Shown here piece by piece: positions 1-64,000 of a stretch of DNA of 64,000 nt. The stretch is from positions 1-64,000 of the forward strand of contig SVFJ01000010.1 in NCBI GenBank assembly GCA_015056925.1. The letters are read 5' to 3'. The notes below the pieces were generated by a model that saw only the letters and a program-made list of their open reading frames with translations, was not told the DNA's origin and made no database searches. The DNA comes from Lachnospiraceae bacterium. Its GTDB lineage: Bacteria > Bacillota > Clostridia > Lachnospirales > Lachnospiraceae. The position numbers and the translations under genes were made by a program. How positions within the stretch are numbered: position 1 is the first letter of the stretch; every line of letters begins with the position of its first letter.

Positions 1-2
1 GA

Positions 3-89
3 AAGGCTCATATCGGTGAGGTTCAGGTATCGATTTGGCCGGAGGATACGATTGAGTATGCACATAGCAAGGGTGTAACAATTTTATAG
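3..89 (+). CDS. C-terminal fragment of an unidentified protein
   Basis: The third forward frame is open from the window edge to a TAG at 87-89 and encodes 28 residues ending in HSKGVTIL. A strong intrinsic terminator follows within 10 bases, which supports this being the true end of a gene that starts outside the window. The fragment is too short to assign to a family. The other two forward frames give less protein-like peptides. Confidence 0.45.
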   Translation, partial: KAHIGEVQVSIWPEDTIEYAHSKGVTIL

Positions 90-96
90 TAAGTAT

Positions 97-127
97 AAGG
101 CGCTTGTCATGAGGCAGGCGTCTTTTT
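97..127 (+). terminator. Rho-independent terminator of the upstream partial gene
   Basis: A 12-bp stem (97-108 with 113-124, four G-T wobbles) closes on the tetraloop ATGA and runs directly into a T tract. It lies 8 bases after the stop codon of the edge fragment. Confidence 0.75.
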
Positions 128-350
128 GTATACAAAATATTCTGTTTGTGAAAAATGCACAATGGAATTTTCTAAAAATACGAAAAGAAAATTCTAATAT
201 AATAGTTTGCTTAGGCATTATGATACAAAAGATTGCCTTAAATTGGCTAAAACGCCGTAAATTTTGAATACCATTGCATTGCATCTTTGAAATATGTTAT
301 AGTTCAATTGTAATACTTTTGTAATAAACGAAGGATTGGAGGAAAACTAT

Positions 351-704
351 ATGAAGGGAGTTTCAACTGAGGAGAGTACTATAAGTCGATTGATGACTTT
401 AGGCACTGTAACTTACGAAACGACTGGTTGGGGGACCGGTGAAATCGTTGTAAAGTGTAGATCGAACACAAAGTGTGAGCAGGAATCGTTAAATAAGGCG
501 ATTATTACATTCACATTAAATGAACAGGGTATTTCTAAGGATAATATGGAGGAACATATTATCAGAACATTAGGTAAGAAGTTAGAGACTAAGGAACTTC
601 GCGTTTGGTCTGAGGAAGATAAGCAGTATAATAAGGCGAAGAAAAAATTCAAGAATTGGAAGAATACATATAAGAGTGAGCATAGCTCAGCAAGTATTTC
701 ATAG
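351..704 (+). CDS. Small hypothetical protein, 117 residues
   Basis: I do not recognise this protein. The ATG at 351 was chosen because GGAGG at 338-342 lies 8 bases upstream; a TTG at 336 in the same frame would place the start before its own ribosome-binding site. The N-terminal half looks like a compact beta-rich domain (a Thr/Gly-rich stretch, then alternating hydrophobic residues), with single cysteines at about residues 41 and 47. The C-terminal third is strongly basic and Lys-rich and ends in a Ser-rich tail. There is no signal peptide or membrane segment. It stands alone, with an AT-rich stretch of about 220 bases before it and its own terminator after it, so it is probably monocistronic. 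Confidence 0.7.
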   Translation: MKGVSTEESTISRLMTLGTVTYETTGWGTGEIVVKCRSNTKCEQESLNKAIITFTLNEQGISKDNMEEHIIRTLGKKLETKELRVWSEEDKQYNKAKKKFKNWKNTYKSEHSSASIS

Positions 705-711
705 TGAATGG

Positions 712-739
712 CAGCCGCACATTTTGTGCGGCTGTTTTT
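712..739 (+). terminator. Rho-independent terminator
   Basis: A perfect 9-bp G+C-rich stem (712-720 with 726-734) with loop ATTTT is followed by five T. It ends the 117-residue gene and separates it from the convergent hisD. Confidence 0.9.
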
Positions 740-762
740 GGGTTTAATTGGGATTCTTAATT

Positions 763-2049
763 TTATTGTCTAACTTTCACGGCTAATGCGTGTGCCATCA
801 TGCCTTCGGCTTCGGCGAGTTGGATGATGTGCGCAGCGTTAGCTTTTAGGGCGTTTTCTGGATATTTGATAACACTATATCCTCTCATAAATTCCTGAAC
901 GGACATGCCAGAGGAAAATCTAGCAGTTCCACAGGTTGGAAGAATGTGGTTGGTTCCACAGAAATAATCACCAACAGGCTCGGAACTGTATGCACCAACA
1001 AATATGGCTCCTGCATTAGTTAGCTTTGGGAGTATGTCTTCACAATTATCTAATAGCAATTCAACATGCTCGGGAGCTATTTCATTTACAGCATCTATAG
1101 ATTCATCAATAGAATCAACAATAAAAATATCACCATAATTCTCAAAACTTTTCTTGGTTGCATCTATAAGATTGTTTTCCTTGCATAAACGAGTGATTTC
1201 AGTTTTAATCTGTTCTGCTTGTTCTTTGGATAAACAAAAGGTAGTGCTGGCTTCAAAGCCTGTTCCGTGTTCTGCCTGTGACATCATATCAGCGGCAATA
1301 AAGGTAGGATTTGCTTTTGGGTCAGCAATAATAGCAATCTCAGAAGGACCTGCGATAGAATCAATTTTTACTTCACCAAATAATAATTTTTTTGCTATTT
1401 GTGTATAGTTATTCCCAGGGCCAGTGATAGCATCAACCTTTTTGACAGATTCTGTTCCGTAAGCAACAGCAGCTAAACCTTGCGAACCAGAGAGCTTATA
1501 ATAATTTTTAACATTTAGATAGTCGGCTACATATAATAAGTGTTCATCAATGCTTCCATCAAGCCTTGGCTTTGTTAGAATATATATGTTTGGTACGCCT
1601 GCAACGATAGCAGGAATCAAATTCATACATAGTGTAGAAATAAGCGGTGCCATATTTCCAGGCACAGTAACAGCGACGCTATTAAGTGGTATGTACTTGC
1701 GTTCAAGTATGGCTCCGTTCTCGTATTCTTCTGTAAATCCTGTTGATAATTGGCGCTTGTGAAAACGAAACAGGTTATCGCAAGCTAGTTTAACTGCTTG
1801 CTTAAATTCATCGGATACCTTTTCTTTGGCATCTTGAAATTCTTGTTCAGATACAAATAATCCGATTTTGTTTATGTCGACGCCATCAAATTGCTTCATA
1901 TAGGAATATAAAGCTTCATCACCTTTTTCTTTCACGTTCTTTATTACGCCTTTGACGGTAATTTCTAGCTCTTCGGGGATACTGCTTCTACGACTTAGAA
2001 GATTAGAGTATCTTGGGTTTTCATAGCTGAATTTACTGATTGTAACCAT
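763..2049 (-). CDS. hisD: Histidinol dehydrogenase
   Basis: Catalyses the last two steps of histidine synthesis: NAD-dependent oxidation of L-histidinol through histidinaldehyde to L-histidine, in the cytoplasm, with a zinc ion. The 428-residue length is normal for the family. Visible family signatures are the GPSEIAIIAD segment, SQAEHGTG with Q258 and H261 (zinc ligands by family knowledge), the catalytic pair E327-H328 in APEHVELL, and the zinc-binding D and H near residues 361 and 420. No other his gene lies nearby, so hisD is detached from the rest of the pathway. It has its own promoter and a leader containing a terminator hairpin (2131-2171), so attenuation is likely. AAAGGAGAG precedes the ATG. 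Confidence 0.97.
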   Translation of the reverse strand: MVTISKFSYENPRYSNLLSRRSSIPEELEITVKGVIKNVKEKGDEALYSYMKQFDGVDINKIGLFVSEQEFQDAKEKVSDEFKQAVKLACDNLFRFHKRQLSTGFTEEYENGAILERKYIPLNSVAVTVPGNMAPLISTLCMNLIPAIVAGVPNIYILTKPRLDGSIDEHLLYVADYLNVKNYYKLSGSQGLAAVAYGTESVKKVDAITGPGNNYTQIAKKLLFGEVKIDSIAGPSEIAIIADPKANPTFIAADMMSQAEHGTGFEASTTFCLSKEQAEQIKTEITRLCKENNLIDATKKSFENYGDIFIVDSIDESIDAVNEIAPEHVELLLDNCEDILPKLTNAGAIFVGAYSSEPVGDYFCGTNHILPTCGTARFSSGMSVQEFMRGYSVIKYPENALKANAAHIIQLAEAEGMMAHALAVKVRQ

Positions 2050-2130
2050 TTTATTCTCTCCTTTACATTTGTAGATAAATATAAACTAAAGAATGTGCGC
2101 ACATTTGTGATATTAGCTGAAACAGAATGA

Positions 2131-2171
2131 AAATAAAAAACGCCTGTTAGAGAAATTTTCCCTAACAAGCG
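2131..2171 (-). terminator. Terminator hairpin in the hisD leader (putative attenuator)
   Basis: On the minus strand a stem of about 15 bp (arms beginning CGCTTGTTAGGG and ending CTCTAACAGGCG, two G-T pairs) is followed by TTTTTT and sits about 80 bases before the hisD start. No minus-strand gene precedes it, so it must end transcripts heading into hisD. The leader repeats short pieces of the hairpin arm upstream (ACGCTTG and CACGCTTG), which could form an alternative fold. No T-box signature (GGGTGG with TGGNACCGCG) is visible, so the ligand is unknown. Confidence 0.6.
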
Positions 2172-2202
2172 TGGATCAAGCGTTTCGCCTAATATCAAGT
2201 AT

Positions 2203-2231
2203 AGAGTAACAAGGATGAAATTGTTTGTCAA
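2203..2231 (-). promoter_or_regulatory. Putative hisD promoter
   Basis: A consensus -35 TTGACA (complement of 2226-2231) is followed after 17 bases by TACTCT (complement of 2203-2208); a TATACT lies 5 bases further on. The -35 is strong but the -10 assignment is uncertain. It diverges from the hydrolase/TetR promoter about 110 bases away. Confidence 0.5.
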
Positions 2232-2317
2232 GAAAAATGTATAAGAATTTAAAAGGGGAATTTGGTGCAAGTAAACAGGTGCTAATGTGTGAGTGGAAAT
2301 AGAAGACAACAATAATA

Positions 2318-2390
2318 AAAATGAATAGAGATTCATTTTGCTGATTGACATAGTGGTTTATGCATATTAAAATGAAATAAGATTCATTTT
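2318..2390 (+). promoter_or_regulatory. Promoter flanked by two matching 22-bp palindromes (putative TetR operators)
   Basis: A near-consensus promoter, TTGACA (2345-2350), 17-bp spacer, TAAAAT (2368-2373), drives the hydrolase/TetR pair. Palindrome 1 (2318-2339) has arms AAAATGAAT and ATTCATTTT around a 4-base centre, just upstream of the -35. Palindrome 2 (2369-2390) has arms AAAATGAA and TTCATTTT around a 6-base centre and covers the -10. Both are 22 bp and their starts are 51 bp apart, about five helical turns. This geometry fits repression by the TetR-family protein encoded two genes downstream; that link is inferred. Confidence 0.7.
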
Positions 2391-2473
2391 CTTGAGAATA
2401 AATCTACATTTATTAAATTAGTAATTAAAAGTACTAGATTTTATAGAGGAGATAGAAAGGCGAGATTATTGAT

Positions 2474-3430
2474 ATGAAAAAGACAAGACGAATGATTATA
2501 GAAGAAAATGAGATTTCGCAAATATATACATTTCCATTAGGAGGAATTCAACAGAAGGTTTTGATTGAAGGAAAGAGAAAGGAGCTTCCTGTTGTAATCT
2601 GTTTACATGGTGGTCCAGGAACACCAATCCCTTTTTCTGTAGGGTGTAGAGGGCTTTTTCCTGAGTTTACAGAGCATTTTATTATGGTGTATTGGGATCA
2701 GTTGGGGTGTGGCATAAATGATTACATGCTAGAGGATAAATTTAATATAAGCTCCTTTGTGGAAATGACACGAGATTTAATTGAAGAGGTTAAGAAGCTT
2801 TTTCCTAATAATAAAATAATATTGTTTGGTATATCATGGGGAAGTGTTTTAGCCTTAAAGGCATCAAAATATGTGGATGCGGTTGTTGTGTACGGGCAGG
2901 TTATGAGAAAACTATTCCTAAATGATGAGGTGTTTGGAGAATTAGAAAAAGCGGGATTATCTAAGAATAAGATGGATATAGTAAAGAGGCTTACACCTGA
3001 TAATTTTAACGATAAGGACATGCAGCTTTTGTCAGGGAGTATTAGGAAATATACAAATGGATACAACAATGAAGCAGGAAGGAAAGCTCCAATGGGGGCG
3101 ATAATAAGAGGATTGTTAACAAGTCCTGATTATTCATTCAAAGATTTTAAAGCGATTATGATAAATGGTACAGCTTCAAGTACCTGTCTTTGGAAAGAGC
3201 TGTTGAGTATAGATTTGACAAAAGAATTGTCAAAGGTAGAGGTACCTTATCATATATTGCAAGGTGATACAGATATTGTGACATCTACATCAGATATTGT
3301 TAGATTGGTTTCAACAGTAGATAATTCGTATTTACATTGCTATATTGTAGAGGATTCGGGGCATGAACCTGGAGTGCTTGGTATGGAAGAAGTTTTTCAG
3401 ATGTTGTTTAAGGTAGCTGCTTCGGAGTGA
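2474..3430 (+). CDS. Alpha/beta-hydrolase of the S33 (prolyl aminopeptidase-like) group
   Basis: Cytoplasmic alpha/beta-hydrolase of 318 residues without a signal peptide. The HGGPG oxyanion-hole motif (about residue 45) and DQLGCG segment (about 76) are typical of the proline iminopeptidase/S33 branch. The nucleophile elbow is GISWGS, with the acid in GDTDIV and the histidine in DSGHEPG, so the Ser-Asp-His triad is complete. The substrate cannot be read from sequence: N-terminal proline peptides, acyl esters and small xenobiotics are all possible. It is followed 58 bases later by a TetR regulator and starts behind a promoter with two TetR-like operators, so it is probably induced by a ligand of that regulator. 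The pair is visibly more AT-rich than the genes downstream, which may mean acquisition. Confidence 0.85.
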   Translation: MKKTRRMIIEENEISQIYTFPLGGIQQKVLIEGKRKELPVVICLHGGPGTPIPFSVGCRGLFPEFTEHFIMVYWDQLGCGINDYMLEDKFNISSFVEMTRDLIEEVKKLFPNNKIILFGISWGSVLALKASKYVDAVVVYGQVMRKLFLNDEVFGELEKAGLSKNKMDIVKRLTPDNFNDKDMQLLSGSIRKYTNGYNNEAGRKAPMGAIIRGLLTSPDYSFKDFKAIMINGTASSTCLWKELLSIDLTKELSKVEVPYHILQGDTDIVTSTSDIVRLVSTVDNSYLHCYIVEDSGHEPGVLGMEEVFQMLFKVAASE

Positions 3431-3488
3431 GAAAAATGTGATGGAATAAGAATACATTCAAAAAAATATGGAGATAGGGTGAAGAAAA

Positions 3489-4151
3489 GTGCCTAAAGTA
3501 ACAGAGGAATATATTACAAAAAAGAAGAGATTAATCGTCGATACAGCATATGAACTGTGTATAGAAAAAACTGTTAGCACTGTTACAATGCAGGATATTA
3601 TAAATCGTACGGGCTTAAGTCAGGGAGGGGTTTATCGTTTCTATCATGATATAGATGAGATTTTTTCTGATATGTTAATAGAAATGAGAAAGAGAGTTGA
3701 TGTTAAGGATAGGGTGGATGTGATTTTTGCACAGGTTGATGAACTTTCAGTAACAGAGATTACCACCAATATCTTTGATATGCTGGCGAACTTCATGGAA
3801 GAGGAGCTGATGGGAATTCTTAAGATAGACTTTGAAATGTCTGTGCTTGCTATGAATGCGCCGCATAGAGTTGAGAAGATTCTTGGAGGAGCAAAAGGGA
3901 TTGGACATATGGAATATCTCATGCTTCGTACAGGAGAAATTTTTAAGAAAAAGATGGAAAATGAGAGGTTGCAGGCAAGAGTAGGTGAAGTGGAATTGCT
4001 AACATACATATCATCTGCGTATACAGGAATTCAAATGAATTGTATTGTGAATCGATGTTATCAGAGCGGGGCTATGGCACAGTTCTATCAGCCAAGAGTA
4101 CTGTTGCAGACGATGGCAAAAACAGTAAATTATTTGTTGGGAATAGAGTAA
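3489..4151 (+). CDS. TetR-family transcriptional regulator
   Basis: A 220-residue protein with an N-terminal TetR helix-turn-helix (about residues 12-58, including TMQDIINRTGLSQGGVYRFY) and an all-helical C-terminal ligand/dimer domain. The start is GTG at 3489 behind GGGTGAAG. By family knowledge it is a dimeric, usually repressing DNA-binding protein released by a small ligand. It is encoded just after the alpha/beta-hydrolase; the two palindromes around the promoter at 2318-2390 are the obvious operators, which would give an autoregulated two-gene operon. The ligand is unknown. Confidence 0.9.
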   Translation: MPKVTEEYITKKKRLIVDTAYELCIEKTVSTVTMQDIINRTGLSQGGVYRFYHDIDEIFSDMLIEMRKRVDVKDRVDVIFAQVDELSVTEITTNIFDMLANFMEEELMGILKIDFEMSVLAMNAPHRVEKILGGAKGIGHMEYLMLRTGEIFKKKMENERLQARVGEVELLTYISSAYTGIQMNCIVNRCYQSGAMAQFYQPRVLLQTMAKTVNYLLGIE

Positions 4152-4152
4152 A

Positions 4153-4179
4153 AACAGGCAGGTTTTAAACCTGCCTGTT
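4153..4179. terminator. Hairpin between the convergent TetR and activase genes
   Basis: A 13-bp perfect stem (4153-4165 with 4167-4179) sits between two convergent genes. On the minus strand it runs into TTTT, so it is best read as the terminator of the activase gene; on the plus strand no T tract follows, but the hairpin probably also protects the TetR transcript end. Confidence 0.7.
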
Positions 4180-4229
4180 CTGATTACAATATATGTTTGG
4201 GGTAAAGTAATGTCCCTAACAACACTTTA

Positions 4230-7200
4230 CTATGCAGTAATATCCTTAGAATCGCCATCTGCAACAGGTGCAGAAGCGGCGATTGCTGCCTCGTTAACAG
4301 GGAACTTACGTGGTTCCTCGTCGCGAAGCTGCTTCTTAAGGTTCTTCTGAGCGGTTGAAAGCATCAGCTTGATACGGTTCAGCTGGTTAACCTCTGAAGC
4401 ACCCGGGTCGTAGTCGATAGCTACGATGTTTGCTTCCGGATGACGCTTACGAAGCTCCTTGATAACGCCCTTACCAACAACGTGATTTGGCAGACAAGCA
4501 AATGGCTGTGTACACACGATGTTTGGTGTGTTGGTATGTATTAATTCAAGCATTTCACCTGTTAAGAACCAGCCTTCACCGGTCTGGTTACCAAGAGATA
4601 CAATCTCAGCGGCAGCCTTGGCTGTCTCAGCAATCTTGGCAGGCGGGTCAAAGTGCTTACTTGCGGCAAATGCCTTAGCAGCAGGCTCTCTAAGCATCTC
4701 GATTGCCTTAATACCAAGCTTACACAGATTAGCCGACTTCTTGCTGGTACCAAGATTTTCAGCCTTGTAAAGCTGATTGTAGAAGCAGTAGAACATAAAG
4801 TCCATAAGGTCCGGTACAACGGCCTCGGCACCTTCTTGCTCTAAGAGTTCTACTAAGTAGTTATTACCTGCTGGAGAGAATTTAACAAGAATCTCACCTA
4901 CAATACCTACTCGTGGTTTTGCGATATTTTTAATTGGGATTGCATCAAACTCAGCAATCATCTCTCTGCAAAGCTTCTTAAACTTAGAGAAAGACATGTG
5001 ACCTACGAGGGCATCGCAACACTTCTTAATCCATTTCTGGTGTACAGCGTTAACAGAGCCCGGAACATCTTCGTAAGGACGCATTCGATAAACGCAACGC
5101 ATGAAGATATCTCCGAAGGTAACAGCATATACAGCCTTAATCATCAGCGGGACAGTAAGCTTAAATCCAGGGTTAGCCTCTAACTTAGATAAGTTCAGAG
5201 ATACAACCGGAATATGTTCGTAGCCGGCTTTTGCAAGTGCACGGCGGATAAAGCCTACATAGTTGGTAGCACGACAACCTCCGCCTGTCTGAGTCATAAT
5301 AACAGCAAGCTTATCAGTGTCATACTTACCTGATAAAATCGCTTCCATAATCTGTCCGACAACCAGAAGAGATGGATAGCAGGCATCGTTATTAACGTAT
5401 TTCAGACCGACATCAACACTGTTCTTGTTATCATTTTGTAAAATGACGATATTGTAACCCGCGTTCTTAAAGATTGGCTCCAATAAATCAAAATGAATCG
5501 GAGACATCTGCGGACAAAGAATCGTATAATTCTTACGCATTTCCTCAGTAAAGATGACACGATTGTGCGCACTTGACTGAATGGTTCTTGTCTGGTTCTT
5601 CTGTTCTCTTACACGGATAGCAGAGAGCAGAGAACGAATACGAATACGTGCGGCACCAAGGTTATTAACCTCATCAATCTTAAGGCAGGTATAAATCTTG
5701 CCTGAACCTGTCAAAATATCACTAACCTGGTCGGTGGTAACAGCATCAAGACCACAGCCAAAGGAATTAAGCTGGATTAAATCAAGGTCATCACGAGTCT
5801 TCACATAGCTTGCAGCAGCGTACAATCTGGAATGATACATCCACTGGTCAGATACAATAAGCGGACGCTCAGGCTTAGCTAAATGAGAAATAGAATCCTC
5901 TGTTAATACAGCGATATCATAGGAGGTAATTAACTCAGGAATACCGTGATTAATCTCAGGGTCAATATGATAAGGACGACCTGCAAGCACGATACCTCTC
6001 TTGTGATTTTCCTCCATGTATTTAAGAACTTCTTCACCCTTACGGCGCATATCCTGGCGTGCTGCATCAAGCTCTGCCCATGCAGCATGAACAGCCTCTG
6101 TGATTTCAGCAGCAGAGATGTTAGGAAAATCCTTGATTAACTGTTGTGCAATCAGCTCAGGGCTCTTAAATGACATAAAGGTATTGATAAACTTAACCTC
6201 ACCACGGCCAATCGCTTCAACGTTATTCTTAATATTCTCAGAATAAGAAGTAACGATAGGACAGTTGTAATGGTTGTTAGATTCTTCATATTCATTTCTT
6301 TCATAGAAGATAGATGGATAGAAGATAAAATCTACCTTCTGGTTAATAAGCCACTCAACATGACCATGTGCAAGCTTTGCAGGATAGCACTCTGACTCAC
6401 TTGGAATGGACTCGATACCCATCTCATAAATCTTTCGGTTAGATACAGGAGATAATACAACCTGATATCTTAACTTTGTAAAGAATGTATGCCAGAACGG
6501 ATAGTTCTCATACATATTCAATACACGCGGTAAACCAACACGACCTCTGATAGCCTCAACCTCAGATAATGGCTCATAGTTGAAGTATCTGTCTAACTTA
6601 TAAGCGAAGAGGTTAGGTACATGCTCATTGGTCTTAGCTTTACCAAGACCGCGTTCACAACGGTTTCCTGAAATATACTGTCTTCCGTCAGAGAACTTGT
6701 TCACTGTAAGACGACAGGAGTTCGTACAACCCTTACACTTTACAAGGGATGTTGTAAAGCTAAGCGCATTAATCTGCTCGATAGTAAGCATGGTAGTAGG
6801 TACAGATGCCTGATAACGCTCCTTTGCGATTAATGCAGCACCGAAAGCACCCATAATACCTGCGATATCAGGACGGATTGCCTCACAGTTTGCAATCTTC
6901 TCAAAGCTTCGAAGAACTGCATCATTGTAGAAGGTACCACCCTGAACAACGATATTCTTACCAAGCTCAGAGGCATCAGATACCTTAATAACCTTAAACA
7001 ATGCATTTTTTATAACAGAGTAAGCAAGACCTGCAGAGATATCGGATACCTCAGCACCCTCCTTCTGTGCCTGCTTAACCTTGGAGTTCATAAATACGGT
7101 ACAACGTGTTCCCAAATCAATCGGATGCTTAGCAAATAAAGCAGCCTTGGCAAAGTCCTGTACACTGTAATTCAAAGACTTGGCAAAGGTTTCGATAAAG

Positions 7201-8555
7201 GAACCACAGCCTGAAGAACATGCTTCATTAAGCTGTACGGAATCAACGGTCTGATTCTTAATCTTGATACACTTCATGTCCTGTCCACCGATATCGATGA
7301 TACAGTCAACGGCAGGATTGAAGAATGCAGCAGCATAGTAGTGAGCGACAGTCTCAACCTCACCGTCATCTAACATAAATGCAGCCTTCATCAGAGCTTC
7401 GCCGTATCCTGTTGAGCAGGAACGTACAATATGTGCATCAGCCGGTAACAGGCTGTAAATTTCCTGAATAGAACGGATAGCGGTCATAAGAGGGCTTCCG
7501 TTGTTGTTACTGTAGAAGGAATAGAGCAGGTTACCATCCTCACCAACCAAAGCAATTTTAGTGGTAGTAGAACCGGCATCAATTCCAAGGTAACAATTGC
7601 CGTGATAGTACTGTAAGGAGCTTGTTACAACCTTGTTAGAATCGTGTCTTGCACGGAAGGAAGCATACTCCTCTTCACTGGCAAAGAGAGGCTCCATACG
7701 GGCAACCTCAAACTCCATCTTAATGTCTGCTGAGAGCTTATTCACCATCTCAGACATAGAGAAAGAAACACTCTTTTTGGCATTCAGTGCAGAACCGATG
7801 GCGGCAAAAAGGTGTGAATTATCTGTATCTATAATATGCTCTTCATCAAGCTTTAATGTTCTGATAAAAGCCTGCTTTAACTCTGAAAGGAAATGAAGAG
7901 GACCGCCAAGGAATGCAACATGACCGCGAATCGGCTTACCGCAGGCAAGACCACTGATGGTCTGGTTTACAACTGCCTGGAAAATAGAAGCGGACAAGTC
8001 TTCCTTAGTTGCTCCTTCGTTAATGAGTGGCTGGATATCAGTCTTGGCAAATACACCACATCTTGCAGCGATGGTATATAAAGACTTATAATCCTTAGCA
8101 TATTCATTTAATCCGGATGCATCTGTCTGAATAAGGGATGCCATCTGGTCGATAAAGGAACCTGTACCGCCGGCACAGATACCGTTCATACGCTGCTCAA
8201 CATTACCGCCTTCAAAGTAGATAATCTTCGCATCCTCACCACCAAGCTCGATGGCAACATCTGTCTTAGGAGCAAGCTCCTGTAAAGCTGTAGATACGGA
8301 AATAACCTCCTGAACAAAAGGTACGCCAAGATGGTTGGCAAGTGTAAGACCACCCGAACCTGTAATCATGGGGTGAAGTGTCAGATTGCCAAGCTTACTG
8401 TAAGCATCCTGTAACAGAGAAGATAAAGTCTCTCTGATATTTGCATAATGTCTTTGATAATCGGAAAATAATAAGTTGTGCTGACTGTCCAGAATAGCAA
8501 TCTTTACAGTAGTTGAACCTATATCAATTCCCAGTGTATTAAACTCCTTACTCAT
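4230..8555 (-). CDS. Giant BadF/HgdC-type acyl-CoA dehydratase activase fused to an HgdB-like domain
   Basis: A 1441-residue cytoplasmic protein. Domain 1 (about 5-260) and domain 2 (about 320-590) are two ASKHA-fold ATPases, each with its own phosphate loop (GIDIGSTT at 9-16; GIDAGSTT at 324-331). In domain 1, C127 and C166 sit at the positions that hold the shared [4Fe-4S] cluster in HgdC activases. Then follow a Cys-containing segment (about 600-640), a DUF2229-type domain (from about 670) and an HgdB-like C-terminal half (about 860-1400). In 2-hydroxyacyl-CoA dehydratases the activase uses ATP to push an electron into the dehydratase; the large fused form is widespread in Clostridia but has no firm substrate. 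It is monocistronic with its own promoter. The C-terminal 40 residues are Ala/Pro-rich. Confidence 0.85.
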   Translation of the reverse strand: MSKEFNTLGIDIGSTTVKIAILDSQHNLLFSDYQRHYANIRETLSSLLQDAYSKLGNLTLHPMITGSGGLTLANHLGVPFVQEVISVSTALQELAPKTDVAIELGGEDAKIIYFEGGNVEQRMNGICAGGTGSFIDQMASLIQTDASGLNEYAKDYKSLYTIAARCGVFAKTDIQPLINEGATKEDLSASIFQAVVNQTISGLACGKPIRGHVAFLGGPLHFLSELKQAFIRTLKLDEEHIIDTDNSHLFAAIGSALNAKKSVSFSMSEMVNKLSADIKMEFEVARMEPLFASEEEYASFRARHDSNKVVTSSLQYYHGNCYLGIDAGSTTTKIALVGEDGNLLYSFYSNNNGSPLMTAIRSIQEIYSLLPADAHIVRSCSTGYGEALMKAAFMLDDGEVETVAHYYAAAFFNPAVDCIIDIGGQDMKCIKIKNQTVDSVQLNEACSSGCGSFIETFAKSLNYSVQDFAKAALFAKHPIDLGTRCTVFMNSKVKQAQKEGAEVSDISAGLAYSVIKNALFKVIKVSDASELGKNIVVQGGTFYNDAVLRSFEKIANCEAIRPDIAGIMGAFGAALIAKERYQASVPTTMLTIEQINALSFTTSLVKCKGCTNSCRLTVNKFSDGRQYISGNRCERGLGKAKTNEHVPNLFAYKLDRYFNYEPLSEVEAIRGRVGLPRVLNMYENYPFWHTFFTKLRYQVVLSPVSNRKIYEMGIESIPSESECYPAKLAHGHVEWLINQKVDFIFYPSIFYERNEYEESNNHYNCPIVTSYSENIKNNVEAIGRGEVKFINTFMSFKSPELIAQQLIKDFPNISAAEITEAVHAAWAELDAARQDMRRKGEEVLKYMEENHKRGIVLAGRPYHIDPEINHGIPELITSYDIAVLTEDSISHLAKPERPLIVSDQWMYHSRLYAAASYVKTRDDLDLIQLNSFGCGLDAVTTDQVSDILTGSGKIYTCLKIDEVNNLGAARIRIRSLLSAIRVREQKNQTRTIQSSAHNRVIFTEEMRKNYTILCPQMSPIHFDLLEPIFKNAGYNIVILQNDNKNSVDVGLKYVNNDACYPSLLVVGQIMEAILSGKYDTDKLAVIMTQTGGGCRATNYVGFIRRALAKAGYEHIPVVSLNLSKLEANPGFKLTVPLMIKAVYAVTFGDIFMRCVYRMRPYEDVPGSVNAVHQKWIKKCCDALVGHMSFSKFKKLCREMIAEFDAIPIKNIAKPRVGIVGEILVKFSPAGNNYLVELLEQEGAEAVVPDLMDFMFYCFYNQLYKAENLGTSKKSANLCKLGIKAIEMLREPAAKAFAASKHFDPPAKIAETAKAAAEIVSLGNQTGEGWFLTGEMLELIHTNTPNIVCTQPFACLPNHVVGKGVIKELRKRHPEANIVAIDYDPGASEVNQLNRIKLMLSTAQKNLKKQLRDEEPRKFPVNEAAIAASAPVADGDSKDITA

Positions 8556-8670
8556 AACTCACTTTCCTTCTATATTAATCCTTACTAACGAAATTATGTA
8601 TACCCTTCGAAATGTAATCTCCCAATACATATCAGAATACATAATTCTACAATTTACCCATATCTTAGCT

Positions 8671-8699
8671 ATTATACGACAGCATTTCAAAAAAGGCAA
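8671..8699 (-). promoter_or_regulatory. Promoter of the activase gene
   Basis: On the minus strand TTGCCT (complement of 8694-8699), a 17-bp spacer and a perfect TATAAT (complement of 8671-8676) lie about 115 bases before the start codon. The implied leader of about 110 bases shows no recognised riboswitch. Confidence 0.7.
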
Positions 8700-8844
8700 T
8701 CGAACAAATGGTAAAAATATTCATTCGATACAAGGGCAGATTATTAAAAAAATATTATTTCTTCCCTGTGGGGCGGCGGATTGGTTTACATTTTTTAGGG
8801 AGAATGGTATCATATAATTTAATTGGAAGAAAAAGAGGTGCTAT

Positions 8845-9726
8845 ATGAACTTATTAAACAAATTGGAGAAGAAATTAGGCAAATATGCAATAAGTAACAT
8901 ATCATTATATTTAATACTCTGTTATGGATGCGGGTATTTGTTAGGGCTGATTAATCCTTATTTTTTAAATTATCTGACACTGAATCCATATGAGATTCTG
9001 CATGGACAGGTATGGAGAATTTTTACATGGATTCTGGTTCCGCCGTCTAGTTTAGATATATTCACGATTATTACATTATATTTCTATTATTCGGTAGGAA
9101 GTTCTTTGGAGCGTACATGGGGAACTTTCCTTTATAATGTATATTTATTCATGGGAATGCTGTTTACAGTCATTGGAAGCTTCGTCGTTTTTGGGATTTA
9201 TCAGGCAACTGCTGCAGATGCGATTATGATGGCATATGGAAGTTATGAGAATTTCTATGCGCTTGCTTCAAGAGCATATTTTAGTACCTATTATGTAAAT
9301 ATGTCCATATTCCTTGCATTTGCTATGACATTCCCGAATGCGCAGGTGTTGTTATGGTTCCTGATTCCGGTAAAGATGAAGTGGATGGGAATTGTATATG
9401 TTGTTTTGATTGGATTACAGGTGGTACAGGGAGATTTAATATCACGAGTAGTGATTATTTCATCATTGTTGAACTTTATCGTATTTTTCCTTATGACAAG
9501 GAACGGACTGGGTATGCGTCTGTCGCCTAAGCAGGTGAAGCGCCGCTATGTGTATAAGACAGAAGTGAGAAGAGCAAGACCACAGTCGGTTGCCAAGCAT
9601 AAGTGTGCTATCTGCGGCAAGACAAGCGATGAATATCCGGAGCTGGAGTTCCGCTTCTGCTCTAAGTGTAACGGTGGATATGAGTACTGTCAGGACCATT
9701 TGTTTACACATACGCATGTGAATTAG
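8845..9726 (+). CDS. Rhomboid-like membrane protein with C-terminal zinc-binding motif
   Basis: A 293-residue integral membrane protein with about six hydrophobic segments between residues 20 and 215. The pattern (SLERTWGTFLY near 90, then FPNAQVLLWFLIPVKMKW near 155-172) is the layout of rhomboid and derlin folds. The GxSG catalytic serine motif of active rhomboids is not visible at the expected helix, and I see no matching histidine, so it is probably an inactive pseudo-rhomboid. The cytoplasmic tail (about 250-293) has CAIC, CSKC, a further Cys and clustered His, consistent with a small zinc-binding domain. It is followed 22 bases later by the sigma-like gene, suggesting an operon. GAGGTG precedes the ATG. 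Confidence 0.7.
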   Translation: MNLLNKLEKKLGKYAISNISLYLILCYGCGYLLGLINPYFLNYLTLNPYEILHGQVWRIFTWILVPPSSLDIFTIITLYFYYSVGSSLERTWGTFLYNVYLFMGMLFTVIGSFVVFGIYQATAADAIMMAYGSYENFYALASRAYFSTYYVNMSIFLAFAMTFPNAQVLLWFLIPVKMKWMGIVYVVLIGLQVVQGDLISRVVIISSLLNFIVFFLMTRNGLGMRLSPKQVKRRYVYKTEVRRARPQSVAKHKCAICGKTSDEYPELEFRFCSKCNGGYEYCQDHLFTHTHVN

Positions 9727-9748
9727 TAATTAGAATGGAGATTAAGAT

Positions 9749-10489
9749 ATGGAGATGAATCAGATTACCTTTGCAAAAACACTGGAACAGCTAAAGGAAA
9801 CTGCCAGATTACAGGATAATATGCTGACAAAGGAACAGATAGAGGAAGCTTTTGAGGAGATGCATTTGCAGGAGGCACAGTTTGAACTGATTTATGATTA
9901 TTTGAAGAAGAATCATATCGGCATTGATGAGCCGGCACCGGTAGATGAGAGTTTGACAGAGGAGGATGTCAACTATCTTGGTATTTACCTTGATGAACTG
10001 AAGGACCTTCCGACAGTAACAGACGGAGAGAAGAGAGCCATTATCATGTCAGCCATGGCAAAGGATAATACAGCCTGCAATAAATTAGTGGAGATTATGC
10101 TTCCTCAGGTAGTGGAGATAGCAAAGTTATATGCCGGACAGGGGGCACTGGTAGAGGATTTGATTGGTGAAGGCAATGTTGCACTGGCATTGGCATCAGG
10201 AATGCTTGACTGTGTGGAGACACCGGATGAGGTAGAGGGCTTTATGGCAAGGATGGTAATGGATGCCATGGAGGAGTATATCGGTGAGGATGTGCAGAAT
10301 CGTCAGGCAGACGAGGAGATGTTAGAGAGAGTCAACCGTGTGCAGGAGAAGTCACAGGAGATGGCAGAGGATTTGTTACGCAAGGTAACGGTTGAAGAGC
10401 TTGCAAAGGAAATGGAAATTGACGAGGATGAGATTCGCGAGGTAATCAGAATCTCGGGTAATAATATGGATTATATAGAAAAGGAGTAA
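9749..10489 (+). CDS. Shortened sigma-70-like protein lacking promoter-recognition regions
   Basis: A 246-residue, strongly acidic protein. Residues about 8-58 resemble sigma region 1.1 (a helical LTKEQIEEAF...LIYDYLKKNHIGI block). Residues about 75-97 resemble region 1.2 (YLDELKDLPTVTDGEK). Residues about 108-150 match region 2.1-2.2, the core-polymerase-binding part (LVEIMLPQVVEIAKLYAGQG then DLIGEGNVALALA). The section where region 2.3/2.4 should melt and read the -10 box has lost the aromatic and basic residues (FMARMVMDAMEEYI). A region-3-like helix pair follows (VTVEELAKEMEIDEDEIREVI), and region 4 is absent. It could bind core RNA polymerase without reading a promoter, perhaps as a modulator or sigma decoy; this is inference. 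It appears co-transcribed with the rhomboid-like gene. Confidence 0.65.
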   Translation: MEMNQITFAKTLEQLKETARLQDNMLTKEQIEEAFEEMHLQEAQFELIYDYLKKNHIGIDEPAPVDESLTEEDVNYLGIYLDELKDLPTVTDGEKRAIIMSAMAKDNTACNKLVEIMLPQVVEIAKLYAGQGALVEDLIGEGNVALALASGMLDCVETPDEVEGFMARMVMDAMEEYIGEDVQNRQADEEMLERVNRVQEKSQEMAEDLLRKVTVEELAKEMEIDEDEIREVIRISGNNMDYIEKE

Positions 10490-10545
10490 GTGTTCAGGTA
10501 GGTTGAAGCACTTGCTGCTGAAACCGTACCGATATGATGCGAATT

Positions 10546-10617
10546 GCAAAAATCCCATTGCGTAGCAATTTAAAATGGATTTTTGCATCGTAATTATGAA
10601 GGTACTGAATAATTACG
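10546..10617 (+). promoter_or_regulatory. Two consecutive hairpins between the sigma-like gene and the next gene
   Basis: Hairpin 1 pairs GCAAAAATCC (10546-10555) with GGATTTTTGC (10577-10586) and contains an inner ATTGC-GTA-GCAAT stem. Hairpin 2 pairs CGTAATTAT (10589-10597) with ATAATTACG (10609-10617). The second ends 13 bases before the next ATG, close to its ribosome-binding site GAGG, so it could affect translation or mRNA stability. Neither has a following T tract. Confidence 0.5.
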
Positions 10618-10630
10618 ATGAGGAAAAATA

Positions 10631-11077
10631 ATGGGTTTAAGTGATGAATTGATGAAGACCGAGCAGGTGCAGGATTTTAAGTATATCATGCAGGATACGG
10701 GAAATCTGTACTTTGGTAAGGAGCTTACCTATCAGGAGATATATAATAATGATGAAGTTCCGTTTAAGTTTAAAGCGGTGATAAATACTTATATTCAGAA
10801 GGATACAGACCTTGGTGTGAAGATGGTGGACCATATTGCTTCGATTACCAAGGAGGATTTTTGTTATCTTGTATATGAACAGCTGAAATTACAGGTGCGT
10901 GTTTACTATGGAGTGCCGAAGAAGAATCTGTTTGGTAAGGAGAAAACAAAGTGGATTCATACAACTTGTAAATGGAAAGACTTTGTGGAAAATTATCAGG
11001 ACAAAGTAAGAAACGGGGATGTTATGATTGAGGATGTGTCTGTTTCAAAGTTTGCGCTGATGGTGTTTAGTGTATAA
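10631..11077 (+). CDS. Conserved-looking hypothetical protein, 148 residues
   Basis: Not recognised. It is a soluble protein without a signal peptide or membrane segment. Visible features are an acidic, aromatic N-terminal half, a central segment (KLQVRVYYGVPKKNLFGKEK, about 86-105) with alternating hydrophobic residues that suggests beta-strands, a Trp/Lys-rich stretch (TKWIHTTCKWKDF) and a hydrophobic C-terminus. The start ATG has GAGGAAAA upstream. It lies 141 bases after the sigma-like gene, separated by two hairpins, and before the M16 peptidase. Its base composition matches its neighbours, so it looks resident. Confidence 0.75.
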   Translation: MGLSDELMKTEQVQDFKYIMQDTGNLYFGKELTYQEIYNNDEVPFKFKAVINTYIQKDTDLGVKMVDHIASITKEDFCYLVYEQLKLQVRVYYGVPKKNLFGKEKTKWIHTTCKWKDFVENYQDKVRNGDVMIEDVSVSKFALMVFSV

Positions 11078-11152
11078 TCATAAAGGGGCAATGTAAAAAT
11101 ATTGTGCCATAGGTACAAATATTACGGATGTTGGAAAGGCATGGTTAATGAA

Positions 11153-14080
11153 ATGAAAAGAATAGAAGATTTAGAAGCATATGAAGTGATAGATAAGCAT
11201 GAGATTGAAGAATTAAAATCCATGAGCCATCTTTTAAAGCATAAGAAGACAGGTGCTCGTATTGCGCTTTTGAGTAATGATGATGAGAATAAAGTGTTTT
11301 ATATCGGATTCCGTACGCCGCCTAAGGATTCGACAGGTGTACCGCATATTATTGAACACAGTGTATTGTGCGGTTCTAAGGAGTTTCCGATTAAGGACCC
11401 GTTTGTAGAGCTGGTAAAGGGTTCACTCAATACTTTTTTAAATGCGATGACTTATTCGGATAAGACCGTGTATCCCGTAGCAAGCTGTAATGATAAGGAT
11501 TTCCAGAATCTTTGTCATGTCTATCTGGATGCGGTATTCCATCCCAATATTTATAAAGAAGAGAAGATATTCAAGCAGGAGGGCTGGCACTACGAGCTTG
11601 AGAATGAAGATGACGAATTAACACTTAACGGTGTTGTATATAATGAAATGAAGGGAGCTTTCTCTTCACCGGATGATGTGCATGACAGAGAGGTGTTGAA
11701 TTCTCTTTATCCGGATACCGCATATGGGGTTGAGTCAGGCGGAGACCCCAAGGTAATCCCTGAGCTTACTTATGAGGCGTTTTTGGATTTCCATGGTAAG
11801 TATTATCACCCGTCCAACAGCTATATTTATCTGTATGGTAATATGGATATGGTGGAGAAGCTTACATGGATGGATGAGAAGTATCTGAGTCAGTATGACA
11901 GCTTGGAGATAGATTCGGCTTTGACTTTACAGCAGGCTTTTGAGAAGCCGTTAACCATTCATCATGATTATCCGGTGATGGAGGGCGAGTCTTTAGAGGA
12001 TAATACCTACCTCTCTTATAATGCAGTGGTGGGGACAAGCCTTGATAAGGAGCTTTACTATGGAATGCAACTGGTAGATTATGCTCTTTGCTCGGCAGCA
12101 GGTGCGCCGTTAAAGCTTGCTTTGATTCACAAGAATATCGGTACAGAGGTGTACAGCATCTATGAGAATGGTATTTACCAGCCATATTTTTCCATTGTAG
12201 CGAAGAATGCAAATGACAATCAACAGGAAGAGTTTGTGGCAACCATTGAGGAAGAGCTTCGTAAGGCTGTAAAGGAAGGCTTGGATAAAAAGTCACTTCT
12301 TGCAGGGCTTAATTACTATGAGTTTAAATATCGTGAGGCGGATTTTGGTTCGTATCCAAAGGGACTGATGTACGGTTTGCAGATGTTTGACACATGGCTG
12401 TATGATGATAAGAAGGCATTTGATTTGTTAGAGACCAATGAGGTATTTAAGTCTCTGAGAGAGAAGATAGACACAGATTATTATGAGCAGCTGATACAGA
12501 AGTATCTGATTGATAATCATCATAAGACAGTGCTTGTAGTATCACCTAAGGAAGGTCTGACAGCCAAAGAGGAGCAGGAGCTTGCCAAGAAGCTGCAGGA
12601 TTACAAGGCTACACTTGGTAAAGAAGAGATTGCAAAGATTGTGAAGGATACTTTGGAACTAAGAGAGTATCAGGAGTCAGAGGATTCACCGGAGGATATT
12701 GCGAAGCTTCCGATGCTTACAAGAGCAGATATGAAAAAGGAAGCAGAGGGCTTTATTAATGAGGAGCGCAAGATTGGAGATACCAAGGTATTGTTCCATG
12801 ATATTTTTACCAATGGTATCGGTTATGTGAAGTTAATTTTTGATGCTTCTAAGATTCCGCAGGATTTATTTGCCTATATCGGTATCTTTAAGAATGTACT
12901 GGGCTTTGTGGATACCAAGAGCTACACCTATGGAGAACTGAATAATGAGGTAAATATCCATACGGGTGGTGTAGGAACTTCTGTAAGCACTTATACGGAT
13001 GCATTGGATTTGTCAAAGTATAAGCTGGTGTTTGAGATGAAGACTAAGGCACTTTATGAAGAAATGGAGAATGCGATGAAGCTTCTTTGTGAGGTGCTTG
13101 TAAGCTCTAAGCTGGATGATAAGGCGAGAGTGAAGGAGATTGTTTCCGAGCTTAAGTCAAGAATGCAGGGTAATATGACAGCATCAGGTCATACTCTGGC
13201 AGCAGTCAGAGGTATGTCATACTTTAGTGAAACAGCAGCTATTTCAGAGCTTGTAAGTGGTATTCCATGCTACAGATTGCTTGAGAAGCTGGAGGCTGAG
13301 TATGATTTGTTAAGCGAAGATTTGGCACAGAAGCTGGTAAGCCTTGCAAAGTATCTGTTCAGACCGGAGAATCTGATGGTAGATATTACAGCGACTGAGG
13401 AAGGCTATGAGAAATTAACAAAGCTCTTACCGATACTTGTAGAGCAGCTTTATACAGAGCCGGTAGAGGAGTCAGAACTTAGCGTGACACCGATGCAGAA
13501 GAATGAAGGTTTCTGCTCTTCTGCACAAATTCAGTATGTGGGAAGAGCAGGTAATTACAGAGATGGCGGTAAGAATCCATACACAGGTGCATTGAAGGTA
13601 TTGAAGGTTATTCTTGGATATGATTATCTTTGGAATAATGTACGTGTGAAGGGTGGGGCATATGGCTGCATGTGTAACTTTGGTAAGACAGGAGACAGTT
13701 ATTTTGTTTCTTACCGTGACCCGAATCTTGCTAAGACCATGGAGACCTTTGAGGGAACAGGTAATTATTTAAGAGCCTTCAAGGCAGATGAAAGAACCAT
13801 GACGAAGTATATCATTGGTGCAATCGGTGATATGGATATTCCGTTAAATCCGTCAGCAAAGGGCAGCCGTTCGCTTGGCGCATATATGTCTAACATTGCC
13901 TTTGAAGATATCCAGAAGGAAAGAGATGAAGTGTTGAATTGTCAGGAGAAAGATATTCAGGCACTGGCAGCTTATATGGATGCCATGATGCAGCAGCGTG
14001 CAATCTGCGTTGTGGGTAACGGTCAGGCAATTGCAGATAATAAGGAATTATTTGACACAACAGAGAATTTGTTCCATTAA
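11153..14080 (+). CDS. M16C-family zinc metallopeptidase (presequence-protease-like)
   Basis: A 975-residue cytoplasmic peptidase of the PreP/insulinase type. The inverted zinc motif HIIEH is at residues 65-69 (H65 and H69 as ligands, E68 as the catalytic base), followed by the conserved LCGSKEFPIKDPF block and a SLNTFLNAMTYSDKT segment diagnostic of subfamily M16C. The M16C-associated middle domain follows, then the second, inactive M16 half with an RVKGGAYG motif (about 840). By family knowledge it closes around and degrades small unfolded peptides. The ATG at 11153 was preferred: the upstream TTG and ATG at 11102 and 11141 lack good ribosome-binding spacing, and MKRIEDLEAYEV resembles the usual family start. 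No signal peptide is present. Confidence 0.93.
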   Translation: MKRIEDLEAYEVIDKHEIEELKSMSHLLKHKKTGARIALLSNDDENKVFYIGFRTPPKDSTGVPHIIEHSVLCGSKEFPIKDPFVELVKGSLNTFLNAMTYSDKTVYPVASCNDKDFQNLCHVYLDAVFHPNIYKEEKIFKQEGWHYELENEDDELTLNGVVYNEMKGAFSSPDDVHDREVLNSLYPDTAYGVESGGDPKVIPELTYEAFLDFHGKYYHPSNSYIYLYGNMDMVEKLTWMDEKYLSQYDSLEIDSALTLQQAFEKPLTIHHDYPVMEGESLEDNTYLSYNAVVGTSLDKELYYGMQLVDYALCSAAGAPLKLALIHKNIGTEVYSIYENGIYQPYFSIVAKNANDNQQEEFVATIEEELRKAVKEGLDKKSLLAGLNYYEFKYREADFGSYPKGLMYGLQMFDTWLYDDKKAFDLLETNEVFKSLREKIDTDYYEQLIQKYLIDNHHKTVLVVSPKEGLTAKEEQELAKKLQDYKATLGKEEIAKIVKDTLELREYQESEDSPEDIAKLPMLTRADMKKEAEGFINEERKIGDTKVLFHDIFTNGIGYVKLIFDASKIPQDLFAYIGIFKNVLGFVDTKSYTYGELNNEVNIHTGGVGTSVSTYTDALDLSKYKLVFEMKTKALYEEMENAMKLLCEVLVSSKLDDKARVKEIVSELKSRMQGNMTASGHTLAAVRGMSYFSETAAISELVSGIPCYRLLEKLEAEYDLLSEDLAQKLVSLAKYLFRPENLMVDITATEEGYEKLTKLLPILVEQLYTEPVEESELSVTPMQKNEGFCSSAQIQYVGRAGNYRDGGKNPYTGALKVLKVILGYDYLWNNVRVKGGAYGCMCNFGKTGDSYFVSYRDPNLAKTMETFEGTGNYLRAFKADERTMTKYIIGAIGDMDIPLNPSAKGSRSLGAYMSNIAFEDIQKERDEVLNCQEKDIQALAAYMDAMMQQRAICVVGNGQAIADNKELFDTTENLFH

Positions 14081-14133
14081 TATAAAGATATGAACCTGAG
14101 AACAGGGATTTGAATTTAGAAAGGTACGTGCGA

Positions 14134-15036
14134 ATGAACGAAAAGTACAAATCAGGATTTGCTGCCTTAATCGGCAGACCAAATGTAGGTAAATCAACAC
14201 TTATGAATTGTCTGATTGGACAGAAGATTGCAATTACTTCTAAGAAGCCTCAGACAACCCGTAACAGAATCCAGACAGTATATACCTCTGATGAGGGACA
14301 GATTGTATTTGTGGATACACCGGGTATTCATAAGGCAAAGAATAAGCTTGGCGATTATATGGTAGGTGTGGCGGAGAGAAGTCTAAAGGAAGTAGATGTG
14401 ATTTTGTGGCTTGTTGAGCCAACAGATTATATCGGAGCCGGTGAGCAGCACATTATTGAGCAGCTTAAGAAGGTAAAGACTCCTGTTATTCTGGTCATTA
14501 ACAAGATTGATACCGTTAAGCGTGAGCAGCTGCTTGGTTATATTGATGCCTACAGAACACAGCTTGATTTCGCAGAGATTGTTCCTGTATCGGCATTAAA
14601 GGATGATAATACAGATACTTTAATTGAGCTGATTATGAAATATCTTCCATATGGGCCTGCGTTCTATGATGAGGACACAATTACAGACCAGCCTATGCGT
14701 CAGATTGTTGCAGAGCTGATTCGTGAGAAGGTGCTAAGAAGCATTGATGAGGAGATTCCGCACGGAGTAGCGGTAACCATTGAGGCTATGAAGTTTAGTA
14801 AGAAGATTGTAGATATTGATGCAACGATTATTTGTGAACGTGATTCCCATAAGGGAATTATCATCGGTAAGGGCGGTGCAATGCTTAAGAAAATCGGTTC
14901 TATGGCACGTCCTGAGATAGAGGACTTGTTAGAACAGCATGTGAATCTTCAGCTTTGGGTTAAGGTAAAGAAGGATTGGCGTGACAGTGATTTCCTGATT
15001 AAGAACTTTGGTTATAATCCTAAGGAAGATGAATAG
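14134..15036 (+). CDS. era: GTPase Era
   Basis: Essential GTP-binding protein that assists 16S rRNA processing and 30S assembly. The 300-residue length is standard. The G1 motif GRPNVGKS lies at 14-21, DTPG (G3) near 61 and NKID (G4) near 121; the C-terminal KH RNA-binding domain carries IIIGKGGAMLKKIG (about 243-256). The ATG at 14134 has GAAAGG 9 bases upstream; an in-frame TTG at 14110 precedes that site and is rejected. It heads the era-yqzL-recO run typical of Firmicutes. Confidence 0.98.
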   Translation: MNEKYKSGFAALIGRPNVGKSTLMNCLIGQKIAITSKKPQTTRNRIQTVYTSDEGQIVFVDTPGIHKAKNKLGDYMVGVAERSLKEVDVILWLVEPTDYIGAGEQHIIEQLKKVKTPVILVINKIDTVKREQLLGYIDAYRTQLDFAEIVPVSALKDDNTDTLIELIMKYLPYGPAFYDEDTITDQPMRQIVAELIREKVLRSIDEEIPHGVAVTIEAMKFSKKIVDIDATIICERDSHKGIIIGKGGAMLKKIGSMARPEIEDLLEQHVNLQLWVKVKKDWRDSDFLIKNFGYNPKEDE

Positions 15037-15090
15037 TATCTTATGATTGTGCAAATCCTATTCCTACAGACAACAGATGGAGGGAACAGG

Positions 15091-15270
15091 ATGCACGAGA
15101 ATGAATGGAAAAGTTTTGAAAAGACAGGTTGTATCGCGGATTATCTGCGTTACAAGGGGATTGTAACAACAGATGAGAAGTCAGTAAATAAAGCAGAAGA
15201 AATGCGAGAGTGTACGAATGCAGAATCCGGTAACAGTGACAGGAATTATCATCAAATCAGAACCTATTAG
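15091..15270 (+). CDS. yqzL: YqzL-family small protein
   Basis: A 59-residue protein between era and recO, the place where Firmicutes carry yqzL. The start ATG at 15091 has GGAGGG 6 bases upstream. The N-terminal core (ENEWKSFEKTGCIADYLRYK) has the family's W-x-x-F/F-x-x-TG...YL-x-YK pattern. The C-terminal half is polar and unrelated to the core, because the reading frame continues across the recO start: the last 53 bases overlap recO in another frame. Function is unknown in the family. The overlap suggests translational coupling with recO. Confidence 0.8.
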   Translation: MHENEWKSFEKTGCIADYLRYKGIVTTDEKSVNKAEEMRECTNAESGNSDRNYHQIRTY

Positions 15271-15865
15271 TGAATATGACAGAAGAGTGGTGCTGCTGAC
15301 CGGAGAGCGGGGCAAGATATCCGCATTTGCAAAGGGAGCCAGACGTCAGGGGAACCGCCTGATGGCACCAACCAATCCTTTTTCCTTTGGACAGTTTCGG
15401 GTTTATGAGGGAAGGACGGCATATAATCTGTCAGATGCAGAGATTACCAATTATTTTGAAGAGCTTAGACAGGATTTTGTTGGCGCATATTACGGTATGT
15501 ATTTTATGGAAATATGTGATTATTATGGCAGAGAGAATAATGACGAGAAGGAGCTTTTAAAGCTCCTATATCAGTCACTTAGGGCGTTATGTTCAGGTTC
15601 TATACCGAATCAATTGGTAAGATGTATCTTTGAGTTAAAAGCAATTATGATTAATGGGGAGTTTCCGGGTGTTGTAGGAAGTACACTCGGAGATTCCGCT
15701 GTTTATACCATTGAATACATAATGAGGACACCGGTGGAGAAGCTGTACAGCTTCGTGGTAACACAGGAGATATTATGTGAATTACGCGGCTTTTGTAAGC
15801 GTATTTGTAAAAGAGTATGGGATAGAGATTTTAAAAGTCTTGAAATACTTGAAAATCTTGAATAA
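15218..15865 (+). CDS. recO: DNA repair protein RecO, short form
   Basis: RecO helps load RecA at single-stranded gaps in the RecFOR pathway. The N-terminal OB fold is clear (VTGIIIKSEPISEYDRRVVL, then GERGKISAFAKGARR), followed by the helical domain. At 215 residues it is shorter than usual (about 240-255): the four-Cys zinc-finger insert normally found in the C-terminal half is missing and replaced by a short linker (about residues 147-157). The start at 15218 overlaps yqzL and has only a weak purine-rich site, consistent with coupled translation; a GTG a few codons on is possible. Confidence 0.92.
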   Translation: MQNPVTVTGIIIKSEPISEYDRRVVLLTGERGKISAFAKGARRQGNRLMAPTNPFSFGQFRVYEGRTAYNLSDAEITNYFEELRQDFVGAYYGMYFMEICDYYGRENNDEKELLKLLYQSLRALCSGSIPNQLVRCIFELKAIMINGEFPGVVGSTLGDSAVYTIEYIMRTPVEKLYSFVVTQEILCELRGFCKRICKRVWDRDFKSLEILENLE

Positions 15866-15918
15866 GTTCGATATAATAAAACGCGGTTTGGATTTATGAG
15901 GAAAGGCAGGAGATTATT

Positions 15919-16518
15919 GTGAGAAAATTTGTTTTATCTATAATACTGTCTGTCTTGATGACCAACGTAGTGGCATGTGGTGCCCAAAGTGTGAATCCGA
16001 AGTCGGATATGGTATCTTATATTAAGGTTCTTGAGGATGGCTCCATAGAGGGTGCTATTGTAGAGGATTTCAGTGAGTCCTATTACGATGTAGAGGGCTT
16101 GAAGAGTATGATTCAGGATGCTATTAACGAATATAATCAGAAAGACATTACAGCAGGGATTCAGTTAATATCATGTGAGCTTATTGATAAGCAGGTGAAG
16201 GTGATTTTACGATACGGTACCTATCGTTCTTATGCCGGCTTTAATTCCAGAGAGCTTTTTGTAGGAACGGTAAGAGAAGCTACGAAGCTCGGATACGATT
16301 TGGATGTCAGCTTTTCAGGAACAGGGAAGGCATCTGTTAATTTATCACAGAAGGAGCTTGAGGCACTGGAAGATATGAAGATTGTGATTGCCGAGGAGCC
16401 TGTCAGAGTGATATGCTATGATGAGATAGAGTACTATACAGAGTCAGGGACTTTGGTAGGAAAGAAAGCGGTTGATATGGAACATGCCAGCGGCTATGGT
16501 GTGGTTCTGTTCGAATAA
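15919..16518 (+). CDS. Putative lipoprotein, 199 residues
   Basis: Starts at GTG behind GGAAAGGCAGGAGAT. The N-terminus is a lipoprotein signal: MRK, a hydrophobic stretch, then VVAC with C20 as the predicted lipid-attached cysteine. The mature part is a soluble alpha/beta protein with regularly alternating hydrophobic residues and no recognised motif. Gene order (recO-lipoprotein-glyQS) suggests one transcript, with gaps of 53 and 34 bases. Function unknown; probably anchored on the outer face of the membrane. Confidence 0.8.
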   Translation: MRKFVLSIILSVLMTNVVACGAQSVNPKSDMVSYIKVLEDGSIEGAIVEDFSESYYDVEGLKSMIQDAINEYNQKDITAGIQLISCELIDKQVKVILRYGTYRSYAGFNSRELFVGTVREATKLGYDLDVSFSGTGKASVNLSQKELEALEDMKIVIAEEPVRVICYDEIEYYTESGTLVGKKAVDMEHASGYGVVLFE

Positions 16519-16552
16519 TAGTCGCATAAGCGACAGAATGTGAGGAAAAATA

Positions 16553-17941
16553 ATGGAAAAGACTATGGAGAAAATTGTTGCTTTAGCAAAGGCAAGAGGA
16601 TTTGTATATCCGGGTTCTGAGATTTATGGCGGACTTGCAAATACTTGGGATTACGGTAATCTTGGAGTCGAGCTTAAGAACAATGTAAAGAGAGCATGGT
16701 GGCAGAAGTTTGTACAGGAGAATCCTTATAACGTAGGTGTAGACTGTGCAATTCTTATGAATCCGCAGACATGGGTGGCATCAGGACATTTGGGTGGTTT
16801 CTCAGACCCGCTTATGGATTGTAAGGAGTGTCATGAGCGTTTCCGTGCAGATAAATTAATCGAGGATTATTGTGCAGAGAACGGTATCGCACTTGAGGAG
16901 TCTGTAGACTCATGGTCCAATGAGCAGATGAAGGCATTTGTAGAGGAGAAGAATATTGCATGTCCTACATGTGGTAAGCACAACTTCACAGATATTCGTC
17001 AGTTCAACCTTATGTTTAAGACTTTCCAGGGTGTTACAGAAGATGCTAAGAATACAGTATATTTAAGACCTGAGACAGCACAGGGTATTTTTGTTAACTT
17101 TAAGAATGTTCAGAGAACATCAAGAAAGAAGATTCCTTTTGGTATCGGACAGATTGGTAAGTCATTCAGAAATGAGATTACACCGGGTAACTTTACATTC
17201 CGTACAAGAGAGTTTGAACAGATGGAGCTTGAGTTCTTCTGTGAGCCTGGTACAGATTTAGAGTGGTTCCAGTATTGGAGAGCATTCTGCCGTGACTGGT
17301 TACTTAGTCTTGGTATCAAAGAGGATGAGATGCGTCTTCGTGACCATTCTCCTGAGGAGCTTTGCTTCTACTCTAAGGGAACAACAGATATCGAGTTCTT
17401 ATTCCCATTTGGATGGGGTGAGCTTTGGGGTATCGCTGACAGAACAGATTATGATTTAACACAGCACCAGAATATCTCAGGTGAGGATATGTCATACTTT
17501 GATGATGAGAAGAAGGAGAAGTATGTGCCATATGTTGTAGAGCCATCACTTGGTGCTGACCGTGTTGTACTTGCATTCCTTTGTGCAGCATATGATGAGG
17601 AAGAGATTGGTGAGGGAGATGTTAGAACAGTTCTTCATTTCCATCCTGCACTTGCACCGGTTAAGATTGGTGTGCTTCCACTGAGCAAGAAGTTAAATGA
17701 AGGCGCTGAGAAGATTTTCATGGAGCTTTCTAAGAAGTATAACTGTGAATTTGACGACAGAGGAAATATCGGTAAGAGATATCGCCGTCAGGACGAAATC
17801 GGTACACCATTCTGTATTACATACGATTTCGAGTCGGAAGAGGACCAGGCAGTTACAATCCGTTTCCGTGATACTATGGAGCAGGTTAGAGTTAAGATTG
17901 ATGAGCTTGATGCGTGGTTTGCAGATAAGTTTACATTCTAA
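16553..17941 (+). CDS. glyQS: Glycyl-tRNA synthetase, dimeric single-chain type
   Basis: Charges tRNA-Gly with glycine. At 462 residues it is the alpha2-type class II enzyme found in many Gram-positives, not the two-gene glyQ/glyS form. Class II signatures are visible: [14 protein letters not shown], then [21 protein letters not shown] (motif 2 region, about 205-225) and a motif 3 region [10 protein letters not shown] (about 331-340). A C-terminal anticodon-binding domain follows (about 360-462). A Cys-rich insertion (CKECHERF ... CPTCGKHNF) suggests a structural zinc site. The gene is closed by a strong terminator. Confidence 0.97.
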
Positions 17942-18003
17942 GATGGTTATATTGTTGATGAATCAATATAATATTTTTGAGAATGCTATATATGATTTAT
18001 AGG

Positions 18004-18033
18004 AAACGAGGAGTTTATGCTCCTCGTTTTTTT
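18004..18033 (+). terminator. Rho-independent terminator after glyQS
   Basis: A 10-bp stem (18004-18013 with 18020-18029), 6-base loop and a run of T ending at 18033. Confidence 0.9.
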
Positions 18034-18037
18034 AGGT

Positions 18038-18097
18038 CATGAATTTGATATTTTTTATATGAATCTGATTTTCACAAATGCGGCTTCTGTGTATGAT
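18038..18097 (+). promoter_or_regulatory. AraC-type direct-repeat operator and -10 box of the GH94-GH3 operon
   Basis: CATGAATTTGATATTTTTT (18038-18056) is identical to a site before the ABC-importer operon (24400-24418). A second, weaker copy, ATGAATCTGAT, starts exactly 20 bp after the first (18039 and 18059). A -10 box TATGAT is at 18092-18097, 53 bp from the first repeat; no good -35 is present. Direct repeats about two helical turns apart with a poor -35 are typical of AraC-activated promoters. The AraC gene at 23613-24353 is the likely activator. Confidence 0.75.
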
Positions 18098-18155
18098 AGG
18101 TACAATACGTGGAGTAGATAGGCGCAATTCGTAAGAAGAGAAAGGAAGGAATTGT

Positions 18156-20864
18156 ATGAGAAATATCGAGTTTTTAGGTAATGATGGAACCTTTACAATA
18201 AAGCAGCCGGAGAATTACAGTGGATTATATTTCCCAATTGCGGGAGAACAAGGGTTAAAGAGTGCAATTGCACCGAATCTTGGTGGAGATAGCAAGATAA
18301 GTCAGGAAACTTTTCTGTTAGAGCCTGTCAGTGTAGAAAACCTGCATAATAATCGTTCCGGAAGAAACTTCTGGTGCTGTGTGGAAGGAATAGGGGCATG
18401 GTCTGTAGCAGGCGCATCAGCAGAAGCAGAGATAAGCAAGTTTACCCCACAGCAGGATGAAAGTAGATTGACTGCCGGTTTGATGTGGCAACAGATGGAG
18501 AGAAAATCTGAAAAATATAAGCTACAATCAACAGTGACATCCTTTGTACCATTAGATGATAATGTAGAGATTATGTATGTGGAGATTGTGAATCAGGCAG
18601 ATTACAAACAGGTGATTACTCCGGTAGCTGCCATTCCGATTTATGGAAGAAGTGCAGATAATCTGAGGGACCACAGGCATGTAACTGCGTTGTTACATCA
18701 AATTCAAACATTGGATTACGGTGTAAGTGTTGTGCCAACAATGTCGTTTGATGAAAAGGGGCATCGAAGGAATACAACAGGGTACTATGTGTTGGGAACA
18801 ACGGGAGACGGACAAAAGCCGGCGTTATTTTATCCAACGGTAGAGGCTTTTGTGGGAGAAGGCGGAAGCTATACAAATCCAAGGTCTTTGGCAATATTGG
18901 ATGAAGGCGTAAAAGCAGGATTTGCGGTAAATGGTAAAGAAGCCATGGGAGGTATACAGTTCGAAAAGAAGGTATTACAACCGAAGGAAAAGGTGGAGTA
19001 TATCGTAATGCTTGGAGTGGCAAAGGAATCTCAAGACGTGGAATGTGTTCTGAAAAGGTATGGTTCAGTCCAAAGGGTAATAAGTGCTCTTAGGAAAGTA
19101 AAAAAATACTGGCAGGAAAAGGTGAATGTTACATATCATACAGGAGATAATGATTTTGACAATTATATGCGTTGGGTCAGTTTCCAACCAATACTTAGAA
19201 GAATATATGGATGTTCCTTTTTGCCACATCATGATTATGGCAGAGGTGGCAGGGGCTGGCGCGATTTGTGGCAGGATTGCTTGTCTCTTTTGATTATGGA
19301 CCCTTGTGGAGTTCGTAATATGATTCTTGATAATTACGGCGGTGTGCGTATTGATGGAACCAATGCGACGATTATCGGTAGTAAGCAGGGAGAATTTATA
19401 GCAGATAGAAATAATATTACCCGTGTTTGGATGGACCACGGTGTATGGCCGTTTTTAACTACTAAGCTGTATATAGACCAGACAGGAGATATTGAAATTC
19501 TTCTGCAGAAGGTGCCTTATTTCAAGGATAAGCAGGTAGAACGTGGAACCAATACGGATGAGCGCTTTAAAGAAGCGAATGGAATGCAGCAAAAATGTGT
19601 GAATGGTGAAATATATCAGGGAAGCATTTTGGAGCATTTGCTGGTACAGCATTTGGGAGCATTCTATGAAGTTGGTGAGCACAACCATATTCTGCTTCGT
19701 GGTGCGGACTGGAATGATGCAATAGATATGGCGAGTGCAAATGGTGAAAGTGTTGCATTTACCTGTGCATATGCAGGGAATCTAAAACAGCTGGCAAAGT
19801 GTTTACGTCAGTTAAAGGAAAAAACAGGGCAGGAGCAGGTTGAACTGCTTGAGGAGCTTAGAATACTTCTTGCGGATTCAACAGAGCTTTATGAGGATAT
19901 ACAGGCAAAAAAAGCTCTGCTGAAGGATTATCTAATCTTATGCAGACGTAATATCAGCGGCAGGAAGATAGCTGTATTATTAGATGAGTTGGTTGAGAAT
20001 CTTGAGCATAAGGCAGACTGGATGATGGAGCACATCCGTAAGAGCGAGTGGATAGAAGGTGCTTCAAAGGAGGATGGCTGGTTTAACAGCTATTATGATG
20101 ACAATAAGAGACAGGTAGAGGGCATCTTTGAAAGCGGTGTCAGAATGATGCTGACCGGTCAGGTATTTGCGATTATGAGTGGAACTGCAAAGAAAGAACA
20201 GGTATCCCGGATTTGTAAGAGTGCGGACGCATATCTTTATAATGAAAAGGTAGGTGGCTATCGTTTAAATACGGATTTTCATGAGATTAAGATGGATATG
20301 GGACGAATGTTCGGCTTTGCGTATGGGGAGAAAGAAAATGGTGCGGTGTTCTCTCATATGACGGTAATGTATGCGAATGCGTTGTATCAGAGAGGTTTTG
20401 TCAAGGAAGGCTATAAGGCTTTGAAAACATTGGCAGATACAGCACTTAGATTTGAAAATAGTAAAATATATCCGGGAATTCCGGAATACTTTAATGGGGA
20501 AGGAAGAGGCTTGTATCATTATCTGACAGGCGCAGCGAGCTGGTACATGCTGACTATGGTGACAGAAGTGTTTGGTATTTATGGAAATATTGGAAATCTG
20601 GTAATGCAGCCAAAGCTCTTGGCTGAGCAGTTTGATGAAGATGGAATAGCATCAATTTCATTGTGCTTTGCAGGAAAGGAAGTAGAGGTAAACTATCATA
20701 ATCCTAAAAAGCTTACCTATGGAGAGTATCAGATTGCAGAAGCATGCTGTGAGGGGGCTGATTTGAAGATGGATAAGAATATGGTTGTGATGGAGAGAGC
20801 GATGCTTTTAGGAACAAAGAAAGAAAAGTATTGCGTCGACATTAATTTGGATGTAGTGAGTTAG
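18156..20864 (+). CDS. GH94 phosphorylase, probably laminaribiose / beta-1,3-oligoglucan phosphorylase
   Basis: A 902-residue cytoplasmic glycoside phosphorylase of family GH94: an N-terminal beta-sandwich (about 1-290), a linker helix and an (alpha/alpha)6 barrel. The LLRGADWNDAIDMA segment (about 514-527) holds the conserved catalytic-acid motif, and GWRDLWQD (about 369-376) is a further family signature. GH94 enzymes split beta-linked glucosides with phosphate, giving glucose 1-phosphate plus a shortened sugar. The length of about 900 and the neighbours (GH16 glucanase, importer) favour a beta-1,3 substrate over cellobiose, whose phosphorylase is usually nearer 810 residues; this is inference. 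GGAAGGA precedes the ATG. GH3 follows after 16 bases. Confidence 0.85.
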   Translation: MRNIEFLGNDGTFTIKQPENYSGLYFPIAGEQGLKSAIAPNLGGDSKISQETFLLEPVSVENLHNNRSGRNFWCCVEGIGAWSVAGASAEAEISKFTPQQDESRLTAGLMWQQMERKSEKYKLQSTVTSFVPLDDNVEIMYVEIVNQADYKQVITPVAAIPIYGRSADNLRDHRHVTALLHQIQTLDYGVSVVPTMSFDEKGHRRNTTGYYVLGTTGDGQKPALFYPTVEAFVGEGGSYTNPRSLAILDEGVKAGFAVNGKEAMGGIQFEKKVLQPKEKVEYIVMLGVAKESQDVECVLKRYGSVQRVISALRKVKKYWQEKVNVTYHTGDNDFDNYMRWVSFQPILRRIYGCSFLPHHDYGRGGRGWRDLWQDCLSLLIMDPCGVRNMILDNYGGVRIDGTNATIIGSKQGEFIADRNNITRVWMDHGVWPFLTTKLYIDQTGDIEILLQKVPYFKDKQVERGTNTDERFKEANGMQQKCVNGEIYQGSILEHLLVQHLGAFYEVGEHNHILLRGADWNDAIDMASANGESVAFTCAYAGNLKQLAKCLRQLKEKTGQEQVELLEELRILLADSTELYEDIQAKKALLKDYLILCRRNISGRKIAVLLDELVENLEHKADWMMEHIRKSEWIEGASKEDGWFNSYYDDNKRQVEGIFESGVRMMLTGQVFAIMSGTAKKEQVSRICKSADAYLYNEKVGGYRLNTDFHEIKMDMGRMFGFAYGEKENGAVFSHMTVMYANALYQRGFVKEGYKALKTLADTALRFENSKIYPGIPEYFNGEGRGLYHYLTGAASWYMLTMVTEVFGIYGNIGNLVMQPKLLAEQFDEDGIASISLCFAGKEVEVNYHNPKKLTYGEYQIAEACCEGADLKMDKNMVVMERAMLLGTKKEKYCVDINLDVVS

Positions 20865-20880
20865 AAAGGTAGGAGTAAAC

Positions 20881-23631
20881 GTGCATAAGTCTGGGTTAGA
20901 TTTGGAAAGATATGCATCTCTTGCAAGGCAGGTTGCAGCGGAAGGCTGTGTTTTGTTAAAAAATGAAAATGAGGCATTGCCTTTAGCAAAAGGAGACAGG
21001 GTAGCTGTATTTGGAAGATGCGCATTTTATTATTATAAAAGCGGACTTGGTTCCGGAGGACTTGTAAATACAAGATATGTGGTAAGTATATTGGATGCAT
21101 TGGAAGCGTGTGAGGATATCACATTAAATCATAGGGTGCAGGAAATTTATCAGTCATGGATACAGGAAAATCCGGTTGATGAAGGACATGGATGGGGAAC
21201 CGTACCTTGGTCTCAGAAGGAAATGCCTATTACAGATGAGGTATTGGATGCTGCCAAGTCATCCAATGTGGCGATTGTGGTAATTGGAAGAACAGCAGGA
21301 GAGGACCAGGATAATGCAGAAGAAGAAGGAAGCTATCTGCTGACACGAACAGAAGAAGAGATGATTCAGAAGGTAAGTGAGCGGTTTGAAAGAACGGTAG
21401 TACTGCTGAATGTAGGTAATATCATTGATATGAGCTGGGTAGAGGAATACAGGCCGGCAGCAGTGCTTTATGCATGGCAGGGCGGTCAGGAGGGCGGTAA
21501 TGCTGTGGTCGATGTTCTGACAGGTAAAGTAAATCCATGTGGAAAGCTGACAGATACAATAGCGTACGGTATTTCGGATTATCCAAGTACAGTTAATTTT
21601 GGTAATTCAAAGAAGAATTACTATCAGGAGGATATCTATGTAGGCTACAGATATTTTGAAACCTTTGCAAAGAATACTGTACAGTATCCTTTTGGATATG
21701 GCTTGTCCTATACGCAGTTTGTAATGACATCATGTATACAGGAGATAGGAAAAGAAGATATTACAATTGCTGTAATGGTGAAAAATGTAGGTGATGTACC
21801 GGGTAAAGAGGTGGTTCAGGTATATATAGAAGCTCCACAGGGAAAACTTGGAAAGCCGCTTAGAGTCTTGGCAGGATTTAGAAAGACGAGACTTTTAAAA
21901 CCACAGGAAGAACAGTGGATGAAGATTGTAATTCCTAAGAGCAGATATGCATCTTATGATGATAGTGGTGTTACAGGACATAAGAATTGTTTCCTGCTGG
22001 AGGCGGGGACATATCGTATTTATGTAGGAAGTGATGTCAGAAGTGCAGCATACTACGGAAGCTACGAGCAGGGGCTGCAGATTTTGGAACAATTAGAAGA
22101 GGCATGTGCGCCTGTAGAAGAGTTTGAAAGATATAAGCCATATGACTTGGAAAACGGAAACTATTGTGTGGAGCTGGAAAAGGTGCCTCTTCGAGAGGTT
22201 GAGCCAAAGGAACGCATAAAGGAGCTTAGAGATAGAGAATTGGCATATACAGGAGATAAGGGACATTGTCTTGCTGATGTATATGAAAAGAAGATTACTC
22301 TGGATGAATTTATAGCCCAGCTGTCAGAGGACGAACTGTTAGGTTTGTTCTATGGTGAAGGTATGTGCAGTCCTAAGGTTACACCGGGAACAGCAGGAGC
22401 ATTTGGCGGAGTAACGGACAGCTTGGCAGAAAAAGGAATTCCTGTTGCCTGCTGTGCAGACGGACCGTCAGGAATCCGTATGGATTGCGGAACAAAGGCA
22501 TTCTCTCTTCCGAATGGTACGGCATTGGGATGCAGCTTTAATATTGAGCTTGTTCAGGAATTGTTTGAAATGGTTGGTGCAGAACTGTGGAAGCAAAAGA
22601 TAGACACACTACTGGGCCCGGGAATCAATATTCATAGAAATCCGTTAAATGGAAGAAACTTTGAGTATGTGTCAGAAGACCCTCTGCTTACAGGTCTTAT
22701 ATGCGTGGCGCAGTTAAAGGGAATGCATAAGAATGGAGCGACAGGAACTATTAAGCATTTTTGTGCTAATAATCAAGAAAAAGAACGCTGCTTTGTGGAA
22801 TCAGTAGTTTCACAAAGAGCTTTAAGAGAAATTTATCTGAAGGTGTATGAAATTGCCGTAAAGGAAGGCAATGCCAAGTCGATTATGACATCCTACGGAC
22901 CTGTAAATGGTATCTGGACAGCGGGGAATTATGATTTGTGTACAACGATTCTTCGTAAGCAGTGGGGGTATGAAGGTATCGTTATGACTGACTGGTGGGC
23001 TGCGGCAAACTGGGAAGGTGAGGAATCCGATAAGACCAACCGTGCACCGATGATTCTTGCGCAGAATGATATTTATATGTGCTGTGCGGATGCAAAGAAG
23101 GAAATGACAACTGATAATGTAAAAGAGATGCTGCATGAGGGTGTGATTCAGACAGCAGATATGCAAAGAAATGCGAAAAATATCTTAAACTTCCTATTAC
23201 AGTCTCAGGCGATGCTTCGTCTGATGGGAATGGTAGAAGAGTGTGCAGAGGATGCAGAGAATGCCGATGATGAGATGGGAAGTATTCATTTCTATGAAAC
23301 GGATGCAAGCGGTGCTGTGGTGTTAACACAGGAAGATGTTGACCTGACACAAGATGAGGTTGTTGTAGGCATCATAACGGATTCGGATGGTGAGTACTAT
23401 ATGGAAGTAGAAGCAACTTCGGAATTAAACGACCTGGCACAGCTTGGTATTTCACTGTATATGGATAATATTTATCGTGAAATGATTACCTTCCGCGGTA
23501 TGAATGGTGAGAAAGCTACGAAAACCTGCAAATTAGGGTATATGCTTGGAAGAAATCATTATGTGAAAATCGTCCGCAGTGCCAAAGGTCTGGATATATT
23601 AAAGGTAAGAATTTACCATGAGGCGCGATAA
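20881..23631 (+). CDS. GH3 beta-glucosidase with permuted domain order
   Basis: A 916-residue cytoplasmic beta-glucosidase. The usual GH3 order is reversed: the alpha/beta-sandwich domain comes first (AEGCVLLKNENEALPLA near residue 20, through GYGLSYTQF near 270), then a fibronectin-III-like domain (about 290-400), then the TIM barrel (about 480-780). In the barrel, CADGPSGIR, GPGINIHRNPLNGRNFEY, KHFCANNQE and IVMTDWW are visible; D704 in TDWW is the nucleophile. This swapped order is known from Ruminococcus albus and Butyrivibrio enzymes. It probably frees glucose from oligosaccharides not handled by GH94. GTG start behind GGTAGGAG. The last 19 bases overlap the convergent AraC gene. Confidence 0.92.
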   Translation: MHKSGLDLERYASLARQVAAEGCVLLKNENEALPLAKGDRVAVFGRCAFYYYKSGLGSGGLVNTRYVVSILDALEACEDITLNHRVQEIYQSWIQENPVDEGHGWGTVPWSQKEMPITDEVLDAAKSSNVAIVVIGRTAGEDQDNAEEEGSYLLTRTEEEMIQKVSERFERTVVLLNVGNIIDMSWVEEYRPAAVLYAWQGGQEGGNAVVDVLTGKVNPCGKLTDTIAYGISDYPSTVNFGNSKKNYYQEDIYVGYRYFETFAKNTVQYPFGYGLSYTQFVMTSCIQEIGKEDITIAVMVKNVGDVPGKEVVQVYIEAPQGKLGKPLRVLAGFRKTRLLKPQEEQWMKIVIPKSRYASYDDSGVTGHKNCFLLEAGTYRIYVGSDVRSAAYYGSYEQGLQILEQLEEACAPVEEFERYKPYDLENGNYCVELEKVPLREVEPKERIKELRDRELAYTGDKGHCLADVYEKKITLDEFIAQLSEDELLGLFYGEGMCSPKVTPGTAGAFGGVTDSLAEKGIPVACCADGPSGIRMDCGTKAFSLPNGTALGCSFNIELVQELFEMVGAELWKQKIDTLLGPGINIHRNPLNGRNFEYVSEDPLLTGLICVAQLKGMHKNGATGTIKHFCANNQEKERCFVESVVSQRALREIYLKVYEIAVKEGNAKSIMTSYGPVNGIWTAGNYDLCTTILRKQWGYEGIVMTDWWAAANWEGEESDKTNRAPMILAQNDIYMCCADAKKEMTTDNVKEMLHEGVIQTADMQRNAKNILNFLLQSQAMLRLMGMVEECAEDAENADDEMGSIHFYETDASGAVVLTQEDVDLTQDEVVVGIITDSDGEYYMEVEATSELNDLAQLGISLYMDNIYREMITFRGMNGEKATKTCKLGYMLGRNHYVKIVRSAKGLDILKVRIYHEAR

Positions 23632-24353
23632 AAACGGTCACGGTATTTTTTAGGAGTCTGCCCTACAAGTTTTTCAAAGGTTTGAATAAAATGACTTTGT
23701 GAGGAAAAGGATAGGTAGTTGGCAATCTCAACCATACTGAAATCAGAGTATTTTAGAAGGTTTTGGGCTTTATCTATCTTTTTCTCACGAATATAATCAC
23801 TGACGGAAATACCAAGCTCCTTTTTAAATAAGCGGGATAAATAGCTTGGAGACAGCTGTGTGTATTCGGCAAGGTCTTCTACGGTAATACGCTCATGAAT
23901 ATGATTGTAAACATATTCGATGCATTGAGTGATGGATTTGGAAATTACATTCTGCTTTTTGAGTAAAAGCATTTTACCTGTAAAATCCATAACCATAGAA
24001 GCATGCAAATCAGCGATGCTTTCCTTGCTTTGAAGAGAGTCCATTTTTAAGATATAAAAGTCGCTGAGACGGTATGCCTGTTCGAGCTCCATACCTGCAT
24101 CGACACAGTGACGGGTAATCATTGCAACAGTGACAACAAAATGATATTTTAAATTGGTTAGTGCGTTGGTGGAAAGCTTCCCCATACCCTCAGGGTTGGT
24201 GAAATCACCGGCGCTTAAATTAGCTCTGACAGCATCCATATCACCTGAACTAACCGCAATATAAAAAGAATTTTCGACCTCTAGTGGGCGATGGGAGTCT
24301 TCTTCCTCGCTCATTTTTATTTCCTTTAAGTGCCATTCCTTTTGTATATCCAT
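23613..24353 (-). CDS. AraC-family activator of the beta-glucan locus
   Basis: A 246-residue regulator. The C-terminal 100 residues contain the two helix-turn-helix units of AraC proteins (ITVEDLAEYTQLSPSYLSRL and the second, FSMVEIANYLSFSSQSHFIQTF) ending in VGQTPKKYR. The N-terminal part is helical and has no cupin sugar pocket, resembling the YesN/AraC lineage common in Clostridia, so the signal is unclear. It is transcribed divergently from the importer operon and converges on GH3 with a 19-bp overlap. The identical operators at 18038 and 24400 are its probable targets. Confidence 0.9.
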   Translation of the reverse strand: MDIQKEWHLKEIKMSEEEDSHRPLEVENSFYIAVSSGDMDAVRANLSAGDFTNPEGMGKLSTNALTNLKYHFVVTVAMITRHCVDAGMELEQAYRLSDFYILKMDSLQSKESIADLHASMVMDFTGKMLLLKKQNVISKSITQCIEYVYNHIHERITVEDLAEYTQLSPSYLSRLFKKELGISVSDYIREKKIDKAQNLLKYSDFSMVEIANYLSFSSQSHFIQTFEKLVGQTPKKYRDRFYRASW

Positions 24354-24399
24354 GCCAAAAAACTCCTCTCAAAATATAAAAACTATATTTCGATTATGA

Positions 24400-24459
24400 C
24401 ATGAATTTGATATTTTTTCAATCGATTTAATATAATACGCTCCCTGTGATGGCTATAAT
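24400..24459 (+). promoter_or_regulatory. AraC-type direct-repeat operator and -10 box of the importer-GH16 operon
   Basis: CATGAATTTGATATTTTTT (24400-24418) repeats the site at 18038 base for base. A weaker half-site, ATCGATTTAATA, begins exactly 20 bp after the first ATGAATTTGATA, as in the other promoter. The -10 box TATAAT (24454-24459) is 53 bp from the first repeat, the same distance as at 18092. No -35 consensus is seen. Intergenic with the divergent AraC gene. Confidence 0.78.
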
Positions 24460-24509
24460 GTGTTTTGTAAAGCAAACAACTTACCATTTGAAAAGGGAGG
24501 AAAATTTTA

Positions 24510-25925
24510 ATGAAGAGAAAATTATTAAGCATGCTGCTTACAGTAAGTATGATGGCAGGAGTGCTTGTTGGTTGCGGAAGTCAGGAGACAGCAACAACAG
24601 CAGATGACAAGTCAGCAGACACAAAGAAGGAAACAGTAGTAACAGAGAAGGATACACCTACGGCTGATTCGGTAGATGCTGCAACAGAGCAGGGTAAAGT
24701 CGTTAATGTATATTGCTGGAACGATGAGTTTAAGCAGCGCTATGAAGCTTATGCCGCAGATTTGGCAGCAACACATGGTGTTGAGGTTAACTTTGTTATC
24801 GTAGCAAATGAGAATAATGCATATCAGAATAACCTTGATGCAGCGCTTATGGCACAGGAGAGTGCAGCAGCTGATGATAAGGTTGATGTATTCTTGGTAG
24901 AAGCAGATTATGCAAGTAAATATACAAAGTCTGAGTTTGCACTTGATGTAGTAGGTGATGTTGGATTAACAGAGGCAGACCTTGCAGGACAGTATCAGTA
25001 TACAAAGGATATCGTTACAGTAGATGGTGTACAGAAGGGTACTACATGGCAGGCAACACCGGGATTATTTGCTTACAGACGTTCTATTGCTAAGGAAGTT
25101 CTTGGAACAGACGACCCGGTAGAGGTTCAGGCAGCATTAAGTAACTGGGATAACTTTGATGCAACAGCAGCTAAGATGAAGGAAGCAGGATACTTCATGT
25201 TATCAGGCTATGATGATTCGTTCAGAACTTTCTCTAACAACGTTTCTGCTCCATGGGTAGATGGAACTAAGATTGTGATTGATGAGAACATAATGAGATG
25301 GGTAGAGCAGACTAAGGAGTACACAGACGCAGGCTATAACAATATGACAACTCTTTGGGCACCGGAGTGGAGTGCTGACCAGGGTCCTGATGGAAAGGTA
25401 TTCGGATTCTTCTATTCTACATGGGGTATCAATTTCACATTGTTAGGAAACTCTCTTGCAGATGCTACAGCTCCACAGGAAGTTGGAAATGGTATCTACG
25501 GTGATTACGGTGTATGTGAAGGCCCTCAGCCATATTACTGGGGTGGTACATGGATTTGTGCGGCAAAAGGAACAGATAACATTCCATTCATCAAGGATAT
25601 GATGTATCGCTTAACATGTGATGCTGCAACAATGAAGCAGATTACATTAGATACACAGGACTACACAAACAACGAAGCTGCTATGAATGAAATCGCAAAC
25701 AGTGATTATGCATCTGATTTCTTAGGTGGTCAGAACCACATTGCACTCTTTGCGGAGGCAGCTAAGAAGATTGATATGAGCAATATCAGCGACTATGACC
25801 AGGGATTAAATGAGGCTATTCAGCAGAACTTCCATGAGTATTTCGAAGGAAATGTTGATAAGGAAACTGCATTAGAGAACTTCTATACAGCAGCATTTGA
25901 GAAATATCCTGAGTTAACAAAATAA
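24510..25925 (+). CDS. ABC sugar importer, substrate-binding lipoprotein
   Basis: A 471-residue extracellular binding protein of the CUT1 (family 1) type. The signal ends in LVGC with C22 as the lipid-attached cysteine, followed by a Thr/Lys/Asp-rich linker to about residue 60. The mature domain has many surface Trp/Tyr residues typical of oligosaccharide-binding clefts (YYWGGTWIC near 345). It is first in the importer-GH16 operon and starts 51 bases after the -10 box. Strong AAGGGAGGAAAA ribosome-binding site. By context it should bind beta-1,3-gluco-oligosaccharides. Confidence 0.92.
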   Translation: MKRKLLSMLLTVSMMAGVLVGCGSQETATTADDKSADTKKETVVTEKDTPTADSVDAATEQGKVVNVYCWNDEFKQRYEAYAADLAATHGVEVNFVIVANENNAYQNNLDAALMAQESAAADDKVDVFLVEADYASKYTKSEFALDVVGDVGLTEADLAGQYQYTKDIVTVDGVQKGTTWQATPGLFAYRRSIAKEVLGTDDPVEVQAALSNWDNFDATAAKMKEAGYFMLSGYDDSFRTFSNNVSAPWVDGTKIVIDENIMRWVEQTKEYTDAGYNNMTTLWAPEWSADQGPDGKVFGFFYSTWGINFTLLGNSLADATAPQEVGNGIYGDYGVCEGPQPYYWGGTWICAAKGTDNIPFIKDMMYRLTCDAATMKQITLDTQDYTNNEAAMNEIANSDYASDFLGGQNHIALFAEAAKKIDMSNISDYDQGLNEAIQQNFHEYFEGNVDKETALENFYTAAFEKYPELTK

Positions 25926-25945
25926 GAAAATATAAAAGGTTACAT

Positions 25946-25978
25946 AGGGCTTGCGTAGCATTATGCAACGCAGGCCCT
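25946..25978 (+). promoter_or_regulatory. Hairpin between the binding-protein and permease genes
   Basis: A 15-bp imperfect stem (25946-25960 with 25964-25978, one wobble, one mismatch, loop TTA). No T tract follows, so it is unlikely to stop transcription fully. Such hairpins after binding-protein genes usually protect the upstream mRNA and raise the binding-protein to permease ratio. Confidence 0.65.
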
Positions 25979-26011
25979 TATTGCATTTATATGAAGTAGA
26001 GGAGACGAAGC

Positions 26012-26944
26012 ATGAGCGTTTCAAACAGATTAAGTAAAAAGAAAAATAAAAAGGTCAGTTACACAAAGTGGGGCTATATATTCTTATTACCATTCTTTTT
26101 GGTATACTGCGTTTTTTCGCTAATTCCTATGTTATCTACATTTTATTATAGTTTCTTTGAAAACTATATGTCAGGACTGAAGACAATAGGACCAACCTTT
26201 GTAGGTTTCGATAATTTTGTAAAGCTCTTTACAGAGGCTGACTTATTAAAATATTTTGAAAACACTATTATCATGTGGATTCTTGGATTTGTTCCGCAGA
26301 TAGCAGTATCTTTACTGCTTGCAGCATGGTTTACCAATAACCGTTTAAAATTGAAAGCTTCCGGTTTCTTTAAAACCGTTATCTATATGCCAAACTTAAT
26401 TATGGCATCAGCATTTTCTATGTTGTTTTTTACATTATTTTCGAATAATGGCCCTGTTAACATGATGTTGGTTGATGCAGGTATTATCAGTGAACCGATT
26501 CACTATATGTCATCGACAGTCGGAGCAAGAAGTCTGATTGCCATGATGAATTTCCTTATGTGGTTTGGAAATACAACGATTCTTTTGATGGCAGGTATGA
26601 TGGGAATTGACCCTGCATTATTTGAGGCAGCAGAGGTAGATGGTGCCAGCTCTTCGCAGGTATTCAGAACCATTACTATGCCGCTTTTAAAGCCTATTTT
26701 GGCATATGTTATGGTGACATCATTGATTGGTGGTTTGCAGATGTTTGATTTACCACAGATTCTTACAAACGGAAAGGGTGGACCGGACCGTACAACCATG
26801 ACTTTGATTATGTACCTGAACAATCATTTGTATAGCAAGAATTATGGTATGGCAGGTGCGCTTTCTGTGATTATCTTTATCGTAACAGGAGCATTGAGCG
26901 TATTAGTATTTAAGATGTTAAGTGCTCAGAGAGAAGAGAGGTAG
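26012..26944 (+). CDS. ABC sugar importer, permease 1 (MalF-like)
   Basis: A 310-residue CUT1 permease with six hydrophobic segments (first at about 22-42). The cytoplasmic EAA loop that contacts the ATPase is visible near residues 208-225 (FEAAEVDGASSSQVFRTI). It forms a heterodimer with the next gene product, 5 bases downstream. No ATPase gene is in the operon, as usual for Firmicute CUT1 importers, which share an MsmK/UgpC-type ATPase encoded elsewhere. Confidence 0.93.
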   Translation: MSVSNRLSKKKNKKVSYTKWGYIFLLPFFLVYCVFSLIPMLSTFYYSFFENYMSGLKTIGPTFVGFDNFVKLFTEADLLKYFENTIIMWILGFVPQIAVSLLLAAWFTNNRLKLKASGFFKTVIYMPNLIMASAFSMLFFTLFSNNGPVNMMLVDAGIISEPIHYMSSTVGARSLIAMMNFLMWFGNTTILLMAGMMGIDPALFEAAEVDGASSSQVFRTITMPLLKPILAYVMVTSLIGGLQMFDLPQILTNGKGGPDRTTMTLIMYLNNHLYSKNYGMAGALSVIIFIVTGALSVLVFKMLSAQREER

Positions 26945-26949
26945 TAGAT

Positions 26950-27810
26950 ATGAAAAAATATGCGATTTATGGAAAACTATCCCGTGGATTTAGAAAGGGA
27001 TATCGATATATCACATTGATATTTCTGACGCTTCTGTGCATTTTCCCATTTTATTTGTTGTTGGTAAATGCAACGAGAGCACATGTAGATATTCAAAGAG
27101 GATTTTCTATATTACCCGGAAAGTCTTTGGTCATGAATGTGGTAAATGTATTGGGAAATGAAACGATTCTAATTGTAAGAGGTATGTTAAACAGTGCCTT
27201 GGTATCGACATTAACAGTTGTGTTATCGGTTTATTTTTCGGTAATGACAGCATATGCAATTCATGCGTATGATTTTAAGTTGAAAAAAGCAGCCTTTCAT
27301 TTTATTCTGCTGGTTATGACGATTCCGACACAGGTGAGTGCCCTTGGATTTGTAAAAATGATTACAGCCATGAATTTGAAGGACAGTTTTGTTCCGTTGA
27401 TTATTCCCGCAATTGTGGCACCGTCATGTGTCTTCTTTATGAAGCAGTATATGGAAAGTTCATTGCCGTTGGAAATCATTGAGGCGGCAAGAATTGATGG
27501 CTCGGGAGAGTTTCATACATTCAATCAGATTATTCTCCCGATTATGAAGCCGGCGGTAGCAGTGCAGGCGATTTTCGGATTTGTATCAAGCTGGAATAAT
27601 TATTTTACACCATCTCTTGTGTTAACAAAAGCAGAGATGAAGACACTTCCGTTATGGATTGCATATTTGAGAAGTGCGGATTTTACGAAGTTTGATATGG
27701 GACAGTTGTATATGATGATTGCATTTTCTATTTTCCCTGTTATTGTTGTATATCTTCTGTTGTCAAAGTTTATTGTTCAGGGAGTTACGCTTGGAAGCGT
27801 GAAGGGTTAA
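26950..27810 (+). CDS. ABC sugar importer, permease 2 (MalG-like)
   Basis: A 286-residue CUT1 permease with six membrane segments and an EAA loop near residues 178-195 (EAARIDGSGEFHTFNQI). It ends in the typical FIVQGVTLGSVKG tail of MalG-type subunits. Partner of the preceding permease, and 33 bases before the GH16 gene in the same operon. Confidence 0.93.
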   Translation: MKKYAIYGKLSRGFRKGYRYITLIFLTLLCIFPFYLLLVNATRAHVDIQRGFSILPGKSLVMNVVNVLGNETILIVRGMLNSALVSTLTVVLSVYFSVMTAYAIHAYDFKLKKAAFHFILLVMTIPTQVSALGFVKMITAMNLKDSFVPLIIPAIVAPSCVFFMKQYMESSLPLEIIEAARIDGSGEFHTFNQIILPIMKPAVAVQAIFGFVSSWNNYFTPSLVLTKAEMKTLPLWIAYLRSADFTKFDMGQLYMMIAFSIFPVIVVYLLLSKFIVQGVTLGSVKG

Positions 27811-27843
27811 GTAAAATATATAAGGGAGTATGGAGGTTACGAA

Positions 27844-30800
27844 ATGGATATTTCGGCACTAAAGAAATTTTTAAAGAGCAAAGCAGGGATTGCTGTTATG
27901 GCTGCAGTAATGTGCCTGATAGTTGTTATAGGAGTAGCTATCGGCATGTCAGGTCAAAAAGAGGATACGCAGCAATTGGCTTCTGATAGTAAGGATGTTA
28001 TTTTAAGAGAAAACAATGTTCAGGAATCATCAGCTGTGGTTAGTGAAACGGTTGAGACAGCGGTTGAAGAATCTGTTTCAACTAATGTCTTAGAAACAGT
28101 CGAAGATGTTGAAACACTGTCTGCCGATACAACGGAGACAGAAGATACAGGCGCATTGGCAGAGGTGGAAGAAGCAAAGGAGAAGCCGGTGAAGGATAAA
28201 GAAAATAAAAACAACACTCCAAAGGTTGAGGTGAAGGAGGAGCAGGTTCCTCTTGCAGAGGAAGTTCCTGTTCAGTTACAGCCACAGGTAATCGTTCCGG
28301 AAAAGCCGCAGGCAAGTGAAAGTAAGCCTGTTGGTTCATCAAAGCCAAGTACATCTGAATCCGGTTCATCCGGAAATAATCAGGATTCCAAGCCGGAAGT
28401 AGAGAAACCATCAGTTGAGGAGTCAAAAGAAGATGAATATCAGTTGGTTTGGATGGATGATTTTAATGACGCCAAGCTGAATATGGATGACTGGAATTAT
28501 GAGTATCATGAGCCGGGCTGGGTTAATCATGAGTTACAGGAATATGTAGATTCGGAAAAAAACATCTACTTAAAGGATGGAAATCTGGTCATTCAGGCAA
28601 TTAAGACTGTCGATGAGCAGGGAAATGCTTATTATACTTCCGGTAGAGTCAATACACAGAATAAGCATGACTATAAGTATGGACGATTTGAGGCGAGAGC
28701 AAAGGTTCCAAGCGGAAAAGGATTTTTACCTGCGTTTTGGATGATGCCTACAGATGAGAGCTTTTATGGTCAGTGGCCAAAGTGTGGTGAGATTGACATT
28801 ATGGAGGTATTAGGTGATAAGCTGACAACAACTCACGGAACCTTGCATTTTGGAGAGCCTCACACTATGAGACAGGGTGGATATACTCTTAAGGAAGGTG
28901 ACTTTGCAAGCGAGTTTCATGTATTTGCCTGTGAGTGGGAGCCGGGTGAAATTCGTTTCTATGTAGATGGCAATTTGTTCTATACCGTAAATGATTGGTT
29001 CACAAAGCGCGAAGGCTATGGTGAGGTTGCCTATCCTGCACCATATGACCAGCCGTTTTATATGATTTTAAACTTGGCTGTCGGTGGTGATTGGCCGGGA
29101 TATCCGGATGCAGATGCAGTGTTTGCAGAGAATGCACAGTTAGTGGTTGACTATGTAAAGGTTTATCAGAAGGACAGCTATGATGAGAATGTAAAGAAGC
29201 CGGAGATAAAGGTGGAGCTTAGAGAGCCGGATATAACAGGAAATTATGTGATAAATGGTGATTTTTCAGCTGCTGAAAGCATGACAGACGGTGCGGGCTG
29301 GGAGTTTCTTTTAGCCGGTACAGGTGCGGCAACGGCAGAGATTTCGGACAATACATTGCATATCATGACAACCAATGCCGGTAATCTGGACTACAGTGTA
29401 CAGATTGTACAGGCCGGGCAACCGTTGGAAAAGGGTTATAAGTATCGCTTGTCGTTTGATGCATATGCAGATGAGGCAAGAACGATAATTACAAGTGTAA
29501 CAGCACCGGATGACGGATATAAGAGATATCTTGCAGATACAAAGCTTGAACTTATGGCAGGTGAAAAGAAGAATTACAGCTATGAGTTTGATATGCTGAC
29601 AAAGAGCGATGCAAACGGCAGAGTAGAGTTTAACCTCGGAAATCAGGGTTCAATAGCTACCGTGCATATTAGTAATGTCAGATTAGAAAGAGTGAGTGAA
29701 GCTGATATTCCTGAGGAAGTAAAAACTGTGCTTCCGGATGGAAATTATGTTTATAACGGACAGTTCCAGGAGGGTGAGGGAAGACTTGCGTACTGGGATG
29801 TGGTTACAGGTAATGCTGATGTTAAGGCTGAGGTAACCAATACCGGAGGTAACAGAGAATTAATGGTAATTGTTCCTTCGACTGTTACAGAGTTGAGTCA
29901 GGTAATTGTGCAGCAGAATCCGATTGCGATTACAGGCGGCAAGAAATATGTATTGAGCTTTGATGCATATGCAGATGGTGAGAAGAGTATTCAGACAGTG
30001 ATTGCGGATACTACCTTTATAAGCGATTTGACGGCTTCAAAGAAGAACTTTAAGTATACCTTTGAGACAAACAGTGATTTAAAGGGAAGTATGATTCGTT
30101 TCTTGCTTGGAACAGAAGGAACCTTCTATATTGATAATGTGCGTGTTCAGGAAGACGGAATGCTTGTAAATGGTGATTTTTCAAATGGATTAACAGGATA
30201 TGAAGTATATTGTCATGAAGCAAGCAAGACAAGCTACGGTGTGGATGGCTTAAAGGAAGCGAATGCTTTCTGTATGGATATCGAGAATACAGGTGATATG
30301 GACTGGCATATTCAGTTAAAGCAGAATAATGTGACATTGGAGCATGGAAAATGGTATCAGTTATCTTTTGATGCGAAGTCATCAGTTGATAGAAGAATCA
30401 TGTATGCCTTACAAAGAGATGGTTCTGCAGATAACGATTGGACCCCTTACTCAGGAACGCAGAAGATTGATGTAAGCAGCTCTTATCAGAGATTTTCTGT
30501 AACCTTCCGTATGATGTGTGAAACAGATAAACAGACAATCCTAAGTATTTCCATGGGCGCAGTAGACGGTGTACAGCTTACACAGCGTCACACAGTGGCA
30601 ATTGATAATATTGTTCTTGAAGAAGTGGAAGAACCGCAGAAGGAAGAGCCTGAACAGGGCGAAAGCACAACACCGGAAGAGAAGCCCGAACAGGGTGATG
30701 AACAAACAGTAAGTGAATTGATTAAGAATGGTGATTTCGCAAATCAGGATGCTGACTGGGTGAATGCAATCACAGCACCTGGTGAGGCAACAGCAGACTT

Positions 30801-31164
30801 TACACAGGGCAAAGCTGTTTATAATGTAACAAATCCGGGAGCAGAAGACTGGAATGTACAGTTAAAGCAGACAGGCTTAATGCTGGAGAACGGAGCTTCC
30901 TATGAGGTAAGTTTTAAGATGACTTCAAGTGAATCGAGAATTGTAAAGTATGCATTATTAAATCCAAATGCAGGCTATGACTGGTATGGCGGAGAAGACC
31001 TTAACCTTGTTGCAGGAGAAGAGAAAATAGTGTGCAATACGATTTATGTAGACAAGGCAACAGCTGATACAATTGAATTTGTTATCTCTATGGGACAGAT
31101 AGCCGGTGTGGAAACACCAAATTCACAGATTGAAATAAGTGAGATTAGTATAGTGAAGAAATAG
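27844..31164 (+). CDS. Membrane-anchored GH16 beta-glucanase with four CBM4/9-like modules
   Basis: A 1106-residue surface enzyme. An N-terminal hydrophobic segment (about 14-34) has no clear cleavage site and probably serves as an anchor. A Glu/Val/Ser/Pro-rich linker runs to about 195. The GH16 domain (about 198-450) starts at YQLVWMDDFND and carries the catalytic motif EIDIME (E316 nucleophile, E321 acid/base), in the form seen in laminarinases and lichenases. Four jelly-roll modules follow, each beginning with a variant of xNGDF (about 472, 638, 776, 960), as in CBM4/9 glucan-binding domains. No LPXTG or SLH motif is seen. It should cut beta-1,3(-1,4)-glucans outside the membrane for the co-transcribed importer. 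GGAGG precedes the ATG. Confidence 0.9.
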   Translation: MDISALKKFLKSKAGIAVMAAVMCLIVVIGVAIGMSGQKEDTQQLASDSKDVILRENNVQESSAVVSETVETAVEESVSTNVLETVEDVETLSADTTETEDTGALAEVEEAKEKPVKDKENKNNTPKVEVKEEQVPLAEEVPVQLQPQVIVPEKPQASESKPVGSSKPSTSESGSSGNNQDSKPEVEKPSVEESKEDEYQLVWMDDFNDAKLNMDDWNYEYHEPGWVNHELQEYVDSEKNIYLKDGNLVIQAIKTVDEQGNAYYTSGRVNTQNKHDYKYGRFEARAKVPSGKGFLPAFWMMPTDESFYGQWPKCGEIDIMEVLGDKLTTTHGTLHFGEPHTMRQGGYTLKEGDFASEFHVFACEWEPGEIRFYVDGNLFYTVNDWFTKREGYGEVAYPAPYDQPFYMILNLAVGGDWPGYPDADAVFAENAQLVVDYVKVYQKDSYDENVKKPEIKVELREPDITGNYVINGDFSAAESMTDGAGWEFLLAGTGAATAEISDNTLHIMTTNAGNLDYSVQIVQAGQPLEKGYKYRLSFDAYADEARTIITSVTAPDDGYKRYLADTKLELMAGEKKNYSYEFDMLTKSDANGRVEFNLGNQGSIATVHISNVRLERVSEADIPEEVKTVLPDGNYVYNGQFQEGEGRLAYWDVVTGNADVKAEVTNTGGNRELMVIVPSTVTELSQVIVQQNPIAITGGKKYVLSFDAYADGEKSIQTVIADTTFISDLTASKKNFKYTFETNSDLKGSMIRFLLGTEGTFYIDNVRVQEDGMLVNGDFSNGLTGYEVYCHEASKTSYGVDGLKEANAFCMDIENTGDMDWHIQLKQNNVTLEHGKWYQLSFDAKSSVDRRIMYALQRDGSADNDWTPYSGTQKIDVSSSYQRFSVTFRMMCETDKQTILSISMGAVDGVQLTQRHTVAIDNIVLEEVEEPQKEEPEQGESTTPEEKPEQGDEQTVSELIKNGDFANQDADWVNAITAPGEATADFTQGKAVYNVTNPGAEDWNVQLKQTGLMLENGASYEVSFKMTSSESRIVKYALLNPNAGYDWYGGEDLNLVAGEEKIVCNTIYVDKATADTIEFVISMGQIAGVETPNSQIEISEISIVKK

Positions 31165-31165
31165 T

Positions 31166-31195
31166 AAAAACACTCAGGGCGACCTGAGTGTTTTT
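31166..31195. terminator. Bidirectional terminator
   Basis: A 13-bp stem (31166-31178 with 31183-31195) with T runs on both strands and a 4-base loop sits between the GH16 gene and the convergent EAL gene. Confidence 0.9.
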
Positions 31196-31204
31196 GCATC
31201 ACAG

Positions 31205-32878
31205 CTAATAAAGTTTCTGTTCTAAAAGTCTTTTCTCATATTCATCATGCGGCAACGGCTTGTCGTAGAGGAAGCCCTGAACCATATGGCAGTGGAGCTT
31301 CTTTAGGACGTCTGCCTGCATGGTGGTTTCAACACCTTCACAGACTACCTGCATGTCAAGGTCACAAGCCATATTGATGATGGTCTTGATAACAACCTCG
31401 TCTGCCTTATCACTTCCAAAGGAAGCGTGCAGGAAGGATTTATCCAGCTTGATAATTTTGATATTCAGATTTCGAATCAGATTCAGAGAGGAATAACCTG
31501 TACCAAAGTCATCGATGGCAGTATAGATGCCATGCTGATTCATGGTATTGATAAAGTCAGCCAACGCCTCAAAGTCCTCATAGCCTGAAGATTCCGTAAG
31601 TTCGATTTCAAGATATTTGGGTTCGATTTGGTATTTTTCCATAATAGATAAAATATCGTTTGCAAGCTGTCTGTTATGCAGGTGGAGCTTTGAAAAGTTG
31701 ACGGAGGTACGTACGGGTTCGATACCTTGGTCCAGCCAGCAGCGAATGTCCTGACATACCCTTTCAAAAACATAGAAATCCAAAAGGCAGATAGTACCTT
31801 CCCGCTCAAATACAGGTATAAAATCAGCGGGGGGAACAAGCAGGTCGTTACGAAGCCAGCGAACCAATGCTTCACTTCCGCAAAGCGTCATAGTGTCCAG
31901 ATTTACCTTTGGCTGATAATATACGATAAACTCCTTGTTTGTAATAGCCGAAGAAAAGGATGCCGCCACTTCCTTATCATGAATTGCTTTTTCGAGCATA
32001 CTGTCACGAAACCAGATAGTGTTATGATAGACAGAATTTCTGGCGATGGTAACGGTAATGGTGCTTCGGTTCATAACATCATTCATGGTATCTGATTCCT
32101 GAATCGGATAAACGCCTATATTGGCAAGGATATCAATTGCATTGACGGAATCGGCCAGCTCCACGTGGAGACGGACAGAGGAGACATAGGAAAGAAAATC
32201 ATCAATGCGCTCGTTTTGGATAAGCGCAATAAAGTTGTCTCCGCCTAATCTTGCGAATAATTCGTTTTCTGATAAGGTGCTCATAACCTGCTGGCAGTAT
32301 TTGCGTAAAAGAGCATCTCCGGTTTTAGTTCCGAAACGTTGGTTGATATACTTGAAATTTTTCAGGTTTAAACATATGCAGGTATAGTGGTGCAACTGAT
32401 TTTGTCCCTTTAACATAGAACCATATTGAACCAGACCGGCAGTATTAGAGGCACCTGTCAGGGCATCACTAACGGCAGCCTGTCGTACCAGGCTTATCAG
32501 ACGTGCCCTGCCGCATAAAATATAAATATTACGAATTAAAAAATGAATGTCCTGAGCTTCTTCGTCGTTCCATTGGTGGCTTGCGCATGGAAAACAGCTT
32601 ATGAGAACAGAACCATGCTCTCCGGTGATAAAGTGGTCAGCAATAGAAGTATCACCACAGCCCATAGGAGAGTCGAAAACTGTTATCTCACGGTGTATTG
32701 CATGTGGGGTATGCTGATTGGGCGGAGCTTGAAACTCCAACGTCATTCTGCCAAGCTTAACAGAATCTGCCAGAATAGGGAGATTTCTTGCAATATGCGG
32801 AATCAAATCCTCTATGGAATTAAGGTTTTCGGGAATACTTTCGAGAAACTGAAAATATTCATTGCTACACAATTTCAT
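31205..32878 (-). CDS. GGDEF-EAL protein, probably a c-di-GMP phosphodiesterase
   Basis: A 557-residue soluble protein: an N-terminal region without recognised motif (about 1-135), a GGDEF domain (about 137-300) whose signature has become GGDNF, and a full EAL domain (about 310-555). In EAL the metal and catalytic residues are present: EALVRW, NFS, ELTES, DDFGTGYSS, KLDKSF, CEGVET and QGFLYDKP. It therefore probably hydrolyses c-di-GMP, with the GGDEF part regulatory. Divergent from a second EAL gene about 220 bases away. Confidence 0.9.
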   Translation of the reverse strand: MKLCSNEYFQFLESIPENLNSIEDLIPHIARNLPILADSVKLGRMTLEFQAPPNQHTPHAIHREITVFDSPMGCGDTSIADHFITGEHGSVLISCFPCASHQWNDEEAQDIHFLIRNIYILCGRARLISLVRQAAVSDALTGASNTAGLVQYGSMLKGQNQLHHYTCICLNLKNFKYINQRFGTKTGDALLRKYCQQVMSTLSENELFARLGGDNFIALIQNERIDDFLSYVSSVRLHVELADSVNAIDILANIGVYPIQESDTMNDVMNRSTITVTIARNSVYHNTIWFRDSMLEKAIHDKEVAASFSSAITNKEFIVYYQPKVNLDTMTLCGSEALVRWLRNDLLVPPADFIPVFEREGTICLLDFYVFERVCQDIRCWLDQGIEPVRTSVNFSKLHLHNRQLANDILSIMEKYQIEPKYLEIELTESSGYEDFEALADFINTMNQHGIYTAIDDFGTGYSSLNLIRNLNIKIIKLDKSFLHASFGSDKADEVVIKTIINMACDLDMQVVCEGVETTMQADVLKKLHCHMVQGFLYDKPLPHDEYEKRLLEQKLY

Positions 32879-33099
32879 ATTACTAACCTGCTTTCTGTAT
32901 AGATAGTTATAGTTTATATCGTTATCATCAAGAATGCAATAGAATAAAACTGTTAATGAAGCAAAGAAACAGATAAGGACAGAAAAAACAAATAAAATAT
33001 CAAAAAACAGTGCAAATAAAACAAAGAAATGTTAAAATATAAGAAAGCACTAAGGGGATACGATGAAGGAGCAAGGTATTAAGTGTAGGAGTGCGGCGT

Positions 33100-35013
33100 A
33101 TGAATTATAGTTTGTATTTTGCGGTTTGTTCTATTGTTATCAGTATTATTTTGATTACTTCCATTTATATGAAGTACAGAATGTTAACTAAGGAGAATCT
33201 GGTTCTAAAGATTCTGGTGTGGTTCGTATTGGGCTTCAATCTGTTGGATTTGCTGGTAGGTGCTAATGGTAAGGCGTACGAGATGTCGGGCGGCTGGGTT
33301 ATGGTAGTTAACTCCATATTATGGCTCTTTAGACAGTTGATTTTAACAGGATATGTGATTTGTGTGGCATCTCATGTGGATTCAAGAAAGAAGCTGCCAA
33401 GGGCGGTAAGTGTACTTTTGGCGGTATGTAATTTATATGGGATAGGACTGCTTGTTGCCAATATTGGAAATGAATGTCTTTTTTGTGTAAATGATGCAGG
33501 TAATCTCATAAATGGTACAGGTGCTGTGCTGTATTATATCATGGAGTTTGGTTTTTTCCTGATAGGAATCGGATATTTGACGGCTGTGCAGAAGTATTTG
33601 GATATGTCGCGTCGTATTGCGTTATATATCTTTTTGGTGATGCCTTATGCCGGAATAATATTGCAGTACTTTATGGGAAGTGTACATCCGGAGGGACTGG
33701 GAATTACACTGGGAGTATTGTGGCTGTATTTGAATCTGCCAAAGGCTGACAGGTTGGTTGACCCCAGCACCAATACATTGAATCAATATGCTTTGGTGAA
33801 TAAGCTGGATTCGGTAGAAGCTATGGGATGGGAAGAGCATACTCTGGTAATAAAATTCCGTGACAGAAATGTTTTAAAGGATACCTACGGATTGGATGTA
33901 TATCGGAAGTTATTATGGGATGTAGCGGCTCTTTTGATGAAAAGGGTATCAAAGGAAAATGTATTTTATCTTGGAGATGCAAGATTTGTGGTCATGATTC
34001 CAAAGAATGAAAAGGATGTTATGGAAAAGGCAAACAGTATCTTGCGCGAATTACAGAATCCGTGGAACGTTTATAATACAGAATTAACTCCTTGGGTTGT
34101 GGCAGCACTGCTTGAAATGCCGCAGGATGCCAAGAATATGAATGATATCTTCAATTACCTGGAGTATCTGGCGATTATGCCGGCACTAAAGGATGGTAAG
34201 GTCTATGAGGGTAAGCATTTGGATGTTGCTTATATGAAGCGTTATGATGAGATTGAAAAGGCAATTGACAGGGCTTTACAGCAGACCAGTTTTGAGGTGC
34301 ATTATCAGCCGATTTACAGCCAGAAGGAGAAGAGAATCGTAGCTGCTGAGGCGTTATTGCGTATGCATGATGATGAGATGGGATATGTGTCCCCGGAGGA
34401 GTTTATTCCGATTGCAGAAAAGAATGGTAAGATTATTACCATTGGTCATGTGGTTTTGGAAAGTGTCTGCCAGTTCCTGCAGCAGACCAATATTGAGGAC
34501 TATGGTATCCGTTATATTGAAGTGAATTTGTCAACACTGGAATGTATGCAGGAGGATTTGCCTCGGGAGATAGAGGAGATTATGAACCGCTATCAGGTAG
34601 ACCCGTCACAGATTAACTTAGAGATTACAGAGACGGCACTGGCTCAGAAACAGGAGATTCTGGCTGAAAATATGGATAAGATTAATGATATGGGCGTAAC
34701 CTTCTCCTTGGATGATTATGGTACAGGATATTCGACTATGACTTATATGATGACATTGCCGTTTAAGATAGTGAAGATTGATAAGTCTATTTTGTGGTCC
34801 TCTTTTGAAAATGAGCGCGCAATGATTGGACTTAGGGCAAGTATTCAGATGATTCGTGAGATGAATATGGAAATCGTTGTGGAAGGTGTAGAGTCCGAGG
34901 GAATGGCAAAGCGTCTGGAGTCATTGGGCTGTGATTATCAGCAGGGTTTCTATTATTCAAGGCCTTTGCCGGTAGATGCCTTTTTGGAGTTTTTGCGTAA
35001 ATATAATAAGTAA
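33100..35013 (+). CDS. Membrane EAL-domain protein with degenerate GGDEF
   Basis: A 637-residue protein with six or seven membrane helices at the N-terminus (about 3-210, a 7TM-sensor-like layout), a degenerate GGDEF-like domain with no GGDEF signature (about 225-370), and an EAL domain (about 385-635). EAL residues are retained: EALLRM, NLS, EITET, DDYGTGYS, KIDKSI, VEGVES, QGFYYSRP. A phosphodiesterase role is likely; DDYG in place of DDFG is a mild change. ATG at 33100 has AGGAG 8 bases upstream; the in-frame GTG at 33091 overlaps that site and is rejected. Confidence 0.88.
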   Translation: MNYSLYFAVCSIVISIILITSIYMKYRMLTKENLVLKILVWFVLGFNLLDLLVGANGKAYEMSGGWVMVVNSILWLFRQLILTGYVICVASHVDSRKKLPRAVSVLLAVCNLYGIGLLVANIGNECLFCVNDAGNLINGTGAVLYYIMEFGFFLIGIGYLTAVQKYLDMSRRIALYIFLVMPYAGIILQYFMGSVHPEGLGITLGVLWLYLNLPKADRLVDPSTNTLNQYALVNKLDSVEAMGWEEHTLVIKFRDRNVLKDTYGLDVYRKLLWDVAALLMKRVSKENVFYLGDARFVVMIPKNEKDVMEKANSILRELQNPWNVYNTELTPWVVAALLEMPQDAKNMNDIFNYLEYLAIMPALKDGKVYEGKHLDVAYMKRYDEIEKAIDRALQQTSFEVHYQPIYSQKEKRIVAAEALLRMHDDEMGYVSPEEFIPIAEKNGKIITIGHVVLESVCQFLQQTNIEDYGIRYIEVNLSTLECMQEDLPREIEEIMNRYQVDPSQINLEITETALAQKQEILAENMDKINDMGVTFSLDDYGTGYSTMTYMMTLPFKIVKIDKSILWSSFENERAMIGLRASIQMIREMNMEIVVEGVESEGMAKRLESLGCDYQQGFYYSRPLPVDAFLEFLRKYNK

Positions 35014-35050
35014 GATTTGTTTGACAATACATAATGCCTAAACTATAATA

Positions 35051-35079
35051 AAAGTGCTGGTTTTAGAGACCGGCACTTT
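35051..35079 (+). terminator. Terminator after the EAL gene
   Basis: An 11-bp stem (35051-35061 with 35069-35079, one wobble), then a short T-rich stretch. Confidence 0.75.
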
Positions 35080-35096
35080 ATTTGTTCATCACAACT

Positions 35097-35246
35097 AAAG
35101 TCCTGATGCGGGATGCACATGCATGATATGCAGGTAAATGCAAGGAAGATGTCGCATAAATGCGACACTTTTGCAGCGCTGAATGTGCTTTGCACATTCT
35201 AATAAGATGCGTAAAATAATAAACCACTTTTTAGATGGTGGATAAT
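35097..35246 (+). promoter_or_regulatory. Hairpin-rich leader region before alaS
   Basis: The 190 bases before alaS contain several perfect short stems: TGCAT-GAT-ATGCA (about 35130), GTCGCA-TAAA-TGCGAC followed by ACTTTT (35151-35172), GAATGTGC-TTT-GCACATTC (35181-35199), and CCAC/GTGG just before the ribosome-binding site. No T-box consensus or known riboswitch was recognised. It may be a structured leader of alaS or simply debris; function unknown. Confidence 0.4.
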
Positions 35247-35269
35247 ATATGATATACGGAGGAAGTAAC

Positions 35270-37927
35270 GTGAAGAATTACGGAGTAAACGAGTTAAGAA
35301 GAATGTTCCTTGATTTCTTTGAAAGCAAAGAGCACTTGGCAATGAAGAGCTTTTCTTTAGTGCCTCACAATGATAACAGCTTATTGATTATCAATTCAGG
35401 TATGGCACCTTTAAAGCCATATTTTACAGGACAGGAGATTCCGCCAAGACGCAGAGTGACTACCTGTCAGAAGTGTGTCAGAACAGGAGATATCGAGAAC
35501 GTTGGTAAGACTGCAAGACATCTTACTTTCTTTGAGATGCTTGGTAACTTCTCTTTTGGCGATTACTTTAAGCATGAGTCATTGGCATGGAGCTGGGAGT
35601 TCCTTACAAAGGTTGTAGGACTTGAGGCAGACAGATTATATCCATCTATTTACTGTGAGGATGATGAAGCATTTGATATCTGGGTAAATGAAATTGGCGT
35701 TCCTGCTGAGAAGATTACACGTTTCTATCGTGACCCTGAGACAGGTGAGTGCGATAACTTCTGGGAGCATGGTGCCGGTCCATGTGGTCCGTGTTCGGAG
35801 ATTTATTATGACAGAGGTATCAAGTACGGCTGCGGTAAGCCTGATTGTAAGGTTGGCTGCGACTGTGACCGTTTCATGGAGGTATGGAACAACGTATTTA
35901 CACAGTTTGACGGCGATGGTAAGGGTAATTACGCAGAGCTTGAGCAGAAGAATATTGATACAGGTATGGGACTTGAGAGACTTGCAGTAGTCGTTCAGGA
36001 CGTAGATACTGTATTTGACATTAATACAATGAAGGCAATTCGTGATAAGATTTGCGAGGTTGCAGGTGTTGAGTATCAGAAGGATGAGAAGACAGATGTA
36101 TCTGTAAGATTGATTACAGACCATATGCGTTCTTCTACATTTATGATTTCAGACGGTATCCTTCCATCTAACGAAGGCAGAGGATATGTATTAAGAAGAT
36201 TAATCAGACGTGTTGCAAGACATGGAAGATTATTAGGTATTGAAGGTAAGTTCTTAACCAAGATTGCCCAGACTGTTATTGATGAGTGTAAGGATGGATA
36301 TCCTGAGCTTCATGAGAAGAAGGACTTCATCTTCAATGTACTTGTACAGGAAGAGGATAAGTTCAGCAAGACTATCGACCAGGGACTTAGCATTCTTGCA
36401 GATATGGAAGATGAGCTGGTTAAGACAGGTGCAAAGGTACTTGCTGGTGCAGATGCATTTAAGTTATATGATACCTACGGATTCCCGATTGATTTAACAA
36501 TCGAGATTTTGGAGGAGAAGGGCTTAGGCGTTGATATGGACGGTTTCCAGGCTGCTATGAAGGAGCAGAAGGAGACAGCACGTAAGGCTCGTAAGGTAAC
36601 AAACTACATGGGAGCAGATGTGACTGTATATGAGTCTATTGACCCAAGTATTACATCTAAGTTTGTTGGCTATGACAGATTGTCACATACATCAAAGGTT
36701 ACTGTATTAACGACAGAGGATGAGATTGTTGGTGCATTAACAGATGGACAGACTGGTACCATTATCGTTGAGGAGACTCCTTTTTATGCTACTATGGGTG
36801 GACAGGAGGCAGATACAGGTGTGATTACACTTGCAGATGCATGCTTCGAGGTTAAGGATACTATCAAGCTCTTAGGCGGTAAGGTTGGACATGTTGGTGT
36901 TGTTACCAAGGGGATGATTAAGGAAGGCGATGTGGTAACTCTTACAGTGGATGAGGCAAGAAGAGCAGATACCTGTAAGAATCACAGTGCAACTCATCTT
37001 TTACAGAAGGCATTAAGAACTGTTCTTGGAAGTCATGTAGAACAGGCCGGTTCTTTGGTAAACGGAGATAGATTAAGATTTGACTTTACACATTTCCAGG
37101 CTATGACAGCTGAAGAGATTGCTAAGGCTGAACAGATGGTTATTGAGCAGATTGCAAAGAATATCGCTGTTGATACACAGGAGATGACTTTGGATGAGGC
37201 TAAGAAGACTGGTGCTATGGCTCTGTTTGGTGAGAAGTACGGTGAGAAGGTTCGTGTTGTTAAGATGGGCGATTTCTCTACTGAGTTATGTGGTGGTACT
37301 CATGTTGCCAATACAGGTGCAATTATGGCATTTAAGATTGTTTCTGAGAGCGGTGTTGCTGCCGGTGTCAGAAGAATCGAAGCATTAACAGGTAATGGCG
37401 TATTTAATTATTATAAGGAATTAGAGGCTACTATCGAGAAGAGTGCTAAGATTGTTAAGACAACTCCTGCTTCCTTAACAGAGAAGCTTGAGAGCTTAAT
37501 GGCAGAGATGAAAGCACTTCAGAGTGAGAATGAGTCCTTAAAGAGCAAGGCAGCTAAGGAAGCACTTGGTGATGTTATGAATCAGGTAACAGAGGTTAAG
37601 GGCGTGAAGCTTCTTGCAGCGAAGGTATCCGGTGTAGATATGAACGGTTTAAGAGACTTGGGAGACCAGCTCAAAGATAAGCTTGGCGATGGAGTTGTAG
37701 TACTTGTATCGGATGCTGACGGCAAGGTAAACATGATTGCTATGGCAACAGATGCAGCGATGGCTAAGGGTGCTCATGCAGGTAACCTGATTAAGGGTAT
37801 CGCAGCACTTGTTGGCGGTGGCGGCGGCGGACGTCCGAATATGGCACAGGCAGGCGGTAAGAATCCGGCCGGTATTGATGCTGCAATTGCTGAGGTAGCT
37901 AAAGTGCTTGAGGGTCAGATACAGTAA
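35270..37927 (+). CDS. alaS: Alanyl-tRNA synthetase
   Basis: Charges tRNA-Ala and edits mischarged products. 885 residues, full length. Visible: the catalytic domain with TCQKCVRTGDIENVGKTARH and FFEMLGNFSFGDYFK (motif 2 region), the editing domain with HSATH (about 571) and CGGTHVANTG (about 674), and a C-terminal C-Ala domain ending in a GGGGGGRPNMAQAGG segment. GTG at 35270 was chosen because GGAGG lies 7 bases upstream; the in-frame ATG at 35249 would place the ribosome-binding site inside the gene. Confidence 0.98.
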   Translation: MKNYGVNELRRMFLDFFESKEHLAMKSFSLVPHNDNSLLIINSGMAPLKPYFTGQEIPPRRRVTTCQKCVRTGDIENVGKTARHLTFFEMLGNFSFGDYFKHESLAWSWEFLTKVVGLEADRLYPSIYCEDDEAFDIWVNEIGVPAEKITRFYRDPETGECDNFWEHGAGPCGPCSEIYYDRGIKYGCGKPDCKVGCDCDRFMEVWNNVFTQFDGDGKGNYAELEQKNIDTGMGLERLAVVVQDVDTVFDINTMKAIRDKICEVAGVEYQKDEKTDVSVRLITDHMRSSTFMISDGILPSNEGRGYVLRRLIRRVARHGRLLGIEGKFLTKIAQTVIDECKDGYPELHEKKDFIFNVLVQEEDKFSKTIDQGLSILADMEDELVKTGAKVLAGADAFKLYDTYGFPIDLTIEILEEKGLGVDMDGFQAAMKEQKETARKARKVTNYMGADVTVYESIDPSITSKFVGYDRLSHTSKVTVLTTEDEIVGALTDGQTGTIIVEETPFYATMGGQEADTGVITLADACFEVKDTIKLLGGKVGHVGVVTKGMIKEGDVVTLTVDEARRADTCKNHSATHLLQKALRTVLGSHVEQAGSLVNGDRLRFDFTHFQAMTAEEIAKAEQMVIEQIAKNIAVDTQEMTLDEAKKTGAMALFGEKYGEKVRVVKMGDFSTELCGGTHVANTGAIMAFKIVSESGVAAGVRRIEALTGNGVFNYYKELEATIEKSAKIVKTTPASLTEKLESLMAEMKALQSENESLKSKAAKEALGDVMNQVTEVKGVKLLAAKVSGVDMNGLRDLGDQLKDKLGDGVVVLVSDADGKVNMIAMATDAAMAKGAHAGNLIKGIAALVGGGGGGRPNMAQAGGKNPAGIDAAIAEVAKVLEGQIQ

Positions 37928-37971
37928 TTAAGGATTCTTTTGAAAAAACACAAAAAAATTCTAAAAAACTG

Positions 37972-37999
37972 TTGACGTATCATATATATATGCTATAAT
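37972..37999 (+). promoter_or_regulatory. rpsU promoter
   Basis: TTGACG (37972-37977), 16-bp AT-rich spacer, perfect TATAAT (37994-37999). It lies 79 bases before the rpsU start and is among the strongest promoters in the window. Confidence 0.85.
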
Positions 38000-38078
38000 C
38001 TTAGATGTGCAATTAAAAAATATACCCGAACAGTCTGGCACACAATATATGGACTGGAGGGAGGTTAGGTGTGATAGC

Positions 38079-38255
38079 ATGTCAAATGTAATCGTAAAAG
38101 AAAACGAGACTTTAGATAGCGCATTACGCAGATTCAAGAGAAGCTGTGCTAAGGCAGGAATTCAGCAGGAGATTCGTAAGAGAGAACATTACGAGAAGCC
38201 AAGCGTAAAGCGTAAGAAAAAATCTGAAGCAGCTAGAAAGCGTAAATATAACTAA
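38079..38255 (+). CDS. rpsU: 30S ribosomal protein S21
   Basis: A 58-residue, highly basic ribosomal protein that helps mRNA binding by the small subunit. The sequence [20 protein letters not shown] followed by a Lys/Arg-rich tail is diagnostic. ATG at 38079 gives the normal size; the frame stays open further upstream (to 38007), but that stretch holds the leader with GGAGGGAGGT. Monocistronic, between its own promoter and terminator. Confidence 0.97.
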
Positions 38256-38267
38256 TTAAAAGTTAGA

Positions 38268-38298
38268 AGTCCCCGATGTTTCATCGGGGACTTTTTTT
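38268..38298 (+). terminator. rpsU terminator
   Basis: A perfect 11-bp stem (38268-38278 with 38282-38292), loop TTT, seven T. Confidence 0.95.
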
Positions 38299-38300
38299 GT

Positions 38301-38394
38301 GGAATAGGAAAGTGCTCGAAAAGTAGTGGAAGTTAAACAAGAATCAGCTTGGCTGATTCTTGCAGAGTGTTGCCGCCGGGCAACACTTTTTTGC
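38301..38394 (+). repeat. 94-bp two-hairpin element, tandem copy 1
   Basis: Begins GGAATAGGAAAGTGCTCG and contains stem 1 (CAAGAATCAGC-TTG-GCTGATTCTTG) and stem 2 (AGTGTTGCC-GCCG-GGCAACACT) followed by TTTTTT, so its 3' end is a terminator. It is identical to the next 94 bases and nearly identical to 42571-42659. It starts right after the rpsU terminator. Confidence 0.9.
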
Positions 38395-38488
38395 GGAATA
38401 GGAAAGTGCTCGAAAAGTAGTGGAAGTTAAACAAGAATCAGCTTGGCTGATTCTTGCAGAGTGTTGCCGCCGGGCAACACTTTTTTGC
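38395..38488 (+). repeat. 94-bp two-hairpin element, tandem copy 2
   Basis: A perfect copy of 38301-38394, abutting it with no spacer and ending at the base before the stop codon of the convergent GGDEF gene. Perfect identity over 94 bp suggests a recent duplication. Confidence 0.9.
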
Positions 38489-39565
38489 CTATATCATAAC
38501 TCGATTTCTTCCTTCTTCTTTGCCTTTGTATAAATTCTCGTCGGCTTGTTTTATCATATCTGTAACGGTAAGCTGATTAGAGTGGAAGGATAAGCCTATG
38601 GTGACGGTGAAATGTATTTCATTGTTCTGATAAATGACAGATTTGTTTTCAATCTCCTGGCGAATGCTTTCGAACTCCTGACAAACTTCTGACTGTTCTT
38701 TTTGATATTTTCTATAGAAGATGAGGAATTCTTCACCACCCCATCGGCAGGCATGGAAGCTGTTGTTTTCGGCATGCTTACGCAAAAATATATCTGCTAC
38801 AGCCAAAAGGACTTCGTCACCTGCATCGTGTCCGTAGGTATCGTTAATCTGCTTGAAATGGTCAATATCTATCATGGCAATGCACATCTGATGCGGAGTC
38901 TTGGAAAACTCATCAGAGGCAGAGTGTAACAGCTCTTGCATGCGTCTTCGGTTTCGCAGTCCTGTTAGCGGGTCCCGGTTTGCTGTATCTAAAAGTGCTT
39001 TTTCAAGATGGAATACGGTATTGCTGTAAATCAGCAGATATCCCATGATAAAGGCAAAGGTGATAAAAGCGTTTGACAGGTAGAAGGTATTAGCCATTTC
39101 CTTTGGCAGAGAAGGATAAAATGGTTCATGAGTGTTGGTCCATATTTTCATTGCATAGAAAGTAACAACAAGGAGTGCAAGAATGCCAACTGTTTTTTTG
39201 CGGATTTTATAATTTCTATTTACATAGTAATCACAGAAAAAAACAGCAACAGTAAAGCTGAAGCAATACAATTGAAAGCCGTAATCCCATCCAAAACATA
39301 ATAGAGAAAGCAGTACAAAAAGATATATTTCAATGTAAAGAATGATAATATAAGCATAAGCCCAGTTTTTATATAAAACATAATAAGTAAATATATAGGT
39401 TGATATACTGAGCCAGCTAAAATAGTATAACAAATCAATATTGTTCAATTTGAAAAATATAGCAAAAGAAATATGGCATAAAAGTAAAACAGTATTAACG
39501 AGATAGATTCTTTTTATTACATAGGGGTCGAAGGCTTGACGCCGATTATAAGGAATTATATTCAT
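38489..39565 (-). CDS. Membrane diguanylate cyclase (GGDEF)
   Basis: A 358-residue protein with about six membrane helices (about 15-190) and a C-terminal GGDEF domain (about 195-355). The active-site signature GGEEF, the RDPLTGLRNRR start and the DIDHFKQINDTYGHDAGDEVL block are intact, so it should make c-di-GMP from GTP. No RxxD inhibitory site is obvious before GGEEF. ATG at 39565 was preferred over an in-frame GTG at 39574, which sits only two bases after AAAGG. Its 3' end abuts the tandem 94-bp elements. Confidence 0.9.
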   Translation of the reverse strand: MNIIPYNRRQAFDPYVIKRIYLVNTVLLLCHISFAIFFKLNNIDLLYYFSWLSISTYIFTYYVLYKNWAYAYIIILYIEIYLFVLLSLLCFGWDYGFQLYCFSFTVAVFFCDYYVNRNYKIRKKTVGILALLVVTFYAMKIWTNTHEPFYPSLPKEMANTFYLSNAFITFAFIMGYLLIYSNTVFHLEKALLDTANRDPLTGLRNRRRMQELLHSASDEFSKTPHQMCIAMIDIDHFKQINDTYGHDAGDEVLLAVADIFLRKHAENNSFHACRWGGEEFLIFYRKYQKEQSEVCQEFESIRQEIENKSVIYQNNEIHFTVTIGLSFHSNQLTVTDMIKQADENLYKGKEEGRNRVMI

Positions 39566-39670
39566 AATGTTCACTACCTTTCTGAATCAATACTTAGTAA
39601 TATTATAACATATATTTTAATTATTTGAAAAAGATAGTGACAAATGAAGTAAAAAGAGTTATTCTATAAG

Positions 39671-39697
39671 TTGACATAAACAATGAGCGAATATAAA
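39671..39697 (+). promoter_or_regulatory. Putative promoter of the CmpB-like gene
   Basis: TTGACA (39671-39676) and TATAAA (39692-39697) with a 15-bp spacer, 22 bases before the start codon. The spacing is short, so the exact -10 is uncertain. Confidence 0.5.
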
Positions 39698-39719
39698 GAC
39701 AAATGAGGGAGAGATATTT

Positions 39720-40310
39720 ATGTGGATGAGAGAGATTGCAGGTTTTGACTTGTATCATTTGATTGCAGGATTTTGTGTTTTTAGTGTATTGGGCTGGTTG
39801 GTAGAGTCGATTTATATGTCGTTTTGTAATCGCAAGATTACAAACAGAGGATTTATGACAAGTCCGTTTTGTCCGATTTATGGATTTGGTGCGGTGCTAG
39901 GATATTTGATTTTACATCCGTTGGAGAAGAATGTTGTGGTACTGTATTTGGTAGGTGCTTTAATTGCCACTATTTTTGAATATCTTGTTGGAAGATTGAT
40001 GATTCGACTTTTTGGAGAGCTTTGGTGGGATTATAATGACAAGCCGTTTAATTATAAGGGGATTTTATGTTTGGAGAGTACGATTGCATGGGGATTTTAT
40101 GCGGTCATTATTATTTGCTTCCTGTTTGATAAGGTGATGCAGTTTGTAGATAATTATTCTATGGCAATGGGTATCAGATGTCTGCAGGTGATTTTCTTTG
40201 TTGTGGGACTTGATTTTATTTACCATTTTATTATGGCGACCAATATGAAGAATCAGATTAGGGAGAAGAAACAGGAATTTAAAGAGTTTTGTTTAAGGAT
40301 TATTAAATAA
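39720..40310 (+). CDS. CmpB-like membrane protein (PF06541, putative ABC transporter permease)
   Basis: A 196-residue integral membrane protein with about five helices. SVLGWLVESIYMSF, RGFMTSPFCPIYGFGA, and LWWDYNDKPFNYKGILCLESTIAWG are hallmarks of the family labelled putative ABC-transporter type IV. No ATPase partner is nearby, and the transport role of the family is unproven. Strong GAGGGAGAG site. Followed by its own terminator. Confidence 0.85.
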   Translation: MWMREIAGFDLYHLIAGFCVFSVLGWLVESIYMSFCNRKITNRGFMTSPFCPIYGFGAVLGYLILHPLEKNVVVLYLVGALIATIFEYLVGRLMIRLFGELWWDYNDKPFNYKGILCLESTIAWGFYAVIIICFLFDKVMQFVDNYSMAMGIRCLQVIFFVVGLDFIYHFIMATNMKNQIREKKQEFKEFCLRIIK

Positions 40311-40320
40311 GAAGTTGGTA

Positions 40321-40357
40321 AGCAATGCGTTATGATGAATAATGCATTGCTTTTTTT
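40321..40357 (+). terminator. Terminator after the CmpB-like gene
   Basis: A 13-bp stem (40321-40333 with 40339-40351, one wobble), loop GATGA, seven T. Confidence 0.92.
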
Positions 40358-40397
40358 CATAGATTGTATATAAGAAAATTACAGAGATGATTAGAAA

Positions 40398-41570
40398 ATG
40401 AATATAAGAAAGCTGATGGCGTATTTGATGCTTGTGGTTGTGTTGTGTTTGGGAATGGGGGATTGTGTTGCGGCAGCAGAACTGTTGCAAATGGAACTGG
40501 TGTCTCCTTCTGCGATTCTTATGGAAGCATCAACAGGAACTGTTTTGTTTGAGAAGAATCCTGATGAAATCAGAAGTCCGGCAAGTATTACCAAGATAAT
40601 GACAATGCTGCTTACCTTTGAAGCACTAGAGGAGGGGAGAGTACAGCTGACGGATGAAATCACTACCAGTGCGTATGCTAAGTCCATGGGAGGTTCTCAG
40701 GTATTCCTGGAAGAAGGAGAAATACAAACATTAGATACGTTGTTAAAGTGTATTGCGGTTGCCAGCGGAAATGATGCTTCAGTGGCGGTGGCAGAGTATA
40801 TTGCAGGCAGTGAGAAAGAATTTGTCAATATGATGAATGAAAAGGCAAAAACGCTTGGGATGGAGAATACACATTTTCTTGACTGCTGTGGATTAAGTTC
40901 AGACCCGGACCACCATACAACGGCAAGGGATGTTGCGATTATGTCCAGAGAACTGATTACAAAGTATCCTAAAGTTTACGATTATACGCAGATTTGGATG
41001 GAGGACATTACTCATGTGACAAGAAAGGGTAGTTCAACCTTTACATTGTCCAGTACGAATAAGCTTTTGAAACAGTATGAGTGGGCAACAGGCTTAAAGA
41101 CCGGGTCTACAGATGCGGCAAAGTACTGCTTTAGTGCAACGGCCAATAAGGATGGCATGGATTTGATTGCGGTGATTATGGGAGCACCGGATTTTAGAGT
41201 TCGTTTTTCGGAGGCAAAGAGTCTTTTGGAGTATGGATTCTCGAGAGCACGAATTTACACAGATGTACCGGAAGAGAGAACAGAACCTGTTACGGTTCGT
41301 GGTGGTAAAGAGATAACAGTAGCGGTTGCGCCACAGGGAGAATTTTCTTATTTGGATACAACGGGTATGGATTTTAAAGGAATAGAAAAGCTGTATGAGC
41401 CGGTAGAGGAGCTTGCGGCGCCTGTGGTAAAGGGACAGGAGGCGGGTGTTCTGCGTTATATGGTGCAGGGGACTGAGATAGGAAGACTTCCGCTGGTCGC
41501 AATAGAGTCTGTAGAAAAGGCGGGGTATCTTGATTACCTGCTAAGAGTATTCGGAAAGCTGATGCTGTAA
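40398..41570 (+). CDS. D-alanyl-D-alanine carboxypeptidase (S11 family, DacF-like)
   Basis: A 390-residue exported penicillin-binding protein that trims the terminal D-Ala of peptidoglycan pentapeptides. A signal peptide covers about residues 1-25. The three active-site motifs are SITK (S63 nucleophile, K66), SGN (S123) and KTG (K234). A PBP5-type C-terminal domain follows (about 285-375), then a short amphipathic C-terminal helix for membrane attachment. DacF is tied to spore cortex in Bacillus, but vegetative roles are equally possible here. Confidence 0.93.
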   Translation: MNIRKLMAYLMLVVVLCLGMGDCVAAAELLQMELVSPSAILMEASTGTVLFEKNPDEIRSPASITKIMTMLLTFEALEEGRVQLTDEITTSAYAKSMGGSQVFLEEGEIQTLDTLLKCIAVASGNDASVAVAEYIAGSEKEFVNMMNEKAKTLGMENTHFLDCCGLSSDPDHHTTARDVAIMSRELITKYPKVYDYTQIWMEDITHVTRKGSSTFTLSSTNKLLKQYEWATGLKTGSTDAAKYCFSATANKDGMDLIAVIMGAPDFRVRFSEAKSLLEYGFSRARIYTDVPEERTEPVTVRGGKEITVAVAPQGEFSYLDTTGMDFKGIEKLYEPVEELAAPVVKGQEAGVLRYMVQGTEIGRLPLVAIESVEKAGYLDYLLRVFGKLML

Positions 41571-41600
41571 AGGGCACAGATGTATATGTTTTGGTATGGC

Positions 41601-41628
41601 TTGCAATTTGGCTGTGATTTGGTATGAT
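41601..41628 (+). promoter_or_regulatory. Putative promoter of the phosphoesterase gene
   Basis: TTGCAA (41601-41606), 16-bp spacer, TATGAT (41623-41628), 34 bases before the start codon. Confidence 0.55.
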
Positions 41629-41662
41629 TGATGTATTACGAAGGGAAGAAAGGCTTTAGAAT

Positions 41663-42526
41663 ATGATTTTATGGATGTGGTTAGGCATTTTTTTAATTGT
41701 AGTTATCGGTGTGGTAATGCTGATAATAGGATTGATAGATGGCAATAGATATGTGGTAAAAGAGGAACATTTCGCGCTTTCTAAGCTTGCGAAGCCATGT
41801 CGTTTTGTTATGCTTTCTGATTTGCATGGGAAGGTGTATGGTGCGAATAATGAGAGGGTAATTGAGGACATTCGCAGGGCGAATCCTGATTTTGTAGTGA
41901 TTGTAGGGGATTTGATAACATCGAAGCAGGGAGCAGGGATTGATGCCGGAGTACATCTGGTAAAGGAACTTAGTAAGGACTTTCGGATTTATTATGCCAT
42001 GGGGAATCATGAGACGAAGCTGAAGGTACGAAGGGAGCAGTTTGGAAAACTGTTTGAGGAATTGATGCATGCCATAGAGGGACCGAACGTAACGGTGCTT
42101 GCGGATGCGGCCTGTGATATTGAAGAGTACAATGTCTGCATGACAGGATTGGAGCTTGAACGGTCTTATTTTGCAAGATTGAAGAAGAGGTTACTTCCGC
42201 AGGAGGTGTTAGAGGAGCACATCGGCGTAGCACACAGGGATGTGTGTAATATTCTGCTTGCTCATAATCCGGAGTATTTTGAAGCGTATGTAAAGTGGGG
42301 CGCCGATTTGGTTCTGGCTGGTCATGTACATGGTGGGATTATGCGGCTTCCGGTTGTGGGAGGCGTTATTTCGCCGTCTTTGGAGTTGTTTCCTAAGTAT
42401 GACGGAGGTGTTTTCAGACATGAGAACTCAGTTATGCTGCTTGGCAGGGGGATGGGGGCACATACCATTCCGCTTCGCTTCTTTAATCCGGCAGAGTTGT
42501 ATGTGATTACATTAGATGTGAGATAA
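41663..42526 (+). CDS. Membrane-anchored metallophosphoesterase (YkuE/YaeI-like)
   Basis: A 287-residue calcineurin-like phosphoesterase with one N-terminal membrane helix (about 2-25). The metal-binding motifs are complete: DLHG, VGDLI, GNHE, and GHVHGG near residue 219-224. The closest described relatives (YkuE, YaeI, LpxG-like) act on lipid or wall-linked phosphates; the substrate here is unknown. It stands alone between its promoter and terminator. Confidence 0.88.
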   Translation: MILWMWLGIFLIVVIGVVMLIIGLIDGNRYVVKEEHFALSKLAKPCRFVMLSDLHGKVYGANNERVIEDIRRANPDFVVIVGDLITSKQGAGIDAGVHLVKELSKDFRIYYAMGNHETKLKVRREQFGKLFEELMHAIEGPNVTVLADAACDIEEYNVCMTGLELERSYFARLKKRLLPQEVLEEHIGVAHRDVCNILLAHNPEYFEAYVKWGADLVLAGHVHGGIMRLPVVGGVISPSLELFPKYDGGVFRHENSVMLLGRGMGAHTIPLRFFNPAELYVITLDVR

Positions 42527-42530
42527 GAGT

Positions 42531-42565
42531 ATAGTGCGGGGCGTAATGCTGCGCACTATATTTTT
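42531..42565 (+). terminator. Terminator after the phosphoesterase gene
   Basis: An 8-bp stem, ATAGTGCG (42531-42538) with CGCACTAT (42552-42559), then a T-rich stretch to 42565. Confidence 0.8.
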
Positions 42566-42570
42566 GATAT

Positions 42571-42659
42571 GGGAAAAGTGCTCGAAAAGTAGTGGAAGCT
42601 AAACAAGAATCAGCTTGGCTGATTCTTGTAGAGTGTTGCCGCCGGGCAACACTTTTTTA
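42571..42659 (+). repeat. Third copy of the two-hairpin element
   Basis: About 89 bases nearly identical to the tandem pair at 38301-38488. From AAAGTGCTCG onward it differs at only two internal positions (GCTAAAC for GTTAAAC, TTGTAG for TTGCAG). Both stems and the T6 tail are unchanged. It lies just after another terminator and before the scpA promoter. Confidence 0.9.
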
Positions 42660-42696
42660 TAATAGAAATTATTACTTGTTTACGTAAGATATTCAC

Positions 42697-42725
42697 TTGC
42701 CTTTTTGTAAAATACTGAGTAAAAT
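42697..42725 (+). promoter_or_regulatory. Promoter of the scpA operon
   Basis: TTGCCT (42697-42702), 17-bp spacer, TAAAAT (42720-42725), 55 bases before the scpA start. Confidence 0.65.
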
Positions 42726-42779
42726 AGAACATGGATTATTTTGCGTTATCATGCGCTTTTGTGGAGTATGGGAGGAAAT

Positions 42780-43529
42780 ATGGCATTATCAGTTAAGCTG
42801 GAAGTGTTTGAGGGGCCGTTAGATTTATTATTACATTTAATTGAGAAGAATAAGATTGATATTTACGATATTCCGATTGTGGAGATTACGGAGCAGTATC
42901 TGGATTACATCAGGAAGATGGAGACCGAGGATATGAATGTCATGAGTGAATTTTTGGTTATGGCAGCAACTCTGTTGGATATCAAGTGTAAGATGCTTCT
43001 TCCGAAGGAAGTGAATGAAGAGGGCGAGGAAGAGGACCCGAGAGCAGAGCTTGTTCAGAAGCTTTTGGAGTATAAGATGTATAAGTATATGTCCTTTGAA
43101 TTAAAGGACAAGCAGATAGATGCAGGTAAGAGCTGGTATAAGAAGCCTATGCTTCCTAAGGAGGTACAGGATTATACGTATCCGATTGATTATGAGGAGT
43201 TAATCGGAGATATGAATCTTAGCAAGCTGCACGATATCTTTAAGTCTGTTATGCGCAGACAGGAGGATAAGATTGACCCTATCCGAAGCCAGTTTGGTAA
43301 GATAGAGAAGGATGAGATTAATCTGGAGGAGAAGCAGAGCTTTATCGAGGAGTATGTGCGGACACATAAGCAGTTTAGCTTCAGAGGACTGTTGGAGAGA
43401 CAGGGAAGCAAGATGGAGATTATTGTAACGTTTCTTGCGATTTTGGAAATGATGAAGCAGGGAATTATTTCTATTGTGCAGGAGGATGCTTTTACGGATA
43501 TTATGATTACATCATCGATTGCGGCATAG
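42780..43529 (+). CDS. scpA: Segregation and condensation protein A
   Basis: Kleisin subunit of the Smc-ScpAB complex that compacts and separates chromosomes. The 249-residue protein starts MALSVKLEVFEGPLDLLLHL, the family's signature opening, and ends with the winged-helix part (about 165-245). ATG at 42780 was chosen on this basis with GGAGG upstream; the in-frame extension to 42741 has no family match. It heads a five-gene run with scpB. Confidence 0.97.
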   Translation: MALSVKLEVFEGPLDLLLHLIEKNKIDIYDIPIVEITEQYLDYIRKMETEDMNVMSEFLVMAATLLDIKCKMLLPKEVNEEGEEEDPRAELVQKLLEYKMYKYMSFELKDKQIDAGKSWYKKPMLPKEVQDYTYPIDYEELIGDMNLSKLHDIFKSVMRRQEDKIDPIRSQFGKIEKDEINLEEKQSFIEEYVRTHKQFSFRGLLERQGSKMEIIVTFLAILEMMKQGIISIVQEDAFTDIMITSSIAA

Positions 43530-43587
43530 CAGAAGTGATGGTATCAGAGCGTGCAAGGACAGACGAAAGTAGAAGGTAGGTACTAAG

Positions 43588-44157
43588 GTGGATAAGATAA
43601 AGGCACAGTCAATTATAGAAGCGGTATTGTTTGCGATGGGGGATTCTGTAGAGATTTCTAAGCTGGCACATGTTTTGGAGATGGAGCCTAAGGAGATTCG
43701 TGAGCTGATTGCCCAGATGAATATTAAGTATGAAGGGGAAGAGAGAGGCATTTATATTTTAGAACTTGAGGATTCCTTTCAGCTTTGTACAAAGCCGGAT
43801 TTGTATGAGTATTTGATTAAGATAGCTAAGGCTCCGAGAAAGTATGTTTTGTCGGATACTTTGTTAGAGACGTTATCAATTATTGCTTACAAGCAGCCGG
43901 TTACGAGATTGGAGATAGAGAAGATTAGAGGTGTCAGCTGTGACCATGCGGTAAATAAGCTTTTGGAGTTTGGTCTGATACAGGAGCTTGGGCGTCTTGA
44001 TGCACCCGGAAGACCTTTGTTGTTTGGAACGACAGAGGAGTTTTTGAGAACCTTTGGTGTGAAGTCATTGGGAGACTTGCCGGTTTTGAATCCTGAGCAG
44101 GTGGAAGACTTTAAGCATCAGGCAGAAGAGGAATTGCAGATTAAGTTAGATATATAG
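43588..44157 (+). CDS. scpB: Segregation and condensation protein B
   Basis: Winged-helix partner of ScpA in the Smc complex, 189 residues. IIEAVLFAMGDSVEISKLA at the start and ETLSIIAYKQPVTRLEIEKI / GVSCDHAVNKLLEFGLI in the second winged helix are diagnostic. GTG start at 43588 behind AAGGTAGG. 58 bases after scpA and 10 before the TetR-Hpt gene. Confidence 0.97.
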   Translation: MDKIKAQSIIEAVLFAMGDSVEISKLAHVLEMEPKEIRELIAQMNIKYEGEERGIYILELEDSFQLCTKPDLYEYLIKIAKAPRKYVLSDTLLETLSIIAYKQPVTRLEIEKIRGVSCDHAVNKLLEFGLIQELGRLDAPGRPLLFGTTEEFLRTFGVKSLGDLPVLNPEQVEDFKHQAEEELQIKLDI

Positions 44158-44167
44158 GGGAGGAACC

Positions 44168-45124
44168 ATGGTTAAGTTAAATGGGGATATTACAGATAAG
44201 GATTCTTTGATTTCTGACAGCATTGGTCAGAAGATTTTGGCGGCTGCGATACGTATTATTCGTGAGTCGGGATATGAGAATCTTACGATTAGAAAGGTTG
44301 CCAAGGAGAGCGGCTGCTCGAATACGGCAATTTATATGAGATTTGAGGATAAGGATGCATTGGCAGGTGCGGTGGCGGCACTTTATTCGGAACCGTTTCT
44401 TCTTATGATGGAGGAGTTGTATCGGGATGAAGATGACTGTGCTACGAATTTAAAGCGTATGTTTAAGAGTGCTATGCTGACTACCCGTAAGATGGATTTG
44501 GAGTCTATCCGTATGCAGATGTATTACAGAGGGCGTATTCCGATGCATGAGAATCCTTTTGTGCAGAAGATGGCAGCCTTTTTTGGACGGGCAATGGAAA
44601 AGGGAGAACTTAGGCCTATGAATCCTGAACTGGTGGCATTTACAATCGTGTCAGCATTTTGGGGGATTGCGTATATGCTCAATGTTAATAAGATTCAGGA
44701 TGAGGCTTCACTGGATGAGATGCTGACCATGCAGGTTAAGATTTTGCTGGACGGTATGCGTAATGGTCCGGTATCAGAGCTGAAGGAAGATTTCTGGGAT
44801 GTGTTGAAGCGACAGAACGTAGATGTTGACAAGGCTTTGGAACGTATGAAGGGAAATAAAGAGGCCTATAAGGCGTTTTTGACTGAGTTCTTTGAAGACC
44901 CGGATTTTGAGATGCTGCAAGAGAGCATTGAAGTTGGTAATGTGCGAGAGGCATTTGACTGCGCACATGGTTTGAAGGGCATGGCAGCGAACCTTGGCTT
45001 GGATTGCGTACATGCACCGTTAAGTGTTTTAGTGGAGATTTTGAGAAAGGGCGTGCTTGATGGGGCAACTGAGGCATATGAGGAGGTTGCAGCTGTAAGC
45101 AGTCGAATTAAAGAGTTGTTGTAA
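44168..45124 (+). CDS. TetR-type DNA-binding protein fused to an Hpt phosphotransfer domain
   Basis: A 318-residue protein with an unusual two-part build. Residues about 18-70 form a TetR helix-turn-helix (LTIRKVAKESGCSNTAIYMRF), followed by a TetR-type helical domain to about 200. The last 100 residues are a four-helix Hpt domain with the phosphorylation motif AHGLKG (H267). Hpt domains shuttle phosphate between receiver domains; joined to a TetR repressor it suggests DNA binding gated by a phosphorelay. The next gene, 15 bases on, is a lone receiver protein, the natural partner. GGGGAGG ribosome-binding site 5 bases before the ATG. Whether H267 is phosphorylated is untested. Confidence 0.82.
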   Translation: MVKLNGDITDKDSLISDSIGQKILAAAIRIIRESGYENLTIRKVAKESGCSNTAIYMRFEDKDALAGAVAALYSEPFLLMMEELYRDEDDCATNLKRMFKSAMLTTRKMDLESIRMQMYYRGRIPMHENPFVQKMAAFFGRAMEKGELRPMNPELVAFTIVSAFWGIAYMLNVNKIQDEASLDEMLTMQVKILLDGMRNGPVSELKEDFWDVLKRQNVDVDKALERMKGNKEAYKAFLTEFFEDPDFEMLQESIEVGNVREAFDCAHGLKGMAANLGLDCVHAPLSVLVEILRKGVLDGATEAYEEVAAVSSRIKELL

Positions 45125-45139
45125 AAGAGGTAGATTATT

Positions 45140-45571
45140 TTGAATAATGGGGTATTGAATTTGAAGATGAATCACAAAATATTAGTAGTAGATGATAAGG
45201 GTATTAACCGATATATGCTTGGCGAGATTTTTAGAGACCGTTATGAGATACTGGAGGCTGCCGGAGGCGCTGAAGCGATAGAGATGATTGCAAAGGAAAA
45301 GGATGAGCTTGCGATTGTACTATTGGATATTATTATGCCGGGAGTGAACGGATTTGATGTTTTGGCATACATGAAGGAACATCAGCTGTTGGATACACTT
45401 CCTGTTATTGTGGTGACGGATGACTCGACAGATGAAACCGCAGGCAAGGCTTTTGCGTATAAGGTAGCAGATATGGTGATTAAGCCGTACGAGCCGCGTA
45501 TTATTAAGCGACGTGTACAGAATATTATAGAGCTTTATACCTATAGAAGAGAATTGGGATTTGCGCAATAA
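45140..45571 (+). CDS. Stand-alone response-regulator receiver protein
   Basis: A receiver (REC) domain of about 125 residues with no output domain. The acidic pair (VVDD), phospho-acceptor LLDIIMPG (D63 from the TTG start), the conserved Thr (VVTDD) and Lys (VIKPYEP) are all present, so it should accept phosphate. A TTG start at 45140 has AGAGG 9 bases upstream; an ATG at 45167 also gives a complete domain but lacks a good site. It is probably the phosphate donor or acceptor for the Hpt domain of the preceding protein; no kinase is nearby. Confidence 0.88.
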   Translation: MNNGVLNLKMNHKILVVDDKGINRYMLGEIFRDRYEILEAAGGAEAIEMIAKEKDELAIVLLDIIMPGVNGFDVLAYMKEHQLLDTLPVIVVTDDSTDETAGKAFAYKVADMVIKPYEPRIIKRRVQNIIELYTYRRELGFAQ

Positions 45572-45582
45572 GGGGGATGACG

Positions 45583-46704
45583 ATGGCAAATATTATAGAT
45601 TATTTGGATTGGCGTGGAGATGTCAGTCTGCGTGAGGACCCGTTTAATGCAGTAGATAATCTGGTGCTTTCGTGGATGGCATATGTGAATTTGGACGAGA
45701 TTATGCCGAAGGAATTCGGCTCTGAGTCGATGACCATAAAGGAAGTAGTGAACCTTTTTTTTACCAAGTATGATTTGGAAGAGAAGTTGAGTGAAAAGTC
45801 TTTAACCAGAACTTCTGCATTATTATTCTATAAGATGGGGGATTGCCCCAGGTTTGCCAATATGCGTATCTCGAATTATGTGAACTATATCAGCGAGGAA
45901 CTGGAACAGCAGTTCTCAGCGATGACGATAGAGATAGATGAGAAAACAATGTATATTGCATATCGTGGAACAGATGATACGATAGTAGGCTGGAAGGAAG
46001 ACTTTAATATGAGTTTCCTTCCTTTTGTGCCTTCACAGGAGGCTGCGGTGCGATATCTGGAAGCGACTATGAAGAGCAGGAACTGGCGTAAAAGGATTAT
46101 TGTCGGAGGGCATTCTAAAGGTGGTAATCTGGCGGTGTATGCATCGATTAAGTGTAATAAGGCAATCCGCAGAAAGATTATTCAGGTATACAATAATGAC
46201 GGACCGGGATTTTTGGAGGAGACCATGCAGCTTGCAGAGTATCAGGAGATGCTTCCGAGGATTCGTACGATTGTGCCGGAGTCATCCGTGGTAGGTATGC
46301 TGTTGGGGCATGAGGAGCAATATGATGTCGTAGTAAGTTCACAGAAGGGAATTCTTCAGCATGATGCTGCCACATGGGAGGTCCAAAGAAATGATTTTAT
46401 TTATTTGGAATCGGTGTCAGATTCCAGTATGCGATTGGATAAGGCACTGAAGAAGTGGCTGAGTGCGCAGAATGAAGCACAACGCAGACTATTTGTGGAA
46501 CAGATTTTCGCATTGCTGGAGGCTACGGGAGCGAAAACTACGCTGGAGCTTGCGGCAATGGGGCTTAAGAATGCCAATCAGGTTATTAGAGCGATGGCAA
46601 ATATGGACCCGGAGGTTAGACAGAAGCTGAGGGAGTTCGTGCGTGCATTGATTGAGATAACAAGTGACGAAAGAAAAGCTTTAAGAAGCAAGGATATGGA
46701 ATAA
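45583..46704 (+). CDS. DUF2974 (Mbeg1-like) alpha/beta-hydrolase
   Basis: A 373-residue soluble protein. The nucleophile elbow GGHSKGGNLAVYA (about residue 170) and the preceding IAYRGTDDTIVGWKEDF segment are typical of the DUF2974 lipase-like family. ATG at 45583 was chosen with AGGGGG 6 bases upstream; the ATG at 45577 touches that site. It lies 11 bases after the receiver gene, last in the scpA operon. Substrate unknown; lipase or esterase activity is plausible for the fold. Confidence 0.85.
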   Translation: MANIIDYLDWRGDVSLREDPFNAVDNLVLSWMAYVNLDEIMPKEFGSESMTIKEVVNLFFTKYDLEEKLSEKSLTRTSALLFYKMGDCPRFANMRISNYVNYISEELEQQFSAMTIEIDEKTMYIAYRGTDDTIVGWKEDFNMSFLPFVPSQEAAVRYLEATMKSRNWRKRIIVGGHSKGGNLAVYASIKCNKAIRRKIIQVYNNDGPGFLEETMQLAEYQEMLPRIRTIVPESSVVGMLLGHEEQYDVVVSSQKGILQHDAATWEVQRNDFIYLESVSDSSMRLDKALKKWLSAQNEAQRRLFVEQIFALLEATGAKTTLELAAMGLKNANQVIRAMANMDPEVRQKLREFVRALIEITSDERKALRSKDME

Positions 46705-46714
46705 TGAGCCTTGC

Positions 46715-46742
46715 AGAGCCCTGTGTGTACACATAGGGCTCT
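46715..46742 (+). terminator. Hairpin ending the scpA operon
   Basis: A 14-bp stem (46715-46728 with 46729-46742, one wobble) with almost no loop beyond the central TGTACA. There is no T tract, so termination may be partial. Confidence 0.55.
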
Positions 46743-46786
46743 ATAAGGTGAAAAACTCAAGGAGACGTCAGTCGACGTGGAACAAT

Positions 46787-47755
46787 ATGAATGTCGAAAT
46801 TTTGGAGCAGTTAAAGAGGATAACAACTGAAGAACAGGAGATTTTGGACGGCAGGTCAGAGATTGATGAGAAAATCTATGTAGAGTCGGAAGGGAATGTA
46901 TTTGACAGCAGGAAGCTTTTGGAGCACACTAAGCTGATTACGGTAAGACCGCATACCAGATTTGTGCATTTTCCCAAGCATACCCATAATTATGTAGAGG
47001 TTATTTATATGTGTTCGGGGGCTACCACACATTATATTAATGATGAACGGGTAGTGTTGCGGCAGGGAGAGCTTTTGTTTTTGAGCCAGAATGCGATTCA
47101 GGAGATTGAGCCTGCAAGAGCAGAGGATATAGCGGTGAACTTTATTATTCTTCCTCAGTTTTTTGACCAGACACTTCGTATGATAGGAGAAGAGGAGAAT
47201 ATCATACGTGATTTTGTGATTGGTTGTCTGAAGGGAGAAACAGCCGGTAAGCCGGGATATCTGCACTTTAAGGTGGCGGATGTATTACCGATACAGAATC
47301 TTGTGGAGAATCTGATATGGACGCTTATGAATAATCAGCAGAATAAGCGCAGTATCAATCAGATTACTATGGGGTTGTTGTTTCTGCAATTGTTGAATCA
47401 TACGGATAAGGCAGCGATAGGCAGTCATGCGACAGAGGAGGATATCGTTCTTACGATTCTTCGTTATGTGGAGGAGAATTATCGTGATGGTGAGCTGTCA
47501 CAGTTAGCGATAAGCCTGCACTATGACTTATATTGGTTAAGCCGGATGATTAAGAAGCAGACGGGGAAGACTTATACAGAGCTTGTACAGACAAGACGTT
47601 TGCAACAGGCGGTTTATCTTCTTAAGAATACAGATATGTCAGTGGCGGATATCGGAAATGCCGTTGGCTATGACAATTTGAGTTATTTTCACAGAATATT
47701 TAAAGAGAAATACCGTGTATCGCCTAAGCATTACAGAGATGAGAGAGTGGATTAG
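46787..47755 (+). CDS. AraC-family regulator with cupin domain, probably for rhamnose genes
   Basis: A 322-residue regulator. The N-terminal cupin domain (about 55-140) has HFPKHTHNYVEVIYMCSG and the C-terminal pair of helix-turn-helix units (LSQLAISLHYDLYWLSRMIK; MSVADIGNAVGYDNLSYFHR) ends in VSPKHYR. Cupin-AraC proteins usually sense a sugar. The start is uncertain: an in-frame GTG at 46748 and ATG at 46787 both lack a strong ribosome-binding site; the ATG gives the usual family opening. It precedes rhaB and rhaA by about 1.4 kb on the same strand, so rhamnose control is a reasonable guess. Confidence 0.85.
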   Translation: MNVEILEQLKRITTEEQEILDGRSEIDEKIYVESEGNVFDSRKLLEHTKLITVRPHTRFVHFPKHTHNYVEVIYMCSGATTHYINDERVVLRQGELLFLSQNAIQEIEPARAEDIAVNFIILPQFFDQTLRMIGEEENIIRDFVIGCLKGETAGKPGYLHFKVADVLPIQNLVENLIWTLMNNQQNKRSINQITMGLLFLQLLNHTDKAAIGSHATEEDIVLTILRYVEENYRDGELSQLAISLHYDLYWLSRMIKKQTGKTYTELVQTRRLQQAVYLLKNTDMSVADIGNAVGYDNLSYFHRIFKEKYRVSPKHYRDERVD

Positions 47756-47780
47756 GCCGGGGTAGAGAAAGGATAAACAT

Positions 47781-48986
47781 ATGCTGTATGCATGTAGGAA
47801 TTGTGGTGGTAATGTAGTATATGACCCGAGAAGGAAGAAGCTGGTATGCCCGTATTGTGATTCTGAAGAGTCGCAAGAGAGGAAGATGGGGGAGGATATG
47901 AATGTTTGTCCTTCCTGTAACGGACGGTTGAAGCTGGGAACTTATACAAGTGCAACGAAATGTCCTTATTGCGGTAATTATGTGATACAGGAACAGCGAA
48001 TGCAGGGAGATTATGAGCCTCAGCTGATAATTCCTTTTCAGATAGCCAAATCTGATGTGTGGGAGCTGATTGCCAAAGAGGTAGAGGACAGAAAGTATGT
48101 ACCGGCTTCTTTTTTGGATGAAAAGAATTTGAAGATGATAGAAGGAAGCTATGTTCCGTTTTGGACATATGATTATGATGTGCATTATGAATATGAGGCA
48201 ATCGGAAGGAAGATTAGAACGTGGACAAAGGGGCGCTCGCTTTTTACGGAGACCTCGGAGTATCGGGTTGTGCGTGAGATGGATATGGAGTTCGAACTGA
48301 TTCCGGCAGATGCATCAAGGGCTATGCCTAATGATGTGATGGACTTAATAGAGCCATATACATATGCGGATTTACAGGATTTTGATATGAAATACATATC
48401 AGGCTTTCTGAGTGAGTATTATAATGACAATGCTATGATGTTTGAGCCTAGAGCGGCGAGTCGTACCAAGAAGGATGCAAAGGCGATTGTAGAGAATAGT
48501 GTGCAGGGGTATACATTGGTAACACCAATGAAGGAGAGACCGCAGCTTGTGCGTAAGCAGATTCGGTATGCGTTGTTTCCTGTATGGATTTACAGATACC
48601 GTTATGGAAGTAAGGAGTATCCGCTTTATGTGAATGGTCAGACCGGCAAGGTGGTAGGAGAGATTCCGTTTGATTATGGCAAGGCATATAAGCAGGGAGC
48701 TTTATGGGGATTGTTATTTTTTGTACTGTCATGTCTTGGACTCAAGGCGATGGGGATTCCTGTATGGCTTAGCGTTTTGCCGTTGCTGGTGATTGGTTTG
48801 GGGATTATGTTTGTGTTTGCACTTCTTGCATCCATGACGAAGAAAGGGAAGAAGACAGTGAATGCTACAACCTATGTAGATGGAGGTAACTCTAAGCTGT
48901 TGCGGCAGGAGGATTCTTTTATCAGGACTTATGTGACAGAACATAATATTAAGAAATATAAGAATTTATTGAAAACCTTGACGTAG
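47781..48986 (+). CDS. Zinc-ribbon membrane protein, TFIIB-type ribbon family
   Basis: A 401-residue protein with two zinc ribbons at the start (CRNCGG...CPYC at about 5-26 and CPSCNG...CPYC at about 44-63), a large soluble domain, and two membrane helices near 298-350. This is a widespread Firmicute family of unknown function, often annotated as TFIIB-type zinc-ribbon or helicase PriA-like because of the ribbons only. It lies 25 bases after the AraC gene. GAGAAAGGA precedes the ATG. Confidence 0.8.
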   Translation: MLYACRNCGGNVVYDPRRKKLVCPYCDSEESQERKMGEDMNVCPSCNGRLKLGTYTSATKCPYCGNYVIQEQRMQGDYEPQLIIPFQIAKSDVWELIAKEVEDRKYVPASFLDEKNLKMIEGSYVPFWTYDYDVHYEYEAIGRKIRTWTKGRSLFTETSEYRVVREMDMEFELIPADASRAMPNDVMDLIEPYTYADLQDFDMKYISGFLSEYYNDNAMMFEPRAASRTKKDAKAIVENSVQGYTLVTPMKERPQLVRKQIRYALFPVWIYRYRYGSKEYPLYVNGQTGKVVGEIPFDYGKAYKQGALWGLLFFVLSCLGLKAMGIPVWLSVLPLLVIGLGIMFVFALLASMTKKGKKTVNATTYVDGGNSKLLRQEDSFIRTYVTEHNIKKYKNLLKTLT

Positions 48987-49015
48987 CGAGGCTTTTGGGA
49001 AAGATTGAACAAAAT

Positions 49016-49089
49016 AAGAACGCAATTTTTGACAGTGTGCAAATAAGGACACTTTTTGGAACAAATTGCGTTCTTTTTTGTTGCCATAA
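49016..49089 (+). terminator. Long terminator hairpin
   Basis: Arms AAGAACGCAATTT (49016-49028) and AAATTGCGTTCTT (49073-49085) form a 13-bp perfect stem followed by Ts; the 44-base loop holds a smaller stem (AGTGT/ACACT). It separates the zinc-ribbon gene from rhaB. Confidence 0.8.
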
Positions 49090-49191
49090 AATTTCCTAAA
49101 ATAGTAGCATGAAAAGAATAGTTGTAATTATGAAGAGGCTGAATCATTATGACTAGGTTATGTGAATAACAGACAGGAGGACGGGTTACAT

Positions 49192-50592
49192 ATGGCAGAG
49201 TATTATCTTGGAATAGATATTGGGGCTTCCAGCGGAAGACATATGCTTGCACATCTGGAAGAGGGAAAGATGATTTTGGAAGAGGTTCATCGTTTTCCTA
49301 ATGGTATGGCAAAGAAGGATGGAGAGCTGTGTTGGGACACGGAGGCACTTTTTAGAGAGATTAAGGAAGGTATGCGTAAGTGCGCAGAGCTTGGAAAGAT
49401 TCCTGTGAGTGTGGGAATTGATACATGGGCTGTGGATTTTGTTTTGTTAGATGAAGAGGATAAAGTAATCGGTAATACTGTAGGGTATCGTGACAGCCGT
49501 ACACAGGGAATGGATGAGAAGGTATATGAGACCATTTCTTTGAAGGACCTATATAGTAAAACCGGTATTCAGAAACAGATGTTTAACAGTATTTATCAGC
49601 TTATGGCGATTAAGGAGAAGAAGCCGGAGGAGTTGGCTGGAGCTAAGACCTTTTTGATGATTCCTGATTATTTCCATTTCTTATTATGTGGTAAGAAGTG
49701 TGTGGAGTATACCAATGCAACGACGACTCAGTTAGTAAGCCCTGAGACGAAGACATGGGATATGGGATTGATTCATTCTCTTGGCTATCCAACAGAGATG
49801 TTTCCGATGATTCGCATGGCAGGAACAGTACTTGGAGACGTGACAGAAGAGATTGCAAAAGAGATTGGCTATAGCTGTAAGGTGGTATTGCCTGCAACGC
49901 ATGATACAGGCTCGGCAGTGCTTGCGGTTCCGTCGAATGCACCGCAGACGATGTATATCAGTTCCGGTACATGGTCACTTATGGGTGTGGAGAGAATGGA
50001 TGCTGACTGTTCGGATAAGAGCATGGAGTGTAATTTTACCAATGAGGGCGGCTATGACTATCGTTTCCGCTATTTGAAGAATATTATGGGACTTTGGATG
50101 ATACAGTCTTTGAAGAAGGAGATTAATGATATTCATTCTTTTGCAGAGCTCTGTGATATGGCATCGAAAGAGCGTATTTCTTCGATTGTAGACTGTAATG
50201 ATGATGTGTTTATGGCACCGGAGAGCATGATTGGTGCGGTAAAGGATTATTGTCGTGAGTCAGGACAGCAGGTGCCGGAGACAATTGGAGAGCTGGCAGC
50301 TGTAATCTACAACAGTCTTGCTGTATGCTATAAGAATACGGTGAAGGAAATTGAGGCGATGACAGGTGTGACCTATGATTGCATTCATGTAGTTGGTGGT
50401 GGTGCAAATGCACAGTATCTGAATGAATTGACAGCAAGGGAGACAGGAAAGACTGTATGCGCAGGGCCGACAGAGGCAACGGTAATTGGTAATCTGACAG
50501 TCCAGATGCTTTCAACAGGAGAGATGAAGGATTTGACACAGGCAAGGAAGATGATATTTGATTCCTTTGATGTAAAGACATATACAGCATAG
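49192..50592 (+). CDS. rhaB: Rhamnulokinase
   Basis: Phosphorylates L-rhamnulose to L-rhamnulose 1-phosphate with ATP. A 466-residue FGGY-family kinase: GIDIGASSGRHML at the N-terminus, DTWAVDFVLLD, ISSGTWSLMG and HVVGGGANAQYLN (adenosine-binding region) match RhaB. ATG at 49192 was chosen with AGGAGG upstream; an in-frame GTG at 49162 lies before that site. rhaA follows 41 bases later. No rhaD aldolase gene is in the window. Confidence 0.95.
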   Translation: MAEYYLGIDIGASSGRHMLAHLEEGKMILEEVHRFPNGMAKKDGELCWDTEALFREIKEGMRKCAELGKIPVSVGIDTWAVDFVLLDEEDKVIGNTVGYRDSRTQGMDEKVYETISLKDLYSKTGIQKQMFNSIYQLMAIKEKKPEELAGAKTFLMIPDYFHFLLCGKKCVEYTNATTTQLVSPETKTWDMGLIHSLGYPTEMFPMIRMAGTVLGDVTEEIAKEIGYSCKVVLPATHDTGSAVLAVPSNAPQTMYISSGTWSLMGVERMDADCSDKSMECNFTNEGGYDYRFRYLKNIMGLWMIQSLKKEINDIHSFAELCDMASKERISSIVDCNDDVFMAPESMIGAVKDYCRESGQQVPETIGELAAVIYNSLAVCYKNTVKEIEAMTGVTYDCIHVVGGGANAQYLNELTARETGKTVCAGPTEATVIGNLTVQMLSTGEMKDLTQARKMIFDSFDVKTYTA

Positions 50593-50633
50593 GCTGTGAG
50601 AATAAGATATTTAAGAAAGGGAAGGTATTTAAG

Positions 50634-51893
50634 ATGACAGTAAAGGAAAGATATGAAGCAGCAAAAGAAATGTACAAAAAAGTTGGTGTGGATACAGATA
50701 AGGCGATTGAGAAATTAAAAGATGTAGCGATTTCTGTTCACTGCTGGCAGGGAGATGATGTGAAAGGATTTGACCAGGATGGTCCTTTGACAGGTGGTAT
50801 TCAGACAACAGGTAATTATCCGGGTAAGGCCAGAACTCCTGAAGAGTTGATGGCAGATATGGATAAGGCAATGTCTCTTTGTCCGGGTAAGAAGAAGATT
50901 AATGTACATGCTTGCTATGCAATTTTTGAGGATGGTGAGTGGGTTGACAGAGATAAGTTAGAGCCAAAGCATTTTAAGAAATGGGTGGAGTTTGCAAAAG
51001 AGAGAAACATGGGTATCGACTTTAACCCTACCTTCTTCTCAAGCCCAATGGTAAAGGATGGTTTAACACTTTCAAGTCCTGACGAGGCTACCAGAAAGTT
51101 CTGGATTGAGCATGGTAAGGCATGTATCCGTATTTCACAGTATTTTGCTGAGGAGACAGGTATTCCGTGCGTAATGAATATCTGGACAGGCGACGGCTAT
51201 AAGGATATTCCTGCTGACAGAATGGGACCTAGAATGAGATATAAGGAGTCTATTGAAGCGATTCTTGCTGAGCCGTTTGATAAGAATAAGGTAAAACCTT
51301 GTGTTGAGTCAAAGGTATTTGGTATTGGTGTAGAGTCTTATACAGCAGGTAGTGCAGAGTTTACATTATCCTTTGCGGCAACACATGAGGGATGCCTGCC
51401 GCTTATGGATAACGGACATTATCATCCGACAGAGGTGGTATCTGATAAGATTCCTGCATTGCTTTGCTTCTTCCCTGAACTTGCTCTTCATGTAACAAGA
51501 GGTGTTCGCTGGGATTCGGACCATGTGGTTATCTTTGATGATGAGACCAAAGAGATTGCAAAGGAAATTGTGAGAAACGATGCGCTTGACAGGGTGTATA
51601 TTGCGCTCGATTTCTTTGATGCAAGTATCAATAGAATTTCCGCATGGGCAAACGGTATCAGAAGTATGTCTAAGGCGTTGCTTTATGCATTGGTATCTCC
51701 AAATGAGATGATGAAGGAGTTGCAGGATACGAATCAGCTTACAAAGCTTATGACAGTACAGGAAGAAATGAAGACCTTCCCGTTCGGGGATGTATGGGAT
51801 TACTTCTGCGAGGTATGTGGTGCGCCTGTAGGTATGGCATGGTTTGAAGAAGTAGAGAAGTATGAAAAGGAAGTTCTCGCAAAGAGAGTATAA
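50634..51893 (+). CDS. rhaA: L-rhamnose isomerase
   Basis: Interconverts L-rhamnose and L-rhamnulose, a metal-dependent TIM-barrel isomerase. The 419-residue length is typical. VHCWQGDDVKGFD, DNGHYHPTE (259-267) and WDSDHVVIFDDE (from W293) carry the conserved metal and substrate residues of the RhaA family. AAAGGGAAGG precedes the ATG. Second gene of the rhaBA pair. Confidence 0.97.
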   Translation: MTVKERYEAAKEMYKKVGVDTDKAIEKLKDVAISVHCWQGDDVKGFDQDGPLTGGIQTTGNYPGKARTPEELMADMDKAMSLCPGKKKINVHACYAIFEDGEWVDRDKLEPKHFKKWVEFAKERNMGIDFNPTFFSSPMVKDGLTLSSPDEATRKFWIEHGKACIRISQYFAEETGIPCVMNIWTGDGYKDIPADRMGPRMRYKESIEAILAEPFDKNKVKPCVESKVFGIGVESYTAGSAEFTLSFAATHEGCLPLMDNGHYHPTEVVSDKIPALLCFFPELALHVTRGVRWDSDHVVIFDDETKEIAKEIVRNDALDRVYIALDFFDASINRISAWANGIRSMSKALLYALVSPNEMMKELQDTNQLTKLMTVQEEMKTFPFGDVWDYFCEVCGAPVGMAWFEEVEKYEKEVLAKRV

Positions 51894-51900
51894 AAAACGG

Positions 51901-51928
51901 TTGCATTTTCCATTTGACATGGTATAGT
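51901..51928 (+). promoter_or_regulatory. Putative promoter of the sensor kinase gene
   Basis: TTGCAT (51901-51906), 16-bp spacer, TATAGT (51923-51928), about 85 bases before the kinase start. Confidence 0.5.
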
Positions 51929-52012
51929 TGAAATAAGAAAGATTTTATGTAACCCAACACTGGGTAAGGTGATTGGGACAGGGGAATTGTAAGTAGTCTT
52001 TCTGAGTGGGGA

Positions 52013-53860
52013 ATGCAAAGAATGAAGATACATAAAGATAGTAAAAAGAAGATAAAAGAACCTTTTAGTAGGCAGAGCCCGCTCGGCTTTTTGAGGAATG
52101 CAAATATTAAGCAACAGCTCTATACAATTTATGTGCTGGCGATATTGATTCCGATTGCGCTAATAGGTTCTTTTTTGTTGGTAAATACAAGTCGGTTATT
52201 GATGAATTATCATAGAGATTTGCTGGAATCAGATAATCTTAGAGTAAAAACAATACTTTTTGAGATTACTACTCAGTTGTATAACCTGTCAGAGGAAATT
52301 TCTTTTGATAATACAATACAGGATATTCTTTCACAGTCAGGAATGCCAAGTTCAGAGCAACTTAATGTGATTGACAGGAATCCGGTGTTGGAGAATTATG
52401 TGTATACACATTCGGAGATAGAAGAGATTATGGTATATACGGATAATCCGAATGTGGTGGAATATAAGCAATATTATTATGCGGATGATGAGATTCAACA
52501 GACCGGCTGGTATGAAAAGGCAATACAGACAGCCAGCGTATTCTGGACAGAGATGGAGAGTTTTGACAGATATCAGAATTCATATTGGAACCTGTGTCTG
52601 GTGAGAAGGATACCGATGGTACAGTCGGACTATCATGCGGTTCTGGTGATTCGACTAAGTGATAATTATTTGAAGACACGAGTGAATAGTAGTGAGTATC
52701 AGACCTACATTTCAGCAGACCAAGGAAAGATATTTTACTCTTCTGATAAGAAGGTAAGCGGTGGTGAGCAGTTTGTAGATATAGATTATGAAGACAGATA
52801 TTTTCAGTATGCGGGAGATGAAACCATAGATGGAAGAAACTGCTTTGTACGGGTTTCTGCGTTGCCGTTATATCAGTCGGATACAAAGCTTTACATTAGT
52901 ACATGGAGCGAAAGTTCCTATGAGAGTATTCAGAGAATTATTTACATATGCGCAGCAATTATTATTGTAGCATTAGTGATTCCGGGGGTTGTTGTATATT
53001 CCTATACTCAGTTCTTTACAGGACGTGTGTTGACGCTAAGACATGTTATGCATCAGGTAAGTAATGAGGAGTATGATTACAAACAGATGGTACAGGGTAA
53101 GGATGAGCTTTCGGAAGCCTTTGCAGACCTGGAGGTTATGGTACAGAAGATAAAGGCCAAGGATGCAGAGGTATATGAAACGCGATTAATGGAAAAGGAA
53201 TTAATCAATGAGCAGCAGAAGATGGAATTCAAGATGCTGGCGAGTCAGATTAATCCGCATTTCTTGTATAATACATTGGAAACGATTCGTATGAAGGCAT
53301 TCACAGCAGGAGACAGGGAAGTGGCAACGGCGATTAAGCTGCTAGGAAAATCCATGCGGTATGTGCTTGAGAACACAGGGACGAATTTTACGACATTAGA
53401 TAAGGAGCTGGAACATGTAAGAACTTATATGGAAATCCAAAAGCTCCGGTTTGGGGAAAGGTTTAACTATTTTATAGAAATAGATGAAGATATCAGAGCC
53501 GGTCATTGTGAGATGTTACCGTTGCTGTTGCAGCCGATTGTGGAGAATGCCATTGTGCATGGTATGGAACAGGTGCAGGAGGGGGGCACGATTCGGATAA
53601 CGGTAGTCTGTGATGGGGAAGATAAGCTTCTGATAACCGTTGAAGATAATGGCAGCGGCATGGATGAAGAGACGCTGGAGGGATTACGAAAACGTTTGCG
53701 TGAAACCGCCGTAAAACGCGTAAGCAGTATTGGCTTATGTAATATTAATCAGCGTATCAATCTGTGCTATGGAGAGGAATATGGTTTACATATCTCCAGC
53801 ATTCCGGGCTGCGGAACAAAAATTACAGTGAAAATACCTAAAAAATCAGATGATGTGTAA
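52013..53860 (+). CDS. YesM-type sensor histidine kinase
   Basis: A 615-residue membrane kinase: TM1 at about 39-60, an extracellular sensing domain (about 62-310), TM2 at about 312-335, a HAMP-like linker, the His_kinase domain with QINPHFLYNTLE (H416) and an HATPase_c domain (ENAIVHGM, EDNGSGMD). This is the YesM/LytS class, which normally pairs with a YesN-type AraC response regulator controlling a nearby CUT1 importer. Here no regulator follows directly, but a CUT1 importer does. ATG at 52013 or 52022 are both possible. Confidence 0.9.
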   Translation: MQRMKIHKDSKKKIKEPFSRQSPLGFLRNANIKQQLYTIYVLAILIPIALIGSFLLVNTSRLLMNYHRDLLESDNLRVKTILFEITTQLYNLSEEISFDNTIQDILSQSGMPSSEQLNVIDRNPVLENYVYTHSEIEEIMVYTDNPNVVEYKQYYYADDEIQQTGWYEKAIQTASVFWTEMESFDRYQNSYWNLCLVRRIPMVQSDYHAVLVIRLSDNYLKTRVNSSEYQTYISADQGKIFYSSDKKVSGGEQFVDIDYEDRYFQYAGDETIDGRNCFVRVSALPLYQSDTKLYISTWSESSYESIQRIIYICAAIIIVALVIPGVVVYSYTQFFTGRVLTLRHVMHQVSNEEYDYKQMVQGKDELSEAFADLEVMVQKIKAKDAEVYETRLMEKELINEQQKMEFKMLASQINPHFLYNTLETIRMKAFTAGDREVATAIKLLGKSMRYVLENTGTNFTTLDKELEHVRTYMEIQKLRFGERFNYFIEIDEDIRAGHCEMLPLLLQPIVENAIVHGMEQVQEGGTIRITVVCDGEDKLLITVEDNGSGMDEETLEGLRKRLRETAVKRVSSIGLCNINQRINLCYGEEYGLHISSIPGCGTKITVKIPKKSDDV

Positions 53861-54010
53861 TTTTTACTGTAAAAAATATTAAAATTCAAAGGTTTTATTT
53901 TTACTAAAATAAGTTAAACTGATTATGTAATCAAGAGGTAGCTGTATTTTATGTTTGAGACTCTTCTTAAACGATTAAGCTACACAAAAACAAGTAGGAG
54001 GGTTATTTTC

Positions 54011-56317
54011 ATGAAAAAGACGATGAAAAGAATTTTCGCGTCTATGCTCGCATTTGCCATGATGTTATGTGCAGTGCCTACAATGAGCGTAGCTGCGGAA
54101 GAAAAAGCTTATGATGTATTCATAGCTTTTGGCGGTGATGTGGAAAGCGGAGACTGGGGATACCAGTACTACGGCGATGGTGCTGCTTCTAATGCAGGCG
54201 ACATCACAGCAACAAATGCAACAATTAAAGAAGGCGAGACAGCAAAGGTTTCACTTGAATTCGCAAGCCCTGTAGCATATACATGGTTTACAGCTCCTGT
54301 AGTAGCAGGTAACTTCTCAGAGGCTGATTTCTCTGTAAAGGTTCTTATTGATGGTAAGGATGTTACAGATACGGTAAATTTTGCAGCAGATGACAAGAAC
54401 TGGTGGGCAGAGGCAACGGGTGATTATGCAGAAGATCAGTGTGTTCGTCTTGCAGGTGGATATAATGAATGGGCTACAAAGTACATCGCAGAGTCACCAG
54501 CAGGATTCACAAAGCTTGAGTTTGAAATCACAGCTAATAAGCTTGTTGAAGGATCAGCTGCTGCAGCAGGTGCTCCTGTAGAGTCAACAGAAGAATACAA
54601 AGTATTCCTTGCTTACGGCGGTGACAAGGAGAGCGGTGACTGGGGATATCAGTACTACGGTGAAGGCGCTGCTTCTAACGCAGGTGACATCAAAGCAACA
54701 GATGCAACAATCAAGGTTGGCGAGACAGCAACGATTGCTCTTGAGTTTGCAACGCCTGTAGCATATACATGGTTTATGGCTCCTGTTATTACAGCAAGCG
54801 GTGTTGTTGAAGCAGATTTTGATGTTCAGGTACTTGTTGATGGTAAGGACATCACAGATACAGTAAACTTTGCAGCAGATGATAAAGCATTCTGGGCAGA
54901 GGCAACTGGTGATTATACAGAAGAACAGTGTATCCGTCTTGCAGGTGGATATAACGAGTGGGCTACAAAGTATATCGCTGAGTCTCCAGCAGGAGTTTCA
55001 AAGATTGAGTATGTGATTACGGCTAACAGCATCAAGGTTGGCGGTGCAGCAGGTGGTCCTGTACCATCTACAGATACGTATGACTTATTCGTAGCTTTCG
55101 GTGGTGATAAGGAAAGCGGAGACTGGGGATACCAGTACTACGGTGAAGGCGCAGGCTCTAATGCAGGCGAAGTAACAGCAACAGATGCAAAGATTAAGGT
55201 TGGTGAGACGGCAAGAATTGGTCTTGAGTTCCCAACACCAGTAGCATATACATGGTTTACAGCACCTACATTAGGTAATGCAAATAATGTAGTAGAAGCT
55301 GATTTTACAGTTAAGGTGTTTATTGATGGAAAAGATGTAACAGATACAGTAAACTTTGCAGCAGATGATAAAGCATGGTGGAATGAAGCAACAGGTGATC
55401 ATCCGGAAGAGTCATGCATCCGTCTTGCAGGTGGATATAATGAGTGGGCTACAAAGTATATTGCAGAGTCTCCAGCAGGCTTCACAAAGCTTGAATTTGA
55501 AGTAACAGCTAACAGCATTATGGTTGGTGGTGCTACAGAGGAAGAAGCATCAGCTCAGGCATCATATGACGAGAATGGTGTATACCATGCATACTTCGGT
55601 GTTCAGACACCTACATGGATTTTCCGTAACGCACATGATGATGCTACATACGGTAAGGATTCAGGTTGCTTTGACCAGTTAGGTTTTGTTGATGGTGATT
55701 GGGTTGCTCAGGGTGGTTCATTCACAGACGTTGAAATTGCTGGTAATGGTAGATATACAGTAGGTGTTACAGGATATGATTTCTCTGGAACATTCCAGGA
55801 TCAGGCAATCCTTGGCGCTGACGGATTATTCAACTTACTCTTCGTTTCAACAGACCTTCCAATGAATGATAACATCGTACTTTCAAATGTTACACTTAAG
55901 ATGGACGGTAAGGAAATTGTTACTCAGGCAGAGGCGTTCTTAGACGCTGATTCTAAGGAAGTTAAGAAGATTCTCTTAGCTAACATTTGGAACAATGAAA
56001 TTGAAGCACTTCCATATTACGCAGCTCCAACACAGAGCATTGAAATTTCTTTCGATGTAAGCGGATTTGCTTATGATAAGGCAGCTGAGGAGGCGCCTGT
56101 AGAGCAGGCTCCGGCAGAGACAACAGCTCCGGCAGAGTCACAGGCTTCAACAGAAACAAAGGTTGAAACAGCAGAAACAACAGTTGACACATCAGCAGAT
56201 GTGGAGCCGGCTTCTAACAATACAATGGTTATCGTAATCGTAGTAGTTGTAGTAGCAGTTGTTGCGGTTGTAGCAGGTGTAATGGTATCAAAGAAGAAAA
56301 ATACAAAAGCAGAGTAA
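54011..56317 (+). CDS. Surface protein with three tandem repeats and a C-terminal membrane anchor
   Basis: A 768-residue exported protein not matched to a named family. ATG at 54011 has AGGAGGG upstream; a signal peptide covers about 1-29. Three repeats begin at residues 34, 196 and 357 with period 161-162, each opening with a variant of AFGGDKESGDWGYQYYG and holding conserved blocks AYTWF, DGKDVTDTVNFAADD and RLAGGYNEWATKYI. They are rich in Trp/Tyr like carbohydrate-binding modules. A diverged fourth module (about 520-690) follows, then a Pro/Glu/Thr linker and one membrane helix (about 738-759) with a KKK tail. Encoded before a CUT1 importer, so a glycan-capture role is likely but inferred. 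Confidence 0.75.
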   Translation: MKKTMKRIFASMLAFAMMLCAVPTMSVAAEEKAYDVFIAFGGDVESGDWGYQYYGDGAASNAGDITATNATIKEGETAKVSLEFASPVAYTWFTAPVVAGNFSEADFSVKVLIDGKDVTDTVNFAADDKNWWAEATGDYAEDQCVRLAGGYNEWATKYIAESPAGFTKLEFEITANKLVEGSAAAAGAPVESTEEYKVFLAYGGDKESGDWGYQYYGEGAASNAGDIKATDATIKVGETATIALEFATPVAYTWFMAPVITASGVVEADFDVQVLVDGKDITDTVNFAADDKAFWAEATGDYTEEQCIRLAGGYNEWATKYIAESPAGVSKIEYVITANSIKVGGAAGGPVPSTDTYDLFVAFGGDKESGDWGYQYYGEGAGSNAGEVTATDAKIKVGETARIGLEFPTPVAYTWFTAPTLGNANNVVEADFTVKVFIDGKDVTDTVNFAADDKAWWNEATGDHPEESCIRLAGGYNEWATKYIAESPAGFTKLEFEVTANSIMVGGATEEEASAQASYDENGVYHAYFGVQTPTWIFRNAHDDATYGKDSGCFDQLGFVDGDWVAQGGSFTDVEIAGNGRYTVGVTGYDFSGTFQDQAILGADGLFNLLFVSTDLPMNDNIVLSNVTLKMDGKEIVTQAEAFLDADSKEVKKILLANIWNNEIEALPYYAAPTQSIEISFDVSGFAYDKAAEEAPVEQAPAETTAPAESQASTETKVETAETTVDTSADVEPASNNTMVIVIVVVVVAVVAVVAGVMVSKKKNTKAE
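54110..55540 (+). repeat. Three direct DNA repeats inside the surface-protein gene
   Basis: Units begin at 54110, 54596 and 55079 (spacings 486 and 483 bp). Long stretches are nearly identical at the DNA level, for example around GCAGGTGGATATAA followed by GGGCTACAAAGTA in every unit, while linkers between units differ. This points to internal duplication with some homogenisation. Confidence 0.88.
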
Positions 56318-56343
56318 TTCTCTTTTAGAAAACAAATGATGAC

Positions 56344-56375
56344 GGAGGATGCGGTTGCAAGCATCCTCCACTTTA
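56344..56375 (+). terminator. Hairpin after the surface-protein gene
   Basis: A 9-bp G+C-rich stem (56344-56352 with 56361-56369) followed by ACTTTATT. The T tract is weak, so partial termination or mRNA protection before the permease gene is likely. Confidence 0.6.
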
Positions 56376-56432
56376 TTAGAAAAGAAATAATGAATACTGT
56401 AAATTTCAAAGCAGTATGTTTAGGAGGTAAGC

Positions 56433-57887
56433 ATGAATAAGCAAATACAAGGAAAGGAAAAAATAGCAGGGTATCTGTATTATGTAACAAGAATCGCTAC
56501 ATTGTTATCGATTGTTATGATATTTTTCCCGGCATTTAATCCTGCAAAGGTATGTGATTTTATTAATAAGAACATGTCATTGTTTACTTCCGGCATATCA
56601 TATTCAGGTTTGGTTGAACAGTGCGTGCGTGCATTCAGAATGGAGTGGGTACAGGAGTTGTCATTTCAGATTATCTTTGTATCCAGTATGATAACCTGTA
56701 TCGGTATTGCACTGGAAGCAGTGACAGCATGTATGTCAGTTGGTAACTTGAAGATGAAGAAGCGTGGTAATATTTTTGCGATAGTTGGTGCGGTTCTTCA
56801 AGTGATTGGTCTTATCGGAATCTATGTAGCATATACACAGATTGCACAGACTACAAAGCCGGAAAAGGTTATTCCATATTTCCCGGTTCGTAACTGGGTA
56901 ATGTTCTTTGCACTGGCAATGGTGGTGCTTGTACTTACAATCGTGGCTCATGTTCTTTTACCAAAGCCGGAGAAGGACGCTAAGATGGAGATGGAATCTA
57001 AGTTCAAGCTGTTCTTGATGTTCTTACCATTTGCAGCTTTGACATTTGTATTCAGCTATCTTCCGTTATATGGCTGGCGTTATGCGTTCTTTGATTATAC
57101 ATCAGGCGGAACGTTGTCAGCAGAGAATTTTGTAGGATTTAAGTGGTTTACATTACTATTCCAGAATGAAGCGACGAGAGCGGATATCGTTCGAGTTCTT
57201 CGTAACACATTGGCGATGAGTGGTCTTGGTATCGCAACAAGCTGGTGTGCAATGGCATTTGCCATTTTATTAAACGAGGTAAAGGTTCCTTGGTTTAGAA
57301 GATTTGTTCAGACATTTACAACGATTCCTAACTTTATCAGCTGGGTTCTTGTATATGCGATTGCACTTGCAATCTTTGCATCAGACGGTTTTATCAGCAG
57401 TATCATGGTAAACACCGGGGTGTGGGATGCAGGTAAGAATATGTTAATGGGGGATGAGCATATCTGGCTTAAGATGTTAGCATGGGGTATGTGGAAGGGT
57501 ATCGGTTGGAGTGCGATTATCTATATCGCAGGTATTTCCGGTATCGACCAGCAGCTGTATGAGGCGGCTACAGTAGACGGCGCGGGTCGTTTCCAGAAGA
57601 TGTGGCATATTACAGTACCGGGTCTGCTTCCTACCTATATGGTAATGTTACTCATGGCAGTAGCAGGTATCTTGAGTAATGGTATGGACCAGTACATGGT
57701 ATTTGAGAATCCAACCAATACAGATGTGATTTCGGTATTAGACTTATATGTTTATAAGCTTGGTATTGTCAATGGTAGAATTCCAATGTCTACAATGATT
57801 GGTATGGCGAAGTCCATTATCAGTGTTGTGCTTTTATTCATGGCAAATGGTATTTCTAAGTTGACTCGTGGCGAAAGTATTATTTAG
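56433..57887 (+). CDS. LplB-type CUT1 permease with extra N-terminal four-helix domain
   Basis: A 484-residue permease; the family is normally 300-320 residues. The C-terminal part (about 190-484) is a standard LplB-type subunit with LPLYGWRYAFFDY, VGFKWF and an EAA loop near residue 388 (YEAATVDGAGRFQKMW). The first 185 residues add about four membrane helices (about 15-40, 70-95, 110-135, 150-175) with charged loops and no recognised motif. The reading frame is continuous, with GGAGG before the ATG, so this is a real fusion or extension. The partner permease follows after 11 bases. No ATPase gene is present. Confidence 0.85.
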   Translation: MNKQIQGKEKIAGYLYYVTRIATLLSIVMIFFPAFNPAKVCDFINKNMSLFTSGISYSGLVEQCVRAFRMEWVQELSFQIIFVSSMITCIGIALEAVTACMSVGNLKMKKRGNIFAIVGAVLQVIGLIGIYVAYTQIAQTTKPEKVIPYFPVRNWVMFFALAMVVLVLTIVAHVLLPKPEKDAKMEMESKFKLFLMFLPFAALTFVFSYLPLYGWRYAFFDYTSGGTLSAENFVGFKWFTLLFQNEATRADIVRVLRNTLAMSGLGIATSWCAMAFAILLNEVKVPWFRRFVQTFTTIPNFISWVLVYAIALAIFASDGFISSIMVNTGVWDAGKNMLMGDEHIWLKMLAWGMWKGIGWSAIIYIAGISGIDQQLYEAATVDGAGRFQKMWHITVPGLLPTYMVMLLMAVAGILSNGMDQYMVFENPTNTDVISVLDLYVYKLGIVNGRIPMSTMIGMAKSIISVVLLFMANGISKLTRGESII

Positions 57888-57898
57888 GAGGTGTCGAA

Positions 57899-58870
57899 AT
57901 GGCGAAGACTGCACAAGAGAAAATAGATGCAAAAGCAGAAAAGCGTTATTATAAGACACACAAGTCACGCTTTAAGTTGACGGTAGGAGATAAGATTTTT
58001 AATGTAATTAATTACATATTTTTCTTTGTTTTTACCTTTAGCTGTGTGTTTCCGTTCTATTATCTGTTTATCAATACCATTTCAGATAATAGTCTGGTAA
58101 GTAAGGGCGCAATTAACTTTATACCAAGAGGTATTAATTTTGATAATTATCTTAGTTTGTTAAATGCCAACGAGGTAGGTCAGGCATTTATCGTATCCAT
58201 CGGCAGAACAATTCTTGGTACTGCCTTGATGGTAGCTGCATCAGCTTTTGTTGGATACTTGGTAACCAAACAGCAGATGTGGAAGAGAAAGTTTTGGTAT
58301 CGCTTCTTAGTAATTACCATGTACTTTAATGCAGGTACAATTCCTTGGTATTTGAATATGTCAATGCTTGGTTTAACAAATAACTTTATGGCATATATCA
58401 TTCCGGGTATTGTTGCACCATATAATATCATTCTGGTAAAGACTTATATTGAGTCTATTCCGGGAGAGCTTGAAGAAAGTGCTTTTATGGATGGTGCAGG
58501 TTACTGGACGATTTTTAGAAAGATTATTTGGCCGCTGTGTAAGCCGATTCTTGCTACCATTGCAATCTTCGGTGCGGTAGGTCACTGGAATTCCTTTACG
58601 GATTCCTTGATTTTGATGCAGGGTGCACCTGAGTTGTATACCTTGCAGCACAGATTGTATTTGTACCTAACAACAAGCTCTAACTTGGGTGCTTTGATGA
58701 ATGGTGGTGTCAGTTCAACAACCGCAGAGGCTGTTATGCAGACAGCATTAAACGCTAAGGTTATTAAGTATACTATTTCTATGGTATCTATTATTCCTAT
58801 TCTGTTGGTATATCCGTTCATGCAGAGATACTTTGAGAAGGGAATTATGTTGGGAGCAGTAAAGGGCTAA
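57899..58870 (+). CDS. LplC-type CUT1 permease
   Basis: A 323-residue permease with six membrane helices, an EAA loop near residue 200 (EESAFMDGAGYWTIFRKI) and the FEKGIMLGAVKG ending typical of LplC/YtcP proteins. A basic N-terminal stretch of about 35 residues precedes the first helix. Pairs with the preceding permease. Confidence 0.92.
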   Translation: MAKTAQEKIDAKAEKRYYKTHKSRFKLTVGDKIFNVINYIFFFVFTFSCVFPFYYLFINTISDNSLVSKGAINFIPRGINFDNYLSLLNANEVGQAFIVSIGRTILGTALMVAASAFVGYLVTKQQMWKRKFWYRFLVITMYFNAGTIPWYLNMSMLGLTNNFMAYIIPGIVAPYNIILVKTYIESIPGELEESAFMDGAGYWTIFRKIIWPLCKPILATIAIFGAVGHWNSFTDSLILMQGAPELYTLQHRLYLYLTTSSNLGALMNGGVSSTTAEAVMQTALNAKVIKYTISMVSIIPILLVYPFMQRYFEKGIMLGAVKG

Positions 58871-58872
58871 TT

Positions 58873-58945
58873 GTATTGCCGGAGGCAATACGTTAAGAGA
58901 AATTCGTATTAAATCCTTATATTATAGATTTGATACGAATTTCTC
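58873..58945 (+). promoter_or_regulatory. Two hairpins, one with 19-bp arms, before the binding-protein gene
   Basis: A perfect 8-bp stem GTATTGCC-GGA-GGCAATAC (58873-58891) is followed by arms 58897-58915 and 58927-58945, which pair over 19 bp with one wobble around an 11-base loop (CTTATATTATA). No T tract follows. The long stem ends 45 bases before the binding-protein start; it could stabilise the downstream mRNA, stop a fraction of transcripts, or be the remnant of a small mobile repeat. Confidence 0.65.
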
Positions 58946-58989
58946 CGCACGGTGTGATTTACATAGACGAAAAAAAGGAGGCATATATC

Positions 58990-60771
58990 ATGAGGAAATA
59001 TGGTAATATCATGAGAAGATTAGTAGCATCTACAATCGTAGCTACTATGATGGGTGGTATGTTAGTTGGCTGTGGAAGTAGTACTTCGACAACTACAAGT
59101 GGAGAAGGTTCTACATCATCTGATTCTGGTAAGGAAGCGGTAAGTGATGAGGATTTAATCACATTAACATGCTATAGTCAGTTAGCAAACTATTCAGGAG
59201 AAATGCAGGGATGGTTTGCACAGATTTTAAAGGATAAGTTCGGCGTTAAGATTAACCTGGTTCCTGATAGCGATGGAGTATATGAAACACGTATGGAGGA
59301 TGGAGATTTAGGTGATATCGTTGTTTGGGGTTCATCAGACAGAAAGTATCAGCAGGCAGTAAAAGCAGGTATGTTATTTAACTGGGAAGAGGATAATCTT
59401 GTACAGGATTACGGTCCATATATTTGGGAGAATATGCAGGATGCTTTGGAAGCAAATAAGACTGTATCAGCAGAAAAGGATGATGCAGGAAATATTATTG
59501 GTGAAGCAGATACAATTTATGGTTTTGGTCATAATGTTGCTTCAAGCTCAGATAGTCATGATGCATTCTTCTATACATGGGATATCAGATGGGATTTGTA
59601 TGAGCAGTTGGGACATCCAGCTGTAAATAACCTTGATGATTTAATCAATGTATTAGAGGATATGAAGGAAATCTGTCCTACAGGTGATGATGGTAATCCA
59701 ACATATGCAATGTCATTGTGGCCAGACTGGGATGGTAATTATGTAATGTATGTTAAGGCTATGGCTACCGCTTATTATGGATATGATGAGTTTGGATTTG
59801 GTCATTACAATGTTGAGAATGGTGAGTTCTATGATGCGCTTTCAGCAGATAGTCCATACTTACAGATGCTTGCTTGGTTCAACGATTTATATCGTAGAGG
59901 ACTTCTCGATCCAGACTCAATGACACAGACATATGATACTATGATTGAAAAGGTTCAGAATGGTAACGTATTCTTCTCAATCTTCAACTATGCAGGTTCT
60001 CTTGCTTATAATAAGGCTGAGCACTACAATGAGAATAAGATTATGATGAGTTTAACACCAACAGAGGCTTCTCCAATTGTTGCAGGTTTAAGTACATTAG
60101 GAGGAAATCGTATCTGGAGTATTGGTTCTAAGACACAGTATCCAGAGGTTTGTATGGAAATCATCAACTGGTTATGTACTCCGGAAGGAAGATTAACAGT
60201 TGATTATGGTCCAAAGGGACTTTGCTGGGATTATGATGAGAATGGTAAGACATACTTTACAGAGTTTGGATTAACATGTAAGGAAGATAGAACAACAATG
60301 ATGCCAGCAGAGTGGGGCGGAGCTACATTTAATGATGGTGCGTTCCAGTTAAACAATACTACATGGACAGCAGCAGATGTTAACCCTGAGTCAGGTGAAA
60401 GATATAACAGTGATTACTGGGCAAGTACACAGGTACCTGAGGGACGCTGCGAGGCAGAAAGAGACTGGAGAGAAGTAACAGGTACTCAGACAATTGATGA
60501 GTATATGAATACATGTAAGTATTCTGTAGATGTTCCTACAACATTTGCAATGGCTACTCTTTCAGATGATATGCAGAGCCAGTGGGACCAGATAGCAATC
60601 TGTTTAAAGGATTACAGCTGGAGAGCAATCTATGCTGAGACAGTAGAAGAGTACGATGCAATTGTTAACGAGATGCGTGGTAAGGCAATGTCTTATGGTT
60701 ACAACAATATGGTGAAGTATTGTAAGGAACAGGCAGCTGTAAGAAATGCACTTCAGGAGCCTTTGAGATAG
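58990..60771 (+). CDS. LplA-type extracellular substrate-binding lipoprotein
   Basis: A 593-residue binding protein. ATG at 58990 has AGGAGG upstream; an in-frame extension to 58930 runs through the long inverted repeat and is rejected. The signal ends in LVGC with C28 as the lipid-attached cysteine, then a Ser/Thr-rich linker. The mature part is the large CUT1 family-1 fold typical of LplA/YtcQ, rich in Trp/Tyr. Unusually it follows its permeases rather than leading the operon. It should bind the oligosaccharide made by the GH5 enzyme encoded downstream; inferred from position. Confidence 0.9.
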   Translation: MRKYGNIMRRLVASTIVATMMGGMLVGCGSSTSTTTSGEGSTSSDSGKEAVSDEDLITLTCYSQLANYSGEMQGWFAQILKDKFGVKINLVPDSDGVYETRMEDGDLGDIVVWGSSDRKYQQAVKAGMLFNWEEDNLVQDYGPYIWENMQDALEANKTVSAEKDDAGNIIGEADTIYGFGHNVASSSDSHDAFFYTWDIRWDLYEQLGHPAVNNLDDLINVLEDMKEICPTGDDGNPTYAMSLWPDWDGNYVMYVKAMATAYYGYDEFGFGHYNVENGEFYDALSADSPYLQMLAWFNDLYRRGLLDPDSMTQTYDTMIEKVQNGNVFFSIFNYAGSLAYNKAEHYNENKIMMSLTPTEASPIVAGLSTLGGNRIWSIGSKTQYPEVCMEIINWLCTPEGRLTVDYGPKGLCWDYDENGKTYFTEFGLTCKEDRTTMMPAEWGGATFNDGAFQLNNTTWTAADVNPESGERYNSDYWASTQVPEGRCEAERDWREVTGTQTIDEYMNTCKYSVDVPTTFAMATLSDDMQSQWDQIAICLKDYSWRAIYAETVEEYDAIVNEMRGKAMSYGYNNMVKYCKEQAAVRNALQEPLR

Positions 60772-60779
60772 GGTTTATA

Positions 60780-60803
60780 ATGGGACTGTGAAAACAGTCC
60801 CAT
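60780..60803 (+). terminator. Hairpin with GAAA tetraloop after the binding-protein gene
   Basis: A perfect 10-bp stem (60780-60789 with 60794-60803) capped by a GNRA-type loop. Only a short T run follows, so it may protect mRNA rather than end it. Confidence 0.65.
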
Positions 60804-60845
60804 TTCAGTATATTTTGGATGATTTATATTTTGGAGTTATATGCT

Positions 60846-61496
60846 ATGAAATTTTTTGATGTGGATGGAGCTTTGTATAAGTTTATGTCCAGATTACTGG
60901 ATATGTTAAAGCTCAATATTTTGTGGATTATTTTTTCGTTACCGATTGTGACATGTGGCGCGGCTACTGTTGCGGCGTTTAAGGTGACACTTAGGATGGT
61001 GGATGATACTGAGGGGTATGTAGCAAGACAGTTTATCGAGGCATTTAAGGAGAATTGGAAGCAGGGGATACCATTAGGCTTGTTAGCGTTGCTTGGTTCT
61101 TATGTTGTGTATTTAGACTTTGAGCTTGCAAGAGTGACAGAAGCAGATTCGGCATGGTTCTTTGCATTTGGAATCCTTATGATTTTCCTTTTGGTTATGG
61201 GATTTATTTATGCTTTTCCTCTAAGCGCAAGGTATGAAAATACACTGACAGGTACCATTAAGAATTCTATAGCGATTGCTTCAAGATATTTTGTGCGAAC
61301 GATTTTTCTTGTGGTGGTATTGATTGTTGAATATATTATTTTTATGTTTAATACTACGACAATGTTTTTTGGAATCCTGATTGGACCGGCATGCTTTATG
61401 CTGACAATCAGTGGTTTTGCAATCTATTTCTTTAGGGAAATAGAGAAAGAGCCGGGAGCAGTCATTGAGAATTCCAAGGAGGAAGAGGAATCATAG
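60846..61496 (+). CDS. YesL-family (DUF624) membrane protein
   Basis: A 216-residue membrane protein with about five helices. The opening MKFFDVDGALYKFMSRLLDM and LPIVTCGAATVAAF are typical of DUF624, which regularly accompanies YesM-YesN-LplABC importers; its role is unknown. ATG at 60846 is in frame behind GGAG and matches the family start; the ATG at 60819 is rejected. Short acidic C-terminal tail. Confidence 0.88.
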   Translation: MKFFDVDGALYKFMSRLLDMLKLNILWIIFSLPIVTCGAATVAAFKVTLRMVDDTEGYVARQFIEAFKENWKQGIPLGLLALLGSYVVYLDFELARVTEADSAWFFAFGILMIFLLVMGFIYAFPLSARYENTLTGTIKNSIAIASRYFVRTIFLVVVLIVEYIIFMFNTTTMFFGILIGPACFMLTISGFAIYFFREIEKEPGAVIENSKEEEES

Positions 61497-61522
61497 CAGC
61501 AGTAGAAAGGTAAGGTTACTAT

Positions 61523-64000
61523 ATGAAGGTGAGAAATGCAATGTATAAGCTGCTTGCGGGAGTTATGGCAGTGGGATTGCTGGTAACAAGTGGTTCGACT
61601 GCATTTGCAGTGAAAGCAGCAGAAAATACGCAGACAGTCAGTGCACAGATGCCGTTTAGAGAACTGACGGCAGATGAAATGGTGGCTGAGATGGGAAGCG
61701 GTTGGAATCTTGGTAACACTATGGATGGACACACAGGCTTTACACCAAATGAAACACTTTGGCAGAATGTAGAGACTACACAGGCTTTGTTAAAGGCGGT
61801 TCATGACAATGGATTTAATACAGTCCGTGTTCCTGTTACGTGGGGAACTATGATTGATGATGAGAATGGTTATGCCATTAATGAGGCATGGATAAGCCGT
61901 GTGCAGGATATTGTTGATTATTGCGTCAATATGAATATGTATGTCATCATTAATATTCATCATGATGGTGCAGAGCAGAGCGGCTGGTTGAGAATCGGTG
62001 CTGATGACCAGGCTCCTGTGCAGGAAAAGTTTGAAGCGGTGTGGAGACATATTGCGGAGCGTTTTAAGGATTATGATGAGCATGTTATCTTTGAGTCTAT
62101 GAATGAGGTAACAGGTGATGATGGTGATTTGGTTGGTGATACAGCAAATATTAATGCATTGAACCAGATTTTTGTGGATACAGTTCGTGCAACAGGCTCT
62201 AACAATGCAATACGTTGGTTATCTGTTCCGGGGCGTTATACGAATATTGTGAATACAACAAAGGAAGCAAACGGTTTCAAACTGCCAAGCGACAGCGTGA
62301 AGGACAGATTGTTTGTAGCAGTTCATTACTATGACTGGAATTTTGGCTTGCTGGATACCATGCAGACAACGGAGTTTAATGATAAAAAAGTAAGTTCTTT
62401 GGTTACGGAGTTCCATTTATTGGATAAGTTTTATGATGCGGGGATTCCGCTTATTCTTGGTGAATATGGTGCTATGAATAAGATGAACACCATGGAGAGA
62501 GCGTATCATTATGAAGTCGTTAACAGACTTTGCCGACAGCTGAATATGGTACCTGTTTATTGGGACCAGGGCTGGTATGATTTAACAATGGAGCCGGATT
62601 ATTCATTTTCTATTTTTGATAGAGAAACCTGCGAGCCGATTTATCCGGAGATTATAGCAGGTATTCATAGAGGGCTTTTATTTGAAGGCTCTAAGGATTT
62701 AACAGATATTATCAGAAATACAACAGTGACACCGATTACTGATTTGGGTAAGGCGGAAGGAGAATTTGAGTTAATTGTAGGGCAGGTCGGAGAGGTTAGA
62801 CTTCCGAATCTGCCAAAGAATGCTGCAAATGATATTGTTCTTTGGAAGAGTGCAGATGAGACAGTAGCAACCGTAAATCAGAACATAGCGGATTCGACTG
62901 TATGGGCTGCAAACATTCATGCAACAGGTATCGGTCAGACCGTGATTACTGCGTATTCGCATAATGGTGGTGCAGTGTTGGAGATTCCGGTAATTGTAAG
63001 TGCAGTTAAGACAGTTAAGACATGTACTGCAATTTCGACAGAGAAGGAAAGTTATAGTTTGACAGCAGGACAGTCTGTGTTTATGAATGCAGCTATGACA
63101 CCTGCGGATACAGATGCATTCCTTACTTACCGTTCATCTAACAGTGATGTTGTTTCTGTTTCTAAGCTTGGTAAGCTGGTGGCAAAGGCTGAGGGTAGTG
63201 CGCAGGTGATTATCACTTCTTCAGATGGAATGGTTAAGGTGGTGCCTGTAACAGTAGAAGCGGCAGCTATGACAGCAGAGATCGAAATGGCATTGAATGT
63301 TTACTTTAATGACAGCGAGCATAATTTCTTTAGCAATGAGTATGGCAAAGCAATTACGATTGCTGAGGATGGACAGTATACATTAAGCTTTGATTGTACA
63401 TCTGATTTATCGGATAATGCAAAGAATGCAGGTGTAACAGGCTTGAATAACCTGACGGCTGTTTATATCAAGGACCATGGTGTAACCTTGGGACAGTACG
63501 GAAAATCGCCTTTGATTTCCTGCGATATTACGTATGATTCTGTTGTTGTAGACGGGAAAGCGCTTACGGTAACGAAAACGGATGCAAAGTCAGCAATCAA
63601 AGCATCAGGTATCTTGGATACCAATGACCCGATTAATTCATGGGATGGTTCGGCAGTTGAGGAAGTAACGGTTTCGAATCATGTATTGAATTTTACGGCA
63701 GTTGATAATCCGCAAAAGGTAGAGGTAACCTTCACTATTTCAAATCTTGTATTTGATGAGGCTGCAATGGTTGTGGAGAAGGAAGCTGCAACCGACATTG
63801 ATGTGATGCATGGAGCATTATCTGTTAAGGAAGGTTCCACAGTAGAGATGACTGTACAGGTTACACCGGCAGATTCTTCTAAGGTAACCTTTGTTTCATC
63901 TAATCCGGCGATTGCCAGTGTATCTAATATAGCATCAGAAGCTACAAAGGCTGTAATTTATGGACATCAGGCAGGAGAAGCAACAATTACTGTTTACACA
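61523..64000 (+). CDS. GH5 endoglucanase with Ig-like modules, cut off by the window edge
   Basis: An open frame of 826 codons from ATG 61523 (AAGGTAAGG upstream) to the window end with no stop. Signal peptide about 1-30. The GH5 domain (about 45-390) shows SGWNLGNTMD, INIHHDG, FESMNE (E195 acid/base) and ILGEYG (E314 nucleophile), closest in style to subfamily 4 endo-beta-glucanases. Then follow two Big_2-type Ig-like domains (about 412-500 and 505-580), a module of unknown type (about 586-745), and the start of a third Ig-like domain. The unknown module resembles the fourth module of the surface protein at 54011. Cellulose, mixed-linkage glucan or xyloglucan are all possible substrates. Confidence 0.9.
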   Translation, partial: MKVRNAMYKLLAGVMAVGLLVTSGSTAFAVKAAENTQTVSAQMPFRELTADEMVAEMGSGWNLGNTMDGHTGFTPNETLWQNVETTQALLKAVHDNGFNTVRVPVTWGTMIDDENGYAINEAWISRVQDIVDYCVNMNMYVIINIHHDGAEQSGWLRIGADDQAPVQEKFEAVWRHIAERFKDYDEHVIFESMNEVTGDDGDLVGDTANINALNQIFVDTVRATGSNNAIRWLSVPGRYTNIVNTTKEANGFKLPSDSVKDRLFVAVHYYDWNFGLLDTMQTTEFNDKKVSSLVTEFHLLDKFYDAGIPLILGEYGAMNKMNTMERAYHYEVVNRLCRQLNMVPVYWDQGWYDLTMEPDYSFSIFDRETCEPIYPEIIAGIHRGLLFEGSKDLTDIIRNTTVTPITDLGKAEGEFELIVGQVGEVRLPNLPKNAANDIVLWKSADETVATVNQNIADSTVWAANIHATGIGQTVITAYSHNGGAVLEIPVIVSAVKTVKTCTAISTEKESYSLTAGQSVFMNAAMTPADTDAFLTYRSSNSDVVSVSKLGKLVAKAEGSAQVIITSSDGMVKVVPVTVEAAAMTAEIEMALNVYFNDSEHNFFSNEYGKAITIAEDGQYTLSFDCTSDLSDNAKNAGVTGLNNLTAVYIKDHGVTLGQYGKSPLISCDITYDSVVVDGKALTVTKTDAKSAIKASGILDTNDPINSWDGSAVEEVTVSNHVLNFTAVDNPQKVEVTFTISNLVFDEAAMVVEKEAATDIDVMHGALSVKEGSTVEMTVQVTPADSSKVTFVSSNPAIASVSNIASEATKAVIYGHQAGEATITVYT

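Follow-up and report, generated by a model that had tools for sequence, protein, structure and literature searches.

The window analysed here, a stretch of 64,000 nucleotides from a Lachnospiraceae bacterium (contig SVFJ01000010.1, positions 1 to 64,000; genome G000 below), carries on its forward strand a single open reading frame (44168..45124) for a protein of 318 aa that joins a TetR-type repressor to an Hpt domain. Its upstream neighbour is scpB (43588..44157, forward strand; SMC_ScpB at 188 bits), which served as the marker of this locus across genomes. Along the fusion, with all parts on the same strand, the TetR helix-turn-helix occupies residues 20-69 (44225..44374), the TetR C-terminal (ligand/dimer) domain residues 70-200 (44375..44767; all-helical in the predicted structure model), a flexible linker residues 201-208 (44768..44791; pLDDT <50 at 201-207) and the Hpt domain residues 209-318 (44792..45121). 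The model places helices across 209-317, those of the Hpt region lying at 231-242, 245-256, 259-275, 279-293 and 300-317. The codon of H267, the expected phospho-histidine, is found at 44966..44968 within the motif AHGLKG.

An earlier sequence-only reading of this DNA had described a TetR helix-turn-helix and ligand domain running unbroken into an Hpt domain with AHGLKG, and the single 318-aa frame and its Pfam matches agree with that description. TetR_N scores 44.1 bits in the window protein against a Pfam cut-off of 24, whereas the Hpt score is marginal, at 23.9 bits just below the cut-off of 24.6 and at 26.6 bits, above it, in a genome-scaled search. Failure of the C-terminal region to score as Hpt in profile searches had been set beforehand as the result to count against the fusion; TetR_N and Hpt were both matched at E<=0.01 in all 13 of the 14 orthologues that were scanned (G414 being left out), the best Hpt E-value being 2.2e-8. 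H267, K270 and G271, and with them the HxxKG motif, are invariant in the 13 fusions aligned (13/13). The all-helical C-terminal domain typical of the TetR family is also present, as judged from the structure model and fold comparison. Domain content and conservation thus support the earlier proposal that one-component DNA binding is here joined to a phosphorelay.

The fusion was found in 14 of the 38 genomes of the genus, 12 of them with a complete gene, one with the gene cut by the contig end (G417) and one by the contig start (G414). Two related loci lie on Lachnospiraceae MAG contigs (L033 on JAFPAQ010000143.1, from dairy cattle rectum, and L034 on CAMBAN010000059.1), in the same place as the loci of G407 and G417. 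A chance or decaying joining of genes with no linked function would be in keeping with a fusion confined to one genus: among the matches listed, no full-length fusion was seen in the 395 other-genus genomes of the family sample (397 genomes), nor was one seen at E<=1e-14 in 392 genomes of the order, with the five best candidates per genome scored in both searches and the listed matches being lone Hpts, other TetR proteins or larger Hpt proteins. Conservation contradicts such an origin, which is considered very improbable. The fusion forms one open frame in all 14 genomes, which rules out a chance fusion or an assembly artefact, its sequences in the 13 relatives are 46-55% identical, and dN/dS in the computable pairs (0.02-0.35) points to purifying selection on all three domains. 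Mean pairwise identity is 0.78 for the helix-turn-helix, 0.69 for the Hpt domain and 0.49 for the middle domain, falling to 0.24 in the linker region (197-208). No description of a TetR-Hpt fusion was found in the open-licence full texts searched, including the available portion of PMC3018481, and nothing was found there on phosphorelays or histidine phosphotransfer in Lachnospiraceae.

The lone receiver protein is encoded directly downstream, at 45140..45571 on the forward strand (Response_reg at 72.8 bits), with its start uncertain between 45140, 45158 and 45167. Its acidic pocket, phospho-acceptor aspartate, threonine and lysine are all present and no output domain follows Response_reg, as the sequence-only reading had held; D18, D19, D63, T93 and K115 do not vary among the 11 orthologues aligned (11/11), the codon of D63, the expected phospho-aspartate, lying at 45326..45328 (forward strand). 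The gap of 15 bases given earlier applies only to a TTG start at 45140. Since the receiver orthologues begin about six codons later, a start at 45158 is indicated, and the gap then becomes 33 bases. The expectation that the receiver would be conserved beside the fusion was borne out: among the 38 genomes an orthologue occurs in exactly the 14 with the fusion and in none other, never without the TetR half, and the two genes adjoin in 13, with both at contig ends in G417. These orthologues are 60-74% identical in the 13 relatives, whereas the next-best receivers reach at most 49%.

The fusion had further been assigned to the scpAB operon. This holds by position in the window, where the gene begins 10 bp after scpB, and in eight more of the 13 fusion genomes read, the gap in these nine being <=19 bp or replaced by an overlap, but not in the other four (G412, G408, G407 and G417), where 121-195 bp separate scpB from a fusion with its own promoter. 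The linkage is therefore positional and not universal. scpB was matched in 34 of the 38 genomes, and the pair is absent in 16 further relatives with the scpB locus assembled, the region after scpB being read in 15 of these. Of the four genomes with no scpB match, G414 has the fusion and none was found in G406, G409 and G410.

In five genomes (G418, G397, G431, G403 and G402) scpB is immediately followed by the gene of a bare Hpt (116-124 aa, 52-59% identity), which lacks the preceding TetR half as well as the receiver gene behind it. The TetR half and the receiver sit on opposite sides of the Hpt, yet both are missing in all five. In the Hpt tree, whose internal supports are weak to modest, the bare Hpts nest among the fusion Hpts, and the fusion is represented in each of the two main clades of the ScpAB tree (midpoint rooted; 31 taxa, without G398, G420, G405, G406, G409, G410 and G414), on which the fusion state requires at least four changes. 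Loss is therefore the simpler reading and a late origin of the fusion from a bare Hpt is disfavoured; a joint loss of the TetR half and the receiver, with the Hpt retained, is probable, and the five genomes may stand for one or two such events.

Joint retention and loss with the TetR half mark the receiver as the evident partner of the fusion, and it would exchange phosphate with the Hpt domain, although it may be only a phosphate sink. A different division of labour would have the TetR half sense a small ligand as in ordinary TetR proteins, with the Hpt domain and receiver acting as a separate phosphate reservoir or as a readout of the ligand. The complete C-terminal domain, which matches the ligand-binding structures of FadR, QacR and EthR2, and the flexibility of the linker in the model are consistent with this. 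That domain is, however, the most variable of the three, with 17 invariant columns of 131 against 26 of 50 in the helix-turn-helix and 44 of 110 in the Hpt domain, so that one conserved ligand is not suggested, and the joint retention or loss of the TetR half and the receiver also counts against this reading. We regard this alternative as unlikely.

Each of the four gaps with a promoter of the fusion's own holds a TTGACA...ATAAT promoter followed, after the -10 box, by two AACNNNGTT-like palindromes 21-22 bp apart, the second palindrome starting with GAC in G408. The paired palindromes were first noticed here, and the motif then pointed to further sites in these genomes. By their position near promoters they are candidate TetR-type operators. 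The bare operator pattern occurs in 8 places against 6 for a reversed-pattern control, so its frequency was not used as evidence and reliance was placed instead on context, on co-occurrence and on a promoter-plus-operator model built from sequence (R1; 75 positions, nine promoters from G412, G408, G407 and G417). R1 was run on the 38 genomes; of the first-look candidates, which numbered up to about 4000 in a genome, the top 128 were scored, and the E-values are rough.

At E<=1e-5, R1 found 22 places in 15 genomes: 13 of the 14 with the fusion, none of the five with only the Hpt and none of the 16 with neither, which gives 0/21 relatives lacking the TetR half in which scpB is assembled. The remaining two were among the three genomes with neither scpB nor fusion found (G406, 66% complete, and G409, 78% complete), and the one fusion genome with no site at this threshold was G421 (71% complete). 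The Fisher p for co-occurrence of R1 sites with the fusion is 9e-9 and becomes 5e-7 when the four training genomes are left out, both values being inflated by kinship. At the loose threshold of E<=0.1 some match appears in 27 of the 38 genomes, the best of these looser ones being that of the bare-Hpt G418 (0.001) and additional ones in G407. In the 395 other-genus genomes, with 12 candidates per genome scored under stricter filters, R1 gave one match at 1e-4, a hairpin followed by T's that lacks the RNA. The 22 strong sites comprise four own promoters of the fusion and 18 starts of RNA-like stretches; nine of them trained the model and the 13 outside the training set are all of the RNA kind. 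All 22 promoters have two sites 20-23 bp apart, with a half-site one base off in two of them (the own promoter in G408, and G414). Within the window, isolated AACRNYGTT sites are about as frequent as chance predicts (4 found, 3.5 expected), R1 gave nothing below E 0.47, and no candidate operator of the window gene's own was found nearby.

All 18 sites other than own promoters start a probable noncoding RNA of about 180-505 nt, with 3' ends placed at T-runs; in these RNAs GUGUAAAAGG is repeated and UUGGGG(G)A lies in hairpins. The candidate of the window genome lies on another contig than the fusion (G000:C16:9489-9888, minus strand), and that of L204 runs off its contig. Adding four RNAs of bare-Hpt genomes and one more of G417, whose sites are altered, gave 23 for analysis, and 21 of these have a stem of at least 6 pairs at the 3' end. 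The stretches are presumably transcribed. A small protein in place of an RNA was also considered; the longest sense frames, of 20-56 codons in 22 of the 23, argue against it, though short peptides may still be encoded. No Rfam family came close to its gathering score in the 18 loci scanned out of 23 (L159, L170, L173, L203 and L204 being left out), which include 16 of the 18 RNAs at R1 sites. At L203:1602-2106 (G407:C189) the RNA has 11 GTGTAA copies, and its repeats leave a sense frame of 85 codons that reads as a lysine-cysteine repeat. The second RNA of G417 (L173:1806-1970, G417:C63) is also of this kind, but its operator region is rearranged (AACAAC...GTTGTT). A conserved protein of about 94 aa with no Pfam match (L121:1727-2008 and relatives, L152-L181) is encoded in 32 of the 38 genomes, often convergent with the RNA.

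All five Hpt-only genomes keep the RNA together with its promoter but lack the second operator (5/5), the first operator being intact in G418 and altered in the other four. Their best R1 E-values are 0.001 in G418, 0.01 in G397 and 0.016 in G402, with the promoter and first operator matched in G418 and G397. The change in G397, from GTT to ATT, is shared with the second operator of the fusion-bearing G414 and is therefore weak evidence by itself. G399, the nearest genome to the fusion-bearing G416 in the ScpAB tree, has neither the fusion nor a strong R1 site, and no RNA was found beside its 94-aa gene, where G416 has one. RNAs in genomes lacking the fusion were sought by R1 and beside the 94-aa gene only; there, a count of a short RNA motif in 12 of the 16 genomes with neither fusion nor Hpt and in G410, five of these 13 being read, gave one copy, in G405, judged by eye to lie at a coding end.

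These observations bear on whether the operators could belong to some other, undetected regulator of the same distribution, with co-occurrence reflecting shared ancestry. In its favour, the genomes are related, with those at least four changes of fusion state on the tree. Against such a regulator stand the operators at the fusion's own promoter in four genomes, the absence of both fusion and strong site in G399 when its close relative G416 has both, and the disappearance of the second operator from Hpt-only genomes though the RNA stays. We regard it as quite improbable.

We consider it fairly likely that the fusion acts as a repressor of the TetR type, that its own C-terminal Hpt domain couples it to a His-Asp phosphorelay, and that it binds the paired AACNNNGTT operators and controls CsrB/Rsm-like RNAs. 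This reading builds on the observed domains, the pairing with the receiver, the operator-promoter unit and its co-occurrence with the fusion, and a conserved RNA-like family with repeats, hairpins and terminator-like ends. Two dimers of the fusion would probably occupy each operator pair, whose sites are spaced by 20-23 bp and closely follow the -10 box, a placement from which we infer repression. Its conserved targets would be the genes for noncoding RNAs of about 180-500 nt and, in some relatives, its own promoter. The phosphorylation state of H267, set through the receiver or a hybrid kinase, would then govern DNA binding. Output control through a terminal phospho-Hpt would be unusual. The window genome has seven Hpt matches, one of them CheA-like (724 aa, with Hpt and CheW domains).

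What the RNAs act on is a separate question. CsrA is present in 35 of the 38 genomes, and FliW was found beside csrA in all 20 csrA loci examined, one locus per genome (20/20; Pfam 128 bits in G000). The CsrA of G000 keeps, from its sequence, L4 and R44, residues highlighted in the available part of a CsrA paper (PMC7652899). In G427, G428 and G429, none of which has the fusion, there are five, seven and eight CsrA matches each, most of a more divergent kind. The RNAs share with CsrB and RsmXYZ the many GGA motifs that lie partly in hairpin loops (4-21 GGA per RNA, before trimming of one end), but no curated RNA model matches the 18 loci scanned and the ACA before GGA, fully conserved in the SELEX consensus as given in the accessible text of PMC7652899, is replaced by AAA in the repeat GUGUAAAAGG; for this reason they are said to "work like" Csr RNAs and are not classed as such. 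By this analogy they may act like CsrB or RsmZ by titrating CsrA, which we hold to be conceivable, with slightly more doubt than confidence.

The fusion may work as proposed and the RNAs may nevertheless act on something other than CsrA. Their purine-rich AAAAGGGGA repeats could, for example, make them decoys of Hfq or of the ribosomal anti-Shine-Dalgarno sequence, or they could encode short peptides. The motif statistics can be read both ways; in these tests the related RNA sequences are not independent and the motifs were picked after the RNAs had been viewed. Against dinucleotide shuffles of the 23 RNAs, UUGGGG(G)A occurs 38 times against 2.3. The strongest motif is GUGUAA(A/G)AGG (49 against 0.1), with GGA only moderately enriched (209 against 160 +- 9) and, per single RNA against mononucleotide shuffles, exceeding chance in just some of them (z from -0.5 to 3.8), the RNA of G000 itself standing at -0.5. 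The replacement of ACA by AAA, the 85-codon frame of L203 and the distribution of CsrA, whose presence does not track the RNA, also favour another target; two of the three genomes with no CsrA found (G402 and G431, both 86% complete) have the RNA. On the other side, RUACARGGA at >=8 of 9 positions occurs 42 times against 3.8 +- 1.9, and the flanks of the 34 distinct UUGGGG(G)A sites pair at 4.88 of 6 positions against 3.08 +- 0.19 with the 3' flanks re-dealt, the maximum over 2000 shuffles being 3.85. Hairpins with varying stems, as seen around this motif, are expected of CsrA-type ligands, and the retention of L4 and R44 in CsrA agrees with such a role. A target other than CsrA is therefore a serious contender, though we lean against it.

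If CsrA is nonetheless the target, as in the mechanism proposed above, these Lachnospiraceae might hold a complete Gac-Rsm analogue assembled from unrelated parts, in which a TetR repressor under phosphorylation of its own Hpt domain directly controls CsrA-titrating sponge RNAs and FliW is also used; this broader picture is tentative and rather doubtful. Were it true, it would add a family of CsrA-sponge RNAs in a Gram-positive lineage, and a transcription factor whose output is switched by the phospho-Hpt itself. The available passages of the open-licence full-text literature on CsrA, FliW and sRNA describe no sponge RNA from Firmicutes. The TetR-Hpt arrangement puts the DNA-binding output on the phosphotransfer protein rather than on the response regulator, and its apparent targets form an RNA family with no Rfam match that resembles the CsrA sponges of Gammaproteobacteria. 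With the positions of the RNA loci, the operators, FliW and CsrA established in these genomes, the question would be directly testable.

The nearest parallels in function are GacS/GacA-RsmY/Z and BarA-UvrY-CsrB/C of the Gammaproteobacteria, in which transcription of multi-GGA small RNAs is likewise under phosphorelay-linked control (excerpts of PMC4682653 and PMC7652899). Here, by contrast, a TetR-type DNA binder carries the Hpt domain, the candidate operators are placed for repression and not activation, and the candidate regulator is no receiver-HTH protein and has no output of the GacA type. FliW is described as anti-correlated with BarA-UvrY (PMC4682653, in part), whereas the host genomes here carry FliW, with CsrA titration being only presumed. 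The HptB pathway of Pseudomonas aeruginosa also ends in control of an Rsm RNA, rsmY, but its signal passes through a response regulator whose output is a phosphatase 2C, through a probable anti-anti-sigma factor and through GacA, and the available text describing it mentions no DNA-binding domain on HptB, which the fusion has (PMC2904497).

In its helix-turn-helix and all-helical C-terminal domain the fusion resembles the TetR repressors QacR and FadR. No Hpt domain is described among the best 60 of 108 sequence matches to the PDB or among 50 fold matches, the latter spanning almost only the TetR part and so being uninformative on the Hpt domain. QacR binds as paired dimers on one operator region, as is proposed here for the fusion. 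Transcription regulators that contain PRDs (LevR/LicR type) are, like the fusion as proposed, controlled by histidine phosphorylation, through a PRD and phosphate from PTS proteins where the fusion has an Hpt domain.

Within Lachnospiraceae, the closest resemblance is to modules of a lone Hpt gene (about 115-125 aa) beside a receiver-HD gene, and the receivers nearest to that of the window, after its orthologues, include receivers of such modules. Of the 38 lone-Hpt loci examined, 15 have a gene with a receiver domain no more than 1.5 kb away, or 13 of 36 when two repeated loci are set aside. The modules differ in that the receiver bears the HD output and the Hpt is bare, whereas in the fusion locus the DNA-binding output is joined to the Hpt and it is the receiver that is bare. 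In three loci of relatives (L091:289-3995, L092:2427-5998 and L093:2268-5843; domains scanned on L091 only) such a pair forms part of a four-gene unit of FIST, MCP-signal protein, lone Hpt and receiver-HD, an apparent complete cytoplasmic sensing phosphorelay. At L102:2300-4829 (G000:C107) a lone Hpt gene comes immediately after one for a CheA-like kinase. Another lone receiver, which shares 44-49% identity with that of the window, was seen at L094:3079-3492 (G000:C41), L095:2842-3261, L099:2850-3290 and L104:2580-3026, and in three of these four loci it adjoins, by eye, a small-sigma-factor-like gene and an rlmB-like methyltransferase gene. The window itself also encodes, at 38489-39574 on the opposite strand and five kilobases upstream of the fusion, a GGDEF protein (134 bits) whose N-terminal half is hydrophobic.
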